From Nakamurella lactea DSM 19367 (GTDB lineage: Bacteria; Actinomycetota; Actinomycetes; Mycobacteriales; Nakamurellaceae): a stretch of DNA of 64,000 nucleotides. Shown here in pieces: positions 1 to 64,000 of the stretch. The first letter of the stretch is position 1, and every line of letters begins with the position of its first letter. The stretch lies in assembly GCF_000426645.1 (NCBI RefSeq), contig NZ_AUFT01000016.1, positions 1 to 64,000 on the forward strand, in the 5' to 3' direction. Under the pieces are notes generated by a model. The model was not told the DNA's origin. It worked only from the letters and a program-made list of their open reading frames with translations, and did not search any database. Position numbers and translations under genes: made by a program.

Positions 1-138
1 CTGCGGCTACGCCTGTTTTCGATCGCCGGCCGCATCGCCAGACGATCCCGCCGAGTACACCTGCGGCTGTCGGCGCACACACCCTGGGTCCGCCTGATCA
101 CCACTGCCATCAGACAGCTGAACCCAGCACCGACCTGA
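1..138 (+). pseudogene. 3' end of an IS1380-family-like transposase (cut by window edge)
   Basis: Frame 1 is open from the first base to a TGA at 136-138. It reads as the basic C-terminus of a DDE transposase: LRLRLFSIAGRIARRSRR, then VHLRLSAHTPW and VRLITTAIRQL. An Arg-rich RLFSIAGRIAR-type stretch followed by a Trp-containing tail is characteristic of IS1380-family transposases. Only about 45 residues lie in the window, so intactness cannot be judged. The bases after the stop, up to roughly 320, probably hold the right end of the element, but the inverted repeat cannot be proved without the left end. Confidence 0.6.
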
Positions 139-651
139 CCATCAGAACCCGACCTATCCCGACCTGGCAGCACCACCCCTCGGGCAGTGGAACCCGACGC
201 ACCAACCGCGGCGACACGCGGACCACCAGCCACCACCAACCGCAAACGGAAGGAGAAAAGGATCAAGACCCGGCGCCATCAGACCAACCCGGCCGACTCG
301 CGAAAGATCGAGGCTAGCCCGGCTGACATGATGCCGGGGCATGACCACAGGGAAGAACCGGCTGTTCTACGGCGACAGCCTCGACGGGCTCCGAGCAGTG
401 ACGACAGGAGCGGGGCCGGCGAGCATGGGATCGGGTGAAGTTAGGGGACGACGCGGAGGACCAGCGTGCTCGAACACGCTCACCACGGCCACTTCAGGCT
501 GGCGGCGACACCGCCCAACTTGCGTCATAGACGTCATCGCGGTGCGCCTGATTTGCTAGCGCGCCTGTTTGGAAAAGGGTCAAGGCGAGACACTCCGATG
601 ATTCCGCGGACTCACGTCCGGCGGTTGATCAGCAATCGGCGGTTGTATCCG
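139..651. other. gene-poor debris between transposase end and first intact gene
   Basis: No convincing intact gene is visible. The first about 180 bases are probably the non-coding right end of the IS1380-like element. A 20-codon piece at 341-400 resembles the start of a DNA methyltransferase and is listed separately. The remaining open frames lack a ribosome-binding site and recognisable motifs. Confidence 0.5.
341..400 (+). pseudogene. 5' remnant of a site-specific DNA methyltransferase gene
   Basis: ATG at 341 opens with MTTGKNRLFYGDSLDGLRAV. The NRLFYGDSLDGLR segment matches the conserved start of type II/III beta-class DNA methyltransferases (N-R-L-x-Y/F-G-D-N/S-L-D-x-L), where the motif normally leads within about 20 residues to the catalytic DPPF block. 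Here the similarity stops after about 20 codons, and the frame continues as low-complexity sequence without a DPP motif before stopping at 559. I read it as the truncated head of a restriction-modification methylase. A chance match cannot be excluded because the stretch is short. Confidence 0.4.
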
Positions 652-1026
652 TCAGGGCGCCCACTCGCTTGCTCTCCGGTCTGGATGGTGGCGGGTATAC
701 TCATCCTCCATCTCAGCCACCCGATGATGCGCGCTGGTTATGTCAGCGACTCCTAACACCTGTGCAGTCTGTTCCCAAGTCAGCCGTTGTGCCTTGCACG
801 CCTCTAGGAGTTCTCGCTCCGACTGGAGTACTTTCCACCGGTTCACAACTAATTGGAGCCGCCAGCGGCGCAAGACCTCGCTGGGTACTTGGCCTCTGCG
901 GCCTTGAGAGGTGATGGCAAGCATCTCGGTCATCTGGTCGATCTTGCCAGAGGGCGGGTGACCCAGGCACTCTGTCATCCATGCATCAAGGACCGGATCG
1001 CGGGTGGCGTCAGTGGTTCGTCCCAT
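652..1026 (-). CDS. hypothetical protein with a possible helix-turn-helix
   Basis: A 124-residue soluble protein that I do not recognise. The central part (about 70-105) is helical, and LTWEQTAQVLGVADITSAH has the spacing of a helix-turn-helix: a polar helix, Gly-Val turn, then a second helix with Ser-Ala-His-His. It could therefore bind DNA. Its ATG at 1026 overlaps by 17 bases the end of the secreted-protein gene lying upstream on the same strand. No clear Shine-Dalgarno precedes it, so expression by coupling to that gene is possible. Composition is less GC-skewed than the core genes further right. Confidence 0.55.
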   Translation of the reverse strand: MGRTTDATRDPVLDAWMTECLGHPPSGKIDQMTEMLAITSQGRRGQVPSEVLRRWRLQLVVNRWKVLQSERELLEACKAQRLTWEQTAQVLGVADITSAHHRVAEMEDEYTRHHPDRRASEWAP

Positions 1027-1363
1027 ACAAAGTAGCGTACGTGATGACGTTCGTTACGTCACACCACCAGTCACGCCACAGACCATCATCAATGCCCTGT
1101 TCACCTGCTGCTGTGCACTGATCCAGGGCCAGGTCGAAGCCGCTTCCGTAGTAGATCGCGACGTAGAAGTACGGCGGTTGAGGGGGTGGGTAGTTTTGGA
1201 CGTCTCCATCGGGCTGCATCCCACCGCCGGGAGTAACGGCTGTCACATGCGTGGATGCCCCGACGGCGGCGACGGACGACGCGGCAGCTGCTGGTGAAAC
1301 CAGCGTTGTCGCCACCAGCGCCGCAGCGCCAGCGAAGAGTCGCATTCTCCTACGAGCTGTCAT
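1010..1363 (-). CDS. small secreted protein, paralogue of the 7.5-8.0 kb gene
   Basis: I chose ATG at 1363 because AAGGAA lies about 7 bases upstream and the product then opens with a classical signal peptide (MTARRRMRLFAGAAAL, hydrophobic core, cleavage near SPAAAAS). A longer reading back to 1444 would bury this signal. The mature part, about 85 residues, is Tyr/Trp-rich with two Cys. A CTAxxxxGIDDG motif and the signal sequence RLFAGAA are shared with the secreted protein at 7501-8013, so the two are probably relatives. The latter has a C-terminal half resembling I36-type inhibitor or crystallin folds that is missing here. Function is unknown; extracellular. Confidence 0.65.
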   Translation of the reverse strand: MTARRRMRLFAGAAALVATTLVSPAAAASSVAAVGASTHVTAVTPGGGMQPDGDVQNYPPPQPPYFYVAIYYGSGFDLALDQCTAAGEQGIDDGLWRDWWCDVTNVITYATLYGTNH

Positions 1364-1444
1364 TTTGGTGTTCCTTCCCCTTGAGGCCACCGTGGATCGG
1401 ACACCTTCAACACTGTCAGCGTGAGACAGCGTGTCAATGACCAA

Positions 1445-1677
1445 CTAGTCGGAACTGAGCTGACCATTTGGTCCATCTCAACCGAGTGCGCTGCGGGAGG
1501 CAGCGGTTCCGCCGCTGTGGGCGCCGCGTCATCAACAATCTCGCGCGGGGGCCGCCTCGTCACCTACCGTCTGTGACGAAACGCTGCGTCGGCCACGTGG
1601 TCTTCCGCCATACACCGGTCTCAGCGTTGGGCGGGCTCAGCCGCGTTCAAGCGAAGGACACGAGGGTTTCGCTCATC
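1445..1677. other. intergenic, no feature seen
   Basis: No gene, RNA or strong hairpin is evident. The bases nearest 1364-1440 should contain the promoter of the secreted-protein gene to the left, but no clear -35/-10 pair stands out. Confidence 0.4.
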
Positions 1678-2004
1678 TTATCCGCGTGCTGGCTCCACAA
1701 CACGTAGAGCGCAGGTGGGACGCTTGACTACCTCGACTGGACAATTGCAGAGCGTCGGTGCCGGTGGCCAAGGTCGAACCGAAATGAGCCCGAGGGCTAT
1801 CGCTCTGGCGACCAACTCCGCCTTATTTGAAACCGCAAACCGAGCATACAGTCGTATCAGGTAATGTCGTATCGTCGCCGAGCTCAGCGACATGCGGCGG
1901 CCGATGGCGTCGTTCACCAGACCCGTCGCCACCCATGCAATTAGTTCAGCGTCCCTCTGTCGACAACCACACTCGGAAGCTCGACACCCTGCAACATCGA
2001 CCAT
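1678..2004 (-). CDS. small LuxR-type helix-turn-helix protein, possibly a truncated regulator
   Basis: The 108-residue product contains, at about 18-72, a GerE/LuxR DNA-binding domain: DAELIAWVATGLVNDAIGRR, then SLSSATIRHYLIRLYARF and AVSNKAELVARA. Order and spacing match the four-helix domain at the C-terminus of NarL/FixJ-type regulators. No receiver or sensor domain precedes it: only about 15 residues lie before the domain, while about 35 unrelated residues follow it. It may be an orphan HTH protein or the tail of a larger regulator. The first helix starts with CRQRD instead of the usual LTxRE, which also hints at decay. A GGGAAGAAG stretch lies upstream of ATG 2004. Confidence 0.5.
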   Translation of the reverse strand: MVDVAGCRASECGCRQRDAELIAWVATGLVNDAIGRRMSLSSATIRHYLIRLYARFAVSNKAELVARAIALGLISVRPWPPAPTLCNCPVEVVKRPTCALRVVEPARG

Positions 2005-2582
2005 CGCACATCTTCTTCCCGACGTCGTCCCGCAACCGCGGATCGCTCAGTCAGACTACGACGGCCTGGGCGGGTGTGCTTTGCGAGCGCGGTGTTGGAA
2101 CGCGCAGGGAACCTGCCGGGACGCTCACTGGCCGAGTCGGACCTTCATTGATGAACCCGGCCGCCGTCGGTTTCACCGAGGTTTCCTCAGCGGAGACCAT
2201 CGCGTGGGCTACGGCACTGGCCGACGATAGCTCCGGAGGAAGCTAGCACACTGCTTGTCCACGTCGTACCTCCACTCCTTCTATCGGCTGCGGGGCTCTC
2301 CCAACCGCCGATCACTCGCGGTCGCGTACCTCGCACAATGCCGCCGGTGGGTGGTGTGGATGGCGCGAAGCTGTTGGCACCGGCGACGAACTCTACGATG
2401 ATCGATGGGCTGTTGCGGCAGGCGAAGGCCTCTGGTACGCCGATTGACGGCCGGAGCCGCGACAAGACCGAGGCCGGCGGTGATGTAGCAGCTACTGTGG
2501 TTTTCGGCCAATCGATGTTCGCTGGACCGACCGACGTGCACAGCGGTTCTCCGGTGGCGCTGCCCGAAATGAGACCTCCACA
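2005..2582. other. 578-bp stretch with no convincing gene
   Basis: Open frames exist on both strands (for example 2338-2589 on +), but none has a ribosome-binding site, a signal peptide or a family motif, and they lie over one another. I see no hairpin of note. It is probably degenerate accessory DNA. Confidence 0.5.
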
Positions 2583-3017
2583 TCAATGATCAACTATGGT
2601 AACGGTCAGTCGGGCAGCGATCCCGTCAGCAGGCTCGACTCGAAACTGCGGCGACTCGGCAGTGGGTTCGATCTTGATTAGCACCGGACGGCCATCCTTT
2701 GCCGTGACCAATGTTGACTGCTCGGCAGCACTCGACGGAAGCACGTTCACGCGAGCCCCGTTCTCGCAGCTTGCAGAGCTGAGAACTAGGAACGTTCCAT
2801 ACCTTCGAGGAACTACGATTGCTTGGCCGTCACTCATGTCGCTGAGTCCTGGCACCTCACGGCCCCAGGGGTGCTGCCCACAAACGTCCGCTCTCGGGCC
2901 TAGCGGCAGCTTGACGTGGCTCGAATCGCCGGAGCTAGCTGGAATGTGGCCCGAGCCGCAGCCTCCAACCGCAAGAATCACCACCGTGGCCACAATGGCC
3001 GATAGACGCTTGATCAA
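2583..3017 (-). CDS. small lipoprotein encoded with the G1 peptidase
   Basis: A 144-residue exported lipoprotein: MIKRLSAIVATVVILAVGGC gives a short basic start, a hydrophobic core and a lipobox with Cys20. The mature part, about 125 residues, has two further Cys (in DVCGQ and ASCEN) and ends with a likely beta-sandwich (RVEPADGIAARLTVTIVDH). I cannot name a family. Its ATG overlaps the stop of the glutamic peptidase gene by four bases (ATGA), so the two are translationally coupled. It may be a surface partner, inhibitor or chaperone of the peptidase; that is inference from context only. Confidence 0.75.
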   Translation of the reverse strand: MIKRLSAIVATVVILAVGGCGSGHIPASSGDSSHVKLPLGPRADVCGQHPWGREVPGLSDMSDGQAIVVPRRYGTFLVLSSASCENGARVNVLPSSAAEQSTLVTAKDGRPVLIKIEPTAESPQFRVEPADGIAARLTVTIVDH

Positions 3018-4048
3018 TACTCGCCCACCCAGGTAGCATCGAACGCCCCACCACTGACGGCGCTGGCCTCAGCAAGATGGTGTTGATCAGGAGCTGTGCT
3101 GATCATTGTCATTCTAGACAGGGTATCGCCGCCAAAGTATGGGGGATCGGACAGCTGAAGCACGCCGGTGCCGGGGTAAGAGCCATCGGGCTTTCTGTAG
3201 TTAAACGCGTCGTTTTCGAGGGTCAGAGTGGGGAAATGCGCGAGGCGGCTATAGGTGGTATAGCTAGGCCGCTCGACGATCCATTCTGCTTGAGAATCCG
3301 GCGAGACTGCTGGTCTCGTGAGAGTGATGCACACCCCATCCGCGCAGAGTACAAAGTGTGCGTTGTGCTCATCCGGGTCATACGTAGCTGCTACAAAGAC
3401 CTGCGACCCTCCGTAGACCTGGATATCCATCACTGGGATTTCGTCCTCTTGAGGGTAGATCTCTGTCCATAGCCAGTCCTTCTGAGTAGCCCCAGGACTG
3501 TTGTCGCCTATCTGTCCATGAGTGCCAGCCTGAATGAGCGGGTGATTGGCGTCACTGCCTGATCCGAGACCCGGCCAGATGCTGACGTCTGTGGGCAGGC
3601 CGTCCGCAGATGCCAGCAAAGTCGGCTCCGTCCAATTCATTTCAGCATCGTTTGGCGTACCACCAACGGCCATCACGTATCCGTCCCAGTTATCGCTGGT
3701 CGCTTCGATAGCATTCGGAGTTACCTGTCTTGCAGGTCGTTTTGGCGGCACTCCATGGGATCTTGAGGCGATTGGTTTGCCGCAATGGGCCTCCCGAACC
3801 CATCGGATGCTGCCCTTCCGCGCAGCTTCATATATCGAGCTGCCTGAGGCGACACCCAGTTCGGCCAGCTCGCCTGACGTGAGCGGTCCATCGTGGGCTG
3901 GGTACCGAACTTCGGATCCCGCCGGGCATTTGACCGCTGTGTGGCGTTGAACTCCGGGGGCGAGCGACGGTTGCTCGGAGGAGACAGATGGCGCGCCGAG
4001 CGTGCCAATAGCCAGTGCGATGAGTCCAGAGGCCAGTGCGAACGACAT
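3014..4048 (-). CDS. secreted G1-family glutamic endopeptidase (eqolisin-like)
   Basis: I start at ATG 4048 because TTTGGAGAGC lies just upstream and a signal peptide follows (MSFALASGLIALAIGTLGAP). The frame stays open 468 bases further upstream, without family support. The 344-residue product has a propeptide-like region to about residue 110. A peptidase_A4/G1 domain then opens with SDNWDGYVMAVGG, continues with IWPGLG, LIQAGTHGQ (candidate catalytic Gln) and WLWTEIYPQ, and carries the AEWIVERPSY segment that bears the catalytic Glu in eqolisins. These enzymes are pepstatin-insensitive acid proteases acting outside the cell. The lipoprotein downstream overlaps by ATGA. GC content is clearly lower than in the core genes. 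Confidence 0.85.
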   Translation of the reverse strand: MSFALASGLIALAIGTLGAPSVSSEQPSLAPGVQRHTAVKCPAGSEVRYPAHDGPLTSGELAELGVASGSSIYEAARKGSIRWVREAHCGKPIASRSHGVPPKRPARQVTPNAIEATSDNWDGYVMAVGGTPNDAEMNWTEPTLLASADGLPTDVSIWPGLGSGSDANHPLIQAGTHGQIGDNSPGATQKDWLWTEIYPQEDEIPVMDIQVYGGSQVFVAATYDPDEHNAHFVLCADGVCITLTRPAVSPDSQAEWIVERPSYTTYSRLAHFPTLTLENDAFNYRKPDGSYPGTGVLQLSDPPYFGGDTLSRMTMISTAPDQHHLAEASAVSGGAFDATWVGEY

Positions 4049-4728
4049 GTTGCTCTCCAAACGTAGCGCCGATGAATCGGCCGAGCTGCAGTGTGAGTTC
4101 CTCCCCAGGCCGCAGCCAGATGGCGTATCGCCGACCTTCCAGCGTATGTCGTACTGCGAACTCCGGCGGCTGTCAATAGCTCGGACCCACTCAGTTGGCC
4201 CTGCCGGGTCTCGCCGGCACCGACCCCACGCATCGGCCAGCCGGCTGATCTTGTGAGGTAAGCGAGGGTCTTTGCGCACCGTTGGCGTCCTGATCTGGAC
4301 CTCGAAATTTTGCCGCACGCTGCTCGGACGTGGCATGCGGCCCCGCGCCGCCAGAAAGCTAGCTCGCGCGTTCCGCTGGACGCCGTCAGGCGCTGTGATG
4401 GTCAGTTGGGAGTCCACGCCCGGCGACCCGCGATCGAGTACCACCGCCTGGCTCCCGCTCGAGGACGTCGCCCGTGTCCTACGCCGCCGACCCACATCTG
4501 CAGATGTCGGTGCCACGCGGTAGAACTTGTCACGTAACCCCCAGAGCCGACGCCGGCCGCGGGCGTTGCATCACCGGACCCGCCGAGACCAGCCACCCCC
4601 CCCGGCAGTCTCGGCGCCTGGCCGGGCACAACCCCCCGGTGCCCGGCCAGGATCCCGGGCATTTCGCGGCTGGCGACAGGGCTTTGTCGGTGGTAGATGC
4701 GACGCTGGCGGCAGGAAGGGAGTTCTCT
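4049..4728. other. 680-bp region without a supported gene
   Basis: The minus-strand frame of the peptidase remains open up to 4516, but this part has no start site with a ribosome-binding sequence and no recognisable motif. A perfect 12-bp hairpin at 4618-4650 is described separately. I see nothing else. Confidence 0.5.
4618..4650. terminator. 12-bp perfect inverted repeat
   Basis: CTGGCCGGGCAC (4618-4629) pairs perfectly with GTGCCCGGCCAG (4639-4650) around a 9-base loop. No U-tract follows on either strand. It lies about 80 bases before the small membrane protein gene, so it may be an intrinsic terminator protecting that gene or an operator. Confidence 0.45.
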
Positions 4729-4983
4729 ATGAACACCACCGCACCGTCGCGCTGGAGTACCACTCTCGCCGTATTCGGGCTGCTGCTCGTGACTCCGCTA
4801 CTGATCACCGCGGCAATCTCGTACCTTCGGGACGGACTCGGACTCGTAGCGGGAGTCATCGGCGCGCTGGCACTCATGACGGTGATCGGATCGCTCCTCA
4901 CCCTCAAGGACGCACTGGCCGCTCGTCGGAAAGTCCATCAGTCGGACGTGGCGGGCACGCCGAGCTGGCACCCCGAGGCCTGA
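4729..4983 (+). CDS. small two-helix membrane protein
   Basis: ATG 4729 is preceded by GGAAGGGAG at good spacing. The longer frame upstream is Pro/Arg-rich nonsense. The 84-residue product has two transmembrane helices (about 14-33, TTLAVFGLLLVTPLLITAAI, and about 41-61, LVAGVIGALALMTVIGSLLT), a short Gly/Asp loop between them, and a basic then acidic cytoplasmic tail. No enzyme motif is present and I cannot assign a family. It precedes the TIR gene by about 100 bases on the same strand. A functional link (for example a membrane partner of a defence protein) is possible but unproven. Confidence 0.6.
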   Translation: MNTTAPSRWSTTLAVFGLLLVTPLLITAAISYLRDGLGLVAGVIGALALMTVIGSLLTLKDALAARRKVHQSDVAGTPSWHPEA

Positions 4984-5081
4984 CGAATCCATTGCCTTCC
5001 GCGGTCGGCCCCGCCGAGTACCCGGCCTGAACCGGACCCAAGGTAACGTCGCGGTCGGCGCCGGGTAGGGGAAGATCAGGC

Positions 5082-6002
5082 ATGGCATTGTCACCGAGCG
5101 AGCGCATCCCCTTGATCCGAGAGTGCGCGACGCTGCTCGATAAGCAGGATTGGGCCGAAGTGGATCTTGTGCTGGGCCAGTTCGGCCTGCCGACCTCGGA
5201 CTACGACCTTCCCGAGACCAAGGCCGCCTACGTCATCCAGATGATCCAGAACGCCGGCGACGAACCACTCGCTGCCCTCCACCGGTTCCTGGTCGACGAG
5301 GCGGTCGGATCCGGTCATCCAGGCCGAGGACCTTGGACAAGCGAGAACCTACGACTGTTCTGCTCGCACCTGGCCGCGCACAAGAACGTCGTTGGACAGG
5401 TCCGCGAAGAACTCGCCCGTTTCGGCGTCGAAGGCTTCGTCGCACACGACTCCATCGAACCCAGCAAGGAGTGGGCGCAAGTCATCGAACAGGGCCTCGC
5501 TGACTGCGACGCAATGATCGTGTTCCTGCACGACGGATTCCGCGAAAGCGCCTGGTGCGACCAAGAAGTGGGCTGGGTGCTGGGGCGACAGCGGCCAGTG
5601 CTCCCGCTCAACTACGGCATCCACCCCTACGGTTTTCTCGGCAAGTACCAAGATCAGCCTTGCCAGAACGCAACATCCGTGCAGGTCGCTGCGTTCGTGC
5701 TCGACTGGCTGATCAAGACGCCATCACTCCACGGCCGGCTGTCCCACGGCCTGGTGAACGCGTTCGTGACCAGCGGCAGCTGGAACTTCACCAGGCGGGT
5801 GGTGCCGCTCCTGGAGCAGATCGCGTCAGTGACCGACGATGACCTCACGAACATGGAGAGGGCCGCGCGCGACCACGTAGATGTTCGGGAATGCGCGATC
5901 GGTGAGCAGACCGGACCGGAGTGGGTCGCCGATTTTGTGCGGACTCGCCGCGGTCCGACCGCCGCAGCTACCTGGGTCGATGACACCGAACCACCGTTCT
6001 GA
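5082..6002 (+). CDS. TIR-domain protein with AbiJ-NTD-like N-terminus (putative phage defence)
   Basis: 306 residues. The N-terminal about 80 residues (IRECATLLDKQDWAEVDLVL, GLPTSDYDLPETKAAYVIQM) form a helical domain of the kind seen at the start of AbiJ-type abortive-infection and other defence proteins. Residues about 88-215 are a TIR domain: LRLFCSHLAAHKN (strand A and BB-loop start), EGFVAHDSIEPSKEW, ADCDAMIVFLHDGF, and SAWCDQEVGWVLG, where the Glu of DQEVG is the candidate NAD-hydrolase catalytic residue. The last about 80 residues are helical and unrecognised. Bacterial TIR domains typically cleave NAD+ or make signalling nucleotides on infection. There is no obvious partner effector or sensor gene next door, so it may act as a single-gene system. 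Confidence 0.8.
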   Translation: MALSPSERIPLIRECATLLDKQDWAEVDLVLGQFGLPTSDYDLPETKAAYVIQMIQNAGDEPLAALHRFLVDEAVGSGHPGRGPWTSENLRLFCSHLAAHKNVVGQVREELARFGVEGFVAHDSIEPSKEWAQVIEQGLADCDAMIVFLHDGFRESAWCDQEVGWVLGRQRPVLPLNYGIHPYGFLGKYQDQPCQNATSVQVAAFVLDWLIKTPSLHGRLSHGLVNAFVTSGSWNFTRRVVPLLEQIASVTDDDLTNMERAARDHVDVRECAIGEQTGPEWVADFVRTRRGPTAAATWVDDTEPPF

Positions 6003-6232
6003 ACACTGCGATCTGAGCCGTCTCGCTAGTCGATGGCCAGGTTGTCAGGGGCCATCGAGGGGTCGACGCCGATTGAGTTTGTTAGTTGGAGGCGACTCGG
6101 GCGTCTTGTACATGTGTGGAAGCGAAAACGGTGAGAGGCGGCCGAGCCGGTGGTGTCGCAACGGACGAGGCGTCCGATGCGGCTGCCCGCCAACTGGCCC
6201 ACGGCCGGCTATCTGATGGGCCGGCAGTGGAG

Positions 6233-6715
6233 ATGACTCTGACTCCCGAATCGCTGTACGTGGGTCATCACCTGACGCTGATCCGGACCGCGGCGTTGAT
6301 GACCGATGACCGGGGCCTGGCAGAGGAGATCGTCCATGATGCGTTCGCCGAAGTCATCGCCCGGTGGTCAACCATCGACCCCACGAAGGCGCTCGGGTAT
6401 CTGTATCGCGCGGTGACGAACGGGTGCCGATCCAATCTGCGTCGACGCAGGACGGCCCGGGCCTTCGTCCCCGATCGGCCCACGCCTGAACAGGGTGCCG
6501 ACGAGCCGGTTCTGCAGGCGGCGGGATACGAGCTGATCTTCAAAGCGGTCCGGCATCTTCCGCCGCGTCAGCGGCAGGTGCTGGTCCTGCGCTACTACTC
6601 CGAGCTGTCGGTCGCGGAAACGGCCGATGCTCTGAACATCAGCGAGGGCGCTGTCGCGGTCGCGACACACCACGCGTTGAACTCGCTGCGCTCTCTCCGG
6701 GAGGAGCTGTCATGA
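6233..6715 (+). CDS. ECF-type RNA polymerase sigma factor
   Basis: Region sigma2 is visible at about 10-75 (HHLTLIRTAALMTDDRGLAE, EIVHDAFAEVIARW, ALGYLYRAVTNGCRS) and sigma4 at about 100-155 (HLPPRQRQVLVLRYYSELSV, AETADALNISEGAVA, THHALNSLR). From ATG 6233 the product is 160 residues, the usual ECF length. The frame stays open to a TTG at 6086 with a GGAGG-like overlap, so a longer start is possible. The stop overlaps the ATG of the next gene (ATGA), a membrane protein with the layout of an anti-sigma factor. The pair should form an envelope-stress type switch. Target genes are unknown. Confidence 0.85.
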   Translation: MTLTPESLYVGHHLTLIRTAALMTDDRGLAEEIVHDAFAEVIARWSTIDPTKALGYLYRAVTNGCRSNLRRRRTARAFVPDRPTPEQGADEPVLQAAGYELIFKAVRHLPPRQRQVLVLRYYSELSVAETADALNISEGAVAVATHHALNSLRSLREELS

Positions 6716-7431
6716 ACGACCCCATCGAAGACGAACTGAAGGCAGCGTTCGCCGCGGCGGCAGCCAAGGTGACGGCGACCCGGCCAGTCAGTGAGGTGCT
6801 GGCTGACTTCCCGCCGACCGACGCCGCGCCCGCACCCGGCCGGCGTCGGCCCAACCGGCGGTGGCTGCTGCCGGCGGTGGCTGCCACAGCCACCATCCTG
6901 ATCGCGGTCCCTGCCGTGTGGATCGGACGCTCGGCCACCGAGACGAACACCGCGGCCCAGCTCCAGGTCGCCGGGAACCGGGCCGCCGTGGCCGGCGTGA
7001 GCTTCCCCGTCCCGGACGGTTGGCAAGCCCAGGTCACCAACAACACGGCAGATGCCGTACGGGTCTGCGTCGCAGCCGAACCGACGAGTGACTGCGCTGA
7101 CGGCGTGAGTCTGACGATCGCTGTCGTCGGTGCGACGTTCGGCGGGTTCGACCCGGTTCCTGACCCCATCCTGACGAACTGCCAGTGGATCAAACGTGAA
7201 GGCGATCAAAGCCTCGGCGGCCGCCCGGCGACGGCGGTATCGATCGATTGCAGCGCGACCGGAGACGGCCCTCGCGCTCTTGCCTGGTACCTCCAGGACG
7301 GCTCCTTGTCGATCACCACGCCACCGGCGGTCGCAGCCGCGCAGGCCAGGGAGATTGCCGCCGGTATGGACTTGTCGCAGTGGGCAAACAAGGGCGGCAC
7401 CCCGGTAGTGGTTCAGACCTCGCACCCATAG
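6712..7431 (+). CDS. single-pass membrane protein, probable anti-sigma factor
   Basis: 239 residues: a cytoplasmic N-terminal part of about 47 (IEDELKAAFAAAAAKVTA, then VSEVLADFPPTD), one transmembrane helix at about 48-67 (RRWLLPAVAATATILIAVPA), and an extracytoplasmic domain of about 170 with four Cys (RVCVA, DCADG, TNCQW, IDCSA). The start overlaps the sigma gene by four bases. Position, coupling and topology are those of an ECF anti-sigma factor, but I do not see a HxxxCxxC zinc anti-sigma motif, so binding to the sigma factor is inferred. A 14-bp terminator hairpin follows. Confidence 0.7.
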   Translation: MNDPIEDELKAAFAAAAAKVTATRPVSEVLADFPPTDAAPAPGRRRPNRRWLLPAVAATATILIAVPAVWIGRSATETNTAAQLQVAGNRAAVAGVSFPVPDGWQAQVTNNTADAVRVCVAAEPTSDCADGVSLTIAVVGATFGGFDPVPDPILTNCQWIKREGDQSLGGRPATAVSIDCSATGDGPRALAWYLQDGSLSITTPPAVAAAQAREIAAGMDLSQWANKGGTPVVVQTSHP

Positions 7432-7443
7432 ACCAGCTGGCCC

Positions 7444-7477
7444 GGCCCTGCTCAACCGTCGGGGGTTGAGCAGGGCC
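7444..7477. terminator. strong terminator hairpin between converging genes
   Basis: GGCCCTGCTCAACC (7444-7457) and GGTTGAGCAGGGCC (7464-7477) form a perfect 14-bp stem with a 6-base loop. It lies 12 bases after the anti-sigma gene and just beyond the end of the converging secreted-protein gene, so it probably ends transcription from both sides. Confidence 0.85.
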
Positions 7478-7500
7478 AAACCATCAACAACGACAGCGGA

Positions 7501-8013
7501 TCAGGTGAACCGTGCAGACCACATGTGATCGTTCAGCACGTTCAGGTTCGCCTGCGCCGAAACATAGGCACCGTTGGTGGAACCGGTATAGCTGGTGCTC
7601 GACCACACCTTGATCCTGCAACCGGACTTGCCTTGGAAGGAGCTGATGCGATTCCTCCAGGTGGTGGTGTCGGCCCAGCCATCGTCGATGTCGCCGGTGC
7701 TGGCAGTGCAGTTGCTGCTGTCCCACCACTGGACGTACCCGGCGCCGGTGTTGTAGTCCGAGTTGTCGAAGAAGATGCCGAGGATGTAGTCCTCCGCCAA
7801 CACTCCCGCCGACTTCAAGGCCGCCGACCGGGCCGCCGGCAAATCCGCCTCGTTCTCCACACACGTCATCGTCTTCGTGGGGGCGTAGTACGCGCAGTAC
7901 TTCCCCTCACTCGAGTCGCTGACACTCCCCGCTGCGTGCGCGGCAGCCGGCACCGCGAGCACGGTCGCGCAGGCGACCGCCGCTCCCGCGAACAGTCTTG
8001 ACCATCGAGCCAT
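7501..8013 (-). CDS. secreted protein of I36 inhibitor / crystallin-like type
   Basis: ATG 8013 has AGGGGA upstream and starts a signal peptide (MARWSRLFAGAAVACATVL, cleavage near AHAAG). The mature domain is about 140 residues with four or five Cys. It opens with EGKYCAYYAPTKTMTCVE, has the motif CTASTGDIDDG in the middle, and ends with CRIKVWSSTSYTGSTNGAYV. That last part resembles the Greek-key repeats of peptidase-inhibitor-I36 and beta/gamma-crystallin-like secreted proteins of actinobacteria. The signal peptide and CTA-IDDG motif recur in the gene at 1010-1363. Probably extracellular; an inhibitor role is inference. Confidence 0.7.
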   Translation of the reverse strand: MARWSRLFAGAAVACATVLAVPAAAHAAGSVSDSSEGKYCAYYAPTKTMTCVENEADLPAARSAALKSAGVLAEDYILGIFFDNSDYNTGAGYVQWWDSSNCTASTGDIDDGWADTTTWRNRISSFQGKSGCRIKVWSSTSYTGSTNGAYVSAQANLNVLNDHMWSARFT

Positions 8014-8764
8014 TTGCAGTTCCCCTCTCGAACGGTTTGCGAGGTTCGACCGAACCCCGTCACCGACCAAGACGGCTGAGAACCCAGTTCATTACAAACA
8101 ACTTTCAGCCGTCTCGATAAGCGATTGCCAAACGAGACACCTGGTGACTCCGTGGAACCAGATGTCCGGGAGCGTCGCAAGAGACCCGTTCGTCGGTGAT
8201 CGCACAGGCCGGTCCACAACTGCGATGGCCCGTGTGTCTCAGGCCGCCGCCGCGGCTGATCGAGTTCGGCCCCCAGCGCGAGGTCGCCCCTTGCGGATCA
8301 GCAGTGCGCGAGTGCGTCGGCCGGGATCGTGTGGCTCGCGATCTGACCGAAGTTCCTCGAACAGCACAGCCGAGGCCTCCTGCATGTTGCGCAGACGGCG
8401 CCGTCGCCGCGGATCAAGGGCGACGCCGCTTGACGCTCGGCATATCCCGGCTGGCAGCGCCGGCGCACCGTCCGAGTGCCCGAGTGCCTGCAGGCGGCCG
8501 CGGGCATGTCGTCGGATATGAAGGGCGATCGTATGGCGCCCGGGGCCGAGTTATCCGGCTGCGACGTAGCGGTAGCCCTCGTGCGGGCGGCCCGCTTGTT
8601 GGTGTGCCCGTCGGGCCATTGCGTCGGCGTTGAGTTCGGCCTGAAGCTGCATCCTGACTGTGACAGGTTGGGGTGGCGCAGGGTGGCGGTCTGATCTGGC
8701 CCCACTTGCGACGCGCCGGGGTGGTTGTGGCGGTTTGATCTGGCCCCACCCGAGCCTTGGTGTC
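8014..8764. other. 750-bp region up to istA; holds an inverted repeat and the IS21-type left end
   Basis: AGACGGCTGA (8070-8079) and TCAGCCGTCT (8105-8114) form a 10-bp inverted repeat with a 25-base spacer, 57 bases upstream of the secreted-protein start at 8013, possibly an operator. Beyond about 8120 the frames on both strands look degenerate. A 33-residue open frame on the minus strand (8551-8652) starts at the element border and may be a gene cut by the insertion. The IS end begins near 8655. Confidence 0.5.
8685..8749 (+). repeat. IS21-type left terminal repeats
   Basis: Two 21-bp copies (8685-8705 and 8729-8749) differ at one base and share the core TGATCTGGCCCCAC. They lie just before istA and would be the IstA binding sites. 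The inverted copies at 13008-13040 retain the GTGGGGCCA core. Confidence 0.75.
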
Positions 8765-10470
8765 ATGACTGACACAAGATGGTTGTTGGTGGCCGGGATG
8801 GGATCTCGGGTGGAGCTGTTCGCTGCGATTCGTCGGGATGCCCGGGTCGAGGAACTCTCGATCCGTGCATTGGCGACTCGCCATGGTGTGCACCGGAGGA
8901 CCGTGCGGCAGGCTCTGTCGTCGGCTGTGCCGCCGACACGGAAGGAGCCGGTGCGGTGGGCGCCGAAGCTGGATCCGTTCAAGGCGGTGATCGACGGGAT
9001 GCTGCGTGCGGATTTGGACGCACCGCGCAAACAACGCCATACCGCGACGAGGATCCTGGCCCGGCTGGTTGAAGAGCACGCAGCGACCGGCCTGTCGTAT
9101 TCGACGGTGCGGGACTATGTGCGGGTCCGTCGCGCTGCGATCGATCTGGAGGCCGGCCGCCGCGTCGAGGACGTGTTCATCGCCCAGGACCACGCGCCCG
9201 GCCAAGAAGCCGAGGTCGACTTCGGTGAGGTCTACGTCGTCCTCGGCGGGGTGAAGACCAAGTGCCACATGTTCGTGCTCTGGCTGTCCCACTCGGGAAA
9301 GGCCATCCACCGGATCTACCCGACCCAGGGCCAGGAAGCGTTCCGCAGGGCCATATTGAGCCGTTCGGGGCCATCGGCGGCGTCCCGACGAAGCACATCA
9401 AGTACGACAACCTCACCGCCGCGGTCGCGGCAGTGTTGCACGGCCGGGACCGGCGACGGGATGAGAACGCCCGCTGGGTGCTGTTCCGCTCGCACTACGG
9501 GTTCGACCCGTTCTACTGCCAGCCCGGCATCGCCGGCGCGCACGAAAAGGGCGGTGTGGAAGGCGCTGTCGGCTGGTTCCGCCGCAATCACCTCACACCC
9601 ATGCCCGAGGTCGAATCGCTCGATGAGCTGAACGAGCAGATCAAGGTCTGGGAAGCCGCCGACGACCATCGGCGGATCACCGGGCACCAGAACAACATCG
9701 GCGTCGACTTCGCCGCGGAACGGCCGTTGTTGCGGCCGCTACCGGCCGAGGCGTTCGACCCCGGTCTGGTGCTGCACCCGCGGGTGGACCGCTCGTCGCT
9801 GGTCACGGTGCGGATGGTCCGTTACTCAGTGCCGGCCAGGCTGATCGGCCACCGCGTCCGGGTCTCGTTACGTGCTTCGGAGGTGGTGGTGTTCGACGGC
9901 CGCACCGTGGTGGCCGCCCATCCGCGGATCGCTGCCCGGACGGGCTGTCAGCTGGTCCTGGATCACTATCTGGAGGTGCTGCGATACAAACCCGGCGCGC
10001 TGCCAGGCTCGACCGCGCTGGCCCAAGCCCGCACCGCCGGCGCCTTCACCTCCGCGCACGAAGCGTTCTGGGCGGCGTCTCGCAAAGTCAACGGCGACAC
10101 CGATGGCACCCGCGAGCTGGTCGACGTGCTGCTGCTGCACCGCTCGATGACCGCGGAGCAAGTGACAGCCGGGATCAGCAGCGCTCTGTCCGTAGGAGCG
10201 GTCACCGCCGATGTCGTCGCAGTCGAGGCCCGCCGCCACGCCAACACCACCACAGCAGCGGGTGGGGCCAGCTCGGACCGTCACCATGCTGAACAGAGCG
10301 TTGCCCGTGAGCAGCGGGTTGTCAGCTTGACCCAGCGTCGGCTGACCGACCCGGCCGCGGTGATCGCCGGACTCCCACCAGACACCAGACCCATCCCGTC
10401 CGTCGCCGTCTACGACGAACTTCTCCCACGACGACGCACCGCACCCGACGTGAAAGCGAGCACCAGCTGA
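8765..10470 (+). pseudogene. istA: IS21-family transposase istA, interrupted by a frameshift
   Basis: ATG 8765 begins a typical IstA: N-terminal HTH (VEELSIRALATRHGVHRRTV), then the catalytic core with AEVDFGEVYVVLGG carrying the first catalytic Asp. At about 9341-9350 the frame shifts: the sequence reads TTCCGCAGGGCC where the family pattern F-L-Q/E-G-H would need one more base. The +1 frame continues directly with QGHIEPFGAIGGVPTKHIKY (second catalytic Asp follows in KYDN), AHEKGGVEGAVGWFRR (DDE Glu region) and the C-terminal domain to TGA 10470. A single-base deletion explains this. IS21 istA is not normally expressed by frameshifting, so the copy is probably inactive unless the base is a sequencing error. 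Confidence 0.85.
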
Positions 10471-11276
10471 TGAGTCCTAGCGCACCCGCAACCTCGATCA
10501 CCCCGACGCTGCGGCGCCGGCGTGGGCTGACCGAGGAGGCCGCCGTCGCGGCGGTCGATCAGGCCTGCCGGCGGCTGCGGCTGCCCACTATCCGGGCCCT
10601 GGTCGGCGAGGCGCTCACGGTGGCAACCAAGGATCAGCTGACATACCAGGGATTTCTGGCCGAACTGCTGCTGGCCGAGGTCGACGACCGGGACCGCCGC
10701 TCCAGCATCCGCAGGGTCAAGGCCGCCGGGTTCCCCCGCGACAAATGGCTGGGCGATTTCGACTTCGACGCCAACGAGGCCGTCAACCCGGCCACGGTGC
10801 ACGAGCTGGCCAAGGGCGATTGGATCCGTAAGGGTGACCCGCTGTGCCTGATCGGCGACTCCGGCACCGGCAAATCCCACCTACTCATCGCTCTCGGCAC
10901 CGCGGCCGCTGAACAGGGCTACCGGGTCCGCTACACCCTGGCCACGAAGTTGGTGAACGAGCTGGTCGAGGCCGCCGACGATAAGCAACTGGCCAAGACC
11001 ATCGCCCGCTACGGCCGCGTTGACCTACTCATGATCGACGAACTCGGCTACATGGAACTCGACCGGCGCGGCGCCGAACTCCTGTTCCAGGTGTTAACCG
11101 AACGCGAGGAGAAGAACAGCATCGCGATCGCGTCGAATCAGTCGTTCTCCGGCTGGACCGACACCTTTGCGGACCCACGCCTTTGTGCAGCCATCGTCGA
11201 CCGCCTCACCTACCACGGCACCATCATCGAAACCGGCACCCACTCCTACCGCCTCGCCCACAGCCGTACTCAGTAA
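10470..11276 (+). CDS. istB: IS21-family helper ATPase IstB
   Basis: 268 residues with the DnaA/DnaC-like AAA+ core. Walker A is GDSGTGKSH (about 130-138), Walker B is VDLLMIDELGY (about 185-195), a sensor region is IAIASNQSFSGW, and the family tail is DRLTYHGTIIETGTHSYRL. An N-terminal adapter region (RLPTIRALVGEALTVATKDQ, TYQGFLAELLLAEVDDRDRR) is present, so the gene looks complete. The ATG overlaps the istA stop by one base (TGATG), as is common in the family. It assists IstA in target selection and strand transfer. Confidence 0.92.
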   Translation: MSPSAPATSITPTLRRRRGLTEEAAVAAVDQACRRLRLPTIRALVGEALTVATKDQLTYQGFLAELLLAEVDDRDRRSSIRRVKAAGFPRDKWLGDFDFDANEAVNPATVHELAKGDWIRKGDPLCLIGDSGTGKSHLLIALGTAAAEQGYRVRYTLATKLVNELVEAADDKQLAKTIARYGRVDLLMIDELGYMELDRRGAELLFQVLTEREEKNSIAIASNQSFSGWTDTFADPRLCAAIVDRLTYHGTIIETGTHSYRLAHSRTQ

Positions 11277-11403
11277 CAGTGAGCACCAGGTCGGTTACCA
11301 ACCTGGCACCGCAACGAGCGCCTTGACCGATTTCCGGCTCTGCGCCGGCTCAGAGTGCTGCACACTTTACGACCAGCTGGATCCAGCCAACGAACAAAAT
11401 GAT

Positions 11404-11775
11404 TCAACACGCGCTGTCGCTTGGTTGGTTGTGGAGTCCCGGTCCCAGCTCCGCCTGCGGAAGCCGGTTGAGTACGGCGACGATTTTTCGGGGAAGGTCT
11501 CCAGTCACCGTCATTCGCGTACCACCTGGGGTGAGCGAGGCAAACGCGACAACGGCATGGTCCTTCTGATAGGGACTAACCAGAAAGGCCAACGGGCTGA
11601 TGAACACCATGGGCCAGAAACTTCGCCGACGTTCCAAGGTGATGCAGTCGACGGAATCGGCGTCGACTCGGTATCCCCATTTTTCCAGGACCGGAACAAG
11701 TGAGGATCGTGCCCATTCTCGCACATCCGTCAACGATCGTGATGTGTTCCATACGTATTCGACTTTTGAGCTCAT
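11404..11775 (-). CDS. hypothetical protein, 123 aa, inside the putative IS21 cargo
   Basis: ATG 11775 has an AGGAAGG about 12 bases upstream. The product is a mixed alpha/beta soluble protein with a central hydrophobic stretch (FWPMVFISPLAFLVSPY) and a following strand-rich part (HAVVAFASLTPGGTRMTVTG). It has no signal peptide and no motif that I recognise; a small ligand-binding or SRPBCC-like fold is conceivable. It lies opposite to istAB, between istB and the right terminal repeats. The base composition is visibly less GC-rich than istAB, which suggests separate origin. Confidence 0.5.
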   Translation of the reverse strand: MSSKVEYVWNTSRSLTDVREWARSSLVPVLEKWGYRVDADSVDCITLERRRSFWPMVFISPLAFLVSPYQKDHAVVAFASLTPGGTRMTVTGDLPRKIVAVLNRLPQAELGPGLHNQPSDSAC

Positions 11776-11845
11776 TTGAGCACGATCCTTCCTCTTGTGT
11801 CCCTGTCCCAGGGGCGCTGTACCCCGACCCGCCCCCTGCCGATGA

Positions 11846-12535
11846 TCAGGGCGCTACTTCGTGGAAGTAGGTCCAGATGGCTCCGGTGCTCCCGTTGACC
11901 TTCATGTCCTGGTAGACGTACCCGTGACCGGACACGCCGGCGCTCACCCAGAATGAGGCGGAAATCTGGACCGTCGCGTAGCAGTATCCGTACCCGCTAC
12001 TGACCCAGTGGTCCACTTGCAAGTTGTCGATGTCGTTGACGCTGACACCGCTGTCCGTCCAGGTGCATCTTTGGTCGCTGGTCACGGTACTGGCGTTCGT
12101 GTAGTAGTAGTAGTCCAGCCGGGCGGTGTTCGAGAACCACAGAAACGTCACGGTGTGGCTGTAGTACCAATGGACGGAATAGATCGTGGACGGCGTCACC
12201 ACCAAGGGCATGCTTGCCGTCCCGGCCGATGGCGCGGGCAGCGCCGCCCGGCTGCCCGCCGTCGAATCGGTAACCGCGGCCCCCGGGTACTGGCGCGACA
12301 CCTGCGCTGCGGTGAGCGCGCCAGTCAGCACCAGCGGATCACTGAATACTGCTACCGCCTCGTTTTGCTGAGCTTGAGACAGCTGCGCGAACTTCGCCGA
12401 CTGGGCATGATCGAGGCTCGACACAAAGCGCGCACGGGCGTTGTCCGCGGCTGGCGCGGCGGTTGCGGTGGACAACCCCGATGAGGCCAGAAACAAAGCG
12501 ATTCCGAGTGGTACCAACAAGCGACGACCGAACAT
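11846..12535 (-). CDS. secreted protein of unknown function, possible IS cargo
   Basis: ATG 12535 follows AAGGGGA and begins a signal peptide (MFGRRLLVPLGIALFLASSG, cleavage near TATAAPA). The propeptide-like part to about 115 is Ala/Ser-rich, with an LSQAQQNEAVAVFSDPLVL motif. The C-terminal about 110 residues are Tyr/Trp/Ser-rich beta sequence (SVHWYYSHTVTFLWFSN, LDYYYYTNAS) with two Cys and end in IWTYFHEVAP. This layout occurs in uncharacterised exported actinobacterial proteins. No catalytic motif is visible. It lies 70 bases from the 123-residue gene on the same strand. Confidence 0.6.
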   Translation of the reverse strand: MFGRRLLVPLGIALFLASSGLSTATAAPAADNARARFVSSLDHAQSAKFAQLSQAQQNEAVAVFSDPLVLTGALTAAQVSRQYPGAAVTDSTAGSRAALPAPSAGTASMPLVVTPSTIYSVHWYYSHTVTFLWFSNTARLDYYYYTNASTVTSDQRCTWTDSGVSVNDIDNLQVDHWVSSGYGYCYATVQISASFWVSAGVSGHGYVYQDMKVNGSTGAIWTYFHEVAP

Positions 12536-13275
12536 AACGGGTCCCCTTAGGACTGGTAGACAGGAACTTGCGGCGCGGCAACTTCCCGCACCCGTCAATG
12601 GATCCTTCCGTGCCTCGCAGCATCGGACGTTGTCTACGAGTCAGTCTGCGAAGGGATCGGTACCTGGCGAAATTGCCGTACCCGACGATAAGTACACAAG
12701 TGCGGCCGGTCTCTGGGGATCTGAAGTGGAAGGTCGGGTGTCGGCGCCGGCCTCGTGTGGCACCGCCCGCTTCACGTGTACCCCGGTAGGACTCCCCTCG
12801 CGCCCGACCCTGATGGTCAGGTCTCACACAACAGCGACAGTAGGCCCATGTCACCAGCTCCGCAATGGCGCTCCGAGTGGAGGCATAAAGGGTTGATCCC
12901 CACAGGACTCAGCTGTGTGTCGCCAGCGACTAACCGACAGCCTTGCAACAGAGCCGCGGACACCAGCAGGTCTGGGCGGCAGACTGTGCCCACGCCCGAA
13001 GGTCGCGGTGGGGCCAATTCAAGCCGTCACGGTGGGGCCAGCCCTAGTTGACAGGGTCATGCGGGTGACTCCGTAACCAGACCCGCACTCGGGGAATCGG
13101 CGAAGATCGCCCAGGACCGACTGGCGGTACGCGAAGAGCCAATCCAACGTAATTTGACCCTTTCAGCCCGATTTCAGGCCCAGTCACAGGCGCACATAAT
13201 GCAACCGGTTGCACCCCAGCGTGCGTCCTAGGCGCAAGGCATCAGTAATTGAGGCGGACCAACAGGGAGAACAAT
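12536..13275. other. 740-bp region containing the IS21-type right end
   Basis: Open frames here are short, on both strands and without ribosome-binding sites. The recognisable content is the pair of inverted GTGGGGCCA terminal repeats (13008-13040) and the terminus at 13059. The 215 bases after it include the promoter region of the next lipoprotein gene, without a clear consensus. Confidence 0.5.
13008..13059 (-). repeat. IS21-type right terminal repeats
   Basis: GTGGGGCCA occurs at 13008-13016 and 13032-13040 in inverted orientation to the left-end repeats, followed by the end TTGACAGGGTCA (to 13059). On the minus strand this begins TGACCCTGTCAA, comparable to TGACTGTGACAG at the left end. 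Confidence 0.6.
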
Positions 13276-14064
13276 ATGATGCGAGCAATTCGACCGCTCC
13301 GAGAGTGCACCGTGGGGGCGATCGTAGTGTTGGCCGTGGTGTCCTGTGCGAGACCGGCGCCTCCGAGCGCAGGGCAACCCTCGGACGCCTTTAGCACGAA
13401 CTCAACTTCAGCCTCTCCGAGCACAGCGTCAACATCGGCCGCTCCCTCAATCCCCGAGCCGCAACAGCCGCCGCCGAAAACTGGCCAGTCCGCGACCGGC
13501 CCTTACGTCTTGCACTACGACGCCACGTGCCACTCGCCACAGCCCATGAGCGAATGGGTCAGCGAGGTCCGGAATGACGAGACGATGTCCTGGGTGACCG
13601 GCACTGTCGAGACGACAGACCGGACCATCATGAGCCCCACCTTCGAGCACCTGGTGCTGACCCAACTGATCGTTCGCATCGATCGGGGCGTCGCCGGTCG
13701 CCAACTAGCCGTGAACGAGCCCATCGAGACATACGTGCCTGGAGGTACGTACCAAGAAGAGGCGCAAACGGTCGCTGGTTCAACTAGCGCTGTCGCTTGG
13801 GGACCGAAGGGCCGATTCTTCGGCGCGCTCTTCGCCTCTGAGGACGTACCCGCAACTGGCCTTGGGCTCATCGCATTACCGCTGATCGAGGAGGACGCTA
13901 TTGTCTCGACCGGAGCTGGCTGTACCACCTTCCCTCCTCCTCACGGCAAGACGTTGACAACGTCGGCCACATTGTTCGTCGACGGATCACCCCGCCCGAT
14001 TTCCGGCACTTTCCCCGCCCAATCGCTGTCAGAGCTCACGGAACAGATCCGCACCATCAAGTAA
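13276..14064 (+). CDS. lipoprotein of unknown function
   Basis: AGGGAGA lies 6 bases before ATG 13276. The signal region (MMRAIRPLRECTVGAIVVLA) ends in VVSCARP, whose Cys fits a lipobox. A Ser/Thr/Pro-rich linker of about 50 residues follows, then a folded domain of about 190. It contains VLHYDATCHSPQPMSEW, WVTGTVETTDRT, LIVRIDRGVAGRQLAVNEPI and a cysteine in TGAGCTTFPP. It is surface-anchored. The domain resembles generic actinobacterial exported lipoproteins without assigned function. No neighbour forms an operon with it. Confidence 0.7.
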   Translation: MMRAIRPLRECTVGAIVVLAVVSCARPAPPSAGQPSDAFSTNSTSASPSTASTSAAPSIPEPQQPPPKTGQSATGPYVLHYDATCHSPQPMSEWVSEVRNDETMSWVTGTVETTDRTIMSPTFEHLVLTQLIVRIDRGVAGRQLAVNEPIETYVPGGTYQEEAQTVAGSTSAVAWGPKGRFFGALFASEDVPATGLGLIALPLIEEDAIVSTGAGCTTFPPPHGKTLTTSATLFVDGSPRPISGTFPAQSLSELTEQIRTIK

Positions 14065-14274
14065 TCGGCAAACCGCAACCGCTTCCTGTCAACAGGTGGG
14101 ATGACTTAGATGAAAACAGGGCTCTGGCGATGTCTACTGCTCTGGCGGCCGCCATCTTGCTCATCCTCGTGAGTGCCCTACCGGCGGGCGCGTGGTGCAC
14201 CGGCTTCGGGTTCTGGAGGAAGTCCAACAACTCTTACCACGACCAAACCTGGCCTAAGACACGGGCGATCAGCG
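14065..14274. other. intergenic; a short open frame with signal-like start at 14130
   Basis: ATG 14130 opens MSTALAAAILLILVSALPAG, which looks like a signal sequence, but the frame then degenerates to a basic tail ending at 14375. It overlaps the GNAT remnant in another frame. I do not count it as a gene. Confidence 0.35.
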
Positions 14275-14405
14275 GTGGAATCACTGACAGCGGAAACGGA
14301 CATCGACGCAGTTGGCTTCTACCGCCGGACAGGTTGGACTGTCACAACCTTGGGAGAGAAGTACGCCGGCGTTGAGCGCTTCCAGTGCCGCTGGGAGACA
14401 AACTC
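14275..14405 (+). pseudogene. C-terminal remnant of a GNAT acetyltransferase
   Basis: The frame beginning at 14275 reads VESLTAETDIDAVGFYRRTG, then WTVTTLGEKYAGVERFQCR. This matches the end of GNAT N-acetyltransferases (E-T-D-x-x-A-V-x-F-Y-R-x-x-G-F, then a strand with L-G-E-K-Y-P-G-V-E-R-F). The acetyl-CoA-binding motif (Q/RxxGxG/A) and the whole N-terminal half are absent upstream, so it is a gene remnant. It ends about 60 bases before the HIT gene. Confidence 0.65.
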
Positions 14406-14464
14406 TAGTGACGAGCTGGGTACCGGCGGGACAAAGCTGCGCACGGACCGGGCAGGATGCGAGC

Positions 14465-14875
14465 ATGACTGACTGCGTCTTCTGCCGGATCGTTGCCGGC
14501 ATCGAGCCGGTTCACCTGTTGTACCAGGACGAGGGCGCCTGGGCCTTTCTTGACATTGATCCGGTTCGCACCGGACATGCGCTGGTAGTCCCGGTCCAGC
14601 ATGTTCCCCAGGTGACAGTGCCCGGCGCAGCGGCCGCGTGGGCGGCCACCGGTCAGGCTGTGGCAACCGTCAGCCGGATGCTGATGGATCGGCTGCCAGC
14701 CGATGGGCTGAGCATCTTCCAGTCGAATGGTGAGAGCGCAGGACAAACCGTGGATTATCTTCATCTGCACCTCGTGCCGCGAATCCACGGCGATAGACGG
14801 CTCACGAACTGGACCAGCGATTCAGAAGCCCGTACCCAGGTCCCAGCAGTCCACCGACGACTCACGTCTCAGTAG
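14465..14875 (+). CDS. HIT-family nucleotide hydrolase/transferase
   Basis: From ATG 14465 (AGGAT upstream) the 136-residue product starts CVFCRIVAGIEPVHLLYQDE. That is the canonical HIT-protein N-terminus: C-x-x-C zinc-like pair, then strand. It continues with AFLDIDPVRTGHALVVPVQH and ends with the histidine triad YLHLHLVPR, whose middle His is the nucleophile. HIT proteins hydrolyse AMP-lysine, ApnA or related nucleotides. It is followed 58 bases later by a Nudix gene on the same strand, giving a small nucleotide-hydrolase pair. The length is usual for the family. Confidence 0.85.
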   Translation: MTDCVFCRIVAGIEPVHLLYQDEGAWAFLDIDPVRTGHALVVPVQHVPQVTVPGAAAAWAATGQAVATVSRMLMDRLPADGLSIFQSNGESAGQTVDYLHLHLVPRIHGDRRLTNWTSDSEARTQVPAVHRRLTSQ

Positions 14876-14933
14876 ACGATCGCCAGATGGGACAACCCGA
14901 TTGGCGGGAGCGGGTTCGGATAGCCTTTGCGGT

Positions 14934-15380
14934 GTGGACCTGATCACGCGCGCTATCGCTGTCGGGCTGCCGTGCCGCGACGGTCACGTCTTGGTGTCAG
15001 AAGGCAGGGACCGGCGGACCGGGCGGGAATTCTTCCGCGCGCTTGGAGGAGGGATTGAGACTGGCGAGACGGGCGACCAAGCGCTCCGACGCGAATTCAA
15101 CGAAGAGCTGGGGGTTCAGCTCGATCAAGTTGATTTCCTGGGCACAGCTGTCACTCGTTTCGAGTTCGAGGGGACCGAATGGCACGAGACTGCGCACATT
15201 TTTGCAGTGGAGTCATCGGAGATCTCAGCGATGCCGATCGACGTAACGCTGCGCGTTCGCGACAACGGAGACCTGGTTCGCTGGGTCGCTTTGGATCCTA
15301 TCGAGCCTGCAAACAAGCCGCTGTACCCAACCCCGTCGATGCATCTGCTCCGGACTCACCGAACGTCGTCGACGACATAG
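14934..15380 (+). CDS. Nudix hydrolase
   Basis: I start at GTG 14934 (VDLITRAIAVGLPCRDGHVL), which gives a normal 148-residue length; upstream codons are shadow of the HIT gene. The Nudix box is complete: GGGIETGETGDQ, ALRREFNEELGV (about 44-67) fits G-x5-E-x7-R-E-x2-E-E-x-G-U. The preceding RRTGREFFRALGGG indicates the substrate-side loop. The protein probably hydrolyses a nucleoside diphosphate linked to another group; the substrate cannot be told from sequence. It forms a pair with the HIT gene. No strong terminator follows. Confidence 0.85.
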   Translation: MDLITRAIAVGLPCRDGHVLVSEGRDRRTGREFFRALGGGIETGETGDQALRREFNEELGVQLDQVDFLGTAVTRFEFEGTEWHETAHIFAVESSEISAMPIDVTLRVRDNGDLVRWVALDPIEPANKPLYPTPSMHLLRTHRTSSTT

Positions 15381-15436
15381 CTGACCACAAGGTCGTCTCA
15401 GCTGACCCGCGCCATGCACGGCTGACGATCGCTACC

Positions 15437-16061
15437 TGAGACCAGCTGTACCCCGTGCAGGCCGCAGTCCCGCAGGCCGCTGACGAACTCGTTCCAAAGC
15501 GCCTCGGATTCGCTGTCGCCGACCCGCGACCCCAGGAACCTCGCGGCAGACGTCGGCGGTGCCGCCGGTAGCGATCATCACCGCCTGGGACACCACCCGC
15601 CCGCCGACGCGGGCCTTGCAGTGGGTGGCGTCCAGGAAGGCACGCCGAACGCAGTGTGGTCCAACGGGCGAGCGCCTTAGGCATCGACCTGGGTGTCCAG
15701 GCCGGCGCAGGTCCAGGACGCCTCGGACTTGCTGATCCCGGTATCCACCCCGAGCGCGTTGACCAGGTCGTCGACCCTGCGCGTGGGCACGCCGTGCACG
15801 TAGGCCTGCACCACGACCGCGTGCAATGCCGCATCGACCCGCCGACGGGGCTGCCGCAGGGACGGGAAGAACGAGCCCTGCCGCAGCTTGGGGATCTTCA
15901 CCGTCAGGTCCCCGGCGGTCGTCGACGTCGTCTTTCCCCGGGTGCCGTTGCGCTGCGTCGTGCGGTCCGGGGTGCGTTCGTGCGGCTGCGCGCCGATCGC
16001 CGCGGACGCCTCGGCATCGACCAGCGCCTGGAGCATGAAGCCCGAGCATCATCCGCATCAC
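15437..16061 (-). pseudogene. decayed IS256/Mutator-type transposase
   Basis: Pieces of one IS256-family transposase lie in three frames on the minus strand. The first piece (about 16036 to 15677) reads ALVDAEASAAIGAQPHERTP, QRNGTRGKTT, LTVKIPKLRQGSFFPS, TRRVDDLVNALGV and ISKSEASWTCAGLD. The next piece (about 15655 to 15540) is FLDATHCKARVGGRVVSQAV, around the second catalytic region. The last (about 15545 to 15437) is GSRVGDSESEALWNEFVSGL and GLHGVQLVS. The start (MRMMLGL) and the third catalytic region are missing or out of frame, so it is inactive. It lies against the 3' side of the tRNA-Arg gene. Confidence 0.85.
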
Positions 16062-16108
16062 CTCGCCGCCGTCGGCGGCGCGGCTGACCAGGCAATTTCC
16101 CGTCGAGA

Positions 16109-16184
16109 TGGTGCCCCCAGCAAGATTCGAACTTGCGACACCCGCTTTAGGAGAGCGGTGCTCTATCCCCTGAGCTATGAGGGC
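16109..16184 (-). tRNA. tRNA-Arg (anticodon CCT)
   Basis: The minus strand reads GCCCTCATAGCTCAGGGGAT at the 5' end. The anticodon stem CCGCT/AGCGG holds loop CTCCTAA, and the T arm contains GTTCGAATC. The acceptor pairs GCCCTCA with TGGGGGC, allowing one T-G pair. Discriminator A is at 16112 and CCA is encoded at 16111-16109. Its 3' end points into the accessory region to the left, as expected for an integration target. Confidence 0.95.
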
Positions 16185-16244
16185 CGATCGTGCACAGCTT
16201 ATCGAACGGTGCGGGTGCCCGCGGCCATCGGCTGACCGGGGCCG

Positions 16245-16475
16245 CTACGGTGCAGCGCGACCCAGATCGGCCAACAGCTTGGCCGTCGCCTCGTCCGGCG
16301 TCATCCCGGCGGTGAGGTAGCTGCTGGCGCCACCGGCCGAGACCGTCCACGCGGGGGAGCCGAACCGGTAGGGATCCAGCGCGTCGGCCGGATCGATGCT
16401 CACCTCCAGCGTCGGGTCGATCCGGTCGACGGCCGCGCGAGCAAGAGCGGCGACATCGCCGTCGGTGAGTGACAT
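16245..16475 (-). CDS. small conserved-looking hypothetical protein
   Basis: 76 residues, acidic and soluble: LTDGDVAALARAAVDRIDPT, EVSIDPADALDPYRFGSPAW, then GMTPDEATAKLLADLGRAAP. It looks like a real compact alpha/beta protein with normal high-GC codon use. I do not recognise a family. It is divergent from the MmcQ/YjbR gene with 66 bases between the starts. Confidence 0.6.
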   Translation of the reverse strand: MSLTDGDVAALARAAVDRIDPTLEVSIDPADALDPYRFGSPAWTVSAGGASSYLTAGMTPDEATAKLLADLGRAAP

Positions 16476-16541
16476 ACCGCCATTGCATCACGGCCGGTAG
16501 GCCGCCGCCTGCGGTGCGGTCCTGGCCTACGGTGGATCGTC

Positions 16542-16952
16542 ATGACACATCCGGCGCGATACTCGGCAGACGATCCGTACCTGGCGCGACTGCGGGAGAT
16601 CTGTCTCGCCCTGCCGCAGGCCCTGGAGAAGGTCTCGCACGGAAGCCCGAACTTCTACACCCGCAAGGTGTTCGCCGTCTTCGGCGGAGTGGTCAAGGGT
16701 AACCATTCCGCCACCGTCTGGTCGCAGTCGGTGCTGGTGCTGCCGGACGCCGCCGAACGGACAGCGCTGCTGCTGGACGAACGGTTCTTCGACCCGGCCT
16801 ATCTCGGGCCGTCCGGCTGGGTCGGCCTGAACTTCCGGGCCTTCGGGGCTGACGAGACCCGCGTCGACTGGGACGAGGTGCGGGAACTGGTCGACGCGTC
16901 CTATCGAAACACCGCTCCGAAGCGGCTGGTCGCCGAGCTGGACGCCGGCTGA
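16542..16952 (+). CDS. MmcQ/YjbR-family protein
   Basis: 136 residues. The family pattern is clear: LARLREICLALPQALEKVSH (helix, then conserved Glu/His), GSPNFYTRKVFAVFGG, WVGLNFRAFGADETRVDWDE, and ELVDASYRNTAPKRLVAEL with the terminal Y-R-x-x-A-P-K-x-L. These proteins have a double-wing fold proposed to bind DNA, but their cellular role is not established. Length is usual. It stands alone between the small divergent gene and the macro-domain gene. Confidence 0.85.
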   Translation: MTHPARYSADDPYLARLREICLALPQALEKVSHGSPNFYTRKVFAVFGGVVKGNHSATVWSQSVLVLPDAAERTALLLDERFFDPAYLGPSGWVGLNFRAFGADETRVDWDEVRELVDASYRNTAPKRLVAELDAG

Positions 16953-17114
16953 CCCGACCGAAATGACGACCGATCCCCGGCGTCAGCGCGTGCCCGAAAG
17001 GGACGCCGGGTCGACTGCGCCGAACGAGCTACCGTCGATCGTTCGCAGAGAATTCGCCCCAATCACCCGTTCGCGCCGTATGCGGACGGGGCGGCGTCAG
17101 CCACACTGACGGGT

Positions 17115-17627
17115 ATGGATCTGACCCTGGTGGCCGGGGACATCACTCAGCGTGATGTCGACGCCGTTGTCAACGCGGCCAACTCCTCGTTGATGGGCGG
17201 CGGTGGGGTTGACGGAGCCATTCACCGGGCCGGCGGCCCGGAGATCCTCGCCCAGTGCCGGGAGATCCGCGAGCGCCTTTACCCCGGTGGCCTGCCGGCC
17301 GGCCGGGCGGTCGCCACCTCCGGCGGAAGCCTCGCCGCCCGATGGGTGATCCACACCGTCGGGCCGGTGTATGCGGCCGACAAGGACCAACGCGACGTGT
17401 TGCGGTCCTGCTACACGTCGAGCCTGGCCGTCGCCGATTCGCTGGGCGCCGAAACCGTTGCCTTCCCGCTGATCTCGGCCGGTGTGTTCGGCTGGCCGAA
17501 GGAGGATGCGATCGTCCAGGCGGTCGCCGCGGTCTGCGGTGCGGACAGTCAGGTCCGCCGAGTTGAGTTGGTGCTGTTCGACGATGCGACCCTGCTGCTC
17601 GCCCGGCAGGTGCTCGCCGAATCCTGA
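17115..17627 (+). CDS. macro-domain protein, probable O-acetyl-ADP-ribose deacetylase
   Basis: 170 residues covering a single macro domain. LVAGDITQRDVDAVVNAANS provides the Asp and Asn that contact ADP-ribose, SLMGGGGVDGAIHRAGG is the active-site loop typical of the YmdB/MacroD class, WVIHTVGPVY follows, and FPLISAGVFGWPK is the diphosphate-binding loop. The family removes acetyl or ADP-ribosyl groups from O-acetyl-ADP-ribose or protein Glu/Asp. The product is cytosolic. It ends 9 bases from the converging bioN gene. Confidence 0.9.
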   Translation: MDLTLVAGDITQRDVDAVVNAANSSLMGGGGVDGAIHRAGGPEILAQCREIRERLYPGGLPAGRAVATSGGSLAARWVIHTVGPVYAADKDQRDVLRSCYTSSLAVADSLGAETVAFPLISAGVFGWPKEDAIVQAVAAVCGADSQVRRVELVLFDDATLLLARQVLAES

Positions 17628-17636
17628 CCCACGGCG

Positions 17637-18251
17637 TCAGTCGTCAACACCGCGGGCGATCAACGCGTCGCCGATCGCGTCCGCGGACCGCAGCGCCCGG
17701 ACGATGGCCGGGGAAACCAGGGCGACCAGCGAGAAGCCGAGACCACGTGCCCGACGGGCCTGGTTCACCTCGTCGATCACCGAAACCAGCAGCGGGACAC
17801 AGCGAATGGTCAGGGCCAGCACCAGGCCGACCCGGTCCGGGTCGACCCCGACCCGGCGCAGCGGGCCGAGCAGCCGCACGCAGAGGTCCAGCATCTCGGT
17901 GACCCTGGTGGTCAGCGTGACCAGGGCGGCCACCGCGACGGCGATCATCAGCCCGGCGCAGACCACCACCGCCGCCCGCCAGTCCGCCAGCCACAGCTGG
18001 AACGCGGCGATCACCACGATCGTCCAGCGCAGCGGCCAGACCTGCGCCACGGCGACCCGCCAGGGGATCCGCGCCCAGCCGTAGAGCACGGCGACCAGCA
18101 GCGCGGCGATCCCGAGCTGCCAGGGCTGGCGCAACAGCACCACGCCGATCACCGCGACCAGCAGCAGCGCCATCTTCGGGCCGGCCGGGAGTCGGTGCAG
18201 CGCCGACGATCCCGGCCGGTAGGTACCGATCGTCGACATCCGCCCGCTCAT
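17637..18251 (-). CDS. bioN: ECF transporter transmembrane subunit EcfT/BioN
   Basis: 204 residues with about five hydrophobic helices (for example PKMALLLVAVIGVVLLRQPW and AALVTLTTRVTEM). Two cytoplasmic coupling-helix Ala-Arg-X motifs are recognisable (QARRARGLG and IARGVDD/VRALRSADAIGDALIARG). EcfT couples ATP hydrolysis by EcfA to the substrate-binding subunit. The ATG overlaps the EcfA gene by four bases. The biotin assignment rests on the short length, the single EcfA and the presence of bioY about 10 kb away. Without that link the substrate would be open. Confidence 0.85.
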   Translation of the reverse strand: MSGRMSTIGTYRPGSSALHRLPAGPKMALLLVAVIGVVLLRQPWQLGIAALLVAVLYGWARIPWRVAVAQVWPLRWTIVVIAAFQLWLADWRAAVVVCAGLMIAVAVAALVTLTTRVTEMLDLCVRLLGPLRRVGVDPDRVGLVLALTIRCVPLLVSVIDEVNQARRARGLGFSLVALVSPAIVRALRSADAIGDALIARGVDD

Positions 18252-18934
18252 TGTCGACCGACCGCCTGCCGATAGGCGGCCAGCGCGGGCGCCGGCCGGT
18301 CGTCGGCGAGTACCCGACCGTCCTCGATCACCAGCACCCGGTCGAAGTCGGCCAACAACTCGAGGTGGTGCGTCACCAGCACTACCTGCTCCGCCAGCCC
18401 GGCGAGCAGTTCGGCGACCATCCGCGCGTTGCGCAGGTCCAGCAGCGTCGTCGGCTCGTCCGCCACCAGCACCGAAGGCTCACGGATCAGCACCGCGGCC
18501 AGCGCCAACAGCTGCTTCTGGCCACCGGAGAGCAGGTGCGTCGGGTGATCGGCGTGACCGTCGAGCCCGAAGCGGCGCAACAGCTGGGCCACCCGTTCGG
18601 CGATCTCCGGCTTGGTCAGACCCGAGCGGCGCAGCGAGAAGGCGACATCCTCGGCGACGGTCGGCATGACGATCTGGTTGTCCGGATCGGTGAACACGAA
18701 CCCGACCCGGCGGCGCACCTCGCGGCCCTGCTTGGCGGTGTCCACACCGTCGACGGTGACGGTTCCGGCGGTGGGCTCGACCAGGCCGTTGATCATTCGG
18801 GCCAGCGTCGACTTGCCGGAGCCATTCGCACCGACGATGCCGATCCGCGGCTCGGTCAGCGTCAGGTCGATGCCGGACAGCACGGTGCGCTCGCCGAAGC
18901 GGTGATGCACTGCGTCGAAACGAATCTCGCTCAT
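18248..18934 (-). CDS. bioM: ECF transporter ATPase EcfA/BioM
   Basis: 228-residue ABC ATPase: Walker A GANGSGKST (about 35-43), Q-loop FVFTDPDNQIVMPTVAEDVA typical of ECF ATPases, signature LLSGGQKQLLALAAVL, Walker B VLVADEPTTLLD, H-loop VLVTHHLE. It starts 6 bases after the thiolase gene and overlaps bioN (ATGA), so hydrolase-thiolase-bioM-bioN look like one operon. With BioY it would import biotin. The D-N-Q after the Q-loop is the ECF hallmark. Confidence 0.92.
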   Translation of the reverse strand: MSEIRFDAVHHRFGERTVLSGIDLTLTEPRIGIVGANGSGKSTLARMINGLVEPTAGTVTVDGVDTAKQGREVRRRVGFVFTDPDNQIVMPTVAEDVAFSLRRSGLTKPEIAERVAQLLRRFGLDGHADHPTHLLSGGQKQLLALAAVLIREPSVLVADEPTTLLDLRNARMVAELLAGLAEQVVLVTHHLELLADFDRVLVIEDGRVLADDRPAPALAAYRQAVGRQ

Positions 18935-18940
18935 CTGTGG

Positions 18941-20083
18941 TCAGCCCACCCGCTCCACCAGCATGGCGATCCCGAGCCCGCCACCGACCGCGCAGGCGGC
19001 CAGGCCGAGCTCCGGACCGTCGGCGCGCACCATCCGGCTGAACAGCCGCACCAGCAGCACCGCGCCGGAGGCGCCCCACGGGTGGCCGTAGCCGATCGCC
19101 CCGCCGTCGGTGCAGACGATCTCCTCCGGCAACCCGGTGAGTTCGATAGTGGCCAGCGCGACCGTCGCAAACGCCTCGGTGATCTCCACCGCGCCGATGT
19201 CGCCAACGCCGATCCCGGTGCTGGACAGCACCTTTCGGATCGCCGCAGCCGCGCCCAACCCCGGCAGCGCCGGGTCGCACCCGACCGTCGCCACCCCGCG
19301 GATCAGCAGCCCGACCCGGCCCGGGGCCGTTGTCGTGACGGTCACCACCGCCGCGCCGTCCGAGATGCCGCAGGAATTGCCGGCGGTCGCGGTGCCGGCG
19401 GCCGAGAACGCCGGCCGCAGGGTCGCCAGCCGCTCCGCCGTCATCCCCGGCCGTGGCCGCTGGTCGCGGGAAAGCCCGGCGACGGCGACGATCTCGTCGT
19501 CGAACGTGCCGGCCGTCGCTGCCCGGTGGGCGAGCCGGTGCGAGCGCTGCGCGTACCGGTCCTGCTCCGCCCGGCCGATGCCCATCCGGTCGGCGAGCGC
19601 GTCCGCGGCCTCGCCCATCGAGGGGTCCGGGAAGCCGGCCGGCGCGAACGGCGCCCTGGTGTAGCGGACCGGCTCGGAACCGGGGCGGCGGGCCGGCCAG
19701 AAACGCAGCGGCGCGGTGCTCACCGACTCGACCCCGCCGGCCAGCACGGTGCCGGCGGTGCCGGAGCGGATCAGCGCGGCGGCCTGGCCGACGGCTTCCA
19801 GGCCGGAGCCGCACTGCCGGTCGACCGTCACCCCGGGGACCTGCTCGCCGAGGCCGGCGGCCAGCGCCGCCACCCTGGCGATGTTCCCGCCGGGGCCGAG
19901 GCAATTTCCCAGGACCACCTCGTCGACCGATCCGAGCGCTGCGCCGTCAGCCCGGCCGGTGCGGGCGGCCTCCGCCAGCAGGGGCGCCGCAAGGCCGATG
20001 ACGTCGATATCGGCGTGCATTGAACCCGCGGTCCCGATCGCAGTGCGACGGGCAGTGACGATCACCGGGCGGACGCTGGACAC
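18941..20083 (-). CDS. thiolase-family acyltransferase (acetyl-CoA C-acetyltransferase-like)
   Basis: 380 residues, full thiolase length. The nucleophile Cys is in VTVDRQCGSGLEAV (about residue 90), the catalytic His in GAIGYGHPWGASGAVLLVRL, and the second Cys in LAACAVGGGLGIAM. EITEAFATVALATI is the usual N-x-E/E-A-F segment. The substitution of Q-C-G for the common x-C-S/A-S and of W for the common L/I in GHPxG suggests a divergent substrate. It degrades or builds beta-ketoacyl-CoA. Its place between an alpha/beta hydrolase and biotin-transporter genes suggests a biotin-related or acyl-salvage role, which is inference. Confidence 0.85.
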   Translation of the reverse strand: MSSVRPVIVTARRTAIGTAGSMHADIDVIGLAAPLLAEAARTGRADGAALGSVDEVVLGNCLGPGGNIARVAALAAGLGEQVPGVTVDRQCGSGLEAVGQAAALIRSGTAGTVLAGGVESVSTAPLRFWPARRPGSEPVRYTRAPFAPAGFPDPSMGEAADALADRMGIGRAEQDRYAQRSHRLAHRAATAGTFDDEIVAVAGLSRDQRPRPGMTAERLATLRPAFSAAGTATAGNSCGISDGAAVVTVTTTAPGRVGLLIRGVATVGCDPALPGLGAAAAIRKVLSSTGIGVGDIGAVEITEAFATVALATIELTGLPEEIVCTDGGAIGYGHPWGASGAVLLVRLFSRMVRADGPELGLAACAVGGGLGIAMLVERVG

Positions 20084-20143
20084 CCGCTCACGCTAGACGG
20101 TGTGCCGCCGCCGGGTCCGCGCCCCTCGGACCGGACCCCGTGC

Positions 20144-21049
20144 TCAACCGACGACGGAGGAGATGAAGCCGACCAGCTCGTCCAGATAGCCGGGCACGAA
20201 CGCATCGTCGTCACCGGTCTGCATCCGGTGGTCACCGCCGGGCAGGACGCGCACGTTGAGCAGCGGCTCGGGAACCGCGGCCCGGTACCGCTGGACGCTG
20301 GCGGCCACCGGGACCACCGTGTCCTGTCCGCCGAACAACGCCAGCAGTGGGACCCGCACCTGCTGCAACGCCGGAACCGGGTCATGATCGATGAGCATCG
20401 TCGCGAAGTTCCACGACGACTCCTCGTCGGGCACGAAGGCGCCGGCATCGACCAGGGCCGCGAGCGCATCGGCCCGGGTGGGCTCGGCCAACCAGGCGGC
20501 GGCGGTGCGGTACGGCACCCGCCGGCCGACAAGCTCCATCAGGTCGGCGAAAACGGCGACGGCGGCGGCCCTGCCGTCCGCGGACAGCGGCAGCCGATCG
20601 AGCTGATTCCCGGTCGAGAAAATCTCCTGTACCCGGGGCGAGACCCCGGGCCCGGAATTGGTGACGACGAAGTCGGCGGCGACCTGGTGCAGCGCCTCGA
20701 GTACCACCCAGCCGCCCTGGCTATGACCGAAAAGGCCCGCCCGGACGTCGGGCAGCGCGGCCCGGGCCGCAGCCAGCGACACCGCCAGATCCGTTGCCTG
20801 GGTGTGGATGTCCGCCGTCAGCCAGCTGCCGCCGGACTCGCCGACACCGCGCTTGTCGAACGAGCAGACCGCTATCCCGGCCGCCAGCAGGGTCGCCCGG
20901 ATCGGCGGGAACAGCACGTCGTTGTCCCGGTCGGAGGGGCCCGATCCGGGATGCATGAGCAGCAGCGCAGCAGGGATACCCGGCGGCTCCCACAGGCTCC
21001 CGGCCAGGATGATGCCCTCATTGTCGGCCGTGATCGAGCGAACCTTCAT
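20144..21049 (-). CDS. alpha/beta hydrolase
   Basis: From ATG 21049 the protein has 301 residues; the frame upstream is a shadow. LLLMHPGSGPSDRDNDVLFP gives the HPG oxyanion-hole strand, GLFGHSQGGWV the Ser nucleophile, LFGGQDTVVP the acid, and LPGGDHRMQTGD the His. DKRGVGESGGSW fits the second conserved loop. It is an esterase or acyl hydrolase of the dienelactone-hydrolase-like branch. First gene of the likely hydrolase-thiolase-bioMN operon, divergent from iolG with 161 bases between them. Confidence 0.85.
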   Translation of the reverse strand: MKVRSITADNEGIILAGSLWEPPGIPAALLLMHPGSGPSDRDNDVLFPPIRATLLAAGIAVCSFDKRGVGESGGSWLTADIHTQATDLAVSLAAARAALPDVRAGLFGHSQGGWVVLEALHQVAADFVVTNSGPGVSPRVQEIFSTGNQLDRLPLSADGRAAAVAVFADLMELVGRRVPYRTAAAWLAEPTRADALAALVDAGAFVPDEESSWNFATMLIDHDPVPALQQVRVPLLALFGGQDTVVPVAASVQRYRAAVPEPLLNVRVLPGGDHRMQTGDDDAFVPGYLDELVGFISSVVG

Positions 21050-21210
21050 GGCCGGACGATACGTCCCGCGGCCGGGACCGGCAGAGATTCGGCCCGCCCG
21101 AACCCACCCGCGTCGGGCCGTGCGCCGGTCAACGTGATCAACTCGTCCGGCAGCGTCGACGCGAGTTGACTGCTGGTGGACGGCAGCGAGTGGATGACGA
21201 AGGGGCAACG

Positions 21211-22221
21211 ATGCGCATCGGAATGATCGGGCTGGGTCGGATCGGGGCGTTCCACGCCCGGAATCTGCTGACGCTGCCGGGTGTCGACTCGCTGGTGGTG
21301 GCAGACGCGGCTCCGGGGGTGGCGGAACGGACCGCGGAGCGGCTCGGCTGCGAGGCCGCGGACTCGGCCGACGGAGTGCTGCGCAGCGGCATCGACGCGG
21401 TGCTGATCGCGGCGGCCACCGACGCGCACCCACAGCTGCTGCTGGCCGCCGTCGACGCCGGCCTGCCGACGTTCTGCGAGAAGCCGGTGGCCGCCAGCCC
21501 GGCAGCCGCGATCCACGTGCGAGACCGGCTGGCCGGTAGCGGCGTGCCGGTGCAGATCGGCTACCCGCGACGGTTCGACCCGGCGTTCGTCGCGGCCAGG
21601 GCGGCGGTGCTGTCCGGCGAACTCGGCCGGCTCACCACCGTCCGCTCGACGACGCTGGACCCGGCGCCGCCGCCGGCGGGCTACCTCGCGGTGTCCGGCG
21701 GCATCTTCGCCGACTGCGCGATCCACGACTTCGACGCCATTCGCTGGGTCACCGGCCGCGAGGTGACCGAGGTGTACGCCACCGGCAGCATCGATGCCAC
21801 CGCCGGCCCGGAATTGTTCGCGGACAACAACGATGTGTCGACGGCGGCCTGCATCCTGACGATGGACGACGGCACTCTCGGGCTGGTGTCCAACACCCGT
21901 TACAACGCCAGCGGCTACGACGTCCGGTTGGAGGTGCACGGCAGCGCGGACAGCGTCGCCGCCGGCTGGGACGACGGCGCGCCGATCCGGTCGACGACGC
22001 CCGGCGCCAGGTTTCCGGCCGGGCCCCCGCACACCTTCTTCATGGATCGTCTCGCCGATGCCTTCACCGCCGAGCTGCTCACCTTCCTGGAGGTGGCCGC
22101 CGGACGGATCGAATCGCCGTGCACGGTGGCCGACGCCCTGGAAACGAGCTGGGTGGCCGAGGCCGCCACCATCTCGTTGCGGGAGCATCGCCCGGTCGCC
22201 CTGGCCGAGATCCGCCGCTGA
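21211..22221 (+). CDS. iolG: inositol 2-dehydrogenase (Gfo/Idh/MocA family)
   Basis: 336 residues from ATG 21211 (AAGGGG upstream). The Rossmann start is MRIGMIGLGRIGAFHARNLL; then FCEKPVA supplies the catalytic Lys in the EKP motif, and VQIGYPRRFDPAF, GGIFADCAIHDFDAIRWVTG holds the D-x3-H pair of IolG. The C-terminal domain has the SNTRYNASGYDVRLEVHGS strand. It oxidises myo-inositol to 2-keto-myo-inositol with NAD+. It faces the iolE-C-B-D operon from the opposite strand and ends 90 bases from iolD. No transporter lies beside it. Confidence 0.88.
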   Translation: MRIGMIGLGRIGAFHARNLLTLPGVDSLVVADAAPGVAERTAERLGCEAADSADGVLRSGIDAVLIAAATDAHPQLLLAAVDAGLPTFCEKPVAASPAAAIHVRDRLAGSGVPVQIGYPRRFDPAFVAARAAVLSGELGRLTTVRSTTLDPAPPPAGYLAVSGGIFADCAIHDFDAIRWVTGREVTEVYATGSIDATAGPELFADNNDVSTAACILTMDDGTLGLVSNTRYNASGYDVRLEVHGSADSVAAGWDDGAPIRSTTPGARFPAGPPHTFFMDRLADAFTAELLTFLEVAAGRIESPCTVADALETSWVAEAATISLREHRPVALAEIRR

Positions 22222-22234
22222 CCCCTTGCTGTCG

Positions 22235-22299
22235 AGGTAGCGGAAACCTGGGCAGGTAGCGCAATTCTCGCCGGCGTGTCCTCCAACATTCCGCTACCT
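22235..22299. terminator. inverted repeat between converging iolG and iolD
   Basis: AGGTAGCGGAA (22235-22245) is repeated in inverted form as TTCCGCTACCT (22289-22299) with a 43-base spacer that also holds GCAGGTAGCG. It lies in the 90-base gap between converging genes. A bidirectional terminator is the likely function, though the loop is long. Confidence 0.45.
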
Positions 22300-22310
22300 G
22301 CCGCGGGGGT

Positions 22311-24266
22311 TCAGGAGGGTGCCAGGTAGTCGCGCTGCGCCTTCTTCTGCTGCCGGTACTGCTCGTGCGCGGCGCGGGTCGAGTCGAGTTCGGCAACCTC
22401 GCTGACCGGCACGTCCCACCAGGCGTCGCTGTCCGGTGCGGACACCAGCGGATCGGTCTGCACATGGACCACCACCGGCCCGCCGTCGCCCGGACTCGCC
22501 TTGGCGGCGCCGATCGCGTCCCGCAGTTCGTCGGCCGAGTGCACCTCGATGACGGTCGCGCCGAGGCTGCGGGCGTTGGCCGCCAGATCGACCGGCAGGT
22601 ACTCCCCGGCCAACCGGCCGTCCTCGGTCCGGTACCGGTACTGCGTGCCGAAGCGCTGCGAGCCAAGGGATTCCGATAGTGCACCGATGGAGCCGAACCC
22701 GTTGTTCTGGACCAGCACGACGATGATCTTCGCTCGCTCCTGGACCGCGGTCACCAGTTCGCCGGGCATCATCAGGTAGCCGCCGTCGCCGACCATCGCG
22801 AAGACGTCCCGGCTCGGGTCGGCCATCCGGATCCCCAGCGCGCCGGGGATCTCATATCCCATGCAGGAGTAGCCGTACTCGACGTGGTAGCCGCGGCGGT
22901 CCCTGACCCGCCACAGCTTGTGCAGATCGCCAGGCATCGAACCGGCAGCGCACAGCACCACGTCCCGCGGATCGGACAGCTCGTTGACCGCGCCGAGCAC
23001 CTGTGCCTGGGTCAGCAGGCCGGGGGCCAGTCGGTCGGTGACGTCAGGTCCGGGCTGGTAGGCCGCCTGCACCTTGGCATCCCAGTCGGCCCAGAGTCGG
23101 CCGGCCTCCGCGGTGTAGCCGTCGTCGACCCGGTACGGCTGGTCGCCGGCGAGGACGTCGGTCAGCTGCTGCAGCGCGTCCCGAGCGTCGGCCACTACCG
23201 ATAGTCCGGCTTGTTTGACGGCGTCGAACCCGGCAACGTTGATATTCACGAAGCGCACCGCCTGGTTGCCGAAGACGGTCCGCGACGCGGTGGTGAAATC
23301 GCTGTACCTGGTGCCGATGCCGATCACCACGTCGGCGCCGGCGGCCAGGGCGTTCGCCGCGGTGGTGCCGGTCGAACCGATGGCGCCGACCAGCTGTGGG
23401 TGCCCGTGCAGCAGCGATCCCTTGCCGGCCTGGGTTTCGCCGACCGGAATTCCGGTCGCCTCGCAGAACCGTTGCAGCGCAGCCTCAGCGCCCGAGTAGT
23501 GCACGCCGCCGCCGGCCACGATCAGCGGTCGTCGGGCCTCCCGGATGACGGCTGCCGCGGCGGCGACCCGGTCCGCCTCGGCCGGCGGCCGGGCGATGTG
23601 CCAGGACCGCTCCGCGAACAGCTCGGTCGGCCAGTCGTAGGCCTGGGCCTGCACGTCCTGCGGCAGCGACAGGGTGACGGCGCCGGTCTCGACCGGATCG
23701 GTGAGTACCCGCATGGCGCCGAGCAGGGCGGCCGCCAGCTGCTCTGGCCGCTGCACCTGGTCGTAGAACCGCGACAGCGGGCGGAAGGCGTCGTTGACGC
23801 TGAGGTCGCCGGCGTAGGGCTGCTCGAGTTCCTGCAGCACCGGCGGCGCGACCCGGGTGGCGAATGCGCCGGACGGCAATAGCAGCACCGGGATCCGGTT
23901 GATCGTCGCCAGCGCGGCGCCGGTCAGCATGTTGGTCGAGCCGGGGCCGATCGAGCTGGTGCAGGCCCAGGTCTGCAGCCGGTCGTTCTGCCGGGCGAAG
24001 GCGACCGCCGTGTGCACCATCGCCTGCTCGTTGCGGGCCAGCACGTACGGCAGCTCCGGGCCGCCGCCGTCGGCGCTCGCGGCAAGTTCGTGCTGCAGCA
24101 GGGCCTGACCGATACCGGCGACGTTGCCGTGCCCGAAGATGCCCAGCACGCCGGCGAACAGCCGGCGGCGCTCGCCGTCCCGCTCGCTGAACTGCGCGGC
24201 CAGGAACCGCACCACGGCCTGCGCAACGGTGAGTCGGACGGCGGAGGTCGCGGAGGCGTGCGTCAT
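22311..24266 (-). CDS. iolD: 3D-(3,5/4)-trihydroxycyclohexane-1,2-dione acylhydrolase
   Basis: 651 residues from ATG 24266 (AGGGAGA upstream). It is a thiamine-diphosphate enzyme. The N-terminal Pyr domain has GIFGHGNVAGIGQALLQ and ARNEQAMVHTAVAFARQ with the catalytic Glu; the central domain has PLIVAGGGVHYSGAE; the C-terminal PP domain has VFAMVGDGGYLMMPGEL and the GDG...N motif ending VLVQNNGFGSIG. It hydrolyses the ring of 3D-trihydroxycyclohexane-1,2-dione in inositol breakdown. Last gene of iolE-C-B-D, overlapping iolB by four bases. Confidence 0.93.
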   Translation of the reverse strand: MTHASATSAVRLTVAQAVVRFLAAQFSERDGERRRLFAGVLGIFGHGNVAGIGQALLQHELAASADGGGPELPYVLARNEQAMVHTAVAFARQNDRLQTWACTSSIGPGSTNMLTGAALATINRIPVLLLPSGAFATRVAPPVLQELEQPYAGDLSVNDAFRPLSRFYDQVQRPEQLAAALLGAMRVLTDPVETGAVTLSLPQDVQAQAYDWPTELFAERSWHIARPPAEADRVAAAAAVIREARRPLIVAGGGVHYSGAEAALQRFCEATGIPVGETQAGKGSLLHGHPQLVGAIGSTGTTAANALAAGADVVIGIGTRYSDFTTASRTVFGNQAVRFVNINVAGFDAVKQAGLSVVADARDALQQLTDVLAGDQPYRVDDGYTAEAGRLWADWDAKVQAAYQPGPDVTDRLAPGLLTQAQVLGAVNELSDPRDVVLCAAGSMPGDLHKLWRVRDRRGYHVEYGYSCMGYEIPGALGIRMADPSRDVFAMVGDGGYLMMPGELVTAVQERAKIIVVLVQNNGFGSIGALSESLGSQRFGTQYRYRTEDGRLAGEYLPVDLAANARSLGATVIEVHSADELRDAIGAAKASPGDGGPVVVHVQTDPLVSAPDSDAWWDVPVSEVAELDSTRAAHEQYRQQKKAQRDYLAPS

Positions 24267-25210
24267 CGGTTGTCTCCCTGCGGGTTTCCCTGCTTCTGGT
24301 CGGCCGGATGACCCATCGGCAACCGCGGATCGACCGGCTCGTCCGCCCACAGCCCGCGGACCCAGCCGTGCGCCGGGTCGTCGCAGATCAGCCAGGCTCG
24401 CTCGGGACCCGGCCCGGCCATCACGTTCAGGTAGTAGAGGTCGTAGCCGGGCAGCGCCATCGCCGGCCCGTGCCAGCCGTAGGGCACCAGCACCACGTCG
24501 CCGCTGCGGACCTCGGCCAGGACGTCGATCGGCCGGTCGTCGCTGGCGTACACCCGTTGGTAGCCAACGGGATCCGCGTCGCTCGGAGCTTCGGCGGCGG
24601 CCCGCACCTCGAAGTAGTAGATCTCCTCGAGCTCGGTCTCGGATCCGGGCCGCTCGACATCGTGCTTGTGCGGCGGGTGGGAGGAGAAGTTCCCGGCCGG
24701 GGTGATCACCTCGCAGGCGATGATGGCGGTGGCGTCCAGGGTCTGCGGGGTGCCGAAGTTGCGCACCTCCCGCGATGCCCGGCCGGCGCCGCGCAGTTCG
24801 ACCGGCACCTGCGCGGCCGGCAGATATGCGAACGGCGCGGTCGACCCGGCCTTGGCCAGCGCGGTGCACACCGCGATCCTGGCCGGCCGGCCCGGGTCGG
24901 CGGTGATCGTCAGCCGCGAATCCGCTGGGGCATAGACGATGTCTGTCGGGCCGGTGAACACCGACGCCCGCCCGGCGAGCTCGGCGGTGTGCTCGCCGTC
25001 GGTGCCGGTCACCGTCACCGTGCAGCCACCGGACAGCGGCAGCACGATCGCCTCCCGCCCGGGTAACTCCACGGTTCGCGACTGACCGGGATCGAGCGCC
25101 AGCACCGTCAGCCCGGTGTACTGCCAGCCGTCGATCGACTCGTCGATCACCACCGCCGAGTCGTCGCGGCTCCGGCTGCCGGCCGGGTACACCCAGCGCT
25201 GCCTGGTCAT
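24263..25210 (-). CDS. iolB: 5-deoxy-glucuronate isomerase
   Basis: 315 residues from ATG 25210. Bicupin of the KduI/IolB family: N-terminal cupin with GREAIVLPLSGGCTVTV, C-terminal cupin with NFSSHPPHKHDVERPG, the metal-binding His/His/Glu set (ELEEIYYFEV supplies Glu), and VLVPYGWHGPAMALPGYDLY. The tail DDPAHGWVRGLW is typical. It converts 5-deoxy-glucuronate to 5-dehydro-2-deoxy-gluconate. Overlaps iolC and iolD by four bases each. Confidence 0.93.
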   Translation of the reverse strand: MTRQRWVYPAGSRSRDDSAVVIDESIDGWQYTGLTVLALDPGQSRTVELPGREAIVLPLSGGCTVTVTGTDGEHTAELAGRASVFTGPTDIVYAPADSRLTITADPGRPARIAVCTALAKAGSTAPFAYLPAAQVPVELRGAGRASREVRNFGTPQTLDATAIIACEVITPAGNFSSHPPHKHDVERPGSETELEEIYYFEVRAAAEAPSDADPVGYQRVYASDDRPIDVLAEVRSGDVVLVPYGWHGPAMALPGYDLYYLNVMAGPGPERAWLICDDPAHGWVRGLWADEPVDPRLPMGHPADQKQGNPQGDNR

Positions 25211-26160
25211 GACTGCTCCGGTCCGTCCAGCGCCGCCTGGACTTCGTCGGTACTGGGCATGGCGGTGGAGCATTCCAGCCGGCCGGCCACCAGCGCGCCG
25301 GCCACGTTGGCGAACTCGATGACCTCGCGCAGTGATCGGCCGGCCAGTAGCCCGTGCACCAGCGCGCCACCGAAGGCATCGCCGGCGCCGAGTCCGTTCA
25401 CCACCTGCACCGCAAAAGGCGGCACCTCCACCCGTTCGTCAGCGGTGGCCGCCAGTACTCCCTTGGGACCCTGCTTGACCACGGCCAGATCCAGGCCGCG
25501 CTCGAGCAGCGCATCGGCGGCTCGGTACGGGTCGCTCTCGCCGACCGCGACCCGGCACTCCTCGCTGTTACCGACGGCCACCGTCACTTGCTGCAGGGCC
25601 AGGCCCACCTGCTCGGTCGCCTCCGCCTCATCGGCCCAGAACATCGGGCGGTAGTCCAGGTCCAGCACCGTGTTCGGGATCCGTCCGCGCCGCTGCCAGG
25701 CAGCGAAGTGGGCCGACCGGCTCGGCTCCTGCGAGAGCCCGGTCACCGTGCACCAGAACACCGCGGCGTCGGCGATCGCCCGGCCGGGCAGCTCATCGGG
25801 TCGGATCATCAGATCGGGAGCGATCGGATACCGGTAGAAGTAGAGCGGGAAGTCGTCCGGCGGAAACACCTCGCAGAAGGTGACCGGCGTCGGCGGTCCG
25901 TCAACCTCGGTGATGAACTCGGGATCCACCCCGAGCCGCTGCGCCTCCGCCCGCACATAGCCGCCGAACGGGTCGTGCCCGGTCCTGGTGATCAGCGCGA
26001 CCCGCCGGCCGTGCCGGGCGGCGGCCACCGCCACGTTGGTCGCGCTGCCGCCGAGAAACTTCTCGAAGGTTTTGACCTCGGCCAGGCCCACGCCGTGATC
26101 GAGCGGGTAGATGTCGACGCCGGTGCGTCCCATGGTGATCAGTTCGTACGGCTCACTCAT
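25207..26160 (-). CDS. iolC: 5-dehydro-2-deoxygluconokinase
   Basis: 317-residue PfkB-family sugar kinase. ELITMGRTGVDIYPL and EKFLGGSATNVAVAAARHGR form the substrate-binding start; the ATP/anion-hole motif with catalytic Asp is VVNGLGAGDAFGGALVHGLL near 260. FFYRYPIAPDLM-like sequence (LYFYRYPIAPDLMI) and NSEECRVAVGES match IolC. It phosphorylates 5-dehydro-2-deoxy-gluconate. Overlaps iolE by 8 bases and iolB by 4. The aldolase (iolJ) and iolA are not in the window. Confidence 0.92.
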   Translation of the reverse strand: MSEPYELITMGRTGVDIYPLDHGVGLAEVKTFEKFLGGSATNVAVAAARHGRRVALITRTGHDPFGGYVRAEAQRLGVDPEFITEVDGPPTPVTFCEVFPPDDFPLYFYRYPIAPDLMIRPDELPGRAIADAAVFWCTVTGLSQEPSRSAHFAAWQRRGRIPNTVLDLDYRPMFWADEAEATEQVGLALQQVTVAVGNSEECRVAVGESDPYRAADALLERGLDLAVVKQGPKGVLAATADERVEVPPFAVQVVNGLGAGDAFGGALVHGLLAGRSLREVIEFANVAGALVAGRLECSTAMPSTDEVQAALDGPEQS

Positions 26161-27079
26161 GTCGGTCCGCCACCGCGAAGAGGTAGTCCAGCGAACTGCG
26201 GACGTCGTCGACCGGGTCGGGCAGCAGCGGGTCGTCGGCCGGGTCGCCGGTCAGCACGGTGTCCTGCTCGAGCACGTACCAGCCGTCGTAGCCGCGGGAC
26301 TCCAGACCGGCGACGATGGCGGCAATGTCGATGTCGCCGGCCCCCAGCGGTGCGTACATGCCGTCCGCCACCGCCGCCGCGTATCCGATCTCGCCCGAGC
26401 GGACCCGTTGCGCCAGCGGGAGTCTCACGTCCTTCAGGTGGACGTGACCGATCCGCTCCGGGTGCGCGGCGGCCATCGCCACCGGGTCGCCGCCGCCGAT
26501 CAGCAGGTGCCCGGTGTCCAGGCACAGAGCGACGCCGGAGCCGTCGATCACCCGTTGCGCCTCCAGTCCGGACTCGATCATCGTGCCGACGTGCGGGTGC
26601 AGGGTGGCAGCCAACCCCACGTCCGCGGCAGCCTCGGCGATCCGATCGAGGTTGCCCAGCAGGGTGTGCCAGCCGGCGGCGTCCAGCTCCGGCCGGGAGT
26701 CGTAGCCGGCCGCGCCGGTGGCGGCGGCCATCACCACGGTGCTCGCCGCAGCGGCGACCAGGCCGGTCATGGCCGTGCGGACGCCGGGCAGCGGGTCGTG
26801 GTCGGGCTCGTGCAGCACCGCCGGCACGAACTGCCCGACCGCGGCCAGCCCGTGTTGCTGCAGCACAGCGGCTTTGTCGGTCGGTTGATCCGGCAGGAAT
26901 CCGTCCGGCCCGAACTCGGTGGCGGTCAGCCCGACCTCCCGCATCTGTCGCAGTACGGTGGCCGGCGGCAGCTGGAACCCCCAGCCCGGCACCTCGCAGA
27001 CCCCCCAGGAGATCGGCGCGCCGGCCACCCGTTCGCGGATCGGTGTGCGGGCAGTACGGCTGGCAGAACCGATCGACAT
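26153..27079 (-). CDS. iolE: inosose dehydratase (IolE) / sugar isomerase-like TIM barrel
   Basis: 308 residues from ATG 27079 with GGGGAG upstream. The start RVAGAPISWGVCEVPGWGFQ is diagnostic of IolE, followed by LTATEFGPDGFLP, GLAATLHPHVGTMIES (metal His), ALCLDTGHLLIGGGDP, RIGHVHLKDVRLPLA and GWYVLEQDTVL. It dehydrates 2-keto-myo-inositol to the diketone used by IolD. First gene of the operon; a perfect 8-bp inverted repeat lies 27-50 bases upstream. Confidence 0.9.
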   Translation of the reverse strand: MSIGSASRTARTPIRERVAGAPISWGVCEVPGWGFQLPPATVLRQMREVGLTATEFGPDGFLPDQPTDKAAVLQQHGLAAVGQFVPAVLHEPDHDPLPGVRTAMTGLVAAAASTVVMAAATGAAGYDSRPELDAAGWHTLLGNLDRIAEAAADVGLAATLHPHVGTMIESGLEAQRVIDGSGVALCLDTGHLLIGGGDPVAMAAAHPERIGHVHLKDVRLPLAQRVRSGEIGYAAAVADGMYAPLGAGDIDIAAIVAGLESRGYDGWYVLEQDTVLTGDPADDPLLPDPVDDVRSSLDYLFAVADRHE

Positions 27080-27105
27080 CGATGCGCTCCCCGAAGGACG
27101 GTGGT

Positions 27106-27129
27106 GTGACGGGACCACATTCCCGTCAC
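27106..27129. promoter_or_regulatory. 8-bp inverted repeat upstream of iolE
   Basis: GTGACGGG (27106-27113) and CCCGTCAC (27122-27129) are perfect inverted copies with an 8-base spacer. They lie in the 107-base gap between the end of the acyl-CoA ligase-like gene and the iolE start. It could be the operator of the iol operon or a terminator of the upstream gene. No iol regulator gene is present nearby. Confidence 0.45.
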
Positions 27130-27186
27130 GAGGGTCGGGCCCAGGGGGCGCCGGCCAGCTCAGCGTGCCCGTCGGCGCGGCCACTG

Positions 27187-28479
27187 TCAAAGGTCTGCCA
27201 GCCGGTCCTGGAGTAGGCGTCGGGTGTCGCCGCGGTCGATCTTCCCGTTCGGTCGCCGAGGTATCCGGTCGACCTGCAGCCACCGGCGCGGGAGCGATTC
27301 GCCCCGCAGCACCAGCCTGGCGGCCGCCCGGACAATGCCGAGGTCGGCGCCGGGGGCCGGCACCACCACGGCGATCAGCTGCTCGCCGAACCGCGGGTGC
27401 GGCAGGCCGAGCACCGCCGCATCCGACACCGACGCCAAGGTGCCGAGGGTGGTCTCGACATCTTCGGCGATCACCGTCCGGCCGCCGACCGTCACGGCAG
27501 CGTCTCCCCGTCCGGTGATCTGCAACCCGCCGGCGTCGTCGACGGTGGCCAGATCGCCGACGGAGGCGAACTTCTCGGCATCCAGCTGGACCGGGGCCAG
27601 TCCGGTGGCGGTCAGGTAGCCGAGTGCCCGGAAGTCGGACCGGGACCAGAGCTCCCCGTCGCGGAGCCGCACCGTCACCCCGGGGAACGGCGCGTGCGGC
27701 GCCGGCCAGCGGCGGGCGGTGACGAAGGACAGCTCGGCCGCCCCGTAGTACTCGGTCACCGTCAGACCCATCGAGATGGCCTGCCGGGCAAGGGATTCCG
27801 GTAGGACCGCGCCGGCCACCACGACCGAACGCAGGGCCGGGGTCGGCAGCTGGAGCAACCGGCCCAGGACCGTCGGCACGCAGATCGCCGTGGTGGCCGT
27901 CGCCGGGTCGTCGGTGACGGTCGCGCCGATCGCCAGTGCATGCACCGCCGAGAACAGCTGCATGGTGGAGAACAGCGGACCGGTCAGCAGCACCCGGTCG
28001 TCGGCGCAGATACCGGTGAGCGCCGAGTACCCGGCGAACGAACTGGTCCAGGACCCGAGGGTCCGCACCACTGCCCGCGGGGCTCGCGACGAACCGGAGG
28101 TGCCGACCAGCAGGAACGCGTCCGCCGGTAGCGACTGACCGATCGCGGTGGTGGGGATGGGCTGGGCCGGGTCGGCGAGCCAGACCGCCCGCCGGGTGGC
28201 CGCGGCGGCGAACACCGCGACGAGTTGCTCCGGTACCGGCAGCCGGCTGGCATCCACCACCCCGCTGGCGCCGGTCGCGCCACCGGCGCCCGGACCATCG
28301 TCGGCGTCGAGATGACCGGCCGCCCGTACCCGCGCGCCGAACTCCCGGTAGTCGAGTTGCTGCCCGGTCCACTGGATGGCCGGCCGGGTCGGCTCGATGC
28401 TGCCGGGCCGTAGCGCCGGCCGCCAGTTGCCGGAACCGTGGGTGCCGTTCACCGTGCTTCGCCGCTCACCGTGCTTCAC
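27187..28479 (-). CDS. AMP-binding acyl-CoA ligase-like enzyme, short form
   Basis: 430 residues, shorter than the usual 500-560 of ANL ligases. The P-loop is VGTSGSSRAPRAVV with Arg where Lys is normal. VTEYYGAAELSFV (A5), VGDLATVDDAGGLQITGRGD (A7/A8) and IPRRPNGKIDR (A10, catalytic Lys present) are intact. The N-terminal substrate-binding part is reduced, as in o-succinylbenzoate-CoA-ligase-like enzymes. It starts 3 bases after bioY. I give GTG 28479; GTG 28452 is an alternative because a 17-bp tandem repeat blurs the junction. The acyl substrate is unknown; with BioY a pimelate-type or biotin-related acid is possible. Confidence 0.75.
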   Translation of the reverse strand: MKHGERRSTVNGTHGSGNWRPALRPGSIEPTRPAIQWTGQQLDYREFGARVRAAGHLDADDGPGAGGATGASGVVDASRLPVPEQLVAVFAAAATRRAVWLADPAQPIPTTAIGQSLPADAFLLVGTSGSSRAPRAVVRTLGSWTSSFAGYSALTGICADDRVLLTGPLFSTMQLFSAVHALAIGATVTDDPATATTAICVPTVLGRLLQLPTPALRSVVVAGAVLPESLARQAISMGLTVTEYYGAAELSFVTARRWPAPHAPFPGVTVRLRDGELWSRSDFRALGYLTATGLAPVQLDAEKFASVGDLATVDDAGGLQITGRGDAAVTVGGRTVIAEDVETTLGTLASVSDAAVLGLPHPRFGEQLIAVVVPAPGADLGIVRAAARLVLRGESLPRRWLQVDRIPRRPNGKIDRGDTRRLLQDRLADL

Positions 28480-28483
28480 CGCT
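28450..28483. repeat. 17-bp tandem repeat at the bioY-ligase junction
   Basis: Two copies of a 17-bp unit (28450-28466 and 28467-28483, CACCGTGCTTCRCCGCT) differ at one base, and the next 5 bases begin a third. Because 17 is not a multiple of three, the copies are read in different frames. The second copy ends in the first base of the bioY stop codon and also contains the GTG that may start the ligase. Confidence 0.8.
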
Positions 28484-29088
28484 CACCGGTGGGTCGCGAC
28501 GTCCCTCACGGTCGCGGCCGGGCGGCGGAGCGGAATCAGCCCCGGGTACGCCCGGTGCACCTGCTTGGCGACCAAAGCGGTCACCACCACCTTGATCGCA
28601 TCTCCCGGCAGGTAGATGCCGGAGTTGGCCACCGCCGTCCACAGCGGTAGCCCGGTTCGGATCGCGGTCCAGGGGATGCCGATCGCGTAGATCGCCACGA
28701 TGCCGCCGAGCGCCGTGACGATGATCCCCAGCCACAGCGGATAGGCCGGCAGGATGCGCCGGGTCAGCGCGCCGATCACCAACGCGCCCAGCATGAATCC
28801 CCAGACGTAGCCCGCCGCCGGGGAGACGAAGACGGCGTTCGGGCCGCCTCGGCCACCGGCCAGCAGCGGCAGCCCGCAGAGCACCAGCAGGTTGAAGACG
28901 GCCACCGCGAGAAACCCCTTACGGGCGCCGAGCAGCGCGCCGGCCAGCATCACGCCGAGCGTCTGCAGGGTGATCGGGACGGCGTTGCCGCCGATGTACA
29001 GGGTGCCGGGCAGGCCGAGCGCGGCGATCAGTGCGGCGAATACGGCGATCTGTGCCAGATCCCTGGATGTGGTGCGGCGGTTGGCCAT
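28483..29088 (-). CDS. bioY: biotin transporter substrate-binding subunit BioY
   Basis: 201 residues from ATG 29088 (GGAGGA upstream). Six hydrophobic helices; the family signature GTLYIGGNAVPITLQTLGVM (PITLQTLGVMLAGALLGARKG) and AVFVSPAAGYVWGFMLGALV (S/G-P-x-x-GY-x-x-G) are unmistakable for BioY, as is GIYLPGDAIKVVVTALVA near the end. It binds biotin and works alone or with the EcfA/EcfT pair encoded at 17.6-18.9 kb. Divergent from an alpha/beta hydrolase with a long palindrome between the genes. Confidence 0.93.
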   Translation of the reverse strand: MANRRTTSRDLAQIAVFAALIAALGLPGTLYIGGNAVPITLQTLGVMLAGALLGARKGFLAVAVFNLLVLCGLPLLAGGRGGPNAVFVSPAAGYVWGFMLGALVIGALTRRILPAYPLWLGIIVTALGGIVAIYAIGIPWTAIRTGLPLWTAVANSGIYLPGDAIKVVVTALVAKQVHRAYPGLIPLRRPAATVRDVATHR

Positions 29089-29156
29089 GCATCCTCCGGC
29101 GAGGCTCGGGCTCGGGCTGGTGAACGGTGGAACAGTAGCGCCCCGGCCGGCGCTTC

Positions 29157-29209
29157 GGTTCGCGGGCTCTCTTGCAGCTATCGGATAACCGCAAGAGGGC
29201 CCGCGAACC
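29157..29209. promoter_or_regulatory. 19-bp inverted repeat between bioY and hydrolase starts
   Basis: Arm 1 (29157-29175, GGTTCGCGGGCTCTCTTGC) and arm 2 (29191-29209) pair at 18 of 19 positions around a 15-base spacer. It is in the 165-base divergent region between bioY (start 29088) and the hydrolase (start 29254). Its position suits an operator acting on both; it could also form a stem in the leader of the hydrolase mRNA. The spacer contains TATCGGATA. Confidence 0.6.
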
Positions 29210-29253
29210 CGGGTGGCCGATGGGCGATCGGATCGCTGGACCACACTGGTCCG

Positions 29254-30090
29254 ATGCGCCACGGCGAATTGTCGACCCAGCGGCACGAGATCGAGGTGGA
29301 CGGGCACCGGATCTCGGTGCTGACCGCCGGTATCCCGGGCGACCGGCCGCCGGTGCTGGCCGTGCACGGCTTCGGCTCGTCCGCGGTCGGTACCTGGCAG
29401 GTCACCGGGCACCTGACCGCACAGGTCAGGGCCGGTCGGTTCGTCATCGCGCCGGACCTGCTCGGCCACGGCCGGTCCGACACCCCGACGGATCCGGCGG
29501 TCTACACCCTCGGCGGGCTGGTCCGGATCGTCGAGGCCGGCATCGCCGCGTTCGGCGAGCCGGCCGGCCCGGTGGATCTGCTCGGCTACTCGCTGGGCGC
29601 CAGGATCGGCTGGGAGCTGCTCACGGCCCGGGACGGGGCGGCTGACGGCGACCCGACGGCGGCCGGCCGGCCGCGCCGGGCCGTGCTCGGCGGCTTCGAC
29701 GGACGGGCGCTGTTCGACGGGGTGGACGAACCGCTGCTGCGGCACGCGCTGGCGCCGGCCGGGGCGGATGATCCGGCGATCGACGACGAGGGCGAGCTGC
29801 CCGCCGACACCCGGCGCATCGTGCAGATCATCAGGGCCGGCCGCGACACCGATCCGGCTGCCCTGCTGGCCCTGGTCGGGGGACTCGCCGGTGCCCCGGT
29901 GGCCCCCGGCCGGCCGGGGCAGCCGATCCTGTTCGCCTCCGGCGAGCGGGACGCGTTGGCCGCCGGCGCGCAACACCTGGCGGCCTCGCTGCCGAATGCC
30001 GATTACCTGCAGATCCCGCGCCGCGACCACATCAGCGCGGTCCCGGCCGGCGTGTTCCGGTCCGCGGCGGTCGCATTCCTCGGCGATTGA
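29254..30090 (+). CDS. alpha/beta hydrolase next to bioY
   Basis: 278 residues: LAVHGFGSSAVGTWQVTGHL (oxyanion HG), APDLLGHGRSDTPTD, DLLGYSLGARIGW with the Ser nucleophile in G-Y-S-L-G, LFASGERDALAAGAQH (acid), and QIPRRDHISAVPAGVFRSAA (His). The pattern is that of BioH/MhpC-type hydrolases. Being divergent from bioY, an esterase role in biotin or pimeloyl metabolism is possible, but specificity cannot be read from sequence. The MogA-like gene follows 139 bases later on the same strand. Confidence 0.85.
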   Translation: MRHGELSTQRHEIEVDGHRISVLTAGIPGDRPPVLAVHGFGSSAVGTWQVTGHLTAQVRAGRFVIAPDLLGHGRSDTPTDPAVYTLGGLVRIVEAGIAAFGEPAGPVDLLGYSLGARIGWELLTARDGAADGDPTAAGRPRRAVLGGFDGRALFDGVDEPLLRHALAPAGADDPAIDDEGELPADTRRIVQIIRAGRDTDPAALLALVGGLAGAPVAPGRPGQPILFASGERDALAAGAQHLAASLPNADYLQIPRRDHISAVPAGVFRSAAVAFLGD

Positions 30091-30229
30091 CCGCCGCTCG
30101 GTCCGGCCGGCACAGCGGTCCACAACGAACTCACAGGACCCACTCGGGAAACCACACCTGGGGTGGATAGGCTGGGCCGGCCCAGCCGCCGGGCATTCAC
30201 CCGCGGCAGACACATCTTGGAGGCCCGAG

Positions 30230-30727
30230 TTGACCACCACCGGCCCGGTCGGACGGGCGCTCATCGTGTCCGTCTCCGACGAACTTGTGCACGGCGACGA
30301 CGACCACGGCGCCGGCGCCCTGGTCACCGAACTGCTCGGCGAGGCAGGTTTCGTGGTGGACGGCTCCGTCGCCGTGCCCAGCGAGGCCGTCGACATCCGT
30401 TCGGCGCTGAACACCGGCGTGATCGGCGGCGTCGACCTGATCGTCACCGTCGGCGGCGTCGGCGTCACCCCCCGGGACGTGGTCGCGGACGTCACCGAAG
30501 AGGTGGTCGACCGGGCGCTGCCCGGCATCGCCGAGGCGCTGCGCTGGTCGGGGATGACGGCCGGGGTCACCGACGCGGTGGTCTCCCGCGGCATGGTCGG
30601 GGTCTCCGGATCGACCCTGATCGCGAACGTCGCCGGTTCCAGGGCCGCCATCCGGGACAGCCTGGCAACGCTGATCCCGCTGGCCACCTACACGATCGAT
30701 CAGCTGTCCGACCCCGTGCTGGACTGA
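30230..30727 (+). CDS. MogA/MoaB-type molybdopterin-binding protein
   Basis: TTG 30230 is preceded by GGAGG at 7 bases and gives 165 residues. GRALIVSVSDELVHGDDDHG is the family start (S-D-x3-G). DLIVTVGGVGVTPRDVVADV is the molybdopterin-binding motif TGGxGxxPRD, although the first Gly-Thr is replaced by V-T-V-G-G-V. The C-terminal part VSRGMVGVSGSTLIANVAGS matches S-R-x-x-x-G-x-x-x-x-T-L-I-x-x-L-P-G-S. The protein belongs to molybdenum-cofactor assembly, or is a divergent relative. No other moa gene is near apart from the Glp (MoeA-like) gene at 36 kb. Confidence 0.85.
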   Translation: MTTTGPVGRALIVSVSDELVHGDDDHGAGALVTELLGEAGFVVDGSVAVPSEAVDIRSALNTGVIGGVDLIVTVGGVGVTPRDVVADVTEEVVDRALPGIAEALRWSGMTAGVTDAVVSRGMVGVSGSTLIANVAGSRAAIRDSLATLIPLATYTIDQLSDPVLD

Positions 30728-30747
30728 GGCTGAACGGCCGCTGAACG

Positions 30748-30790
30748 CCGTCAGCCCCCGTCCGGTGTCGACCGGCGCGGGGGCTGACGG
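30748..30790. terminator. strong bidirectional terminator
   Basis: CCGTCAGCCCCCG (30748-30760) pairs perfectly with CGGGGGCTGACGG (30778-30790); 13-bp stem, 17-base loop. It lies between the converging MogA-like gene and the helical-repeat gene. Confidence 0.85.
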
Positions 30791-30806
30791 GATCTTGCGG
30801 TGCGGC

Positions 30807-31175
30807 TCAGGAGTCCTTGGCGTCGTCGATCGCGTCGCCGGCGGCGTCCTTGGCGTCGGCCGCCGCGTCCGAGACCTTGTCGGCGGCGTCGGCCGCCGCG
30901 TCCGAGACTGCCTCGCCGGCGTCGGCTGCGGCGTCCTTGACGTCCGAGCCGGCAGCCGCGACCTTGTCGGCCGGATCCCCGTCACCGAACACCTTGTCCT
31001 TCAGATCGCCGGCAACGTCGGAAACCTTTTCGCCGACGGACTCGGCGACGTCCTTGGTCTTCTCCCACGCCGGACCGGCAACCTCGGAAACCTTGTCGCC
31101 CACAGTCTCCGCTGCGTCCTTGATCTTCTCGCCGGCGTCCTCGGCCAGTTCCTTGGCCTTATCGATGAAGCTCAC
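30807..31175 (-). CDS. LEA-like amphipathic helical protein
   Basis: I prefer GTG 31175 because GAGGACC lies 6-12 bases upstream; an ATG 15 bases earlier would overlap that site. The 122-residue product is almost pure amphipathic helix with repeated A/D/K/V units: DKAKELAEDAGEKIKDAAET, VGDKVSEVAGPAWEKT, and a tail of DAAADAKDAAGDAIDDAKDS. The composition and 11-residue-like periodicity recall late-embryogenesis-abundant and YtxH/apolipoprotein-like proteins linked to desiccation or membrane stress. No signal or membrane segment. Confidence 0.7.
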   Translation of the reverse strand: MSFIDKAKELAEDAGEKIKDAAETVGDKVSEVAGPAWEKTKDVAESVGEKVSDVAGDLKDKVFGDGDPADKVAAAGSDVKDAAADAGEAVSDAAADAADKVSDAAADAKDAAGDAIDDAKDS

Positions 31176-31225
31176 GATCGGTCCTCGCATTCTCGCAGGT
31201 AGTGCGCCTGTGGCAGGCTGACGAG

Positions 31226-31543
31226 ATGAATCTACCGGGCGATTCGCGTTCGGGTGGGGTGACGCCCGAACCGGACGAACCCGAGACCGCGGCGGGCGCG
31301 GAAGCCGGCCCCGACCGGGCCGCGGAGACCGGCCCCGATCGGGCGGCGGAGACCGGCCCCGACCGGGCGGTGGAGACCGGCCGTGCCGCTCGGCAGCGGG
31401 CCGTGCGCCATCGGCTCGCCGAATCCATTGCGGAGGGCCTGCTGCCGGAGACGACCGGCGACGAACGCCACTGGGGTGACGGCGAGCAGGGATACAGCGC
31501 GGCCTGGTACGCAGAGAACCGGCCGCCACACCACGATCGGTGA
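31226..31543 (+). CDS. hypothetical protein with GPDRAAET repeats
   Basis: 105 residues from ATG 31226. The N-terminal half is disordered with repeats of GPDRAAET (four near copies, encoded by 24-bp DNA repeats at about 31307-31380). The C-terminal half (ARQRAVRHRLAESIAEGLLP, then DERHWGDGEQGYSAAWYAEN) is a compact motif that I have seen in short actinobacterial proteins without known role. Divergent from the LEA-like gene and converging with mscL over a terminator. Confidence 0.55.
   Translation: MNLPGDSRSGGVTPEPDEPETAAGAEAGPDRAAETGPDRAAETGPDRAVETGRAARQRAVRHRLAESIAEGLLPETTGDERHWGDGEQGYSAAWYAENRPPHHDR
31307..31380 (+). repeat. 24-bp tandem repeats (about 3 copies)
   Basis: Three consecutive in-frame 24-bp units of the type GACCGGGCGGCGGAGACC plus GGCCCC encode GPDRAAET. 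Copies differ at a few synonymous or conservative positions. The number may vary between strains. Confidence 0.75.
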
Positions 31544-31582
31544 TCGTGGCATGACGGCCGGTTCCAGTGCATCCGACTGCCG

Positions 31583-31626
31583 GAGAGTTCCCCGCGGGCG
31601 CCCGGGCCTGCCGGGCGCGGACTCTC
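31583..31626. terminator. hairpin at the end of mscL
   Basis: Outer arms GAGAGT/ACTCTC (31583-31588, 31621-31626) and inner arms GCGCCCGG/CCGGGCGC (31598-31605, 31611-31618) make a long interrupted stem between converging genes. It overlaps the mscL stop codon. Confidence 0.6.
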
Positions 31627-32047
31627 AGTTGCGCTGCTGAGCCTTCAGCAGGTCGCGGATCTCGGCCAGCAGCTCCTCCTGCGAGGGCGGCTCCGGATCG
31701 TCGACGATGCCGGCGGCGGCCCGCTTGGCGGCCTTGCGCTCGGCCAGCTTGTTCATCGGCAGAACCAGCGCGAGATAGACGACCAGGGCGGTCAGCAGGA
31801 ACACGATGATCGCGTTGATCATGGCGGAGATGTTCACGTAGGTCGCTTCGGCCAGCGCGGGCGTCGAGCTACGGAAGCTGAACCCGAGACCGTTCGAGCT
31901 GGCCCCGCCGAAGGTGTTCAGCAGCGGGGTGATGAACGCCGACACGAACGAGTCGACCATTGCCTGGAACGCGACACCGATGACGACCGCGATCGCCAAC
32001 TCGATGACGTTCCCACGCATGATGAAGTCTCTGAAGCCTTTGACCAT
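31625..32047 (-). CDS. mscL: large-conductance mechanosensitive channel MscL
   Basis: 140 residues from ATG 32047 (AAGGAGAG upstream). MVKGFRDFIMRGNVIELAIA is the MscL N-terminal amphipathic helix and start of TM1 (GNVIELAIAVVIGVAFQAMV, pore constriction), followed by TPLLNTFGG, then TM2 INAIIVFLLTALVVYLALVL and a charged C-terminal bundle (EELLAEIRDLLKAQQRN). It is an inner-membrane pressure-release valve. Length is usual. Terminator at its 3' end. Confidence 0.95.
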   Translation of the reverse strand: MVKGFRDFIMRGNVIELAIAVVIGVAFQAMVDSFVSAFITPLLNTFGGASSNGLGFSFRSSTPALAEATYVNISAMINAIIVFLLTALVVYLALVLPMNKLAERKAAKRAAAGIVDDPEPPSQEELLAEIRDLLKAQQRN

Positions 32048-32277
32048 GACGGGCTCTCCTTTCTGTGGGGCTCCGCGGGTATCGGAGCCCATTGGGCTGC
32101 GGCTCGGAGAGTACACACAAGATGAGAATTAGCTGGGAATTCCGGCTCCGTCGTTCGGCGCGCCCCGCGACCGCCCAGCACGGCGAATCGTGGTCCCTCA
32201 CCTGCGATCACTACACAGCGCGATCGAGGATGTCACCCCTGCGGGCCTCGGCGTGGTGACCGGCCCGTCTCACCCCA

Positions 32278-32964
32278 TCAGGTGAACCTCACGGCGATGT
32301 CGCCGGCGAGCGCCGCCGCCGCCAGCTGATCGGCGTCCGACTCGGGGACCGCGAGGATCGCCAGTCGACCGCTCTCACCTGCCGATACGCCGATCCGGTT
32401 GCCGTTCTGGCTCGCCGTCGCGGTGCCGGGCACGGCGAGTACAACAGCGTCGGCCGTCAGCCTTCGGGGTGAACCGCCGTCGTCGACCACCAGGACCGCA
32501 ACGTGCACCCCGGGTTGCAGCAGTGCAGCGGCCGCCGGGTCGGCCAATCGGATCGGCACCGCCACCCGGCCGGGGCCCGGATCCGGGCCGCCGGTCGCCA
32601 CCACCGCCGCATCGGTCAGCAGCTCGCCCCGGCGGATCGCGCCGGACAGCGTCCGGCCGCGGGCCGCGGCCCGATCGGTCAGCGCGCCGTCCGGCACGGC
32701 CGGCACCGTGCGCAGCTGCAGGTCGTCGTCCCCGAGCACGTCACCGGCGGCCAGATCGTGGCTGACGGCCACCGCCACCACCCCTGGCCGGTCCGATTCG
32801 GGCCGGACCAGCGTCACCGCGGCGGCGGCGAGCAGCAGCAGAACCGCCACCGCGCGCCGGACCACCCGGGCCCGCCGGCCGCCCCGCCGGCGGGCCCGGA
32901 ACGGCCCGGTGAACCGATCGAGTCGTCGCGGCTGGAGAGCGCTGACCTCTCGGTTCTGTGTCAT
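32278..32964 (-). CDS. SAF-domain membrane protein (CpaB/RcpC-like)
   Basis: 228 residues from ATG 32964. A basic cytoplasmic start (FRARRRGGRRARVVRR) leads to one membrane helix (AVAVLLLLAAAAVTLV). Then comes a SAF domain: VAVAVSHDLAAGDVLGDDDL, GRTLSGAIRRGELLTDAAVV. The C-terminal RcpC-like beta domain is VAVPIRLADPAAAALLQPGV, VAVLVVDDGG. CpaB proteins belong to tight-adherence (Flp) pili, but no tad or flp gene is nearby. Orphan copies like this are common in actinobacteria. It lies 83 bases after the sugar dehydrogenase gene on the same strand. Confidence 0.8.
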   Translation of the reverse strand: MTQNREVSALQPRRLDRFTGPFRARRRGGRRARVVRRAVAVLLLLAAAAVTLVRPESDRPGVVAVAVSHDLAAGDVLGDDDLQLRTVPAVPDGALTDRAAARGRTLSGAIRRGELLTDAAVVATGGPDPGPGRVAVPIRLADPAAAALLQPGVHVAVLVVDDGGSPRRLTADAVVLAVPGTATASQNGNRIGVSAGESGRLAILAVPESDADQLAAAALAGDIAVRFT

Positions 32965-33047
32965 CGGGCGACGGTAGGCCGGGCACAGGGCTACCCGCCG
33001 CGCGTCGGCCCAGCGTTGTGGACAGCCTGTGCGGTGTGGACAAGTCG

Positions 33048-34331
33048 TCAGCCCGGGATCCGCAGGATCCGATCGTCGCCGGGTCGCGGCGAACCGCGGC
33101 CGTCGGTGTTGGACGTGGTGAACCACAGTCTGTCGTCCGGCGCCACCACCACCGTGCGGAGCCGGCCGTACTGCTGGGCGAAGTGGGCGATCGGCTCCCC
33201 GGTCTGGTTCGGCGCCGCCGCATCCGTGGTCGACGCCGTCCCGGTGATCGGGATCTGCCACAGCGTCTGACCCCGCAGCCCGGCCATCCACACCGAGCCG
33301 CGCCAGATCGCGATGCCGCTCGGCGAGGCCTCCGAGGTGGCCCAGACCCGTTGTGGTGACACGTATTTCGGGTCGTTCGTCAGACCCTCGGTGTTCGGCC
33401 AGCCGTAGTTGCCGCCGGCCCTGATCAGATTGAGTTCGTCCCAGGTGTTCTGCCCGAACTCGGCCGCCCACAGCCGGCCCGCGGAATCGAAGGCCAGCCC
33501 CTGCACGTTGCGGTGCCCGTAGCTGTAGACCAGCGGAGCCTGTGGGAACGGGTTGCCGTCGGCTCCCGTGCCGTCCGGGTTCAGTCGCAGGATCTTGCCG
33601 CCGAGGTAGCTCAGATCCTGTGCGCCGGAGGGGTTCCCGGCGTCGCCGACGCCGACGTACAACAGTTTGTCGGGTCCGAAGATGATCCGACCGCCGTCGT
33701 GGTTGGCGGCCCTCGGTAGCCCGGTCACGATGTCGTGCTGGGCGGAGACGCTGCCGTCGGTCAGCGTCAACGCGGCGATCCGGTTGTCGTTGTCGGCGGT
33801 GTAGTAGACGAAGACCGTGTGATCGGTCGGGTAGCCGGGGGAGACCGCCAGGCCGAGCAGCCCGGCCTCGCCGCCGGGGCTCACCCCGTCCACCCGGCCG
33901 GCGTCGGTGGTGTCGCCGTTCTCTCGCACAGCGGTGATGGTGGCGTCGTCTCGGCTGGTCACCAGCGCGGTGCCGTCGGGCAGGAAGTCGATGCCCCACG
34001 GCGTGGACAGGCCGGTCACCAGGTCGGCCGCGGTCAGCTCGGCCGGCACCGGCCGGGCCGACGACGGCGGCGTCGCTGTTGACGAGGAACCGACGGGCGG
34101 CGACGGCTCGCCGGATGCCGCCGATGACGGCGCTGTTGTTGTCGGGGTCGACGTCGGGGCTGCCGATGATGGCACTGCCGATGACGTCGGGGGTGTGGTC
34201 ACGCCGCCGGATGAGGTGGCGCCGGTGGTCGACGGCGCGGGGGTCGGTGACGGGCCGGTGGCCGGCGTACCGCAGCCGCCCACCAACAGCAGGCAGCCGA
34301 TCGCCAACTGCCCCGCCGCTCGTCGCGCCAT
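33048..34331 (-). CDS. lipoprotein PQQ-type aldose sugar dehydrogenase (GSDH family)
   Basis: 427 residues. Signal and lipobox: AIGCLLLVGGC (Cys20). A Ser/Thr/Pro linker to about 95 then leads to a six-bladed propeller of the soluble glucose/aldose dehydrogenase family: LSTPWGIDFLPDGTALVTSR, EAGLLGLAVSPGY, NHDGGRIIFGPDKLLYVGVG (NHxGG motif with catalytic His), YSYGHRNVQGLAF (H-R-N), WDELNLIRAGGNYGWP. It oxidises aldoses at the cell surface using PQQ. No pqq biosynthesis genes are in the window. Confidence 0.88.
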   Translation of the reverse strand: MARRAAGQLAIGCLLLVGGCGTPATGPSPTPAPSTTGATSSGGVTTPPTSSAVPSSAAPTSTPTTTAPSSAASGEPSPPVGSSSTATPPSSARPVPAELTAADLVTGLSTPWGIDFLPDGTALVTSRDDATITAVRENGDTTDAGRVDGVSPGGEAGLLGLAVSPGYPTDHTVFVYYTADNDNRIAALTLTDGSVSAQHDIVTGLPRAANHDGGRIIFGPDKLLYVGVGDAGNPSGAQDLSYLGGKILRLNPDGTGADGNPFPQAPLVYSYGHRNVQGLAFDSAGRLWAAEFGQNTWDELNLIRAGGNYGWPNTEGLTNDPKYVSPQRVWATSEASPSGIAIWRGSVWMAGLRGQTLWQIPITGTASTTDAAAPNQTGEPIAHFAQQYGRLRTVVVAPDDRLWFTTSNTDGRGSPRPGDDRILRIPG

Positions 34332-34380
34332 ACCCCAGTGTGCCGGATCGGCTCGGGGCGGGCTGGTTCACACTGGGTGG

Positions 34381-34575
34381 ATGAGCAAGAAGAAGCCGGA
34401 CCCCCTGCTGCTGACTGCGATCCTGGCGCTACATGTTGCGGTGTGCGCCCTGACCTGGCGCGACCTGAGTCGCCGCCCCGCGGAACGGGTGCGCGGCAGC
34501 AAGCAGGTCTGGCGCGTCGCCAGTGCATTGAACACGGGTAACTCGGCCGCCTACTGGCTGTTCGGCCGGAAATAG
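34381..34575 (+). CDS. small single-pass membrane protein (PLDc_N-like)
   Basis: 64 residues: MSKKKPDPLLLTAILALHVA is a positive start plus one membrane helix. Then LTWRDLSRRPAERVRGSKQV, WRVASALNTGNSAAYWLFGR follows the D-x-x-R-R-P-A-x-x-V-R-G-x-K...W-R...N...G...A-Y-x-x-F-G-R-K pattern of short actinobacterial PLDc_N-type proteins. Function unknown. Divergent from the dehydrogenase. Confidence 0.75.
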   Translation: MSKKKPDPLLLTAILALHVAVCALTWRDLSRRPAERVRGSKQVWRVASALNTGNSAAYWLFGRK

Positions 34576-34589
34576 CGTCGCACCGCCCG

Positions 34590-34607
34590 CGGCCGGTGGC
34601 CCGGCCG
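34590..34607. terminator. short GC hairpin between converging genes
   Basis: CGGCCGG (34590-34596) and CCGGCCG (34601-34607) form a 7-bp stem with a 4-base loop in the 41-base gap between two converging genes. Confidence 0.5.
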
Positions 34608-34616
34608 TGGATTCGG

Positions 34617-35054
34617 TCAGGCCGGAACCGCGGACGTCGACGACTTCTTCGAACCGGCAGCTGACGACGACGAGCCGGACTTCGAGGACGATGCGCCGGA
34701 AGCGCCACCGGCCGAGGAACCGCTGCCGGAAGTGCCACTTGCCGAAGTACCGCTGCCGGAAGTACCGCTGCCGGACGAACCGCCGTCGGACGAGCTACCC
34801 GACTTCTCGGAGGGCTTGGAGGCCTTCTCGGCGGAGTTCTCCGACTTCGCGCCACCGTCGCCGGGCGCGACGGGCCCGCCGCGGGAGTCGGTGCGGTAGA
34901 AGCCGCTGCCCTTGAAGACGACGCCGATCGAGCCGTAGACCTTGCGCAGCGAACCCGCGCACTCGGGGCAGACGGTCAACGAATCGTCGGTGAACTTCTG
35001 CACTGCCTCGAAGCGGTGTTCGCAAGCGGTACAGGCGTACTGGTAAGTGGGCAC
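34617..35054 (-). CDS. FmdB-family zinc-ribbon protein
   Basis: GTG 35054 follows TTGGAGGTCC and gives the family start VPTYQYACTACEHRFEAVQK. The zinc ribbon uses C-x2-C (CTAC) and C-x2-C (CPEC) with GSLRKVYGSIGVVFKGSGFY, the FmdB hallmark including the F-K-G-S-G-F-Y end. Residues 60-145 are a low-complexity Ser/Gly/Lys tail (GSGTSGSGTSASGTSGSGSS), much longer than in minimal FmdB proteins. Regulatory or RNA/DNA-binding role proposed for the family. It is upstream of nothing in the same operon. Confidence 0.88.
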   Translation of the reverse strand: MPTYQYACTACEHRFEAVQKFTDDSLTVCPECAGSLRKVYGSIGVVFKGSGFYRTDSRGGPVAPGDGGAKSENSAEKASKPSEKSGSSSDGGSSGSGTSGSGTSASGTSGSGSSAGGASGASSSKSGSSSSAAGSKKSSTSAVPA

Positions 35055-35190
35055 ACGGACCTCCAACGGCCAAGCTCAGCGTTGGCACTCTACCTGCAAG
35101 ATTGCCAATTCAACACGTTCCAACGCAACTGACGGCTGCGCTGTTCCGCGTCGGGTGTGACGAAGAAATCAGCGGGTCACCCGGCGGTGA

Positions 35191-35805
35191 TCACCCGGAG
35201 CCGATCACCCGGCGCACGCCGGCGCCCGGGGTCACCACCGCCGTCACCGGCACGTCGAACGGCTCGGCCGGCAGCTCGTCGACCCACTCGTCGTCGAAGA
35301 TCACCGCGATCGACTCCCCCCGAGCGCCGCCGAGCGTGCGGTCGTAGTGCCCGCCGCCCCGCCCCAGTCGGACGCCGTTGGCGTCCACCAGCAGGGCCGG
35401 CACCAGTACCGCGACGGCGTCGGCCACCGCGTCGATCCCGAGCAACTCACCGACCGGCTCCTGGATGCCGAAGTCCCCGGTGCGTGACTCGCCGGAGTAC
35501 TCGGCCCAGTTCAGCGCGGCCCCGGCGGACGCCACCGGCAGCAGCACCCGGAAGCCGGCTGTGGCCAATCGGGACGGCAGCCGCGGATCCAGCGGTTCGC
35601 TCGGCAGCGGGAGATAGCCGGCGATCACCCCGCCCGCGGCCGGTTGCGCCGATCCGGTCAGGTAGGCCATCAGGTGCTCGGCGATCGCTGCCCGGGCGGC
35701 CGCGATGTGCTCAGGCGACCTGGCCCGCCGGCGGGCCACCGCCATCCGCCGCTGCTCGGCCTTCGCCGCCGTCGTCGAGGCCGCCCTCGAATGGTGATGG
35801 GACAC
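35191..35805 (-). CDS. 5-formyltetrahydrofolate cyclo-ligase
   Basis: 204 residues, GTG start. Family markers: AEQRRMAVARRRARSPEHIA (R-x3 entry helix), VIAGYLPLPSEPLDPRLPSR (the Y-x-P-x-x-x-E-x-D strand), VLLPVASAGAALNWAEY, and the signature VLVPALLVDANGVRLGRGGG, HYDRTL with the ATP/folate loop. It converts 5-formyl-THF to 5,10-methenyl-THF. In many actinobacteria this gene sits next to the glp-rimJ-glpR cell-division cluster, as here, on the opposite strand. Confidence 0.92.
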   Translation of the reverse strand: MSHHHSRAASTTAAKAEQRRMAVARRRARSPEHIAAARAAIAEHLMAYLTGSAQPAAGGVIAGYLPLPSEPLDPRLPSRLATAGFRVLLPVASAGAALNWAEYSGESRTGDFGIQEPVGELLGIDAVADAVAVLVPALLVDANGVRLGRGGGHYDRTLGGARGESIAVIFDDEWVDELPAEPFDVPVTAVVTPGAGVRRVIGSG

Positions 35806-35975
35806 CCGGACACGGTAGAACCGATCGGGACACCGCGGGTCCGTCCATCCTTGCGCGCCGCAGCAGATAGCGTGGGTTTCCGACGAGCCTGTCGGCGAAA
35901 GCAGTCCGGCGGACGCCGTCAGCCAAACCAGTCAGCCGAACCAGTCGTGGCCCAGACCCGGAGGTGACCGAACCC

Positions 35976-37211
35976 GTGCCGATGCGTTCCGTCGCCGAAC
36001 AACTGGACATGGTGCTGGCTCCGGCCGTGACCCCGCCGCCGGTCCGGGTGGCCATCTCGGAGGCGCAGGGCCTGCTCTGTGCCGAGGAGGTGGTCGCGTC
36101 ATCGGCGCTGCCCGCCTTCGACCAGGCCGCCGTCGACGGCTACGCGGTCCGGTCCATCGACGTCCGGCAGGCCTCGACCAGCGTGCCGGTGTCGCTGCCG
36201 GTGGTCGGCGAGATCGCCGCCGGGTCCCGGTCTGCGCACCGCCTGCAGCCCGGCCAGACCGTCTACGTCGACACCGGGGCGCCGCTGCCGACGATCGCCG
36301 ATGCGGTGGTCCCGCTGTCCGCCGGTCGGCCGGCCGGCGCCAGGGTCGACATCACCAGGTCGGTCGGCTCCGGCGACTACGTCCGGCGCACCGGCGAGGA
36401 CGTGCAGCCCGGGGACGTCGCGGTCCGGTCCGGCGCCTTCATCGGCGCCGCCCAGGTCGGGCTGTTGGCTGCCGTCGGGCGGGACAAGGTGCTGGTGCAC
36501 CCCAAACCGCGGGTGACGATCGTCTCGGTCGGCGACGAGCTGGTCGACGTCTCCCGTACCCCGGGACCCGGACAGGTCTACGACGTCAACTCGTTCGCGT
36601 TGGCCGCGGCCGCCCGGGATGCGGGCGCGGACGTCACCAGGGTCGGCATCGTCGACGACGACCCGCGGCGGCTGGCCGAGCTGGTCGAGGGCCGGCTGCT
36701 GGTGTCCGAGATGCTGGTGATCGCCGGCGGCGCCGGCGGCCGGCATGCCGAGCGGGTCGGCGAGGCGTTGTCCGAACTCGGCAGCATCGATCGCACCCGG
36801 GTCGCCATGCAGCCGGGGTCCACCCAGGCGTTCGGGCTGCTCGGCGGTGGCAATCACAAGGTGCCGGTGTTCCTGCTGCCGGCGAATCCGGTGTCGTCCC
36901 TGGTGGTCTTCGAGGTGATCGTCCGGCCGGTCATCCGGGTGATGCTGGGGCGCCGCAACCCTTATCGACGCACTATCACCGCCCGCACGCTCGCTCCGAT
37001 CAGTTCGCCGGCCGGTCGCCGGCAGTTCCTCCGCGGCCAGCTGATGCGCGATGACGACGACGAATACCTGGTGCACATCCTGGGTGCCGGCGGCACCCAT
37101 CTGTTGGCCTCGCTGGCCGAGGCGAACTGCCTGGTGCTGATCGACGAGGACACCACCGAGCTGCCCACCGGCGTCGAGGTGACGGTGTCGTTCCTGGCGC
37201 AGCGCCCGTAA
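35976..37211 (+). CDS. glp: gephyrin-like protein Glp (MoeA family), cell division
   Basis: GTG 35976 has GGAGG 11 bases upstream; GTG 35964 overlaps that site. 411 residues with the MoeA architecture: ALPAFDQAAVDGYAVRS, VYVDTGAPLPTIADAVVPLS, RRTGEDVQPGDVAVRSGAFI, TIVSVGDELVDVSRTPGPGQ, YDVNSFALAAAARDAGADV and FLLPANPVSSLVVFEVIVRP. It is followed by a RimJ-like acetyltransferase and glpR. That order marks the actinobacterial paralogue Glp, which binds FtsZ and the membrane receptor GlpR in Corynebacterium. VAMQPGSTQAF replaces the usual K-P-G-K-P MoeA motif, supporting a divisome rather than purely cofactor role. Confidence 0.85.
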   Translation: MPMRSVAEQLDMVLAPAVTPPPVRVAISEAQGLLCAEEVVASSALPAFDQAAVDGYAVRSIDVRQASTSVPVSLPVVGEIAAGSRSAHRLQPGQTVYVDTGAPLPTIADAVVPLSAGRPAGARVDITRSVGSGDYVRRTGEDVQPGDVAVRSGAFIGAAQVGLLAAVGRDKVLVHPKPRVTIVSVGDELVDVSRTPGPGQVYDVNSFALAAAARDAGADVTRVGIVDDDPRRLAELVEGRLLVSEMLVIAGGAGGRHAERVGEALSELGSIDRTRVAMQPGSTQAFGLLGGGNHKVPVFLLPANPVSSLVVFEVIVRPVIRVMLGRRNPYRRTITARTLAPISSPAGRRQFLRGQLMRDDDDEYLVHILGAGGTHLLASLAEANCLVLIDEDTTELPTGVEVTVSFLAQRP

Positions 37212-37217
37212 TCCACC

Positions 37218-37823
37218 ATGGTCGTGCGGACGGGAGGTCTCGGGCCGGTGCCCAGCCGGGCAGGCGAGGTGGCGCTGCGTCCGCTGCTGCGGTCGGACGC
37301 GGATGCCTGGCGCAGCATCAGGATCCGTGACGAGCAGTTCCTGCGGCCGTGGGACGTGACCAGCGCGCTGAGCTGGGAGAGGCGTCATACCCGGGGTGAA
37401 TGGCGACGTCATCGCACCCAGCTGCGGGCCGCGGCGGTGCGGCGGGAGGCGATCGCGTTCGCGATCGTGGTGGACGAGAAGTTCGCCGGCCAGGTGACCT
37501 TCGGCGGCATCCAGCGTGGGGCGTTGCGATCGGGCTGGGTCGGTTACTGGGTCGACTCGGAGCTGTTCGGGCACGGGGTGGCGACCGCGGCGGTGGCGCT
37601 GGCCGTCGACCACGCCTTCGGCGCCGAGGGGCTGCACCGGGTGGAGGCGACCATCGCGCCGGCGAACGTGGCGAGCCAGAAGGTGGTCGCCCACCTCCGT
37701 TTCCGGCAGGAGGGACTGCTCCGGCGGTACCTGGACATCGACGGCGGGTGGCGCGATCATCTGTTGTTCGCCCTCACCGCCGACGAGGTCCCCGGTGGCC
37801 TGGTGGCCATGCTCCAGGCGTAG
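37218..37823 (+). CDS. rimJ: GNAT acetyltransferase (RimJ-like)
   Basis: 201 residues, 6 bases after glp. EVALRPLLRSDADAWRSIRI is the RimJ/RimL start, followed by FAGQVTFGGIQRGALRSGWV, GYWVDSELFGHGVATAAVAL (acetyl-CoA loop: G-H-G-V-A-T), FGAEGLHRVEATIAPANVAS and RFRQEGLLRRYLDIDGGWRD. RimJ acetylates protein N-termini in E. coli; this relative is constantly found between glp and glpR in actinobacteria, and its target there is unknown. The symbol is by family resemblance. No clear ribosome-binding site; coupling to glp is likely. Confidence 0.85.
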   Translation: MVVRTGGLGPVPSRAGEVALRPLLRSDADAWRSIRIRDEQFLRPWDVTSALSWERRHTRGEWRRHRTQLRAAAVRREAIAFAIVVDEKFAGQVTFGGIQRGALRSGWVGYWVDSELFGHGVATAAVALAVDHAFGAEGLHRVEATIAPANVASQKVVAHLRFRQEGLLRRYLDIDGGWRDHLLFALTADEVPGGLVAMLQA

Positions 37824-37993
37824 GCCTCCGCGTGTCTGCGTGGTCGGTGGGGCTCGTGTGACTAGCGTGACCAGAGGGCAGTGGTGTCACTCTTCCGGCC
37901 GATGCGTTGAGCGTCGACCCGTCGGCGTTCGTGCGCTTCGGTGGACACCCCGCCCGATCCGGCCGGACGCGAGCACGAGAGGAGCAGGGGAAG

Positions 37994-39112
37994 ATGCCCA
38001 ACCTGCCCACATCCCTGATCCTTGTTCTACTGGCTGTCGCCTGGTTGTGGGTATTGGTGCCGATGTTCGCCCGCAGCCGCGAGGCCGTGCCGGAGACCGA
38101 CGACGGCGCGGCGGGTTTCCGGGTGCTGCGCCGCGCGGCCCGGCTGCGCCGGCCCAGGGTGCACCGACGACACGACTCCGACGAGGAGGACGATCTCGTG
38201 GCTGACGACCACTTCGACGCCGCTGCCGACGACCGGTATGACGACGACTTCGCCGACGAGAACGACGATGCTGACGGCGATCTGGTGGAGGCGCTGGTCG
38301 ATCGCGACGACGACTTCGCCGATGAGGACTTCGCCGGCGAGGACTTCGATGACGACTTCGCCGGCCAGCAGCTCACCGAGGAAGACTTCGATCGCGATGT
38401 CCGCCACGACGTTCGCCACGACGTTCGGCGCGCGGTCGGCGCGGCTGACGTCGCCGCCGACGATCACGAGTACGACGCGGCGGACGAGTGGGAATCCGCG
38501 CACACCGCGTCGATGGCCGAGCCGCATCGCCGGCGGCCGGCGCAGCGTGCGAGCGCGCCCGCCGGATCACCGGCGCACCGGCCCGGGCGCGGTGGTTTCG
38601 ACCCGGAGCACGACGCGGCCACCGCGGCGTTCCGGTACCGCCGCCGCCGGTTCGTCACCCTGTTGCTGGTGCTGCTGACCGGCGGACTGGTTGCCGGCGC
38701 GATGGTCGGGATCAGCGACAAGCTGTGGATCGGCGCCGCCGTCACCGGGCTGGTGCTGGTCGGCTACCTGACTTATCTGAGCCGTCAGGTGCGGATCGAG
38801 CGGGAGATCTCCGCGCGCCGGCGTGCCAGGATGCAGCGGGCCCTGCAGATCCGGCCGGCCGCCCGTCGCGAGGCTGATCCGGTGTCCCCGTACCGGTCCG
38901 ATCGGTCGGCGGCCGCACGCCCGGCGCCCCATCGCTCTCGCCCGGCGGCCGCCGGCCACGGCCCCGCGCGGCGGCCGGCCGCCCGGTCGTCGCAGCTACC
39001 ACCGATGCACCGCAAGGTCGGCACCGTCGTGGATCTGGACGACGACGATCCGGCGTTCGACGACCTGGACCACTACGAACCCGTCGTCTACCGGCGTGCC
39101 GCGGGCCAGTGA
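37994..39112 (+). CDS. glpR: Glp receptor GlpR/SepX-type divisome membrane protein
   Basis: 372 residues from ATG 37994 (GAGGAGCAGGGG upstream). TM1 at the very start: PNLPTSLILVLLAVAWLWVL, with VPMFARSREAVPETDD and GFRVLRRAARLRR, the conserved GlpR/SepX N-terminus. Residues about 58-165 are an unusually long acidic stretch (repeats such as DDFADEDFAGEDFDDDF). A double membrane segment follows at about 220-265 (RRRRFVTLLLVLLTGGLVAG, WIGAAVTGLVLVGYLTYLSR), then a basic region. It ends with HRKVGTVVDLDDDDPAFDDL. It anchors Glp at the septum. ATG context and gene order agree; comB-like gene overlaps the stop. Confidence 0.85.
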   Translation: MPNLPTSLILVLLAVAWLWVLVPMFARSREAVPETDDGAAGFRVLRRAARLRRPRVHRRHDSDEEDDLVADDHFDAAADDRYDDDFADENDDADGDLVEALVDRDDDFADEDFAGEDFDDDFAGQQLTEEDFDRDVRHDVRHDVRRAVGAADVAADDHEYDAADEWESAHTASMAEPHRRRPAQRASAPAGSPAHRPGRGGFDPEHDAATAAFRYRRRRFVTLLLVLLTGGLVAGAMVGISDKLWIGAAVTGLVLVGYLTYLSRQVRIEREISARRRARMQRALQIRPAARREADPVSPYRSDRSAAARPAPHRSRPAAAGHGPARRPAARSSQLPPMHRKVGTVVDLDDDDPAFDDLDHYEPVVYRRAAGQ

Positions 39113-39900
39113 CATCTCGGGTGGGCCGTTCGGGACCGACGGCGGGGGAGCCGTACGCACAGACCTCCGCCTCGGTCCGCTTCGACTGGGGCCTGCAGGG
39201 CGCGATCGCCATCTCCGAAGGCGCCGATGTCGTTGTCGTGGTGGATGTTCTGTCGTTCACCACAGCGTTGTCGGTGGCGGTCGAGGCCGGCATCGAGGTG
39301 TACCCGTACCGCTTCCGCGATGCCTCTGCGGCGAGCTTCGCGGCGTCCAAACAGGCGGTGCTGGCGGTCGGCCGGAGTGAGGCGGGGTCGGCCGGGGTGA
39401 GCCTGTCGCCGTTGTCGATCAGGTCGGCCCTGCAGCCCGGCGGCGCGCTGGCGCAACGCGGCCGGCTGGTGTTGCCGTCGCCCAACGGGTCGGCCATCTC
39501 ACGGGCGCTGTCCGAGCGCGGGGCGACCGTGGTCGGGGCGTGCCTGCGCAATGCGCCCGCGGTGGCGCTCTGGGTGCAGCGGCATGCGGCCGGTTCGCCG
39601 ATCGCGGTGGTGGCGGCCGGCGAACGGTGGCCGGGTGACGTGCTGCGACCGGCAGTCGAGGATCTGTGGGGGGCGGGCGCCGTGCTCAACGCGCTGGGTG
39701 GGCTGCCGTCACCCGAGGCGCAGGCGGCCATCGCCGCCTACCGGACGGCGCAGCGGACCCTGCCCGGGTCGCTGGCGGCCTGCGCGTCCGGCCGGGAGCT
39801 GATCGCCGACGGCCACGGTGACGAGATCGCCCTGGCCGCCGAGTTCGGCACCTCGGTCGCCGTCCCGGTGCTGCAGGGCGAGTGCTACCGCGCCGCCTGA
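39109..39900 (+). CDS. 2-phosphosulfolactate phosphatase family protein (ComB-like)
   Basis: 263 residues; GTG 39109 overlaps the glpR stop (GTGA). The family pattern is visible: SVRFDWGLQGAIAISEGADV, VVVVDVLSFTTALSVAVEAG (D-V-L-x-F-T/S-T), SPLSIR, GRLVLPSPNGSAISRAL (S-P-N-G), VVGACLRNAPAVALWV, and SPIAVVAAGERWPGD with E-R-W. ComB releases phosphate from 2-phosphosulfolactate in archaeal coenzyme M synthesis. Bacterial homologues have no established substrate. Coupling to glpR is typical only by position, so a role in division should not be assumed. Confidence 0.85.
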   Translation: MTSRVGRSGPTAGEPYAQTSASVRFDWGLQGAIAISEGADVVVVVDVLSFTTALSVAVEAGIEVYPYRFRDASAASFAASKQAVLAVGRSEAGSAGVSLSPLSIRSALQPGGALAQRGRLVLPSPNGSAISRALSERGATVVGACLRNAPAVALWVQRHAAGSPIAVVAAGERWPGDVLRPAVEDLWGAGAVLNALGGLPSPEAQAAIAAYRTAQRTLPGSLAACASGRELIADGHGDEIALAAEFGTSVAVPVLQGECYRAA

Positions 39901-40111
39901 ACACGACCGGGTCCTGCCGGCGGGTGGTTGGATCGCTTGCGGCGGGGAGGAACTCTCCGAGTCGGCGGCGCCGTTATCGGTGGACGGTGTGCGGCGGGGA
40001 GGAACGCCCCGAGTCGGCGGGATGGCCCCGATCCGGCGGGTCACGCGAGTGGAATCTGGACCCGGCGGGGCTGATATCCTTACCGTGCGTTCGCCCCGGC
40101 GGGCGTGGCAA

Positions 40112-40187
40112 GGGGCTGTAGCGCAGTTGGTAGCGCGCTTCGTTCGCATCGAAGAGGTCAGGGGTTCGATTCCCCTCAGCTCCACCA
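40112..40187 (+). tRNA. tRNA-Ala (anticodon CGC)
   Basis: Starts GGGGCTGTAGCGCAGTTGGT; anticodon stem CTTCG/CGAAG encloses TTCGCAT with CGC; T arm GGGGTTCGATTCCCC; acceptor CAGCTCC pairs with GGGGCTG (one G-T). Discriminator A at 40184 and CCA encoded at 40185-40187. Confidence 0.95.
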
Positions 40188-40189
40188 AG

Positions 40190-40230
40190 GTATGGAGGAC
40201 CGGACACGCTTTTCGTCCGGTCCTCCATAC
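40190..40230 (+). terminator. 16-bp terminator hairpin after tRNA-Ala
   Basis: Arms 40190-40205 (GTATGGAGGACCGGAC) and 40215-40230 are perfect inverted copies around a 9-base loop rich in T. It begins 2 bases after the CCA end. Confidence 0.9.
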
Positions 40231-40243
40231 GTTATTTGGCGCC

Positions 40244-40268
40244 GGGATCGATTCTCCTCAGCTCCACC
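40244..40268 (+). repeat. partial copy of the tRNA-Ala 3' end (attachment-site remnant)
   Basis: The 25 bases 40244-40268 (ending GATTCTCCTCAGCTCCACC) repeat the T-arm/acceptor end of the tRNA-Ala (40161-40186) with a few differences. Such tail copies are left by integrating elements or by recombination of tRNA ends. Confidence 0.7.
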
Positions 40269-40272
40269 GTGT

Positions 40273-40318
40273 GATGAGTCGCGACGTGCTTGTCAGATGA
40301 GTCGCGTCGTGCTTGTCA
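40273..40318 (+). repeat. 23-bp direct tandem repeat
   Basis: Two adjacent 23-bp copies (40273-40295 and 40296-40318; GATGAGTCGCGWCGTGCTTG plus TCA) differ at one base. They lie between the tRNA tail copy and the repeat-bearing secreted protein gene. Similar short tandem repeats occur at insertion-sequence ends, but no transposase is here. Confidence 0.75.
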
Positions 40319-40406
40319 GCGCGAGGACCCTGAGCGGGCGACCTGCCCGACAAATTGGGAGCTAGGTCCGACGCGCGCAGGGTCGGTGTGATGGTCTTGT
40401 TGCCAC

Positions 40407-41954
40407 ATGACCCTCAAACGTCGCCGCAGGCGCGGCAATCCAATGGCCTCCGCATCGACGCGCGGAGCCGTTCGTTCCGTGAACACGGATTCATGGCGAG
40501 CCGGACGGCGCGTCGTCACGCTGCTCGCCGCCGTCACGCTGGCCTTCAGCGGCCTATTCGTCGTCCCAAGCGCGGCCGCCGCAGCGGTGCTGCCCTCGAT
40601 CACCTCGGTGTACTTCTCCGGAGATCCGTCATCTCCGACGGTCACGGTGAACGGTTCCGGGTTCGGAACGGTGTCTGCTCTCGGGGCGGTTCAGGATCCG
40701 GCGACGTACGGCGCGAACTGCGGGGGCAACCTCGGCGGCAACTATGGTGCGAACTTCTATCTGGATGACACGTTGACGGCGGAGGGGTGGACGGCGGGGG
40801 CGGGTCAGCCTCGTGCGTCCGACTGGATCGGGGTGGTGATCTCGTCCTACTCGGACGACAAGATCGTCTTCTCGTTGGGTTCGTGTTATCCGACGTACGG
40901 GACGTTGGCACCCGGTGATCCGTTCACCATGCATGTGATCGGCGCCAGCTTCTCCGGAACCGTCCTATACCCGGCGATCAGCTCGGTGTCGGTCTCTGGA
41001 AGCCCTTCCTCTCCGACGGTCACGGTGAACGGTTCCGGGTTCGGAACGGTGTCTGCTCTCGGTGCGGTTCAGGATCCGGCGACGTACGGCGCGAACTGCG
41101 GGGGCAACCTCGGCGGCAACTATGGTGCGAACTTCTATCTGGATGACACGTTGACGGCGGAGGGGTGGACGGCGGGGGCGGGTCAGCCTCGTGCGTCCGA
41201 CTGGATCGGGGTGGTGATCTCGTCCTACTCGGACGACAAGATCGTCTTCTCGTTGGGTTCGTGCTATCCGACGTACGGGACGTTGGCACCCGGTGACCCG
41301 TTCACCATGCATGTGATCGGAGCCAGCTTCTCGGGCACCGTCGCCTATCCGCCCAGGCCGCCTGCGGCGACGATCTCCTCGCCGGCCGTCGGGAAGACGT
41401 ACACCGTCGGAGAGTCGGTGCCGACCAGCTTCTCCTGCGCAGAAGGGGTCTACGGCCCCGGGCTCTCCGGCTGCACCGATTCCAACGGCTCGAACTCGCC
41501 GGGCATGCTGGACACCTCGACGGTGGGCAGCCACACCTACACGGTGATCGCCACGAGCCAGGACGGCCTGGTCGGCACAACGACCATCAACTACTCCGTC
41601 GCCTATCGGCTCGACGGCTTCCTGCCTCCGGTCGCGAACCCGCCGGTCGTCAATGAAGGGCACGCCGGACGCACCTACCCCTTGAAGTGGCGGTTGGCCG
41701 ACGCTGCCGGCGCGCACATCAGCACGCTGAGCGCCATCGGCTCAGTCAGGTACCAGTCCATCTCGTGCGCATCGCTCGGCTCCGCCAGCAGCGACCTGCC
41801 GGCGACCAGCTCCGGCGGGACAAGCCTGCGCTACGACATGACGGCCGAGCAGTACATCTACAACTGGGCGACTCCCGGTTCCCCTGGTTGCTACCGGGTG
41901 AACCTCACCCTCAACTCGGGCCAGGTGGTCAGCGCCAACTTCAGCCTCAGCTGA
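40407..41954 (+). CDS. secreted protein with two near-identical 126-residue repeats
   Basis: 515 residues. The signal is long and basic (RAGRRVVTLLAAVTLAFSGL, cleavage near PSAAAAA); ATG 40443 is an alternative start. Two domains of 126 residues follow (about 62-187 and 188-313), with TVTVNGSGFGTVSALGAVQD, NCGGNLGGNYGANFYLDDTL, DKIVFSLGSCYPTYGTLAPG. The G-x-G-F-G start recalls IPT/TIG-like beta-sandwiches. A CARDB/bacterial-Ig-like region (about 325-405) comes next, and a C-terminal PxKW-type domain (YPLKWRLADAAGAHISTLSA, CASLGSASSDLPATSSGG) common in actinobacterial exoproteins. Extracellular; binding function probable but unproved. Confidence 0.8.
   Translation: MTLKRRRRRGNPMASASTRGAVRSVNTDSWRAGRRVVTLLAAVTLAFSGLFVVPSAAAAAVLPSITSVYFSGDPSSPTVTVNGSGFGTVSALGAVQDPATYGANCGGNLGGNYGANFYLDDTLTAEGWTAGAGQPRASDWIGVVISSYSDDKIVFSLGSCYPTYGTLAPGDPFTMHVIGASFSGTVLYPAISSVSVSGSPSSPTVTVNGSGFGTVSALGAVQDPATYGANCGGNLGGNYGANFYLDDTLTAEGWTAGAGQPRASDWIGVVISSYSDDKIVFSLGSCYPTYGTLAPGDPFTMHVIGASFSGTVAYPPRPPAATISSPAVGKTYTVGESVPTSFSCAEGVYGPGLSGCTDSNGSNSPGMLDTSTVGSHTYTVIATSQDGLVGTTTINYSVAYRLDGFLPPVANPPVVNEGHAGRTYPLKWRLADAAGAHISTLSAIGSVRYQSISCASLGSASSDLPATSSGGTSLRYDMTAEQYIYNWATPGSPGCYRVNLTLNSGQVVSANFSLS
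40633..41333 (+). repeat. two 378-bp-spaced, almost identical DNA repeats within the secreted-protein gene
   Basis: 40633-40955 and 41011-41333 match with only a handful of single-base differences, most of them at third codon positions (for example GGGGCGG/GGTGCGG, TGTTAT/TGCTAT). The spacing is exactly 126 codons. This indicates recent duplication or gene conversion. Confidence 0.9.
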
Positions 41955-42034
41955 CAGCCCTCGCCGCTGCGTTGCATCTGGCTGCCGGGCGACAGCACGT
42001 CTGACGCGAACGGGCCCCGGCTGCCTGGGTCAGG

Positions 42035-42907
42035 TCACCGAAGCGACGGCGTTTTCCCGAATGCGGTATCGCGGGCGATCTTCTCCCAGGCGGTGAGGTC
42101 GGTGCGGATGGTGTCGAGGTGGGCCGCGATGGCATCAACCGCGTCGCTTCCGAGTGGCAGGCGTAGCGGGGCGTCGTCGGATTCGAGCACGGCCAGGATC
42201 ACCCTGGCTGCCTTGGCGGGGTCGCCGGGCTGCGTGCCGTCGGCGGTCCGCACCATGTCGCGGGTGGGCCCCACCGAGTCCGAGTAGGTCTCGGTGGTCG
42301 GGCTATGGCTGCCGTGCGCAAACAGTCCGGTGCGGAACGAGCCGGGCTCGACGATCAGCACCGTGATCCCGAACGGTCTGACCTCGTCGGCCAACGCTTC
42401 AGAGAGTCCCTCCAGCGCGAACTTGCTGGCGCTGTAGGCCGAGAAGCCGGCGAAAGACAGCTGGCCGCCCATGCTGCTGATCTGCACGATCGTTCCCGAC
42501 CGGCGCGAACGCATGTGCGGCAGGACGGCCCGGACCAGCGCGGCGGGACCGAACAGGTGGACGTCGAGCAGCGACCGCAGCTCGGCGTCGCTGGTCTCCT
42601 CGACGGCACCGACGTGGGTGCGACCGGCGTTGTTGACCAGCACGTCGATGCGCCCATGCCGCTCCACCGCGGCATCCACGACCGCGTCGATCCGGGTCGC
42701 GTCAGTGACGTCGAGCTGGACGGCATCGACCCGATCGGGATGCTCGGCCACCAGGTCTTCGAGTGCGCAGCGGCGCCGCGCGGTGGCCACCACGACATCA
42801 CCCGCCGCGATCGCCGCCTGCGCGATGGCCCGCCCGAAGCCGCTGCCGGCGCCGGTCACGAGCCAGACACGGCGCCCAGGCGGGCTCTGGTCCTGCGTCC
42901 GTTCCAT
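42035..42907 (-). CDS. short-chain dehydrogenase/reductase
   Basis: 290 residues from ATG 42907. Classical SDR: VWLVTGAGSGFGRAIAQAAI (G-x3-G-x-G cofactor site), DVTDATRIDAVVDAAV, IDVLVNNAGRTHVGAVEE (NNAG), GTIVQISSMGGQLSFAGFSA, YSASKFALEGLSEAL (catalytic Y-x3-K), and VEPGSFRTGLFAHG. The second half matches the SDR subgroup with oxidoreductase roles on small carbonyls. Divergent from a LysR regulator; a palindrome between them suggests control by that regulator. Confidence 0.9.
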   Translation of the reverse strand: MERTQDQSPPGRRVWLVTGAGSGFGRAIAQAAIAAGDVVVATARRRCALEDLVAEHPDRVDAVQLDVTDATRIDAVVDAAVERHGRIDVLVNNAGRTHVGAVEETSDAELRSLLDVHLFGPAALVRAVLPHMRSRRSGTIVQISSMGGQLSFAGFSAYSASKFALEGLSEALADEVRPFGITVLIVEPGSFRTGLFAHGSHSPTTETYSDSVGPTRDMVRTADGTQPGDPAKAARVILAVLESDDAPLRLPLGSDAVDAIAAHLDTIRTDLTAWEKIARDTAFGKTPSLR

Positions 42908-42931
42908 CAGATCAGCGTCGGCGCGGACCGG

Positions 42932-42962
42932 ATGGCTGTCCAATACCTGGTGTGATAGCCAT
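42932..42962. promoter_or_regulatory. palindrome between SDR and LysR genes
   Basis: ATGGCTGTC (42932-42940) and GATAGCCAT (42954-42962) are inverted copies at 8 of 9 positions with a 13-base spacer, in the 60-base divergent gap. Position fits an LTTR operator serving both genes. Confidence 0.6.
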
Positions 42963-42967
42963 TGGTG

Positions 42968-43927
42968 ATGGATGTCCATCTGCGGGACCTGCGGTACTTC
43001 GTCGCAGTGGCCGAGGAACTTCACTTCACCCGCGCGTCCGAGCGTCTCTACATCTCCCAACCCGCCCTGTCCAAGCAGGTCAGCATGCTGGAGCGAACAC
43101 TCGGATCGGAGCTCTTCGAGCGGCGCCGGCGCGACGTGCGGCTCACGCCGGCGGGAGAGGCGTTACTCCCACACGCTCGACGCCTGATCGCCGAATGGGA
43201 CCTCGCCACTGCGGCGGTCGAGCGGATCCGGACCGAACGACGCTCGACGCTGGTGGTCGGGATGAGCACCAGCCCCGGGCGAGACGGGCTCCTGTCTGCG
43301 ATCCACCACCGGTTCACCCGGCAACATCCCGACACCACCCTCACTCTCCGGCAGGTCAGCTGGCTCGACTCGACAGCGGGTCTGGCCGCGGACGAGAGCG
43401 ACGTGGCATTCGTCTGGCTGCCCATGCCGACCCCGAGCCGGTACGTGTGGACCGTGCTGGTCGAAGAACCCTGCCTGGTGGCGATGTCGGACCAGCATCC
43501 GCTCGCCGCTCGAGAGACGATCGCCTTCGACGAACTGGCCGACGAACCGTTCCTCGCGCTCCCCAAGAGCGCCGGGCCGTTGCGCGACTATTGGCTCGGC
43601 ACCGCCCATCGCCATGGCACGGAACCGATCGTCGCCGCCGAAATCACGTCCCCGGACGAGACCTACGAATTCCTGGTCGACGGCCGCGGCATGTGCCTGA
43701 TCGCCAGCGGCAACGCACCGTCACTGACCCGCGGCGGAGTCGTGACGCGGCCCGTCACCGGCCTACCGCCCTCCCGGCTCGGCCTCGCCTGGCGCAAGGA
43801 CAGACATCACCCGCTGACCGCCAGCTACGCCGACTGCGCCCGGGCGGCTGTTGCGTCCGCCGTCCGGTCCGCCACCGCCAACACGTGCGCCGCGGCCCGC
43901 TCGGTGGCGTCGCTGTACCTGGCGTAG
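42968..43927 (+). CDS. LysR-family transcriptional regulator
   Basis: 319 residues from ATG 42968 (TTG and GTG lie just upstream in frame). The winged HTH is DVHLRDLRYFVAVAEELHFT, RASERLYISQPALSKQVSML, ERTLGSELFERRRRDVRLTP. The effector domain (about 90-300) contains LVVGMSTSPGRDGLLSAIHH and LVDGRGMCLIASGNA. The last about 34 codons overlap, on the opposite strand, the end of the glycosyltransferase gene. It probably controls the divergent SDR gene in response to a small ligand. Confidence 0.9.
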   Translation: MDVHLRDLRYFVAVAEELHFTRASERLYISQPALSKQVSMLERTLGSELFERRRRDVRLTPAGEALLPHARRLIAEWDLATAAVERIRTERRSTLVVGMSTSPGRDGLLSAIHHRFTRQHPDTTLTLRQVSWLDSTAGLAADESDVAFVWLPMPTPSRYVWTVLVEEPCLVAMSDQHPLAARETIAFDELADEPFLALPKSAGPLRDYWLGTAHRHGTEPIVAAEITSPDETYEFLVDGRGMCLIASGNAPSLTRGGVVTRPVTGLPPSRLGLAWRKDRHHPLTASYADCARAAVASAVRSATANTCAAARSVASLYLA

Positions 43928-45147
43928 GCCTTCATCAATCGGCGAGCGCATTCGCGGTAGCTGTCGGTCCCCAGGACCGTGCCGACGGCCGCCGTCAGCT
44001 GTGCAACCGAAGGCGTGTCGGTGTCCAGCGTCAGGCCGGCGCCCGACCAGCGGACCCGCCCGCTCACCTCCATCTTGTCCTCGGTGGTGCCGGCAACGAT
44101 CAGCGGAACGCCGTGCGCCAGCGCCATCTGGACGCCGCCCCAGCCGCCGTTGGTGATCATCAGGTCGGTCATCGGCAACAGCTCGGTGAACGGGACGAAG
44201 GCCTCCAGCCGCAGGTTGGCCGGGCGTTGATCGACCGGCAGCACGACGGCGGGGTCGTACCCGGCGGTGGTACCGACCACCAGCGCGTCGTCACCGGCGA
44301 GCGCGCGCACGCTGGGCAGCACCAGGTTGTTCGGGTCGGTGGCGATGGTGCCCTGGGTGACCAGCACGACCGGCCGCCCGGCGGCGCGGGCCGTCGCGAC
44401 ATCGCCCCACCAGGACGGCAGGGCCGGTCGCTCGCCCGGCTCCGGCAGCATCGGTCCCACGAAGCTGACATTGGCCGGCAGGTCGCGACGCGGGTACTCG
44501 ATCTCCGGGATGCTCACCGACAGGTAACGCTCGGCGACGCGGACTCCCCAGTCCATGAAGTAGTCCGACAGCGCGGGCAGTCCCGCCTCCCGCCGCAGCC
44601 GCTCCGCCAGTTGTTGACCTTCACCGAAGACGACCTTCTTCATCATCGCGTTCAGCAGCCGGTTGCGCAGCCGACCCACCGCGTCGGTGGCCGGTGGCTT
44701 GCCCAGACCGAACGGCGCCGTGTCGACGCTGGTGATGCCCAGCGGCAAGATCGCCACCACCACACTGCCGATGCCGCGCTGTTCGCCGGCCAGCGGCCCG
44801 GCCATGAAGCCCTGCTCGGCGACGATGACCTCCGGTGCGAACTCGTCGAAAACCGCGGCGAGATCGGCCATGTGCTGCGGAATCGGCAGGATGAACACGT
44901 CCCGGATGTCGGCGCGCAGTTGCTTGAGCCCGGTGCCGGCCGGGCGCTCGTACAGCCGGGCGTCGTCCCAGTCCAGCTCGAGCGCATAGGGCTGGAAGCG
45001 GGCGCCGGTGCGCTCGACCGCCGGACCGTACTTGCGGCCGGTGTACCAGAGCACGTCGTGACCGTCGGCGACGAGTCGGGCGGCCAACGGTGCCAGCGGC
45101 TGCAGGTGGCCGGCCATCGGCATGGTGGTGATCAGAATGCGGGTCAT
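43825..45147 (-). CDS. MGT-type glycosyltransferase (GT1, macrolide-like)
   Basis: 440 residues from ATG 45147. TRILITTMPMAGHLQPLAPL has the GT1 N-terminus with catalytic-type H (A-G-H-x-x-P), WYTGRKYGPAVERTGARFQP, EVIVAEQGFMAGPLAGEQRG (D/E acceptor side). The C-terminal half has PVVLVTQGTIATDPNNLVLP and the donor motif ITNGGWGGVQMALAHGVPLI, VAGTTEDKMEVSGRV, which resembles the GT1 N-G-G-x-x-x-x-x-x-A-L-x-x-G-V-P signature. Such enzymes glycosylate macrolides or other hydrophobic acceptors. Divergent from a giant SARP regulator, with a repeat-rich promoter; it ends 103 bases inside the convergent LysR gene. Confidence 0.88.
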   Translation of the reverse strand: MTRILITTMPMAGHLQPLAPLAARLVADGHDVLWYTGRKYGPAVERTGARFQPYALELDWDDARLYERPAGTGLKQLRADIRDVFILPIPQHMADLAAVFDEFAPEVIVAEQGFMAGPLAGEQRGIGSVVVAILPLGITSVDTAPFGLGKPPATDAVGRLRNRLLNAMMKKVVFGEGQQLAERLRREAGLPALSDYFMDWGVRVAERYLSVSIPEIEYPRRDLPANVSFVGPMLPEPGERPALPSWWGDVATARAAGRPVVLVTQGTIATDPNNLVLPSVRALAGDDALVVGTTAGYDPAVVLPVDQRPANLRLEAFVPFTELLPMTDLMITNGGWGGVQMALAHGVPLIVAGTTEDKMEVSGRVRWSGAGLTLDTDTPSVAQLTAAVGTVLGTDSYRECARRLMKAYARYSDATERAAAHVLAVADRTADATAARAQSA

Positions 45148-45248
45148 TGAAACTCCTGGGACGGACGTTCGGCCCGATGGACCGAGCCGGTGTTCGACCA
45201 GCAGACCCACCGTCGCTTGGAGCCCACTGGGGAACGACTGGGACGCCC

Positions 45249-45298
45249 GGATGTCCAGCCCTGGATCTCCAGCCCCGGATGTCCCGACCACGATGTGC
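45249..45298 (+). promoter_or_regulatory. 14-bp direct repeats in the divergent glycosyltransferase/SARP promoter
   Basis: GGATGTCC (45249-45256), GGATCTCC (45263-45270) and GGATGTCC (45277-45284) recur every 14 bp, with AGCCCT/AGCCCC fillers and a degenerate fourth copy (CGATGTGC, 45291-45298). Direct repeats just upstream of -35 are how SARP regulators bind, although their known periods are usually nearer 11 bp. Confidence 0.65.
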
Positions 45299-45334
45299 TG
45301 ACCGGATCGCGGTGCCGGATTTACGCTGTTCCGG
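45298..45334 (+). promoter_or_regulatory. candidate leaderless promoter of the SARP gene
   Basis: CTGACC (45298-45303) and TACGCT (45322-45327) are 18 bases apart. The chosen GTG start at 45334 lies seven bases after the -10, i.e. at the expected transcription start, with no ribosome-binding site. This fits a leaderless mRNA. Confidence 0.5.
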
Positions 45335-48300
45335 TGCAGGTCAGGGTGCTCGGGCCGATCGAGGTGCGGGACGGTGCGCGCCCGCTCGAGTTGGGCGGCA
45401 TCAAACAGCGGACCCTGCTCGCCCTGCTGCTCGTCGCCGGGGGCTCCGCGCTGCCGATCGACCGGTTGATCGACCAGCTCTGGGGTGACGAACCGCCGGC
45501 CAAGGTGATGGCGTCGGTGCAGAGCTACGTCGCCAACCTGCGCCGCGAGCTGGAACCACACCGGCCGCCCCGGACCCGGCCGACGATGCTGGTGACCCGC
45601 GGCGCCGGCTACGAGTTGCTGTTGCCGCCCGGCTCCGTCGACGCCGACCGGTTCGTCGCGCTGGTGCACCAGGCGAACGCCGCTCGACCGGATGAGGCGA
45701 TCGCTGTCGTCGACGGCGCACTGGCGCTCTGGCGCGGCGCCGCCTACCACGGGCTTGCCGCCACTGCCACCGCTGTCACGGCGGAGGCGGCCCGGCTCAC
45801 CGAGCTGCGGTGGACCGCCGTCGAGTATCGGTGGCAGCTCGAATCGGACCTGGGTGCGCACCACAGGGCGGTCGGTGAACTGGAGAAAGTCGTAGCCGAG
45901 CAACCATTTCGCGAACGCGCCTGGGGGCTGCTGGCGATCGCGCACTATCGCGCGCAGCGCCAGGGTGAGGCGCTGTCCACGCTCCGGCGGGCGCGCGCCC
46001 TGCTGGCCGATCGGCTGGGCGTCGACCCGGGCCCGGCGCTGCGCGCCGTCGAGGCCGCAGTCCTTGCACAGGACGACGGGACGTTGCTGGCCGCCGGCGG
46101 CCGGCAGCCGGATGCCTTCGATGGGGCTACGGTCGCCGTCATCCCCGTTCCGGCCTCGCCCCCGGCGGACACGAGCGGAGCGATGGAGGGCGACCAGTTG
46201 GTCGGTCGCAACCCGGACCTGGCCGCCATCGATGCGGCCGTCCGGGATGCCGCTGACGGACATGGCCGGCTGCTGCTGATCACCGGCCCGGCGGGGATCG
46301 GCAAGTCCCTGCTGGCGGAAACCGCCGTCGGGGCGGCGGCGGCCGGCGGTGCGACCACCGTCCGGGGTGCGTGGGACGCCGAGGGTGACGCGCCGCCGTT
46401 GTGGGCGTGGAGCGAAGTGGTCTGCGGATTGCGAAGCGGGCCGCCGAACCCGATATCGGACGGCCGCGATGACGGCCTCGATGACGACCTGGCCCCACTC
46501 GGCGCCCGAGCCGCCGGTGCACGGTCGGGCACGGCCGGACTCGACCGGCCGGTGGACACAGGGTCTGCCGTCTTCCGGCTCGCGACCGCGATGATCGCCT
46601 TGCTCGGGGACGCCGGACGGATGTCCGCGCGGCCGATCGTCATCCTGCTCGAAGACCTGCAGTGGGCGGACGCCGACAGCTGCCGGCTGCTCCGCCGCAT
46701 CGCGGCTGCCCTGCCGAAACTGCCGGTGGCGCTACTGATCACGATCCGCGATCCGGAACTGGTGGACGACGGCCCGTTCACCCAGACGATGGCTGCGTTG
46801 GCGCGCTGCCGTCCGACCAGGATCGCCCTATCAGGATTGGCTCCGGATGCGCTGGCCGAGTTCGCCGAGCGGCGGTGTGGCATCCGCCCGGATCAACGGG
46901 TGATCGACATCATCGCCGAGCGGACCGACGGGAATCCGTTCGCCGCCGGAGAGCTGCTCGACCTCTTGGTCGCGCGGGGGGCTGTGACCGACCCGGCGGC
47001 TGCCGCGGACACGACGGTTCCCGATGGCGTCATCGACATGGTGCGTGGCCGTCTGCAGGTACTCGGCCCGGATGCCCTGCAGCTGTTGGAGGCGGCGTCG
47101 GTGATGGGCCGACACTTCTCGGTCGACGTGCTGCGGCAGGCGATCGGGCTGCCACCGGATCGGTTGGACAAGGCCATCGACGATGCTCGGCAAGCCGGGC
47201 TGATCGTCACTCCGCGTGAGCGCCAAAGGTTCTCGCACGCGCTGATTTCGGAGACCATCTATCAACGGCTGGCGCCAGCGGGCCGGGCCGGGTGGCACGA
47301 ACGGATCGGCGACGCGATGCTCGAACTGCGGGCGACCGGTGACGAGCACGCAGCCGAACTCGCCCGACACTTTCGAGCGTCCGAGCCGCACCGCGCTCCG
47401 GATGCCGTGCGGTGGTGCTGTCGGGCGGCCGAAGTCGCCGCCGCCAGGGCTGCCGACGAGGAGGCGGCACGGTGGTATGCGGCGGCCGACGAGGCGGCCG
47501 GGAATCCGGCGACGGCCTGGTCGCAGCACTACCGGATCCAGCTCGGGTTGGCGACGGCGCACCGCCGGCTGGGTCGGGAAAGGCAGGCCTGGCAGGCAGT
47601 TCGGTCGGCCGCCGAGCTTGCCCTGGCGGCCGGCGAACCGGTCGCCGCGGCCGAAGCGCTGGTGGTGATGACGCTCGAGACGATCTGGATCTGGCGGGAC
47701 TACGGGACCTATCTACCGACCGCCGTCGAGCTGTTCACCCGAGTGCTGCAGGCGCTGCCCGCCGATCGGGACATGTTGCGGGCCAGACTGTCCGGCGCGC
47801 TGGCCGTCGAGACCTACTACCTGCCGGACGATCCGGGCCGCAGCGTCGCCCTGGCCACCGACGCCATCCGGATCGCGCGACGGGTCGGTACCCCCGAGGA
47901 ACTGTTGGATGCACTGCTGTTGGCGCACGCCGCCTTAGAGCGGCCCGAACTGGCAGAACTGCGGCTGGCCGTGGTGACCGAGGCGGTGGCGCTGGCCGAG
48001 CGTCTCGGTGATCGGACCCGGTCGGCCCGGGCGCTGTGCAGCCGCGGGTGTGATCGGGTCGGCCTCGGCCGCATCGCCGAGGGCCGCGCCGACCTTGGCC
48101 GGGCCTGGGAGCTTGCCGAGCAGCAAGGTGCTGTCCCGGTGATGGTGGTGATCGGCTGGGCCAGGGCGCTGCTGACGACCATCTCCGGCGACTTCGCCGC
48201 CGGTGCGGCCGCAGACGTTCGGACGGCTGACTTCTACCGGCTCGTCGAGATGACCGGCGCGGACCTGTCCGTGCTGCACGACTGGACCCGAGGCTGGCTG

Positions 48301-48885
48301 CAGGGCCGGCCGCACACGGTGGAACCGTTGCTGCGCAACGCCGTTGCCAGTACGCCGTCGACCGGGCTCCGCGAGCTGCAGGCATTGACCCTGGCAATCA
48401 GCGGCCGGCTCCAGGAGGCGAGGATGGTGGTCGGTCCATGGAGCGAACAACAGTCACCGCCGGCGGATTACCTCTGGCTCCCGCTGATGGTGGGACGGGC
48501 CAGACTCTGGTCGGCACTCGGTGATCGGAAAGCCATCGCCGAGCTGCGCGGCCGGCTCGAGCCCTATGCCGGCCAACTGGTGTTCGGTGGCACGGGAGTG
48601 ATCTACCTGGGGCTGGTCGACGAGGCGCTCGGCGCGCTGGCGGCCGCCGCCGGCGAATTCGACGCCGCGGTCGACCATTTGCGTCACTGCGTCGACCGGT
48701 ACCAAGCCGTTGGCCTGCGTCCCTCGGTGGTGTTCGCCGCCAGTCTGTTGGCGGAAGTGTTGCGGCAGCGCGGACTGTCCGCCGACCGCGACGAGGCAGC
48801 AACCCTGGAACAGCGCGCCCGCGAACTCGCCATCGAACTGGACATCGATCTGCCCGTCCCGGCAGCCCGGTCGGCCGGCGACTGA
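45334..48885 (+). CDS. SARP/AfsR-like regulator with AAA ATPase and TPR region
   Basis: 1183 residues from GTG 45334 (VQVRVLGPIEVRDGARPLEL). Residues 1-90 form the OmpR-type winged helix (KQRTLLALLLVAGGSALPID, LIDQLWGDEPPAKVMASVQS). Residues 95-245 are the BTAD domain (VDADRFVALVHQANAARPDE, AHYRAQRQGEALSTLRRARA). Residues about 285-560 are an AAA_16 ATPase with Walker A LITGPAGIGKSLL and Walker B IVILLEDLQWADADS. The rest is TPR-like helix. AfsR-type proteins activate secondary-metabolite genes. Its divergent partner is a macrolide-type glycosyltransferase; no polyketide genes are in view, so that enzyme or a distant cluster may be the target. Confidence 0.88.
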   Translation: MQVRVLGPIEVRDGARPLELGGIKQRTLLALLLVAGGSALPIDRLIDQLWGDEPPAKVMASVQSYVANLRRELEPHRPPRTRPTMLVTRGAGYELLLPPGSVDADRFVALVHQANAARPDEAIAVVDGALALWRGAAYHGLAATATAVTAEAARLTELRWTAVEYRWQLESDLGAHHRAVGELEKVVAEQPFRERAWGLLAIAHYRAQRQGEALSTLRRARALLADRLGVDPGPALRAVEAAVLAQDDGTLLAAGGRQPDAFDGATVAVIPVPASPPADTSGAMEGDQLVGRNPDLAAIDAAVRDAADGHGRLLLITGPAGIGKSLLAETAVGAAAAGGATTVRGAWDAEGDAPPLWAWSEVVCGLRSGPPNPISDGRDDGLDDDLAPLGARAAGARSGTAGLDRPVDTGSAVFRLATAMIALLGDAGRMSARPIVILLEDLQWADADSCRLLRRIAAALPKLPVALLITIRDPELVDDGPFTQTMAALARCRPTRIALSGLAPDALAEFAERRCGIRPDQRVIDIIAERTDGNPFAAGELLDLLVARGAVTDPAAAADTTVPDGVIDMVRGRLQVLGPDALQLLEAASVMGRHFSVDVLRQAIGLPPDRLDKAIDDARQAGLIVTPRERQRFSHALISETIYQRLAPAGRAGWHERIGDAMLELRATGDEHAAELARHFRASEPHRAPDAVRWCCRAAEVAAARAADEEAARWYAAADEAAGNPATAWSQHYRIQLGLATAHRRLGRERQAWQAVRSAAELALAAGEPVAAAEALVVMTLETIWIWRDYGTYLPTAVELFTRVLQALPADRDMLRARLSGALAVETYYLPDDPGRSVALATDAIRIARRVGTPEELLDALLLAHAALERPELAELRLAVVTEAVALAERLGDRTRSARALCSRGCDRVGLGRIAEGRADLGRAWELAEQQGAVPVMVVIGWARALLTTISGDFAAGAAADVRTADFYRLVEMTGADLSVLHDWTRGWLQGRPHTVEPLLRNAVASTPSTGLRELQALTLAISGRLQEARMVVGPWSEQQSPPADYLWLPLMVGRARLWSALGDRKAIAELRGRLEPYAGQLVFGGTGVIYLGLVDEALGALAAAAGEFDAAVDHLRHCVDRYQAVGLRPSVVFAASLLAEVLRQRGLSADRDEAATLEQRARELAIELDIDLPVPAARSAGD

Positions 48886-48932
48886 CCGCCGCGGGACCGA
48901 TCGCGGCCGCCGACGGCTCCGGGCCGGGACGA

Positions 48933-50771
48933 TCAACCGCAGGTGCCGGTGGCCGGTTCGCCCGCCAGCCGGGCACTGGTCCATTTCTCCAGCTGAAGAC
49001 TCAACGGCGATCCGGTCTCTAGAATGCTCATGTGCGTCCCGGCCGGATAGCCGTGAAGTTCGATCTCCGCGCCGTCCGCGCACTCGTCGGAGACGTACCG
49101 CTGGGTGATCCGGAACGGGATCACCTCGTCCGCCTCGCCCTGCCCGACGAACAGCGGCGCCGACCACGGGCCGGTCGGGATGTTCGCCGTCAGCCGAGTC
49201 CCGAACGGCCCGGCCAGCGCACCGGCCCGGACGATCGGCTGGTCCCGCGCGATGGCCAGCCCGGCCAGGATGGTCACCAGGGTGCCGCCCTCACCGGTGC
49301 AGCGGGCCGCGGCCTCCCGGACGATGGTCCGCGCCGATGGCGCGATCACCTGGTCGAAGTCCAGATCGGAGTAGTAGCGGGTATAGGCGCCGATGACGAA
49401 CGACACCGCCAGACTGGCCCCGAAGGAGTCGGGGTGCGCCAGCACGGTGGCCGCCATCGCCATCGGATCGCTGGCCGGCGACAACGCTGCGGTGCCGACC
49501 ACGTTGAGTTCCGGCGCATAGCTCGCCGCCAGTTGCCCGGCCCAGAGCGCCGCATGTCCGCCCTGCGAATGCCCCCAGATCACCGTCCGGTCGGCGATGC
49601 GCACGCCCGGAACCTGTCGGGCCGCGCGCGCGGCGTCCAGCACCGAGCGCCCCTCGCCCTGGCCGATCAGATACGGGAAGTTGCCATCGGTGCCCATCCC
49701 CGGGTAGTCGGTGGCCACCATCGCCCAGCCGTTGCGGGCCAGCGAATCCATTGCCGGCATGCCGGTTTCGCTGATCGCGTTGCGGCCGATGCTCGGCGCG
49801 CAGCCCCGCGTCACGCCGACCGTCCCGTGCGCCCAGCTGATCAGCGGCGCCGGCTCGCTGGCCCCGGTCGGCACCGCCAGCACACCGCTGGCCGGGATGG
49901 CGGTCCCGTCCGCGTCGGTGGTGACGTAGAGCAGCCGGTAGCCGGCCAGCCCGGCCGGTAGGTCACCGTCGTAGGGCTCGAATTTCAACAGCTTCCCCGG
50001 TGAGTTCGGCAGGTCGGCGGGTGCGTCGTAGAACGCGTCGGCGACCGGGATGCCGTCCCGGAACCGGGCACTCACCAACAGGGTGACGGCGGCCAGGGCG
50101 AGCACCAGCACCGCGCCGGTCCAGCGCAGCCCGAGCAGCCACCGGGACCGCCGGCCGGGCGTGCTGGCCGGCCCGACCCCGCGTAGCCGAGCGAGCAGGC
50201 CCCGCCCGATCAGCGATACCCCGAACAGTACGGTCCGGCCGCCGAACAGGATGGCGATGACGATCAGGGTCGCGTCCGGCCAGACCAATGCCAGCACGCC
50301 GAAGGCGATCTCGGCGAGCCCGAACACGGCGCCCAGCCAGCTTTCGGCCGACCGGTCGCGGAACAGCCGCAGCAGCGCCAGAACACCCGACACCAGCAGC
50401 ATGCCGGCGACCAGCGGACCGAGCACATCGGCGCTGCGGCCCACCCAGACCAGTACGGCGACACCGACCAGGATCCAGGCCGACCCGGCGACCAGCGCGG
50501 CAGCGCTGCCGCGCCGGTCCGCCGGCCCCTCCGGTGCCGGTGCGGACAGCAGGTCGCCGACGCCGGAGATCACACAGCTGACGCCGACGTACCAGCCGAG
50601 CACGCCCAGCGCGGTCAGCGGGCGGGTCAGCAGGAACAGCCCGAGCCCGACCAGCAGCAGCCCGACGACGACGGTGAGCCACCACGGCGCCCGGCGCATC
50701 AGCCTCGGGACTGCCCGGACCCGTTGCGACAGTGCCGATGGCTGCTGATCTGTGCTCACCACCCTCACCAT
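48933..50771 (-). CDS. fusion of HdeD/DUF308-like membrane domain and secretory-lipase domain
   Basis: 612 residues. The N-terminal part, about 30-230, has six or seven hydrophobic helices arranged as in HdeD/DUF308 proteins (WWLTVVVGLLLVGLGLFLLT, GVLGWYVGVSCVISGVGDLL, WPDATLIVIAILFGGRTVLF). It is followed by a further helix (WTGAVLVLALAAVTLLVSAR) and an extracytoplasmic lipase of the LIP family. Lipase motifs: GYRLLYVTTDADGTAIPASG, ISWAHGTVGVTRGCAPSIGR (H-G-T), ATDYPGMGTDG, TVIWGHSQGGHAALWAGQLA (Ser nucleophile), VGQGEADEVIPFRITQRYV (Asp), YPAGTHMSIL (His). It would act outside while anchored in the membrane. Confidence 0.82.
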   Translation of the reverse strand: MVRVVSTDQQPSALSQRVRAVPRLMRRAPWWLTVVVGLLLVGLGLFLLTRPLTALGVLGWYVGVSCVISGVGDLLSAPAPEGPADRRGSAAALVAGSAWILVGVAVLVWVGRSADVLGPLVAGMLLVSGVLALLRLFRDRSAESWLGAVFGLAEIAFGVLALVWPDATLIVIAILFGGRTVLFGVSLIGRGLLARLRGVGPASTPGRRSRWLLGLRWTGAVLVLALAAVTLLVSARFRDGIPVADAFYDAPADLPNSPGKLLKFEPYDGDLPAGLAGYRLLYVTTDADGTAIPASGVLAVPTGASEPAPLISWAHGTVGVTRGCAPSIGRNAISETGMPAMDSLARNGWAMVATDYPGMGTDGNFPYLIGQGEGRSVLDAARAARQVPGVRIADRTVIWGHSQGGHAALWAGQLAASYAPELNVVGTAALSPASDPMAMAATVLAHPDSFGASLAVSFVIGAYTRYYSDLDFDQVIAPSARTIVREAAARCTGEGGTLVTILAGLAIARDQPIVRAGALAGPFGTRLTANIPTGPWSAPLFVGQGEADEVIPFRITQRYVSDECADGAEIELHGYPAGTHMSILETGSPLSLQLEKWTSARLAGEPATGTCG

Positions 50772-50834
50772 AGGGGCGCTCCCGGTCCGGGGCTGCTTGG
50801 CGAGCTCCGGGCAAGGCCATCGGTGACGGGTCGG

Positions 50835-51380
50835 TCAGTCCTTGCAGTCGTCCACGATGGTGCCGATCACTCCGCCGACCGCGCCGCCGATCGCGCCGCC
50901 CAACGGGCCGAACCCGGACCCGATGATCGCGCCGGCGCCGCCCAGGATCGCCTGGTAATTGCGGTTGCTCTTGGCATAGACCACACCGGGGACGCCGTCC
51001 GGGTTCTCCACCACCTCGTAAGAGCCGACCGCGCCGGCCGCGAGCGCCAGAGCCACCGGCCCGGTTCCGCCGTCGGCCAGCATCCGGTCGTACATCCGGC
51101 TCACCTCGAGATAGCCGGCGGTGGCGTCGGCCCGGTCGTGCTCATCGTTCGACGCCGAACTCTTCGAGCTCGCGCTGCGCAGACCGACCTGGTGCATCTT
51201 GCCGAGGGTTTCCCGCTCGACCTGGGTGATCAGGCCACGGCGCTCCAATTCGTCGTACATCAGCGTGGTGGCCGCCGCCCGATCTCCCTTCGCTTCCCGC
51301 ATCATCCGGCGCGCTTCGGCGAGCGCTGCCCGCTGCAGGTCCGGGATACCGGCAACCGGTATGGCTGTGAACTCGTTCAT
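50835..51380 (-). CDS. unknown protein with C-terminal glycine-zipper segment
   Basis: 181 residues from ATG 51380 (GGAAGG upstream). The N-terminal 60 residues are helical and charged (RAALAEARRMMREAKGDRAA, YDELERRGLITQVERETLGK). The middle is Ala/Gly-rich (GPVALALAAGAVGSYEVV). The end is a glycine-zipper hairpin: LGGAGAIIGSGFGPLGGAIG and GAVGGVIGTIVDD, i.e. many G-x3-G steps as in membrane-inserting peptides or bacteriocin-like proteins. No signal peptide. It may insert in membranes after export by another system, or form assemblies; function unknown. Confidence 0.6.
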   Translation of the reverse strand: MNEFTAIPVAGIPDLQRAALAEARRMMREAKGDRAAATTLMYDELERRGLITQVERETLGKMHQVGLRSASSKSSASNDEHDRADATAGYLEVSRMYDRMLADGGTGPVALALAAGAVGSYEVVENPDGVPGVVYAKSNRNYQAILGGAGAIIGSGFGPLGGAIGGAVGGVIGTIVDDCKD

Positions 51381-51567
51381 GTCCGTCACCTTCCGTGCGG
51401 ATCGGGAGCCCTCGACGGGGCATGTTTCCTCGAAGAGAGCGTCCATCCGCCGGGGGATACCTGTTCGGCAGGAGTCGACGAGTTTTCCGAGACCGTGGAC
51501 GCACCGCCCGTTCGCGACAAAGGGTCTACGTCGAGCGGCGCGCTCGTGCAGCACGACCTCGACACCG

Positions 51568-52827
51568 TCAGCGGCGCCCGCGGAAGGTTCGCCTGAGGTC
51601 GTCGATCCATTCGTCGGGTATCTCCCATGGAATGAAGTGCCCGCCGTGATCGTGCGCCGTCACGTTGACGTGGTGGTACCAGTCGGCGCGATCACTGGCC
51701 AGGAAGTTCTGCACCCGCTGCTCGGCGGTGCGCACCCCGGGCGGGTTCTCGAATCCGACGAAGGTGATGCCGGTCGGCGCCTGCACCTGCGGCCGGCGGT
51801 CGTGCGAGGGTGCCCACGGATAGCGGTTGTTGTTGGCGTAGGTGCGGATCGAGGTGTCGATAGCGTTCCCGGCCCAGTAAATGGTGGCGTTGGTGAGCAG
51901 ATCGTCCCTGCTGAAGACGGACTCGACGTCGCCGCCGCTGTCCGACCAACTGGTCCAGCGCTCCAGGATCCAGGCAAGCATGCCGGCCGGGGAGTCGGCC
52001 AGCGCGAAGCCGAGGGTGCTGGGATCGAGCATCTGCGCCGCCAGGTGGACGGCGAACCTCTTCTGCGTCCCGATCGCCTGTGCTCGAACGTCCGACGGAA
52101 TATCTTGCGGGAGTGGCTGTCCGCCACCGATGTTCCAGGCCAGGTCGCCGTTGAAGAAGTCCAGCTTCAGCGCTGATCCGATGTGGATCCCGTGCAGTTC
52201 GTCGGCGTACTTGTGCCCCAGCTGGCCGGTCACCAGGGCACCGACATCGCAGCCGGCGGCCGCGTACCTGTCGAACCCGAGCACGCCCGTCATCAACTGG
52301 TGCCAGGTGTCGGCGATCTTCCAGAAGTTCAGATCCGGGCGGGTCAACGGCGTGGAGAAGCCGAAGCCGGGCAGCGACGGGACGATGACGTCGAAGGCGT
52401 CGGCGGGATCACCGCCGTGGGCGGCGGGATCGGCCAACGGCTCGATCACCTTCGACCAGTGCCAGAACGTCCACGGCCAGCCGTGGCTCAGGATCAGCGG
52501 GACCGGGTTCGGTCCGACCCCGGCCTTGTACATGAAATGGACTGGGACGTCGTCGATCTCGACCCGAAAGTGCGCGTAGGCGTTCATCGCCCGTTCCGCG
52601 GCCCGCCAGTCGTAGCCGTCCGTCCAGTACTCGACGAGCGGCTGCAGGTAGCTGCGCCGCACCCCGTAGAACGCGTCGTCGTTGCCGACGTCCAGCGGCC
52701 ATTTGGTGGTGAGCAACCGCCGGCGCAGGTCCTCGAGCACGTCGTCCGGGACGTGGATCGGTGTGGTTGCCAACGGCAGCGCGCGGGGGGCCTCGGCCGG
52801 TGTGGCGGCCGCGGATCGTTCGGACAT
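51568..52827 (-). CDS. epoxide hydrolase (EHN-type)
   Basis: 419 residues. N-terminal EHN domain: PIHVPDDVLEDLRRRLLTTK, WPLDVGNDDAFYGVRRSYLQ, WRAAERAMNAYAHFRVEIDD. Catalytic core: LILSHGWPWTFWHWSKVIEP (H-G-W-P oxyanion), VIVPSLPGFGFSTPLTRPDL, YAAAGCDVGALVTGQLGHKY with the Asp nucleophile in G-x-D-x-G, and HDHGGHFIPWEIPDEW with the catalytic His. It opens epoxides through an ester intermediate. Gene is 3 bases downstream of a MarR regulator, so the two form an operon. Confidence 0.9.
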   Translation of the reverse strand: MSERSAAATPAEAPRALPLATTPIHVPDDVLEDLRRRLLTTKWPLDVGNDDAFYGVRRSYLQPLVEYWTDGYDWRAAERAMNAYAHFRVEIDDVPVHFMYKAGVGPNPVPLILSHGWPWTFWHWSKVIEPLADPAAHGGDPADAFDVIVPSLPGFGFSTPLTRPDLNFWKIADTWHQLMTGVLGFDRYAAAGCDVGALVTGQLGHKYADELHGIHIGSALKLDFFNGDLAWNIGGGQPLPQDIPSDVRAQAIGTQKRFAVHLAAQMLDPSTLGFALADSPAGMLAWILERWTSWSDSGGDVESVFSRDDLLTNATIYWAGNAIDTSIRTYANNNRYPWAPSHDRRPQVQAPTGITFVGFENPPGVRTAEQRVQNFLASDRADWYHHVNVTAHDHGGHFIPWEIPDEWIDDLRRTFRGRR

Positions 52828-52830
52828 TCG

Positions 52831-53364
52831 TCAGACTCCCTTGCTGTCGGCCGCGACGCTGCGCGCGGAAGTCGGTGCGGCACCATCGTTCCCGAGTTCC
52901 TTGGCGATCTCGACCAGGCGCACCAGCACCCGGGTGGTGTCGGTCAGGACGGCGCGCTCGTCGTCGTCGAGCCGGTCCACCAGGCGACCGAGGCTGGTGA
53001 TCCGGTCGCGGTGCCGGGACCGCACGATCTGCCGGCCATCGGCGGTCAGCGAGAGCAGTACCGCTCGTCCGTCCGTCGGGTCGGGTCCCCGCACCAGTAG
53101 CCCGTCGGCCGCCAAGCGATTGACCAGGCTGGAGATGGCCGGTTGCTTGAGCTGCTCGGTGGCCAGCAGGTCCGTCAGCCGGAGCGGGCCACTGCGGTCC
53201 AGGGTGTGCAGCACCGAGAGCGCAGAGAAATTGAGCCGACGGACCGACGGGAGCCGGATGAAGATCGAGTTGAAGTCTTCGATCGCCCGGGTCAGTCGGG
53301 GCAGATCCGGCGGGTCTGCCGGATCTGCCGGATCCGGTCGGTCTAGGGCACGACGGGAAGCCAT
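52831..53364 (-). CDS. MarR-family regulator
   Basis: 177 residues. The core winged HTH is NFSALSVLHTLDRSGPLRLT, DLLATEQLKQPAISSLVNRL, AADGLLVRGPDPTDGRAVLL, SLTADGR with the wing D-G-R. The long C-terminal helix is REIAKELGN-like (ERAVLTDTTRVLVRLVEIAK). It should repress its own operon with the epoxide hydrolase. A palindrome (53376-53394) overlaps the putative -10 ahead of its ATG. Confidence 0.88.
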   Translation of the reverse strand: MASRRALDRPDPADPADPPDLPRLTRAIEDFNSIFIRLPSVRRLNFSALSVLHTLDRSGPLRLTDLLATEQLKQPAISSLVNRLAADGLLVRGPDPTDGRAVLLSLTADGRQIVRSRHRDRITSLGRLVDRLDDDERAVLTDTTRVLVRLVEIAKELGNDGAAPTSARSVAADSKGV

Positions 53365-53370
53365 TGGAAA

Positions 53371-53394
53371 ACTATATCAACAATCGATGTAGAT
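53371..53394 (-). promoter_or_regulatory. MarR operator and -10 box
   Basis: ATCAACA (53376-53382) and TGTAGAT (53388-53394) form a 19-bp imperfect palindrome. It touches the minus-strand -10-like TATAGT (53371-53376), which is 6 bases before ATG 53364. Suitable for autorepression. Confidence 0.6.
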
Positions 53395-53426
53395 GCGACG
53401 CAGGGTAACGGTTCGCCGGAGGCCGG

Positions 53427-54173
53427 TCAGGCCGCATCGTGAAAGACCAGAGCCAGCGTGTGCCGCACCCCGGAGCGGATCGCCGACACTCCGTGCCGAA
53501 CCGGGGCGGCCGACCATCCGCGCGCCGATCGCACCGGACGATCCCTGGTGGTGAACAGGTAGCCGTGGCCGTGCGGGAGCAGGGTGGCGGTGCCGCGGGA
53601 CTGCGCCCGTGGCCGTTGCTCCACCAGCAGGAACTCCCCGCCGGTGTGGTCAACGCCCGGTTCGTTCAGGTTGATCACCACCTGCAGCGGGAAGACCAGA
53701 TCGCCGTAGAGGTCGCGGTGCAGGGCATTCCAGTCGTTGGCCCCGTACTTGAGCAGGATGGCCGTCGACTTCGTCTGTCCGGCCGCATGGCACTGCTGCA
53801 GCCATTCATCCAGGGTGTCCGGCCAGGCCGCAGCTCGCCCGAGTTTGTCCCACCAGTCCCTGGCGATCGGCAGCAGCCGCGGGTACAGCGACTGCTTGAG
53901 GCGTTCGATCGGCTCTGGGTAGGGCGTCGCGAAGTATCGGTACTCGCCCTGCCCGAAGCGATGCCGGCCCATATCGACGGTGCTGCGGAACCTGACGTCG
54001 TCGTCATACAGCTCGCGGATCTCCCGGGTCTCCGGAGCGGTCAGCAACTGTGGCAGCACGGCTCCGCCGTAGGCGTTGAGCTCGTCGGTGATCGCAGTCC
54101 AGTCGCCGTGGTCCACCCGCTGCCGCCACCGATCCGGGGCCGACGCGGGTCCGGTGCTGATCCTGTCGGTCAT
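53427..54173 (-). CDS. 2-oxoglutarate/Fe(II) oxygenase
   Basis: 248 residues. ITDELNAYGGAVLPQLLTAP is the N-terminal jelly-roll start; iron ligands are H and D in NDWNALHRDLYGDLVFPLQV and a distal His near RHGVSAIRSGVRHTL, where the following Arg would bind 2-oxoglutarate; GGEFLLVEQRPRAQSRGTAT lies between. It is of the proline-hydroxylase-like 2OG oxygenase type. The ATG overlaps the ogt stop by one base (TGATG), so they are coupled. This suggests a role in alkylation-damage repair or response, but it is not AlkB by its motifs. Confidence 0.85.
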   Translation of the reverse strand: MTDRISTGPASAPDRWRQRVDHGDWTAITDELNAYGGAVLPQLLTAPETREIRELYDDDVRFRSTVDMGRHRFGQGEYRYFATPYPEPIERLKQSLYPRLLPIARDWWDKLGRAAAWPDTLDEWLQQCHAAGQTKSTAILLKYGANDWNALHRDLYGDLVFPLQVVINLNEPGVDHTGGEFLLVEQRPRAQSRGTATLLPHGHGYLFTTRDRPVRSARGWSAAPVRHGVSAIRSGVRHTLALVFHDAA

Positions 54174-54682
54174 CAGAACAGTCGCCCAGCGCCGACCGCA
54201 GCCGGCGCTTCGAGTTCGAGCAGGAACGCCTTGCGGTGCAGGCCGCCGGCGTAGCCGGTGAGCCGTCCGTCCGCGCCGACCACCCGGTGGCAGGGGATGA
54301 CGACGGACAGCGGGTTCCGGCCGACCGCCTGCCCGACCCGCCGGGCCTGCCTGGCGTCACCCAGTTCAGCGGCCAGCTTTCCGTAGCTCGTCGTGGTGCC
54401 GTAGGGGATGTCGCGGAGCAACTGCCAGACGCGTTGGTCGAACGGGTCGCCGTCGGTGCGGATCGGCAGATCGAATTCGCTACGTGCTCCGTCCAGGTAG
54501 TCGCGCAGTTGGCGCGCGGCCTCGGCGAACAGTGGATCGTGTTGTGCCACCACCGCCCGGCCGAATGCGGCGCGTTCCGGCCGGTGCCGGTGGCCGGGAA
54601 AGTAGAGCCCGGTCAGCGCGTCGCCGTCGGCGACCAAGGTCAGCACGCCCAGTCGGCTGTCGATCAACGTCTGTCGCTTCAT
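54173..54682 (-). CDS. ogt: methylated-DNA-protein cysteine methyltransferase
   Basis: 169 residues. The Ogt/MGMT N-terminal ribonuclease-H-like part is LTLVADGDALTGLYFPGHRH. The DNA-binding domain has FDQRVWQLLRDIPYGTTTSY, GKLAAELGDARQARRVGQAV, GRNPLSVVIPCHRVVGADGR, LTGYAGGLHRKAFLLELE. Cys in PCHRV is the suicide acceptor, and the Arg finger is in QARRVG. Repairs O6-methylguanine. First gene of an operon with the 2OG oxygenase. Confidence 0.94.
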   Translation of the reverse strand: MKRQTLIDSRLGVLTLVADGDALTGLYFPGHRHRPERAAFGRAVVAQHDPLFAEAARQLRDYLDGARSEFDLPIRTDGDPFDQRVWQLLRDIPYGTTTSYGKLAAELGDARQARRVGQAVGRNPLSVVIPCHRVVGADGRLTGYAGGLHRKAFLLELEAPAAVGAGRLF

Positions 54683-54852
54683 CTGGTTCTCCTGTCGTGG
54701 GATTCACCGGGTAGACGCCGGCCGGTGGCCGAACGTGAGGCGACTTTCGTCGGGTCGCTGCCAGGGCGGCAGCCGGGCCCGTTGCCGGGCGCGATGGGGG
54801 GGCTGGGAGCCGGCCGCTAACCTCCGGGGATGACCATGGATCGAGATGCGCG

Positions 54853-55518
54853 GTGTTGACGGCGATCGGGCAGTCGATGCCGGTCGCTGCGGGTCTGCTG
54901 TTGGCGAATGTGCCGATGGTGATCGTGGCGCTGATTCTGGTGATCCGGTGTTCCCGGGCGGTGATCACGTCGTTCCTGATCGGGTGGATGCTCGGTCTGG
55001 CCGGCGTGGCCGCGGTGCTGATCGCGTTGGCCGATCTGGTGACGTTGGCGAGCCAGCCGGCTTGGTGGGCCGGCTATCTGAAGATCGTTCTGGGGGCGGC
55101 GCTGATCGTCCTCGCGGTCCGCAAGTGGTTGCGGCGCACGCCGTCCGGCACCGAACCGACGGTGCCCAAGTGGATGGCGAAGCTCGATGGCACCACTGCT
55201 GCGGGGGGACTGCGGCTCGGGTTCCTGCTGGCAGCGGTCAACCCGAAGAACATCGTTTTCCTGGCTGCCGGTGCCGCCATCATCGCCGATGCCACCCCGA
55301 GGGTCGCCGAGCAGGCGGTCGCCGTTGTGGTGTTCGTGCTGATCGCCAGCCTCGGGGTCGCCGGCCCGGTGATCGCCCAGATGTCGCTCGGCGAACGGGC
55401 GGAGTCCGCACTCGCGGCCGCCGACCAGTGGTTGACCAGGAACACCGACGTCATCATGGCGGTGGTGCTGTTCCTGATCGGCCTGATGGTCGCCGGCAAC
55501 GGGCTGGCAGAACTGTGA
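54853..55518 (+). CDS. GAP (Sap-like) family membrane transporter
   Basis: 221 residues, GTG start. Six helices: PVAAGLLLANVPMVIVALIL, SFLIGWMLGLAGVAAVLIAL, WAGYLKIVLGAALIVLAVRK, AGGLRLGFLLAAVNPKNIVF (P-K-N motif), AVAVVVFVLIASLGVAGPVI, VIMAVVLFLIGLMVAGNGLA. Topology and the PKN motif match the actinobacterial GAP/Sap family related to LysE exporters, implicated in glycopeptidolipid or small-molecule export in mycobacteria. Not in an obvious operon. Confidence 0.85.
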   Translation: MLTAIGQSMPVAAGLLLANVPMVIVALILVIRCSRAVITSFLIGWMLGLAGVAAVLIALADLVTLASQPAWWAGYLKIVLGAALIVLAVRKWLRRTPSGTEPTVPKWMAKLDGTTAAGGLRLGFLLAAVNPKNIVFLAAGAAIIADATPRVAEQAVAVVVFVLIASLGVAGPVIAQMSLGERAESALAAADQWLTRNTDVIMAVVLFLIGLMVAGNGLAEL

Positions 55519-55662
55519 TCGGCCGGAGCTGATCGAGATTCGGCGCCCGGCCCGGCGATCGACGGACCCGGGAATGTCTGACGACTGTCAGCGTTGGCAC
55601 CGTTGAGGGTGTCGGCGCTTCGCGTCGGGCACTCGGCCCGTCACCGATCGAAGGAGCACGGA

Positions 55663-56043
55663 ATGACCGAAAAACCTGTCCTCGAACCGGGTCCCGACCA
55701 TCCGATCACTCTGCTGGCGAACCCGAACAGGGTCGTCGTGCGGGTGGCCGGTGAGGTGGTGGCCGACACCCGCCGAGCGGTGACCCTGCAGGAATCGTCA
55801 TACCCGGCGGTGCAGTACATTCCGCTCGCCGATGTCGACCGGACCCGGCTGCAGCGGTCCGAGACCACCAGTTATTGCCCCTACAAGGGCGAGGCCGGGT
55901 ACTACTCGATCCCGGCCGGCGGCGACCGTGCGGTGGATGCGGTGTGGGAGTACACCGATCCGTACCCGGCTGTCGCGCAGATTGCCGAACACGTGGCGTT
56001 CTACCCGGACCGGGTCGACGGGATCGAGCAGCAGGCCGGCTGA
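55663..56043 (+). CDS. DUF427 family protein
   Basis: 126 residues from ATG 55663 with AAGGAG upstream. NRVVVRVAGEVVADTRRAVT, LQESSYPAVQYIPLADVDRT, SETTSYCPYKGEAGYYSIPA and WEYTDPYPAVAQIAEHVAFY follow the DUF427 pattern (V-x-V...A-D-T/S..A...L-E...Y-P...Y-x-P..D-V...L...T-x-C-P-y-K-G). Single small beta domain, cytosolic, unknown role. It ends 16 bases from the convergent methyltransferase. Confidence 0.9.
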   Translation: MTEKPVLEPGPDHPITLLANPNRVVVRVAGEVVADTRRAVTLQESSYPAVQYIPLADVDRTRLQRSETTSYCPYKGEAGYYSIPAGGDRAVDAVWEYTDPYPAVAQIAEHVAFYPDRVDGIEQQAG

Positions 56044-56059
56044 CCGCCTCGCTGCCGGG

Positions 56060-57169
56060 TTATCCCTGCAGCCGGTAGAACCTGAACATCGGATGCTCGA
56101 TGTCGAGTTCGCTGATGTCGGTGAAGCCGGCCTCCCGGGCATAGCGGCGCAGTGTGTCCGGTCGCATCACGGTACCGGTTGCCGCCGACGGTTGCTCGGC
56201 CATCCCCACCGGCAGGCAGTGCAAGACGCTGGCGCCGTAGAAGAACCGCTCGAGCGGATCGCCCGGCGCGGTGAACCGGTCGCCGACCCGCTCGTCCATC
56301 ACGATCACCGGTCCGCCCGCCGTCAGCCGTCGCGCGACCTGGAGGGCCTCGACCGGCCGGGCCAGGTCGTGCAGCATCTCGAAGCAGAACGCGACGTCGT
56401 AGCGGTCGTCAGCGGGCAGGCCGGCGACGTCGGCCACCTCGAACTGCACACGGTCGGCGGCGCCCGCCTCGGCGGCGTGCCGGCGCGCCGCCGCGATGGA
56501 CGCGTCGTCGAGATCGAAGCCGGCAACCGTGGCGGTGGGGTATCCGGCCGCGATGGCGATCGCCGCCCAACCTTCGCCGCAGCCGAACTCGATCGCGCGA
56601 CCGCCGTCCCGCAGTCGCGCGTGGACGTCGGGGATCGCCGGGATCCATTCGTCGGCCAGCAGTGTCCTGAACACCGGACGGTTGAGCGCCGCCTGGATGT
56701 CGTGGAAGCCGTAGTCGGCGTACGGCACACCGGCCCCGGTGCGGTACGCCCCGACCAGCGAGGACATCACGGGCGGGATGATCTGCGACAGGTCGGCCAG
56801 CGGCAGGACGTAGGCGGGCGATTCCGGATCCAGCAGAACTGCCTCGCAGCCGGCCGGCAGTGTGTACCGCCGGCGGTCGGACTCGTTTGCCGGATCGTCA
56901 ACGGCGAGGATCCCGGCGCAGGCCTGCTGTTCCAGCCATTCGGTGGCGTACCGCGGCGCGATGCCCGCCACCCTGGCAAGGTCCGCCGCGGTCAGCGGTC
57001 CGTTGTCGGCCAGCGCGCGGTAGAGCCCGAGCCGGTCTCCGAGGTGCACGGTGGCCAGCTCGACGGCGGCCAGTCCCGCCTCGAAGATCCGGCCGGCCAG
57101 CTCTTCTGCCGCCTGTTCCGGGTCGGCCGGCGGGCCGCCGACCGGGATGGATGTGTCGACCGTGGTCAT
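56060..57169 (-). CDS. SAM-dependent methyltransferase with winged-helix N-terminus
   Basis: 369 residues. Residues 15-110 form a dimerisation/winged-helix part (ELATVHLGDRLGLYRALADN, GPLTAADLARVAGIAPRYAT, EWLEQQACAGIL) as in O-methyltransferase-like enzymes. The Rossmann domain has AIEFGCGEGWAAIAIAAGYP (motif I), VAGFDLDDASIAAAR, YDVAFCFEMLHDLARPVEAL and VIVMDERVGDRFT. Substrate unknown; possibly a natural product or lipid. Lies 140 bases downstream of the AAA/TPR regulator. Confidence 0.85.
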   Translation of the reverse strand: MTTVDTSIPVGGPPADPEQAAEELAGRIFEAGLAAVELATVHLGDRLGLYRALADNGPLTAADLARVAGIAPRYATEWLEQQACAGILAVDDPANESDRRRYTLPAGCEAVLLDPESPAYVLPLADLSQIIPPVMSSLVGAYRTGAGVPYADYGFHDIQAALNRPVFRTLLADEWIPAIPDVHARLRDGGRAIEFGCGEGWAAIAIAAGYPTATVAGFDLDDASIAAARRHAAEAGAADRVQFEVADVAGLPADDRYDVAFCFEMLHDLARPVEALQVARRLTAGGPVIVMDERVGDRFTAPGDPLERFFYGASVLHCLPVGMAEQPSAATGTVMRPDTLRRYAREAGFTDISELDIEHPMFRFYRLQG

Positions 57170-57309
57170 GATGCCTCCTGGTTTCGGGTGGGACAGTCAT
57201 CCGGTAGGCGCGAGTCCGGGCCTCGCGATGCGAGCCGGCCGGAAATTCGGCCGGCGCTTTCCTGGTCGGCGCTTGTCGGTCGGGCTCCCGACGGGCGGAA
57301 CTCCCATGG

Positions 57310-60300
57310 TCAGAATTCCCATGGAACTGGGCGTTCCGGCCGATAGCTGCAGAACGTTCCGGTCCGGACCGCCGTCTGCAGATGACGTCCGACTTCTGGG
57401 TGCAGCGCCGAGAGGTGCCGGATCGCCGTGTGGATCCGGAATCTGACGGTCTTGCGCATGCGCTCCGTGGCCGACGAGGCGACCCTCGGTCGGCCGCCCA
57501 GTCCGGTCACCGCCCCCAGCTCGTCGATCAGAGCCGCGCGCTCGACCCGATATCGCTCGCTGCGAACGGGATCGGCGTCGGCATCGGCCTGCTGGAGCTG
57601 CTCCTGCAGATCGGCCAGCCGGCGTCGGTAGTCGGCGATGGCCCGGCGATCGGCCAGCGGGCCGGCATCGGAGCGGTCCGGGGCTGCACCGACCAGCTCG
57701 GCCACGTGGATCTCGCGTCCCGGTGCGCGCAACAGCGCCGCGAGATCGTGCAGGCCCTTGGCGTCCTTGACCTGGACCCGCCGTCCGGCGTAGTCGATCA
57801 GCCAGGCGTCGCCCTCGCAGCGGAACACGGATGCCGGCACCGGTGACCCCGCATCCGGCAGCCGCCGCGGGACGATCGGCTCGATCAGCAGCCCGAGCCG
57901 ATCGAGCAGGTCACCGACCCGACCCCAGCAGGCCGCACCGATCCCGTCGATGACGAACAGCCTGCGGTACGGCTGCAACTGACGGTGAACCGCGGCGGCG
58001 GCCGCGCGGTGCCCGGTCCGCACCGCAGCCTCGCCGGCCACCCACATGGCCCCCAGCCATTCCGAGTCCATCGGTCGTGCCATCCGGCCGTCGCCGATCA
58101 GCCCGTCCAGCAGGTCCCGCGCCTCGTCGTCCGGCGCGCACGGGATCCGCAGCACCGCATGGTCGACGGCCGAGAACGTCGGCAGTCTTGCGTCGTTCAG
58201 GGCCGTGGTGAACACCTGCCAGGCCTCGTCCCGCAGGCCCAGTTGCAGCAGCCGGTCGTAGTGCTGGCTCGCCGTCAGCAGCAGTCCGTTGACGCTGCCG
58301 GCCCGGTCCGCCATGGCCGCAGCCCGGCAGGTCAGCTCCGCCGACAGTTCATAGCGACCCTGCATCAGTGCCCGCATGGCCCGCCACAGCGGTGGGTAGA
58401 AGCCGAAACGGTCCTGGCGCAACGGTTCACCCGCCACGGCATAGGCGTTGATCTCCCGGTCGACGGCCGGCCAGTCACCGGATTCGGCGAGCGCGACCAG
58501 CCGCAGGCGGCGGCCCAACAACTCGGTCTGACGATCGCCGACGGACCGCCCGACATCGGCCACTTCGGTGGCCGCGGCGAGCCGGGCCGCCACGTCGTCC
58601 GGACCGGCGATCGCATCGCACAAGGCGGCCAAAGCGCCCGCCAACGAAGGCGAATCGCCGATCCGGCGAGCCATCGCCACCGCCTGCTCGGCGAGCTCCC
58701 GGCGGCGCGGGATCGACTCGGCGTGGGTGAGGGCCACGGACAGCCGGGCCAGCAGCGCGACCCGGATCGAGGAGTCCAGCTCGTCCAACATGTTCAGCGC
58801 TGAGCGCAGCAGATCGATCTGCTCGGCGTCCAGCCAGCCCACTTCGAAACCGACCGGCCCGCCGGCATAGCCGAGCGCCGCGTGGGCGAAGCTGTTGGCG
58901 TCGCCGGAGTCTCGGGCCGATCGGGCCGCATCGCGGAAAGCGGTCCTGGCGCCGACCGGATCGCCCGCAGCCGCGCATGCGTCCCCGAGCCGGATCAGCA
59001 GGGCGTCGCGGTCGACGACCTCCGGTGCGCGGGGCAGCAGCGCGAGGGCGTCGGTCAGATGCCGGACGGCCGCGTCGTTGGCCACCGTCGCGGTAGCCGC
59101 CTCGGCTGCGGCGATGGCCGCTTCGACCGCCGGTGCGGCAGGCCCGCCGAGTTCGGCCGCGGCGGTCAGGTGCCCGGCGATCGCCGCGGCCTCCCGGTCC
59201 CGGGCACCGTTGTGTGCCGCAAGTGCCAGCGCCGCCCGCTCGTGCCGGTCGCGGCGGGAACGGTCGCCCGGTGCCGCGCGCAGTGCCTCGGCGATCAGCG
59301 CGTGCACGAACGCGACGGTGTGCGGCGCGCGTCGGCGGATCAGGCCGGCATCGATCGCCTGCCGTACTGCTTCGTCCCACGATGCCGCATCCTTTCCTGC
59401 CACCGCGGCGGCCACCGCTTCGTCCGCCTCGTTCCCGAGAATCGCTACCGCACTGAGGATCTCGACCACGGACGACGACAACCGGGCCAACCGGCGATCG
59501 AGTACCAGGCGTACCGATGTCGGCAGCGCCATCGGCAATCCAGCAGCGCGCAGTGATCCCTCGGCCCGGAGCAGCCGGACGATCTCGCCCGCGAAAAACG
59601 GGTTGCCGGAGGTCCGCTGGTGCAGGGTGGCGAGCTGTTGTGGTGGCAGTTGCACGCCGGTCAACCCGAGGATCGCCCGGTCCAGGGCCGGACGGTCCAG
59701 GCCGCGCAGCACCAGCCGCCGGTCGGGATGTACCGAGAAGGTCAGTTCCGCATCATCGAGTTCGTCGTCCCGGTAGGTGCCGATGAGCAGCACCGGTAGG
59801 GCGACGACGTCGACGGCCAGATAACCGAGCAGGGCGATGGTGTCGCGATCCGCCCAGTGCAGGTCGTCCAGCACCACCAGCCAGGGACGGGTGCCCGCCT
59901 GCCGCAACCGCCGGGACGCTGCGGCGAACAGGCCCGATCGGTCGGCGGCGGCGGGAACCGTCCCGGCTGCGCGCGCCGCCGCCGGCTGCTCGGCGATCAG
60001 CGGCAGATCCTTGGCACCACCGGTCAGGGTGGACAGAATCGTCGCCCACGGGCCGAACGCAGGCCCGTCGGCTGGCCGGCAGCCACCCCTGGCAATCGCG
60101 AAACCGTTGCGGGTCAAGCGGTCCGCGAGCTCCACCGTCAGTCGGGTCTTGCCGATGCCGGCCTCGCCGCCGATCAGCGCGACGGAACCGTGCCCGCGCG
60201 CGGCCTCGTCGGCCGCCGCCAACAGCTCGGCGAGCTCCGGATCGCGACCGACGAACGGCGTCACCCCGTCATTGTCGCGCCGATCCGGACTGTTGGATAC

Positions 60301-60381
60301 GCCCTGGGCGCGGGCGGTGTCCCGCCCGGCCCCCGACCGGCCGGTGCGGACGTCAGCCTGTGGTTGTTGCCAGCTGGGCAT
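57310..60381 (-). CDS. AAA ATPase/TPR regulator with divergent C-terminal domain
   Basis: Up to 1023 residues; ATG 60381 overlaps the ROK gene by 29 bases, and GTG 60264 (VTPFVGRDPELAELL) is an alternative. AAA_16: Walker A LIGGEAGIGKTRLTVELAD, Walker B WLVVLDDLHWADRDTIALLG, followed by RTSGNPFFAGEIVRLLRAEG. TPR-like region about 390-830. Instead of a LuxR HTH the end has WLIDYAGRRVQVKDAKGLHD (a winged-helix-like strand set), a coiled segment, and VASSATERMRKTVRFRIHTA, IRHLSALHPEVGRHLQTAVR, a C-terminal domain found in actinobacterial AAA proteins. Probably a large STAND-type sensor/regulator. Confidence 0.82.
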   Translation of the reverse strand: MPSWQQPQADVRTGRSGAGRDTARAQGVSNSPDRRDNDGVTPFVGRDPELAELLAAADEAARGHGSVALIGGEAGIGKTRLTVELADRLTRNGFAIARGGCRPADGPAFGPWATILSTLTGGAKDLPLIAEQPAAARAAGTVPAAADRSGLFAAASRRLRQAGTRPWLVVLDDLHWADRDTIALLGYLAVDVVALPVLLIGTYRDDELDDAELTFSVHPDRRLVLRGLDRPALDRAILGLTGVQLPPQQLATLHQRTSGNPFFAGEIVRLLRAEGSLRAAGLPMALPTSVRLVLDRRLARLSSSVVEILSAVAILGNEADEAVAAAVAGKDAASWDEAVRQAIDAGLIRRRAPHTVAFVHALIAEALRAAPGDRSRRDRHERAALALAAHNGARDREAAAIAGHLTAAAELGGPAAPAVEAAIAAAEAATATVANDAAVRHLTDALALLPRAPEVVDRDALLIRLGDACAAAGDPVGARTAFRDAARSARDSGDANSFAHAALGYAGGPVGFEVGWLDAEQIDLLRSALNMLDELDSSIRVALLARLSVALTHAESIPRRRELAEQAVAMARRIGDSPSLAGALAALCDAIAGPDDVAARLAAATEVADVGRSVGDRQTELLGRRLRLVALAESGDWPAVDREINAYAVAGEPLRQDRFGFYPPLWRAMRALMQGRYELSAELTCRAAAMADRAGSVNGLLLTASQHYDRLLQLGLRDEAWQVFTTALNDARLPTFSAVDHAVLRIPCAPDDEARDLLDGLIGDGRMARPMDSEWLGAMWVAGEAAVRTGHRAAAAAVHRQLQPYRRLFVIDGIGAACWGRVGDLLDRLGLLIEPIVPRRLPDAGSPVPASVFRCEGDAWLIDYAGRRVQVKDAKGLHDLAALLRAPGREIHVAELVGAAPDRSDAGPLADRRAIADYRRRLADLQEQLQQADADADPVRSERYRVERAALIDELGAVTGLGGRPRVASSATERMRKTVRFRIHTAIRHLSALHPEVGRHLQTAVRTGTFCSYRPERPVPWEF

Positions 60382-61540
60382 CCCTGGCGATCAACAGGCT
60401 GCCCATCAGCTCGGCCCGAATACCCAGAGCTGCCGGATGGACGTGGACCTGGTTGTCCCGTCCTGGCTGCGCCAGCCGTTGAACCGACTCATCCAATCCG
60501 GCGATGAATTCCGGCCCGGCAAGTACCAGCTCGCCGCCGATCACCAAGGCGGCCGGGTCGAGCAGCGCGCACAGGTTGGCCAACACCATGCCGAGGGTGC
60601 GCCCGGACTCGGCGAGTACCTTCCGGGCGACCGGGTGCGCGGCGAGCTCCGGCAGGTTCTCCCGAAGATCGGGAACGCCGGGATACAGGTTGCCGATCTG
60701 CTCGAGTACCTGACCGACCGACACCACCGTCTCCAGGCATCCACGATTCCCACATCGACACCAGGCGCCGTCCGCCCGCAATTGGGTGTGGCCGATCTCC
60801 CCGGCGGCGCCGGCATGGCCCCGCAGCACCTGCCCGTTGATCACCACGCAGGCGCCGACGCCACCGGAGGCCTTCACGTAGATGAAGTTCTGGTACGACA
60901 CGGCCGCGCCGGCATGCAGTTCGGCGATCGCGCCGAGGTTCGCGTCGTTGTCGATGACCACGCTCAGCCCGGTGCGCAGGCCGAGTTCCTCCACCAGGTC
61001 CACCCCGGACCAGTTCCGCAGGATCGTCGGCGAGGACACCATCCGGCGAGCCGCGTCCAACGGGCCGGGAACCCCGACACCGCAGATCGTCGGCTGTTCG
61101 GCGGCGGCGAGCCCGGCCCCGTCGATCAGGTCGGCGACGAGCTCGGCCGCCGCGCCCATCGCGGCATTGGCATCGTCGTCCACCGGAAACGGTGTCCGAT
61201 CCTCGGCCCGCACCGTCAGGTCCAGGTCGGCGATGGCCACGGCGATGTGGTCGTGGCCGAAGTCGATCCCGACGACGGTGCCGCCGGGATACCGGGCAAC
61301 CAGTCGTCGGCCCGGCCGGCCGCGGCCGCCGTCGGACTGCCCTGGCTCCTCGCCGATCACCCCCATGGCCAACAGGTGGTCGACCGCCTTCACCACCGCT
61401 GACCGGCTGAGCCCGAGTGCCCGTTCGAGCTCGGCCCGGGACACCGCCGGACCGCTGCGCAGCACGGCCAGCACACCGGCTTGAGCGAGCCGGTGGGAGC
61501 GGGCAGATGAGCTTTCCCGGCCGCCTTCCTCGAGGTCCAT
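60353..61540 (-). CDS. ROK-family transcriptional regulator
   Basis: 395 residues from ATG 61540. N-terminal HTH: SRAELERALGLSRSAVVKAV, DHLLAMGVIGEEPGQSDGGR, GRPGRRL. ROK fold: VVGIDFGHDHIAVAIADLDL, GVGVPGPLDAARRMV, VVIDNDANLGAIAELHAGAA (D-N-D), GVGACVVINGQVLRGHAGAA, GEIGHTQLRADGAWCRCGNR, GCLET with the zinc Cys/His set. D-N-D is kept, yet the usual sugar-kinase family members without HTH use it for catalysis; here it should bind sugar. Likely regulator of the divergent GH3 gene. Confidence 0.92.
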   Translation of the reverse strand: MDLEEGGRESSSARSHRLAQAGVLAVLRSGPAVSRAELERALGLSRSAVVKAVDHLLAMGVIGEEPGQSDGGRGRPGRRLVARYPGGTVVGIDFGHDHIAVAIADLDLTVRAEDRTPFPVDDDANAAMGAAAELVADLIDGAGLAAAEQPTICGVGVPGPLDAARRMVSSPTILRNWSGVDLVEELGLRTGLSVVIDNDANLGAIAELHAGAAVSYQNFIYVKASGGVGACVVINGQVLRGHAGAAGEIGHTQLRADGAWCRCGNRGCLETVVSVGQVLEQIGNLYPGVPDLRENLPELAAHPVARKVLAESGRTLGMVLANLCALLDPAALVIGGELVLAGPEFIAGLDESVQRLAQPGRDNQVHVHPAALGIRAELMGSLLIARDAQLATTTG

Positions 61541-61810
61541 ACCCCGAACTCTAAGTGAGAGGCTTTTGTTGTCAAGACGCAAAATTGACGCCCGACTGTG
61601 CCAAAGAAAACAAGTTGCTTGAAGCATTGACCGGTTCGAGATTTCGGGCGTAGCGTTTATCGCACAGCGCATCTCACCGTCGGACCGACCCATCCGGTTC
61701 GACGCGATGGTCATTCCCATTTGGCGGTATCTGGGCTCACGCACGGTGAGTCCCGATCGTTGCGCGGCAATTATGCCGTGTATTAGCAGAATGAGTCCTG
61801 GGAGGGACAG
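61541..61810. promoter_or_regulatory. AT-richer divergent promoter region of ROK and GH3 genes
   Basis: Minus strand: TTGACA (61575-61570) and TAGAGT (61553-61548), 16 bases apart, end 7 bases before ATG 61540, so the ROK mRNA looks leaderless. TTTTG and CAAAA flank the -35 region (61564-61568, 61580-61584) and may belong to an operator. Plus strand: TTGACC at about 61627 and TAGCGT at about 61651 are an alternative promoter. Low GC sets this stretch apart. Confidence 0.5.
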
Positions 61811-64000
61811 ATGCAGGTCAATCGCAGAGCACTGTTGAAACTCACCGGCGCCGGCGCCGTCGCGGCCGGCGTGGCCACCGTCAGCCCGGCAGCGGCCACC
61901 GCCGCCGTGACCGGCAGCAGGCCGGCGACGCCGAGCGCGCCGGCCGGCCTTGGGGGTGACGTCACCTCGCCGCCGGTGGTCCAACCCGGATCTGCTGTGG
62001 CGATCGCGAAGGCCCGCCGGCTGGTGGCCCAGATGACGTTGGACGAGAAGATCGTGTTCTGCCACGGGGCGCCGGCGACCCAGGGTTTCACCGGCAGCAT
62101 CCCGGCCAATACCCGGCTCAACATCCCTGCACTGCGGATGGCCGACGGACCCAGCGGTGTCGGCAACGGATCGGTAGGGGTCACCCAGTGGCCCGACTCG
62201 AAATCGCTGGCCGCGACCTGGGATGTCGCCGCCGCCACCGCCTATGGCCGGGCGTACGGCGCCGAGCAGGCCGGGAAAGGGCACAACTTCGCGCTGGCCC
62301 CGTGCATCAACATTCTGCGGTTGCCGTATTGGGGCCGGTCATTCGAGACCTACACCGAGGACCCATATCTCAATGGTGAGCTGGCGGCCAACACGATCAG
62401 CGGCATCCAGTCCAACTACGTGATCGCGACCGTCAAGCACTTCGCGGCCAACAATCAGGAGACCCTGCGCAACTCGATCGACGTCGTCGTTTCGCAGCGG
62501 GCGCTGCAGGAGTTGTACTTCCCCGGCTTCCGGGCCGCCGTGCAGCACGGCGGCGTCGGCGCGGTGATGACGTCCTACAACAAGGTCAACGGGACCTGGG
62601 CCAGCGAGAACCGCGGCAACGTGCAGGAAACCTTGCGGGAGACGTGGGGTTTCGACGGCATCACCATGTCGGACTGGGGCGGAACGCACAGTACGGTGCA
62701 GACCGCGAAGGCGGGTTCCGACATCGAGATGCCGCGCGACAGCTATCTCGGTGACGCGCTGAAGGCGGCCGTGCTGGACGGTTCCGTCAGCGAGGACACC
62801 GTCGACTCGATGGTGGTACATGTGCTCACCGCCATGTTCAGGGTCGGCCTGTTCGACCATCCGCTTCCCGACCCGACAACCGTGGTGGACAAGGTGGTCA
62901 GTTCACCGGAGCATCTCGAACTCGCCCGCAAGCTGTCGGTCGAAGGCAGCGTCCTGCTCAGGAACCGGGGCGGCGCGCTGCCGTTCCGTCGGCCGAGATC
63001 GATCGCGGTCATCGGTGACGCGGCAGATGCCGGAGCACAGACGCACGGCGGCGGATCCGGCAGTGTCAACGCCAACGGCACCGTCGTCACCCCCTTGGCG
63101 GGCATCACCGCCAGGGCCGGCCGGATTCCGGTCAGCTACAGCCAGGGCACCCTCGGTATCCAGGCGCTGCCGATCGTCCCGGCCTCGGCGTTCGGCAGCG
63201 GCCTGACCGCGACGTACTACGCCTCAACGGATCTCAGTGGAACTCCGCTGGCAACCGAGACCGTGCCGAACCTGGACATCCGGAGCACCCCGGCTCCGGT
63301 GGCCGCGGAGACGGATGGGTGGTCGGCGAGTTACGTGGGTACGTTCACCGCCGAAACCGCCGGCGGGTACCGCTTCTCGCTGCAGGCCGGCGGCGTCACC
63401 ACCCTCACCATCGACGGGCAGCTGTTGCTCACCTTCCGCACCGGCGCCGAGTCGGTGCAGAATGCGCTGGTGACCCTCACCGCCGGGGCACACGACTTCG
63501 CCATCAGCTACGTCTCGGCGACGCCGGTCCCCGGCGGTCGGGTGCCGCGCACCTCGTTGCACCTGGGATATCAGGTCGGCTATGACGAACTGCACGCGGC
63601 AGCGGCCGCGGCCGCTGCCGCGGCAGACGTGGCTGTGGTGGTCGTCGCGGACATCACCAGTGAGGGGATGGACCGTTCGACGTTGAGTCTGCCGGCCGAT
63701 CAGGACGCACTGATCAGCGCCGTCGCAGCGGCGAATCCGCGGACGGTGGTGGTGCTGAACACCTCCGGCGCGGTGCTGATGCCGTGGCTGACGGACGTCG
63801 ACGGCGTGATCGCCAACTGGTATGCCGGGCAGGAACAGGGGAATGCGATCGCCGAGATGTTGTTCGGTGACAAGGAACCCGGCGGTCGGCTGCCGGAGAC
63901 CTTCCCGGCGTCCGACGACCAAGGGCCGGCGAAGACCACCGTCGAGTTCCCCGGCGATGGGGTGCAGGTCTATTACGACGAGGATCTGGCGATCGGTTAC
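61811..64000 (+). CDS. secreted glycoside hydrolase family 3 protein with PA14 domain (runs off right edge)
   Basis: ATG 61811 follows GGGAGGGACAG. Open for 730 codons to the window end. Tat-type signal NRRALLKLTGAGAVAAGVAT. GH3 N-domain: ARRLVAQMTLDEKIVFCHGA, ALRMADGPSGVG, WGRSFETYTEDPYLNGELAA, YVIATVKHFAANNQET (K-H), AVMTSYNKVNGTWASENRGN, FDGITMSDWGGTHSTVQTAK with nucleophile Asp near 287. GH3 C-domain: GSVLLRNRGGALPF. A PA14-like insertion at about 460-585 (GLTATYYASTDLSGTPLATE, GGYRFSLQAGGVTTLTIDGQ), then VAVVVVADITSEGMDRSTLS and NWYAGQEQGNAIAEMLFGDK. A beta-glucosidase/xylosidase-like exoenzyme. Confidence 0.9.
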   Translation, partial: MQVNRRALLKLTGAGAVAAGVATVSPAAATAAVTGSRPATPSAPAGLGGDVTSPPVVQPGSAVAIAKARRLVAQMTLDEKIVFCHGAPATQGFTGSIPANTRLNIPALRMADGPSGVGNGSVGVTQWPDSKSLAATWDVAAATAYGRAYGAEQAGKGHNFALAPCINILRLPYWGRSFETYTEDPYLNGELAANTISGIQSNYVIATVKHFAANNQETLRNSIDVVVSQRALQELYFPGFRAAVQHGGVGAVMTSYNKVNGTWASENRGNVQETLRETWGFDGITMSDWGGTHSTVQTAKAGSDIEMPRDSYLGDALKAAVLDGSVSEDTVDSMVVHVLTAMFRVGLFDHPLPDPTTVVDKVVSSPEHLELARKLSVEGSVLLRNRGGALPFRRPRSIAVIGDAADAGAQTHGGGSGSVNANGTVVTPLAGITARAGRIPVSYSQGTLGIQALPIVPASAFGSGLTATYYASTDLSGTPLATETVPNLDIRSTPAPVAAETDGWSASYVGTFTAETAGGYRFSLQAGGVTTLTIDGQLLLTFRTGAESVQNALVTLTAGAHDFAISYVSATPVPGGRVPRTSLHLGYQVGYDELHAAAAAAAAAADVAVVVVADITSEGMDRSTLSLPADQDALISAVAAANPRTVVVLNTSGAVLMPWLTDVDGVIANWYAGQEQGNAIAEMLFGDKEPGGRLPETFPASDDQGPAKTTVEFPGDGVQVYYDEDLAIGY

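Follow-up and report, generated by a model that had tools for sequence, protein, structure and literature searches.

The stretch of DNA analysed here, called the window below, covers 64,000 nucleotides of Nakamurella lactea DSM 19367 and codes on its minus strand for an exported peptidase whose sequence and predicted fold are those of the G1 (eqolisin) family, followed by an overlapping gene for a lipoprotein. As judged from gene order and sequence, the two genes form a genuine pair, one that recurs in a minority of G1 peptidases. The best explanation, to which a probability of about 0.4 is given, is that the peptidase is made as a zymogen and that the lipidated protein would be its dedicated partner, retaining it at the face between membrane and wall.

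The peptidase gene (3014..4048, minus strand) starts with ATG preceded by GGAG and codes for 344 amino acids with the amino terminus MSFALASGL; a signal peptide and a prodomain were assigned by eye and from the resemblance to relatives. Its product matches Peptidase_A4 (PF01828) in Pfam with E 7.4e-8 and 32.5 bits, the curated cut-off being 22.3. The LIQAGTHGQ and AEWIVERPSY blocks on which the original prediction based the family assignment are both present. When 15 G1 proteins are aligned, residues Q173, E196 and E259 do not vary. The catalytic Gln, Q173 in LIQAG (codon 3530..3532, minus strand), is found in all 15 rows and aligns with ILQTG of solved eqolisins, while the catalytic Glu, E259 in AEWIVERP (codon 3272..3274, minus strand), was placed by the same alignment and the motifs of the solved enzymes. 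A profile of the 15 proteins finds aspergillopepsin II (E 2.9e-27) and scytalidopepsin B (E 5.9e-20) in the PDB, and both catalytic motifs of the window peptidase line up with those of the two enzymes in the profile alignment. The AlphaFold model of the protein has a mean pLDDT of 66, with 79-94 per ten-residue block within positions 121-260, and displays the two-sheet beta-sandwich characteristic of G1. Its best fold match is scytalidoglutamic peptidase (Foldseek E 8e-9); the superposition of this prediction on structure 2ifw gives a VIA Z of 19.9 over 191 residues at 2.9 Å. Family profile, Gln/Glu dyad and predicted fold all back the G1 identity.

By its sequence the window peptidase is divergent, its nearest relatives found being about 30% identical. 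As a single-sequence query it matches nothing at E 1e-5 in 60 related genomes (16 from its own genus) and has no close homologue in the plasmids, genome_contigs or viral_contigs collections. Four weak matches were obtained among 396 other genomes of the order (one at locus L008), and none of the four loci has a closed G1 ORF according to the profiles. These absences hold at the sensitivity of the searches, since a family search of this genome failed to list the window gene itself. Other G1 genes do occur in some genomes of the genus, and the N. lactea genome has three more G1-like genes (C15, C1:41111 and C1:658199) plus a partial one. A small alignment of the peptidase led to 34 loci in genome_contigs. 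The best relatives are from Actinomycetota, namely Sinomonas humi (L028; 29% identity, E 3e-24) and Flexivirga endophytica (L029; 32%, E 3e-21). The three proteins have in common an IWPG motif, the Cys pair C235-x4-C240 (3329..3346, minus strand) and a prodomain core bounded by C41 and C89 (3782..3928, minus strand), these last two cysteines being invariant in 3/3. The F. endophytica protein (L029 3737-4663) keeps AEWIVERP and has His at the position of the catalytic Gln (LIHDG); it is perhaps inactive or altered. For a ProA-like protein from the same genome as the window, the three best matches among plasmids belong to Nonomuraea, Tsukamurella and Microbacterium (55-61% identity), which together with the Actinomycetota relatives of the peptidase points to an actinobacterial host.

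The lipoprotein gene (2583..3017, minus strand) codes for 144 amino acids. Both ORFs are confirmed within the coordinates of the original prediction and lie on the minus strand. The lipoprotein with two extra cysteines that it described is confirmed as well: the lipobox VGG-C20 is accompanied by C46 and C84. The overlap had been read as ATGA. This is wrong: the start codon of the lipoprotein is a TTG that overlaps the peptidase stop, and the four shared bases are TTGA (3014..3017, minus strand). The TTG is the sole start codon of the frame that retains a basic n-region, which is followed by a hydrophobic stretch and by the lipobox MIKRLSAIVATVVILAVGG-C20. Lipidation is predicted at C20 (codon 2958..2960, minus strand), the lipobox being assigned by inspection and by a detector script that uses a loosened motif. 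The mature protein has no match in Pfam up to E 1. In NCBIfam there is a match to the signal stretch only, below cut-off (E 0.65), and no named lipoprotein or inhibitor family. A single-sequence structure model reached a pLDDT of 34.7, too poor for use. A resemblance to the designed protein ThreeFoil (E 0.0019), in which no single stretch passes alone, and one of a two-row lipoprotein profile to OspA (E 0.59) were both judged to be chance.

The GC content is 0.588 for the peptidase gene and 0.602 for the lipoprotein gene as compared to 0.69 for the window, whose lowest bin (3001-3500, 0.562) is the lone one at or below 0.58 among 128 (mean 0.69, sd 0.042). Lower GC had been taken to point to transfer. 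The difference is real and weak as a sign of transfer: six other G1 genes measured all lie below their loci (gene/locus 0.556/0.599, 0.579/0.648, 0.597/0.687, 0.644/0.677, 0.614/0.665 and 0.594/0.653), and low GC, common in the G1 genes measured, says little on transfer. In favour of transfer stands the lack of a match to the peptidase at E 1e-5 in 16/16 other genomes of the genus.

Four further features of the window were noticed. A TIR-domain protein weakly similar to ThsB-type defence proteins is encoded at 5082-6002 (plus strand). A sigma-70 family factor overlaps a gene lacking a Pfam match (6086-7431, plus strand), whose product is possibly an anti-sigma factor, by position only. A small exported-looking protein (7501-8070, minus strand) gives sub-cut-off Pfam matches to inhibitor family I36 and to syncollin. 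The ORF at 8660-9631 (plus strand) is transposase-like, of the IS21 kind by eye, with weak helix-turn-helix matches only in Pfam.

The frequency of the arrangement was assessed by placing 60 distinct closed G1 genes on a tree and applying a detector that registers a same-strand ORF with the loosened lipobox starting within ~60 nt of the G1 stop. Such an ORF follows 6 of the 11 genes in two clades and 0 of the 49 others, 44 of which have at least 650 nt downstream (Fisher p = 9e-6, kinship ignored). The clades comprise five genes (support 98/87 without L074, 89/36 with it) and six genes (94/97), and their members are two named Actinomycetota together with genomes of the window's own class, genus or genome. 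The start of the lipobox ORF relative to the peptidase stop is -4 in the window, -35 in L029, -10, -4 or +26 in L074, -38 or -14 in L075, +3 to +9 in L077 and -26, +1 or +28 in L096. The clade genes of L002, L069, L077 and L096/L098 are themselves without a Pfam match and were assigned through the profiles made here. L074 is a doubtful member: its peptidase lacks the Gln stretch, its lipoprotein is very small and it is weakly placed on the tree (89/36). Leaving it out gives 5/10. L001, on a very long branch, was counted outside the clades, and its inclusion would give 6/12. Less than 650 nt are available downstream in five genes outside the clades (L026, L033, L039, L052 and L067; the 44 nt of L067 cannot be judged), and lipobox ORFs lie slightly further off after two others (L034, +81; L015, +104). 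ORFs below 25 bits, identical copies, the free prodomain of L096, a G1 gene split over two frames in G484 (L087) and open-ended ORFs (one of L026, L027, L041, L044, L064, L073, L080, L090, L093) had been set aside before counting. The split gene of L087 is followed by an exported-looking 146-aa protein without lipobox.

The rate in the clades was compared with a control of 268 crude gene calls made on 464 kb of the N. lactea genome including the window (length at least 150 aa, GC3 at least 0.75); the window peptidase drops out of it because its GC3 of 0.608 fails the filter. A lipobox ORF this close follows 3/268 genes, and all three are long lipoproteins of 422 to 612 aa, none being of 200 aa or less. 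With related genes treated as independent, the binomial probability of 6/11 is about 1e-9 at the control rate and 6e-6 at an assumed 5%. The lipobox label does not cluster strongly on the tree: five changes are needed, the shuffled mean is 5.8 and 77/500 shuffles are as low. Conservation of the pair, suggested in the original prediction as a check, is seen as recurrence in two clades; none of the 49 G1 genes elsewhere shows it, 44 of them having enough downstream sequence for a judgement. Homologues normally devoid of the lipoprotein, which were to count against the idea, are the rule outside the two clades and not among the nearest G1 genes.

The lipoproteins themselves are hardly alike, therefore position is conserved better than sequence. 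Among the six, probably only the lipoprotein of G544 (L075) is homologous to that of the window, as judged from their alignment: the two are 28% identical (26% when three rows are aligned) and have CG at 46-47 and C84 in common. Their local score is reached by 6/20,000 shuffles and, with Cys masked, by 72/5,000, and one unrelated ORF among 2,796 outscores the L075 lipoprotein against that of the window. The F. endophytica (L029) lipoprotein shares a pattern only, composed of the lipobox, [VI]CG and a second Cys 37-40 residues on; it is missed by the two-row profile, and its score against the window protein, like that of L077, is no better than shuffles. The lipoproteins of L074 and L096 are minis of only ~60 aa, whose mature part could not accommodate a binding domain, and the lipobox of L096 is loose, with Gly at -3. 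No homologue of the window lipoprotein was found in plasmids or in 393 genomes of the class; 396 other genomes of the order gave three weak matches only, with internal stops, and a profile search of eight genomes returned its own two members and weak matches (E 0.07 to 0.6).

Some relatives without an adjoining lipoprotein gene have features of another kind. The S. humi protein (L028 3971-5959) combines in one chain the G1 domain, a PKD domain and five LGFP repeats, which are wall binders, and has no lipoprotein gene next to it. The G1 gene of G477 (L069 2272-3362) is followed by a gene for an exported-looking protein that ends in LVPASG plus a membrane helix (by eye) and then by a sortase gene. 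The enzyme may thus be held at the surface by means that replace one another. A lipoprotein-like gene is divergently transcribed at L002 and a convergent one is found at L023 (by eye), while the detector found nothing after L062 and L001. In the own-genome paralogue at C1:658 kb (L098 3152-4240) a 58-aa ORF with a hydrophobic stretch ending SGSSC begins 1 nt downstream. This mini-lipoprotein-like ORF (L098 4242-4418) overlaps by 4 nt a third one (4415-4804; C1, about 659.2-659.8 kb), which codes for a 129-aa exported-looking protein consisting of a G1 prodomain only. The free prodomain is similar to that of the neighbouring peptidase (z 18.7) and to three others (z from 8.8 to 18.7), and unlike the one of the window peptidase (z 0.4, p 0.32). 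It is possible that it acts as a propeptide-like inhibitor.

The lipoprotein of the window is read here, from sequence and gene context, as a surface partner for which retention ranks first and inhibition second. The peptidase would be exported as a zymogen, with two Cys in its prodomain, and would act outside the cell as an acid Gln/Glu endopeptidase. Its partner would be produced from the same mRNA, probably through translational coupling, and, once lipidated, would sit on the outer face of the cytoplasmic membrane. There it would bind the newly exported zymogen and most likely hold it at the membrane-wall face, so that proteolysis would occur near the cell and not in the medium. The gene overlap, the lipobox and the recurrence in 6/11 versus 3/268 genes argue for retention, which is favoured also by the swap between a lipoprotein, the PKD/LGFP repeats of Sinomonas and the sortase substrate of G477. 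Against it stand the poor likeness of the lipoproteins, the two minis (L074 and L096), the weak clustering on the tree and the more distant lipobox ORFs of L034 and L015.

A partner that changes quickly and a prodomain that stands alone favour instead a tethered inhibitor that protects the producer by blocking peptidase activated while near its membrane. Immunity or inhibitor genes look like small, fast-changing partners directly downstream, a description that suits the lipoprotein, and downstream of the own-genome paralogue lie genes for a mini-lipoprotein and a free exported prodomain. This role is nevertheless rather doubtful: the lipoprotein is not similar to inhibitor families in Pfam or NCBIfam, the window peptidase has its own prodomain, which the free one does not resemble, and Sinomonas manages without a lipoprotein. 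The absence of the gene after 49 other G1 genes, the weak sequence conservation and the weak clustering would fit an ordinary lipoprotein that merely shares the transcript, but the rate in the two clades relative to the control makes this unlikely. Adjoining genes, a predicted common compartment, variable sequences and the existence of two minis would also agree with a substrate trimmed or shed by the peptidase; no stretch fit for a cleavage site is common to the six lipoproteins (by eye) and the Sinomonas gene has no lipoprotein beside it, so that a substrate is quite improbable. Retention by a dedicated partner stays the preferred reading, and the similar pairs in some distant relatives suggest that this fungal-type protease is held or controlled at the surface by the small protein. 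More broadly, the two clades may tentatively be viewed as small surface operons in which the enzyme is joined to a controller or bears its own wall anchor, setting where and when it is active. Within this view the controllers might be membrane-tethered or freely secreted, taking the form of a fast-evolving lipoprotein, a mini-lipoprotein or a stand-alone prodomain. The lipoprotein would be a possible protein partner for the G1 peptidase class, and a recurrent gene partner together with the stand-alone prodomain would offer direct handles on localisation and control of these enzymes.

A literature search of partial coverage retrieved no paper in which a G1 peptidase is paired with a lipoprotein, and no description of such control for glutamic peptidases. 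The window peptidase resembles scytalidoglutamic and aspergilloglutamic peptidases (G1, PF01828) in its Gln/Glu dyad, in the conserved W and E around the active site and in the beta-sandwich of the predicted model (Z 19.9 and 15.4, respectively). It differs from them in sequence (~15-20% identity over the aligned domain), in having WPGLGSG where the solved eqolisins have WVGIDGD, and in its short prodomain with an own Cys pair and the attached lipoprotein gene. Like the window peptidase, the characterised bacterial G1 enzyme pepG1 of Alicyclobacillus is exported and has the same dyad; its description (PMC3009609, 2010) calls the in vivo function of bacterial G1 peptidases unknown, and the word lipoprotein is absent from the main text. 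Neprosin (PMC9343461) is also a glutamic-class zymogen of related fold, its mature form giving Z 13.4 against the predicted window model, but it uses a pair of glutamates where the window peptidase has Gln and Glu.
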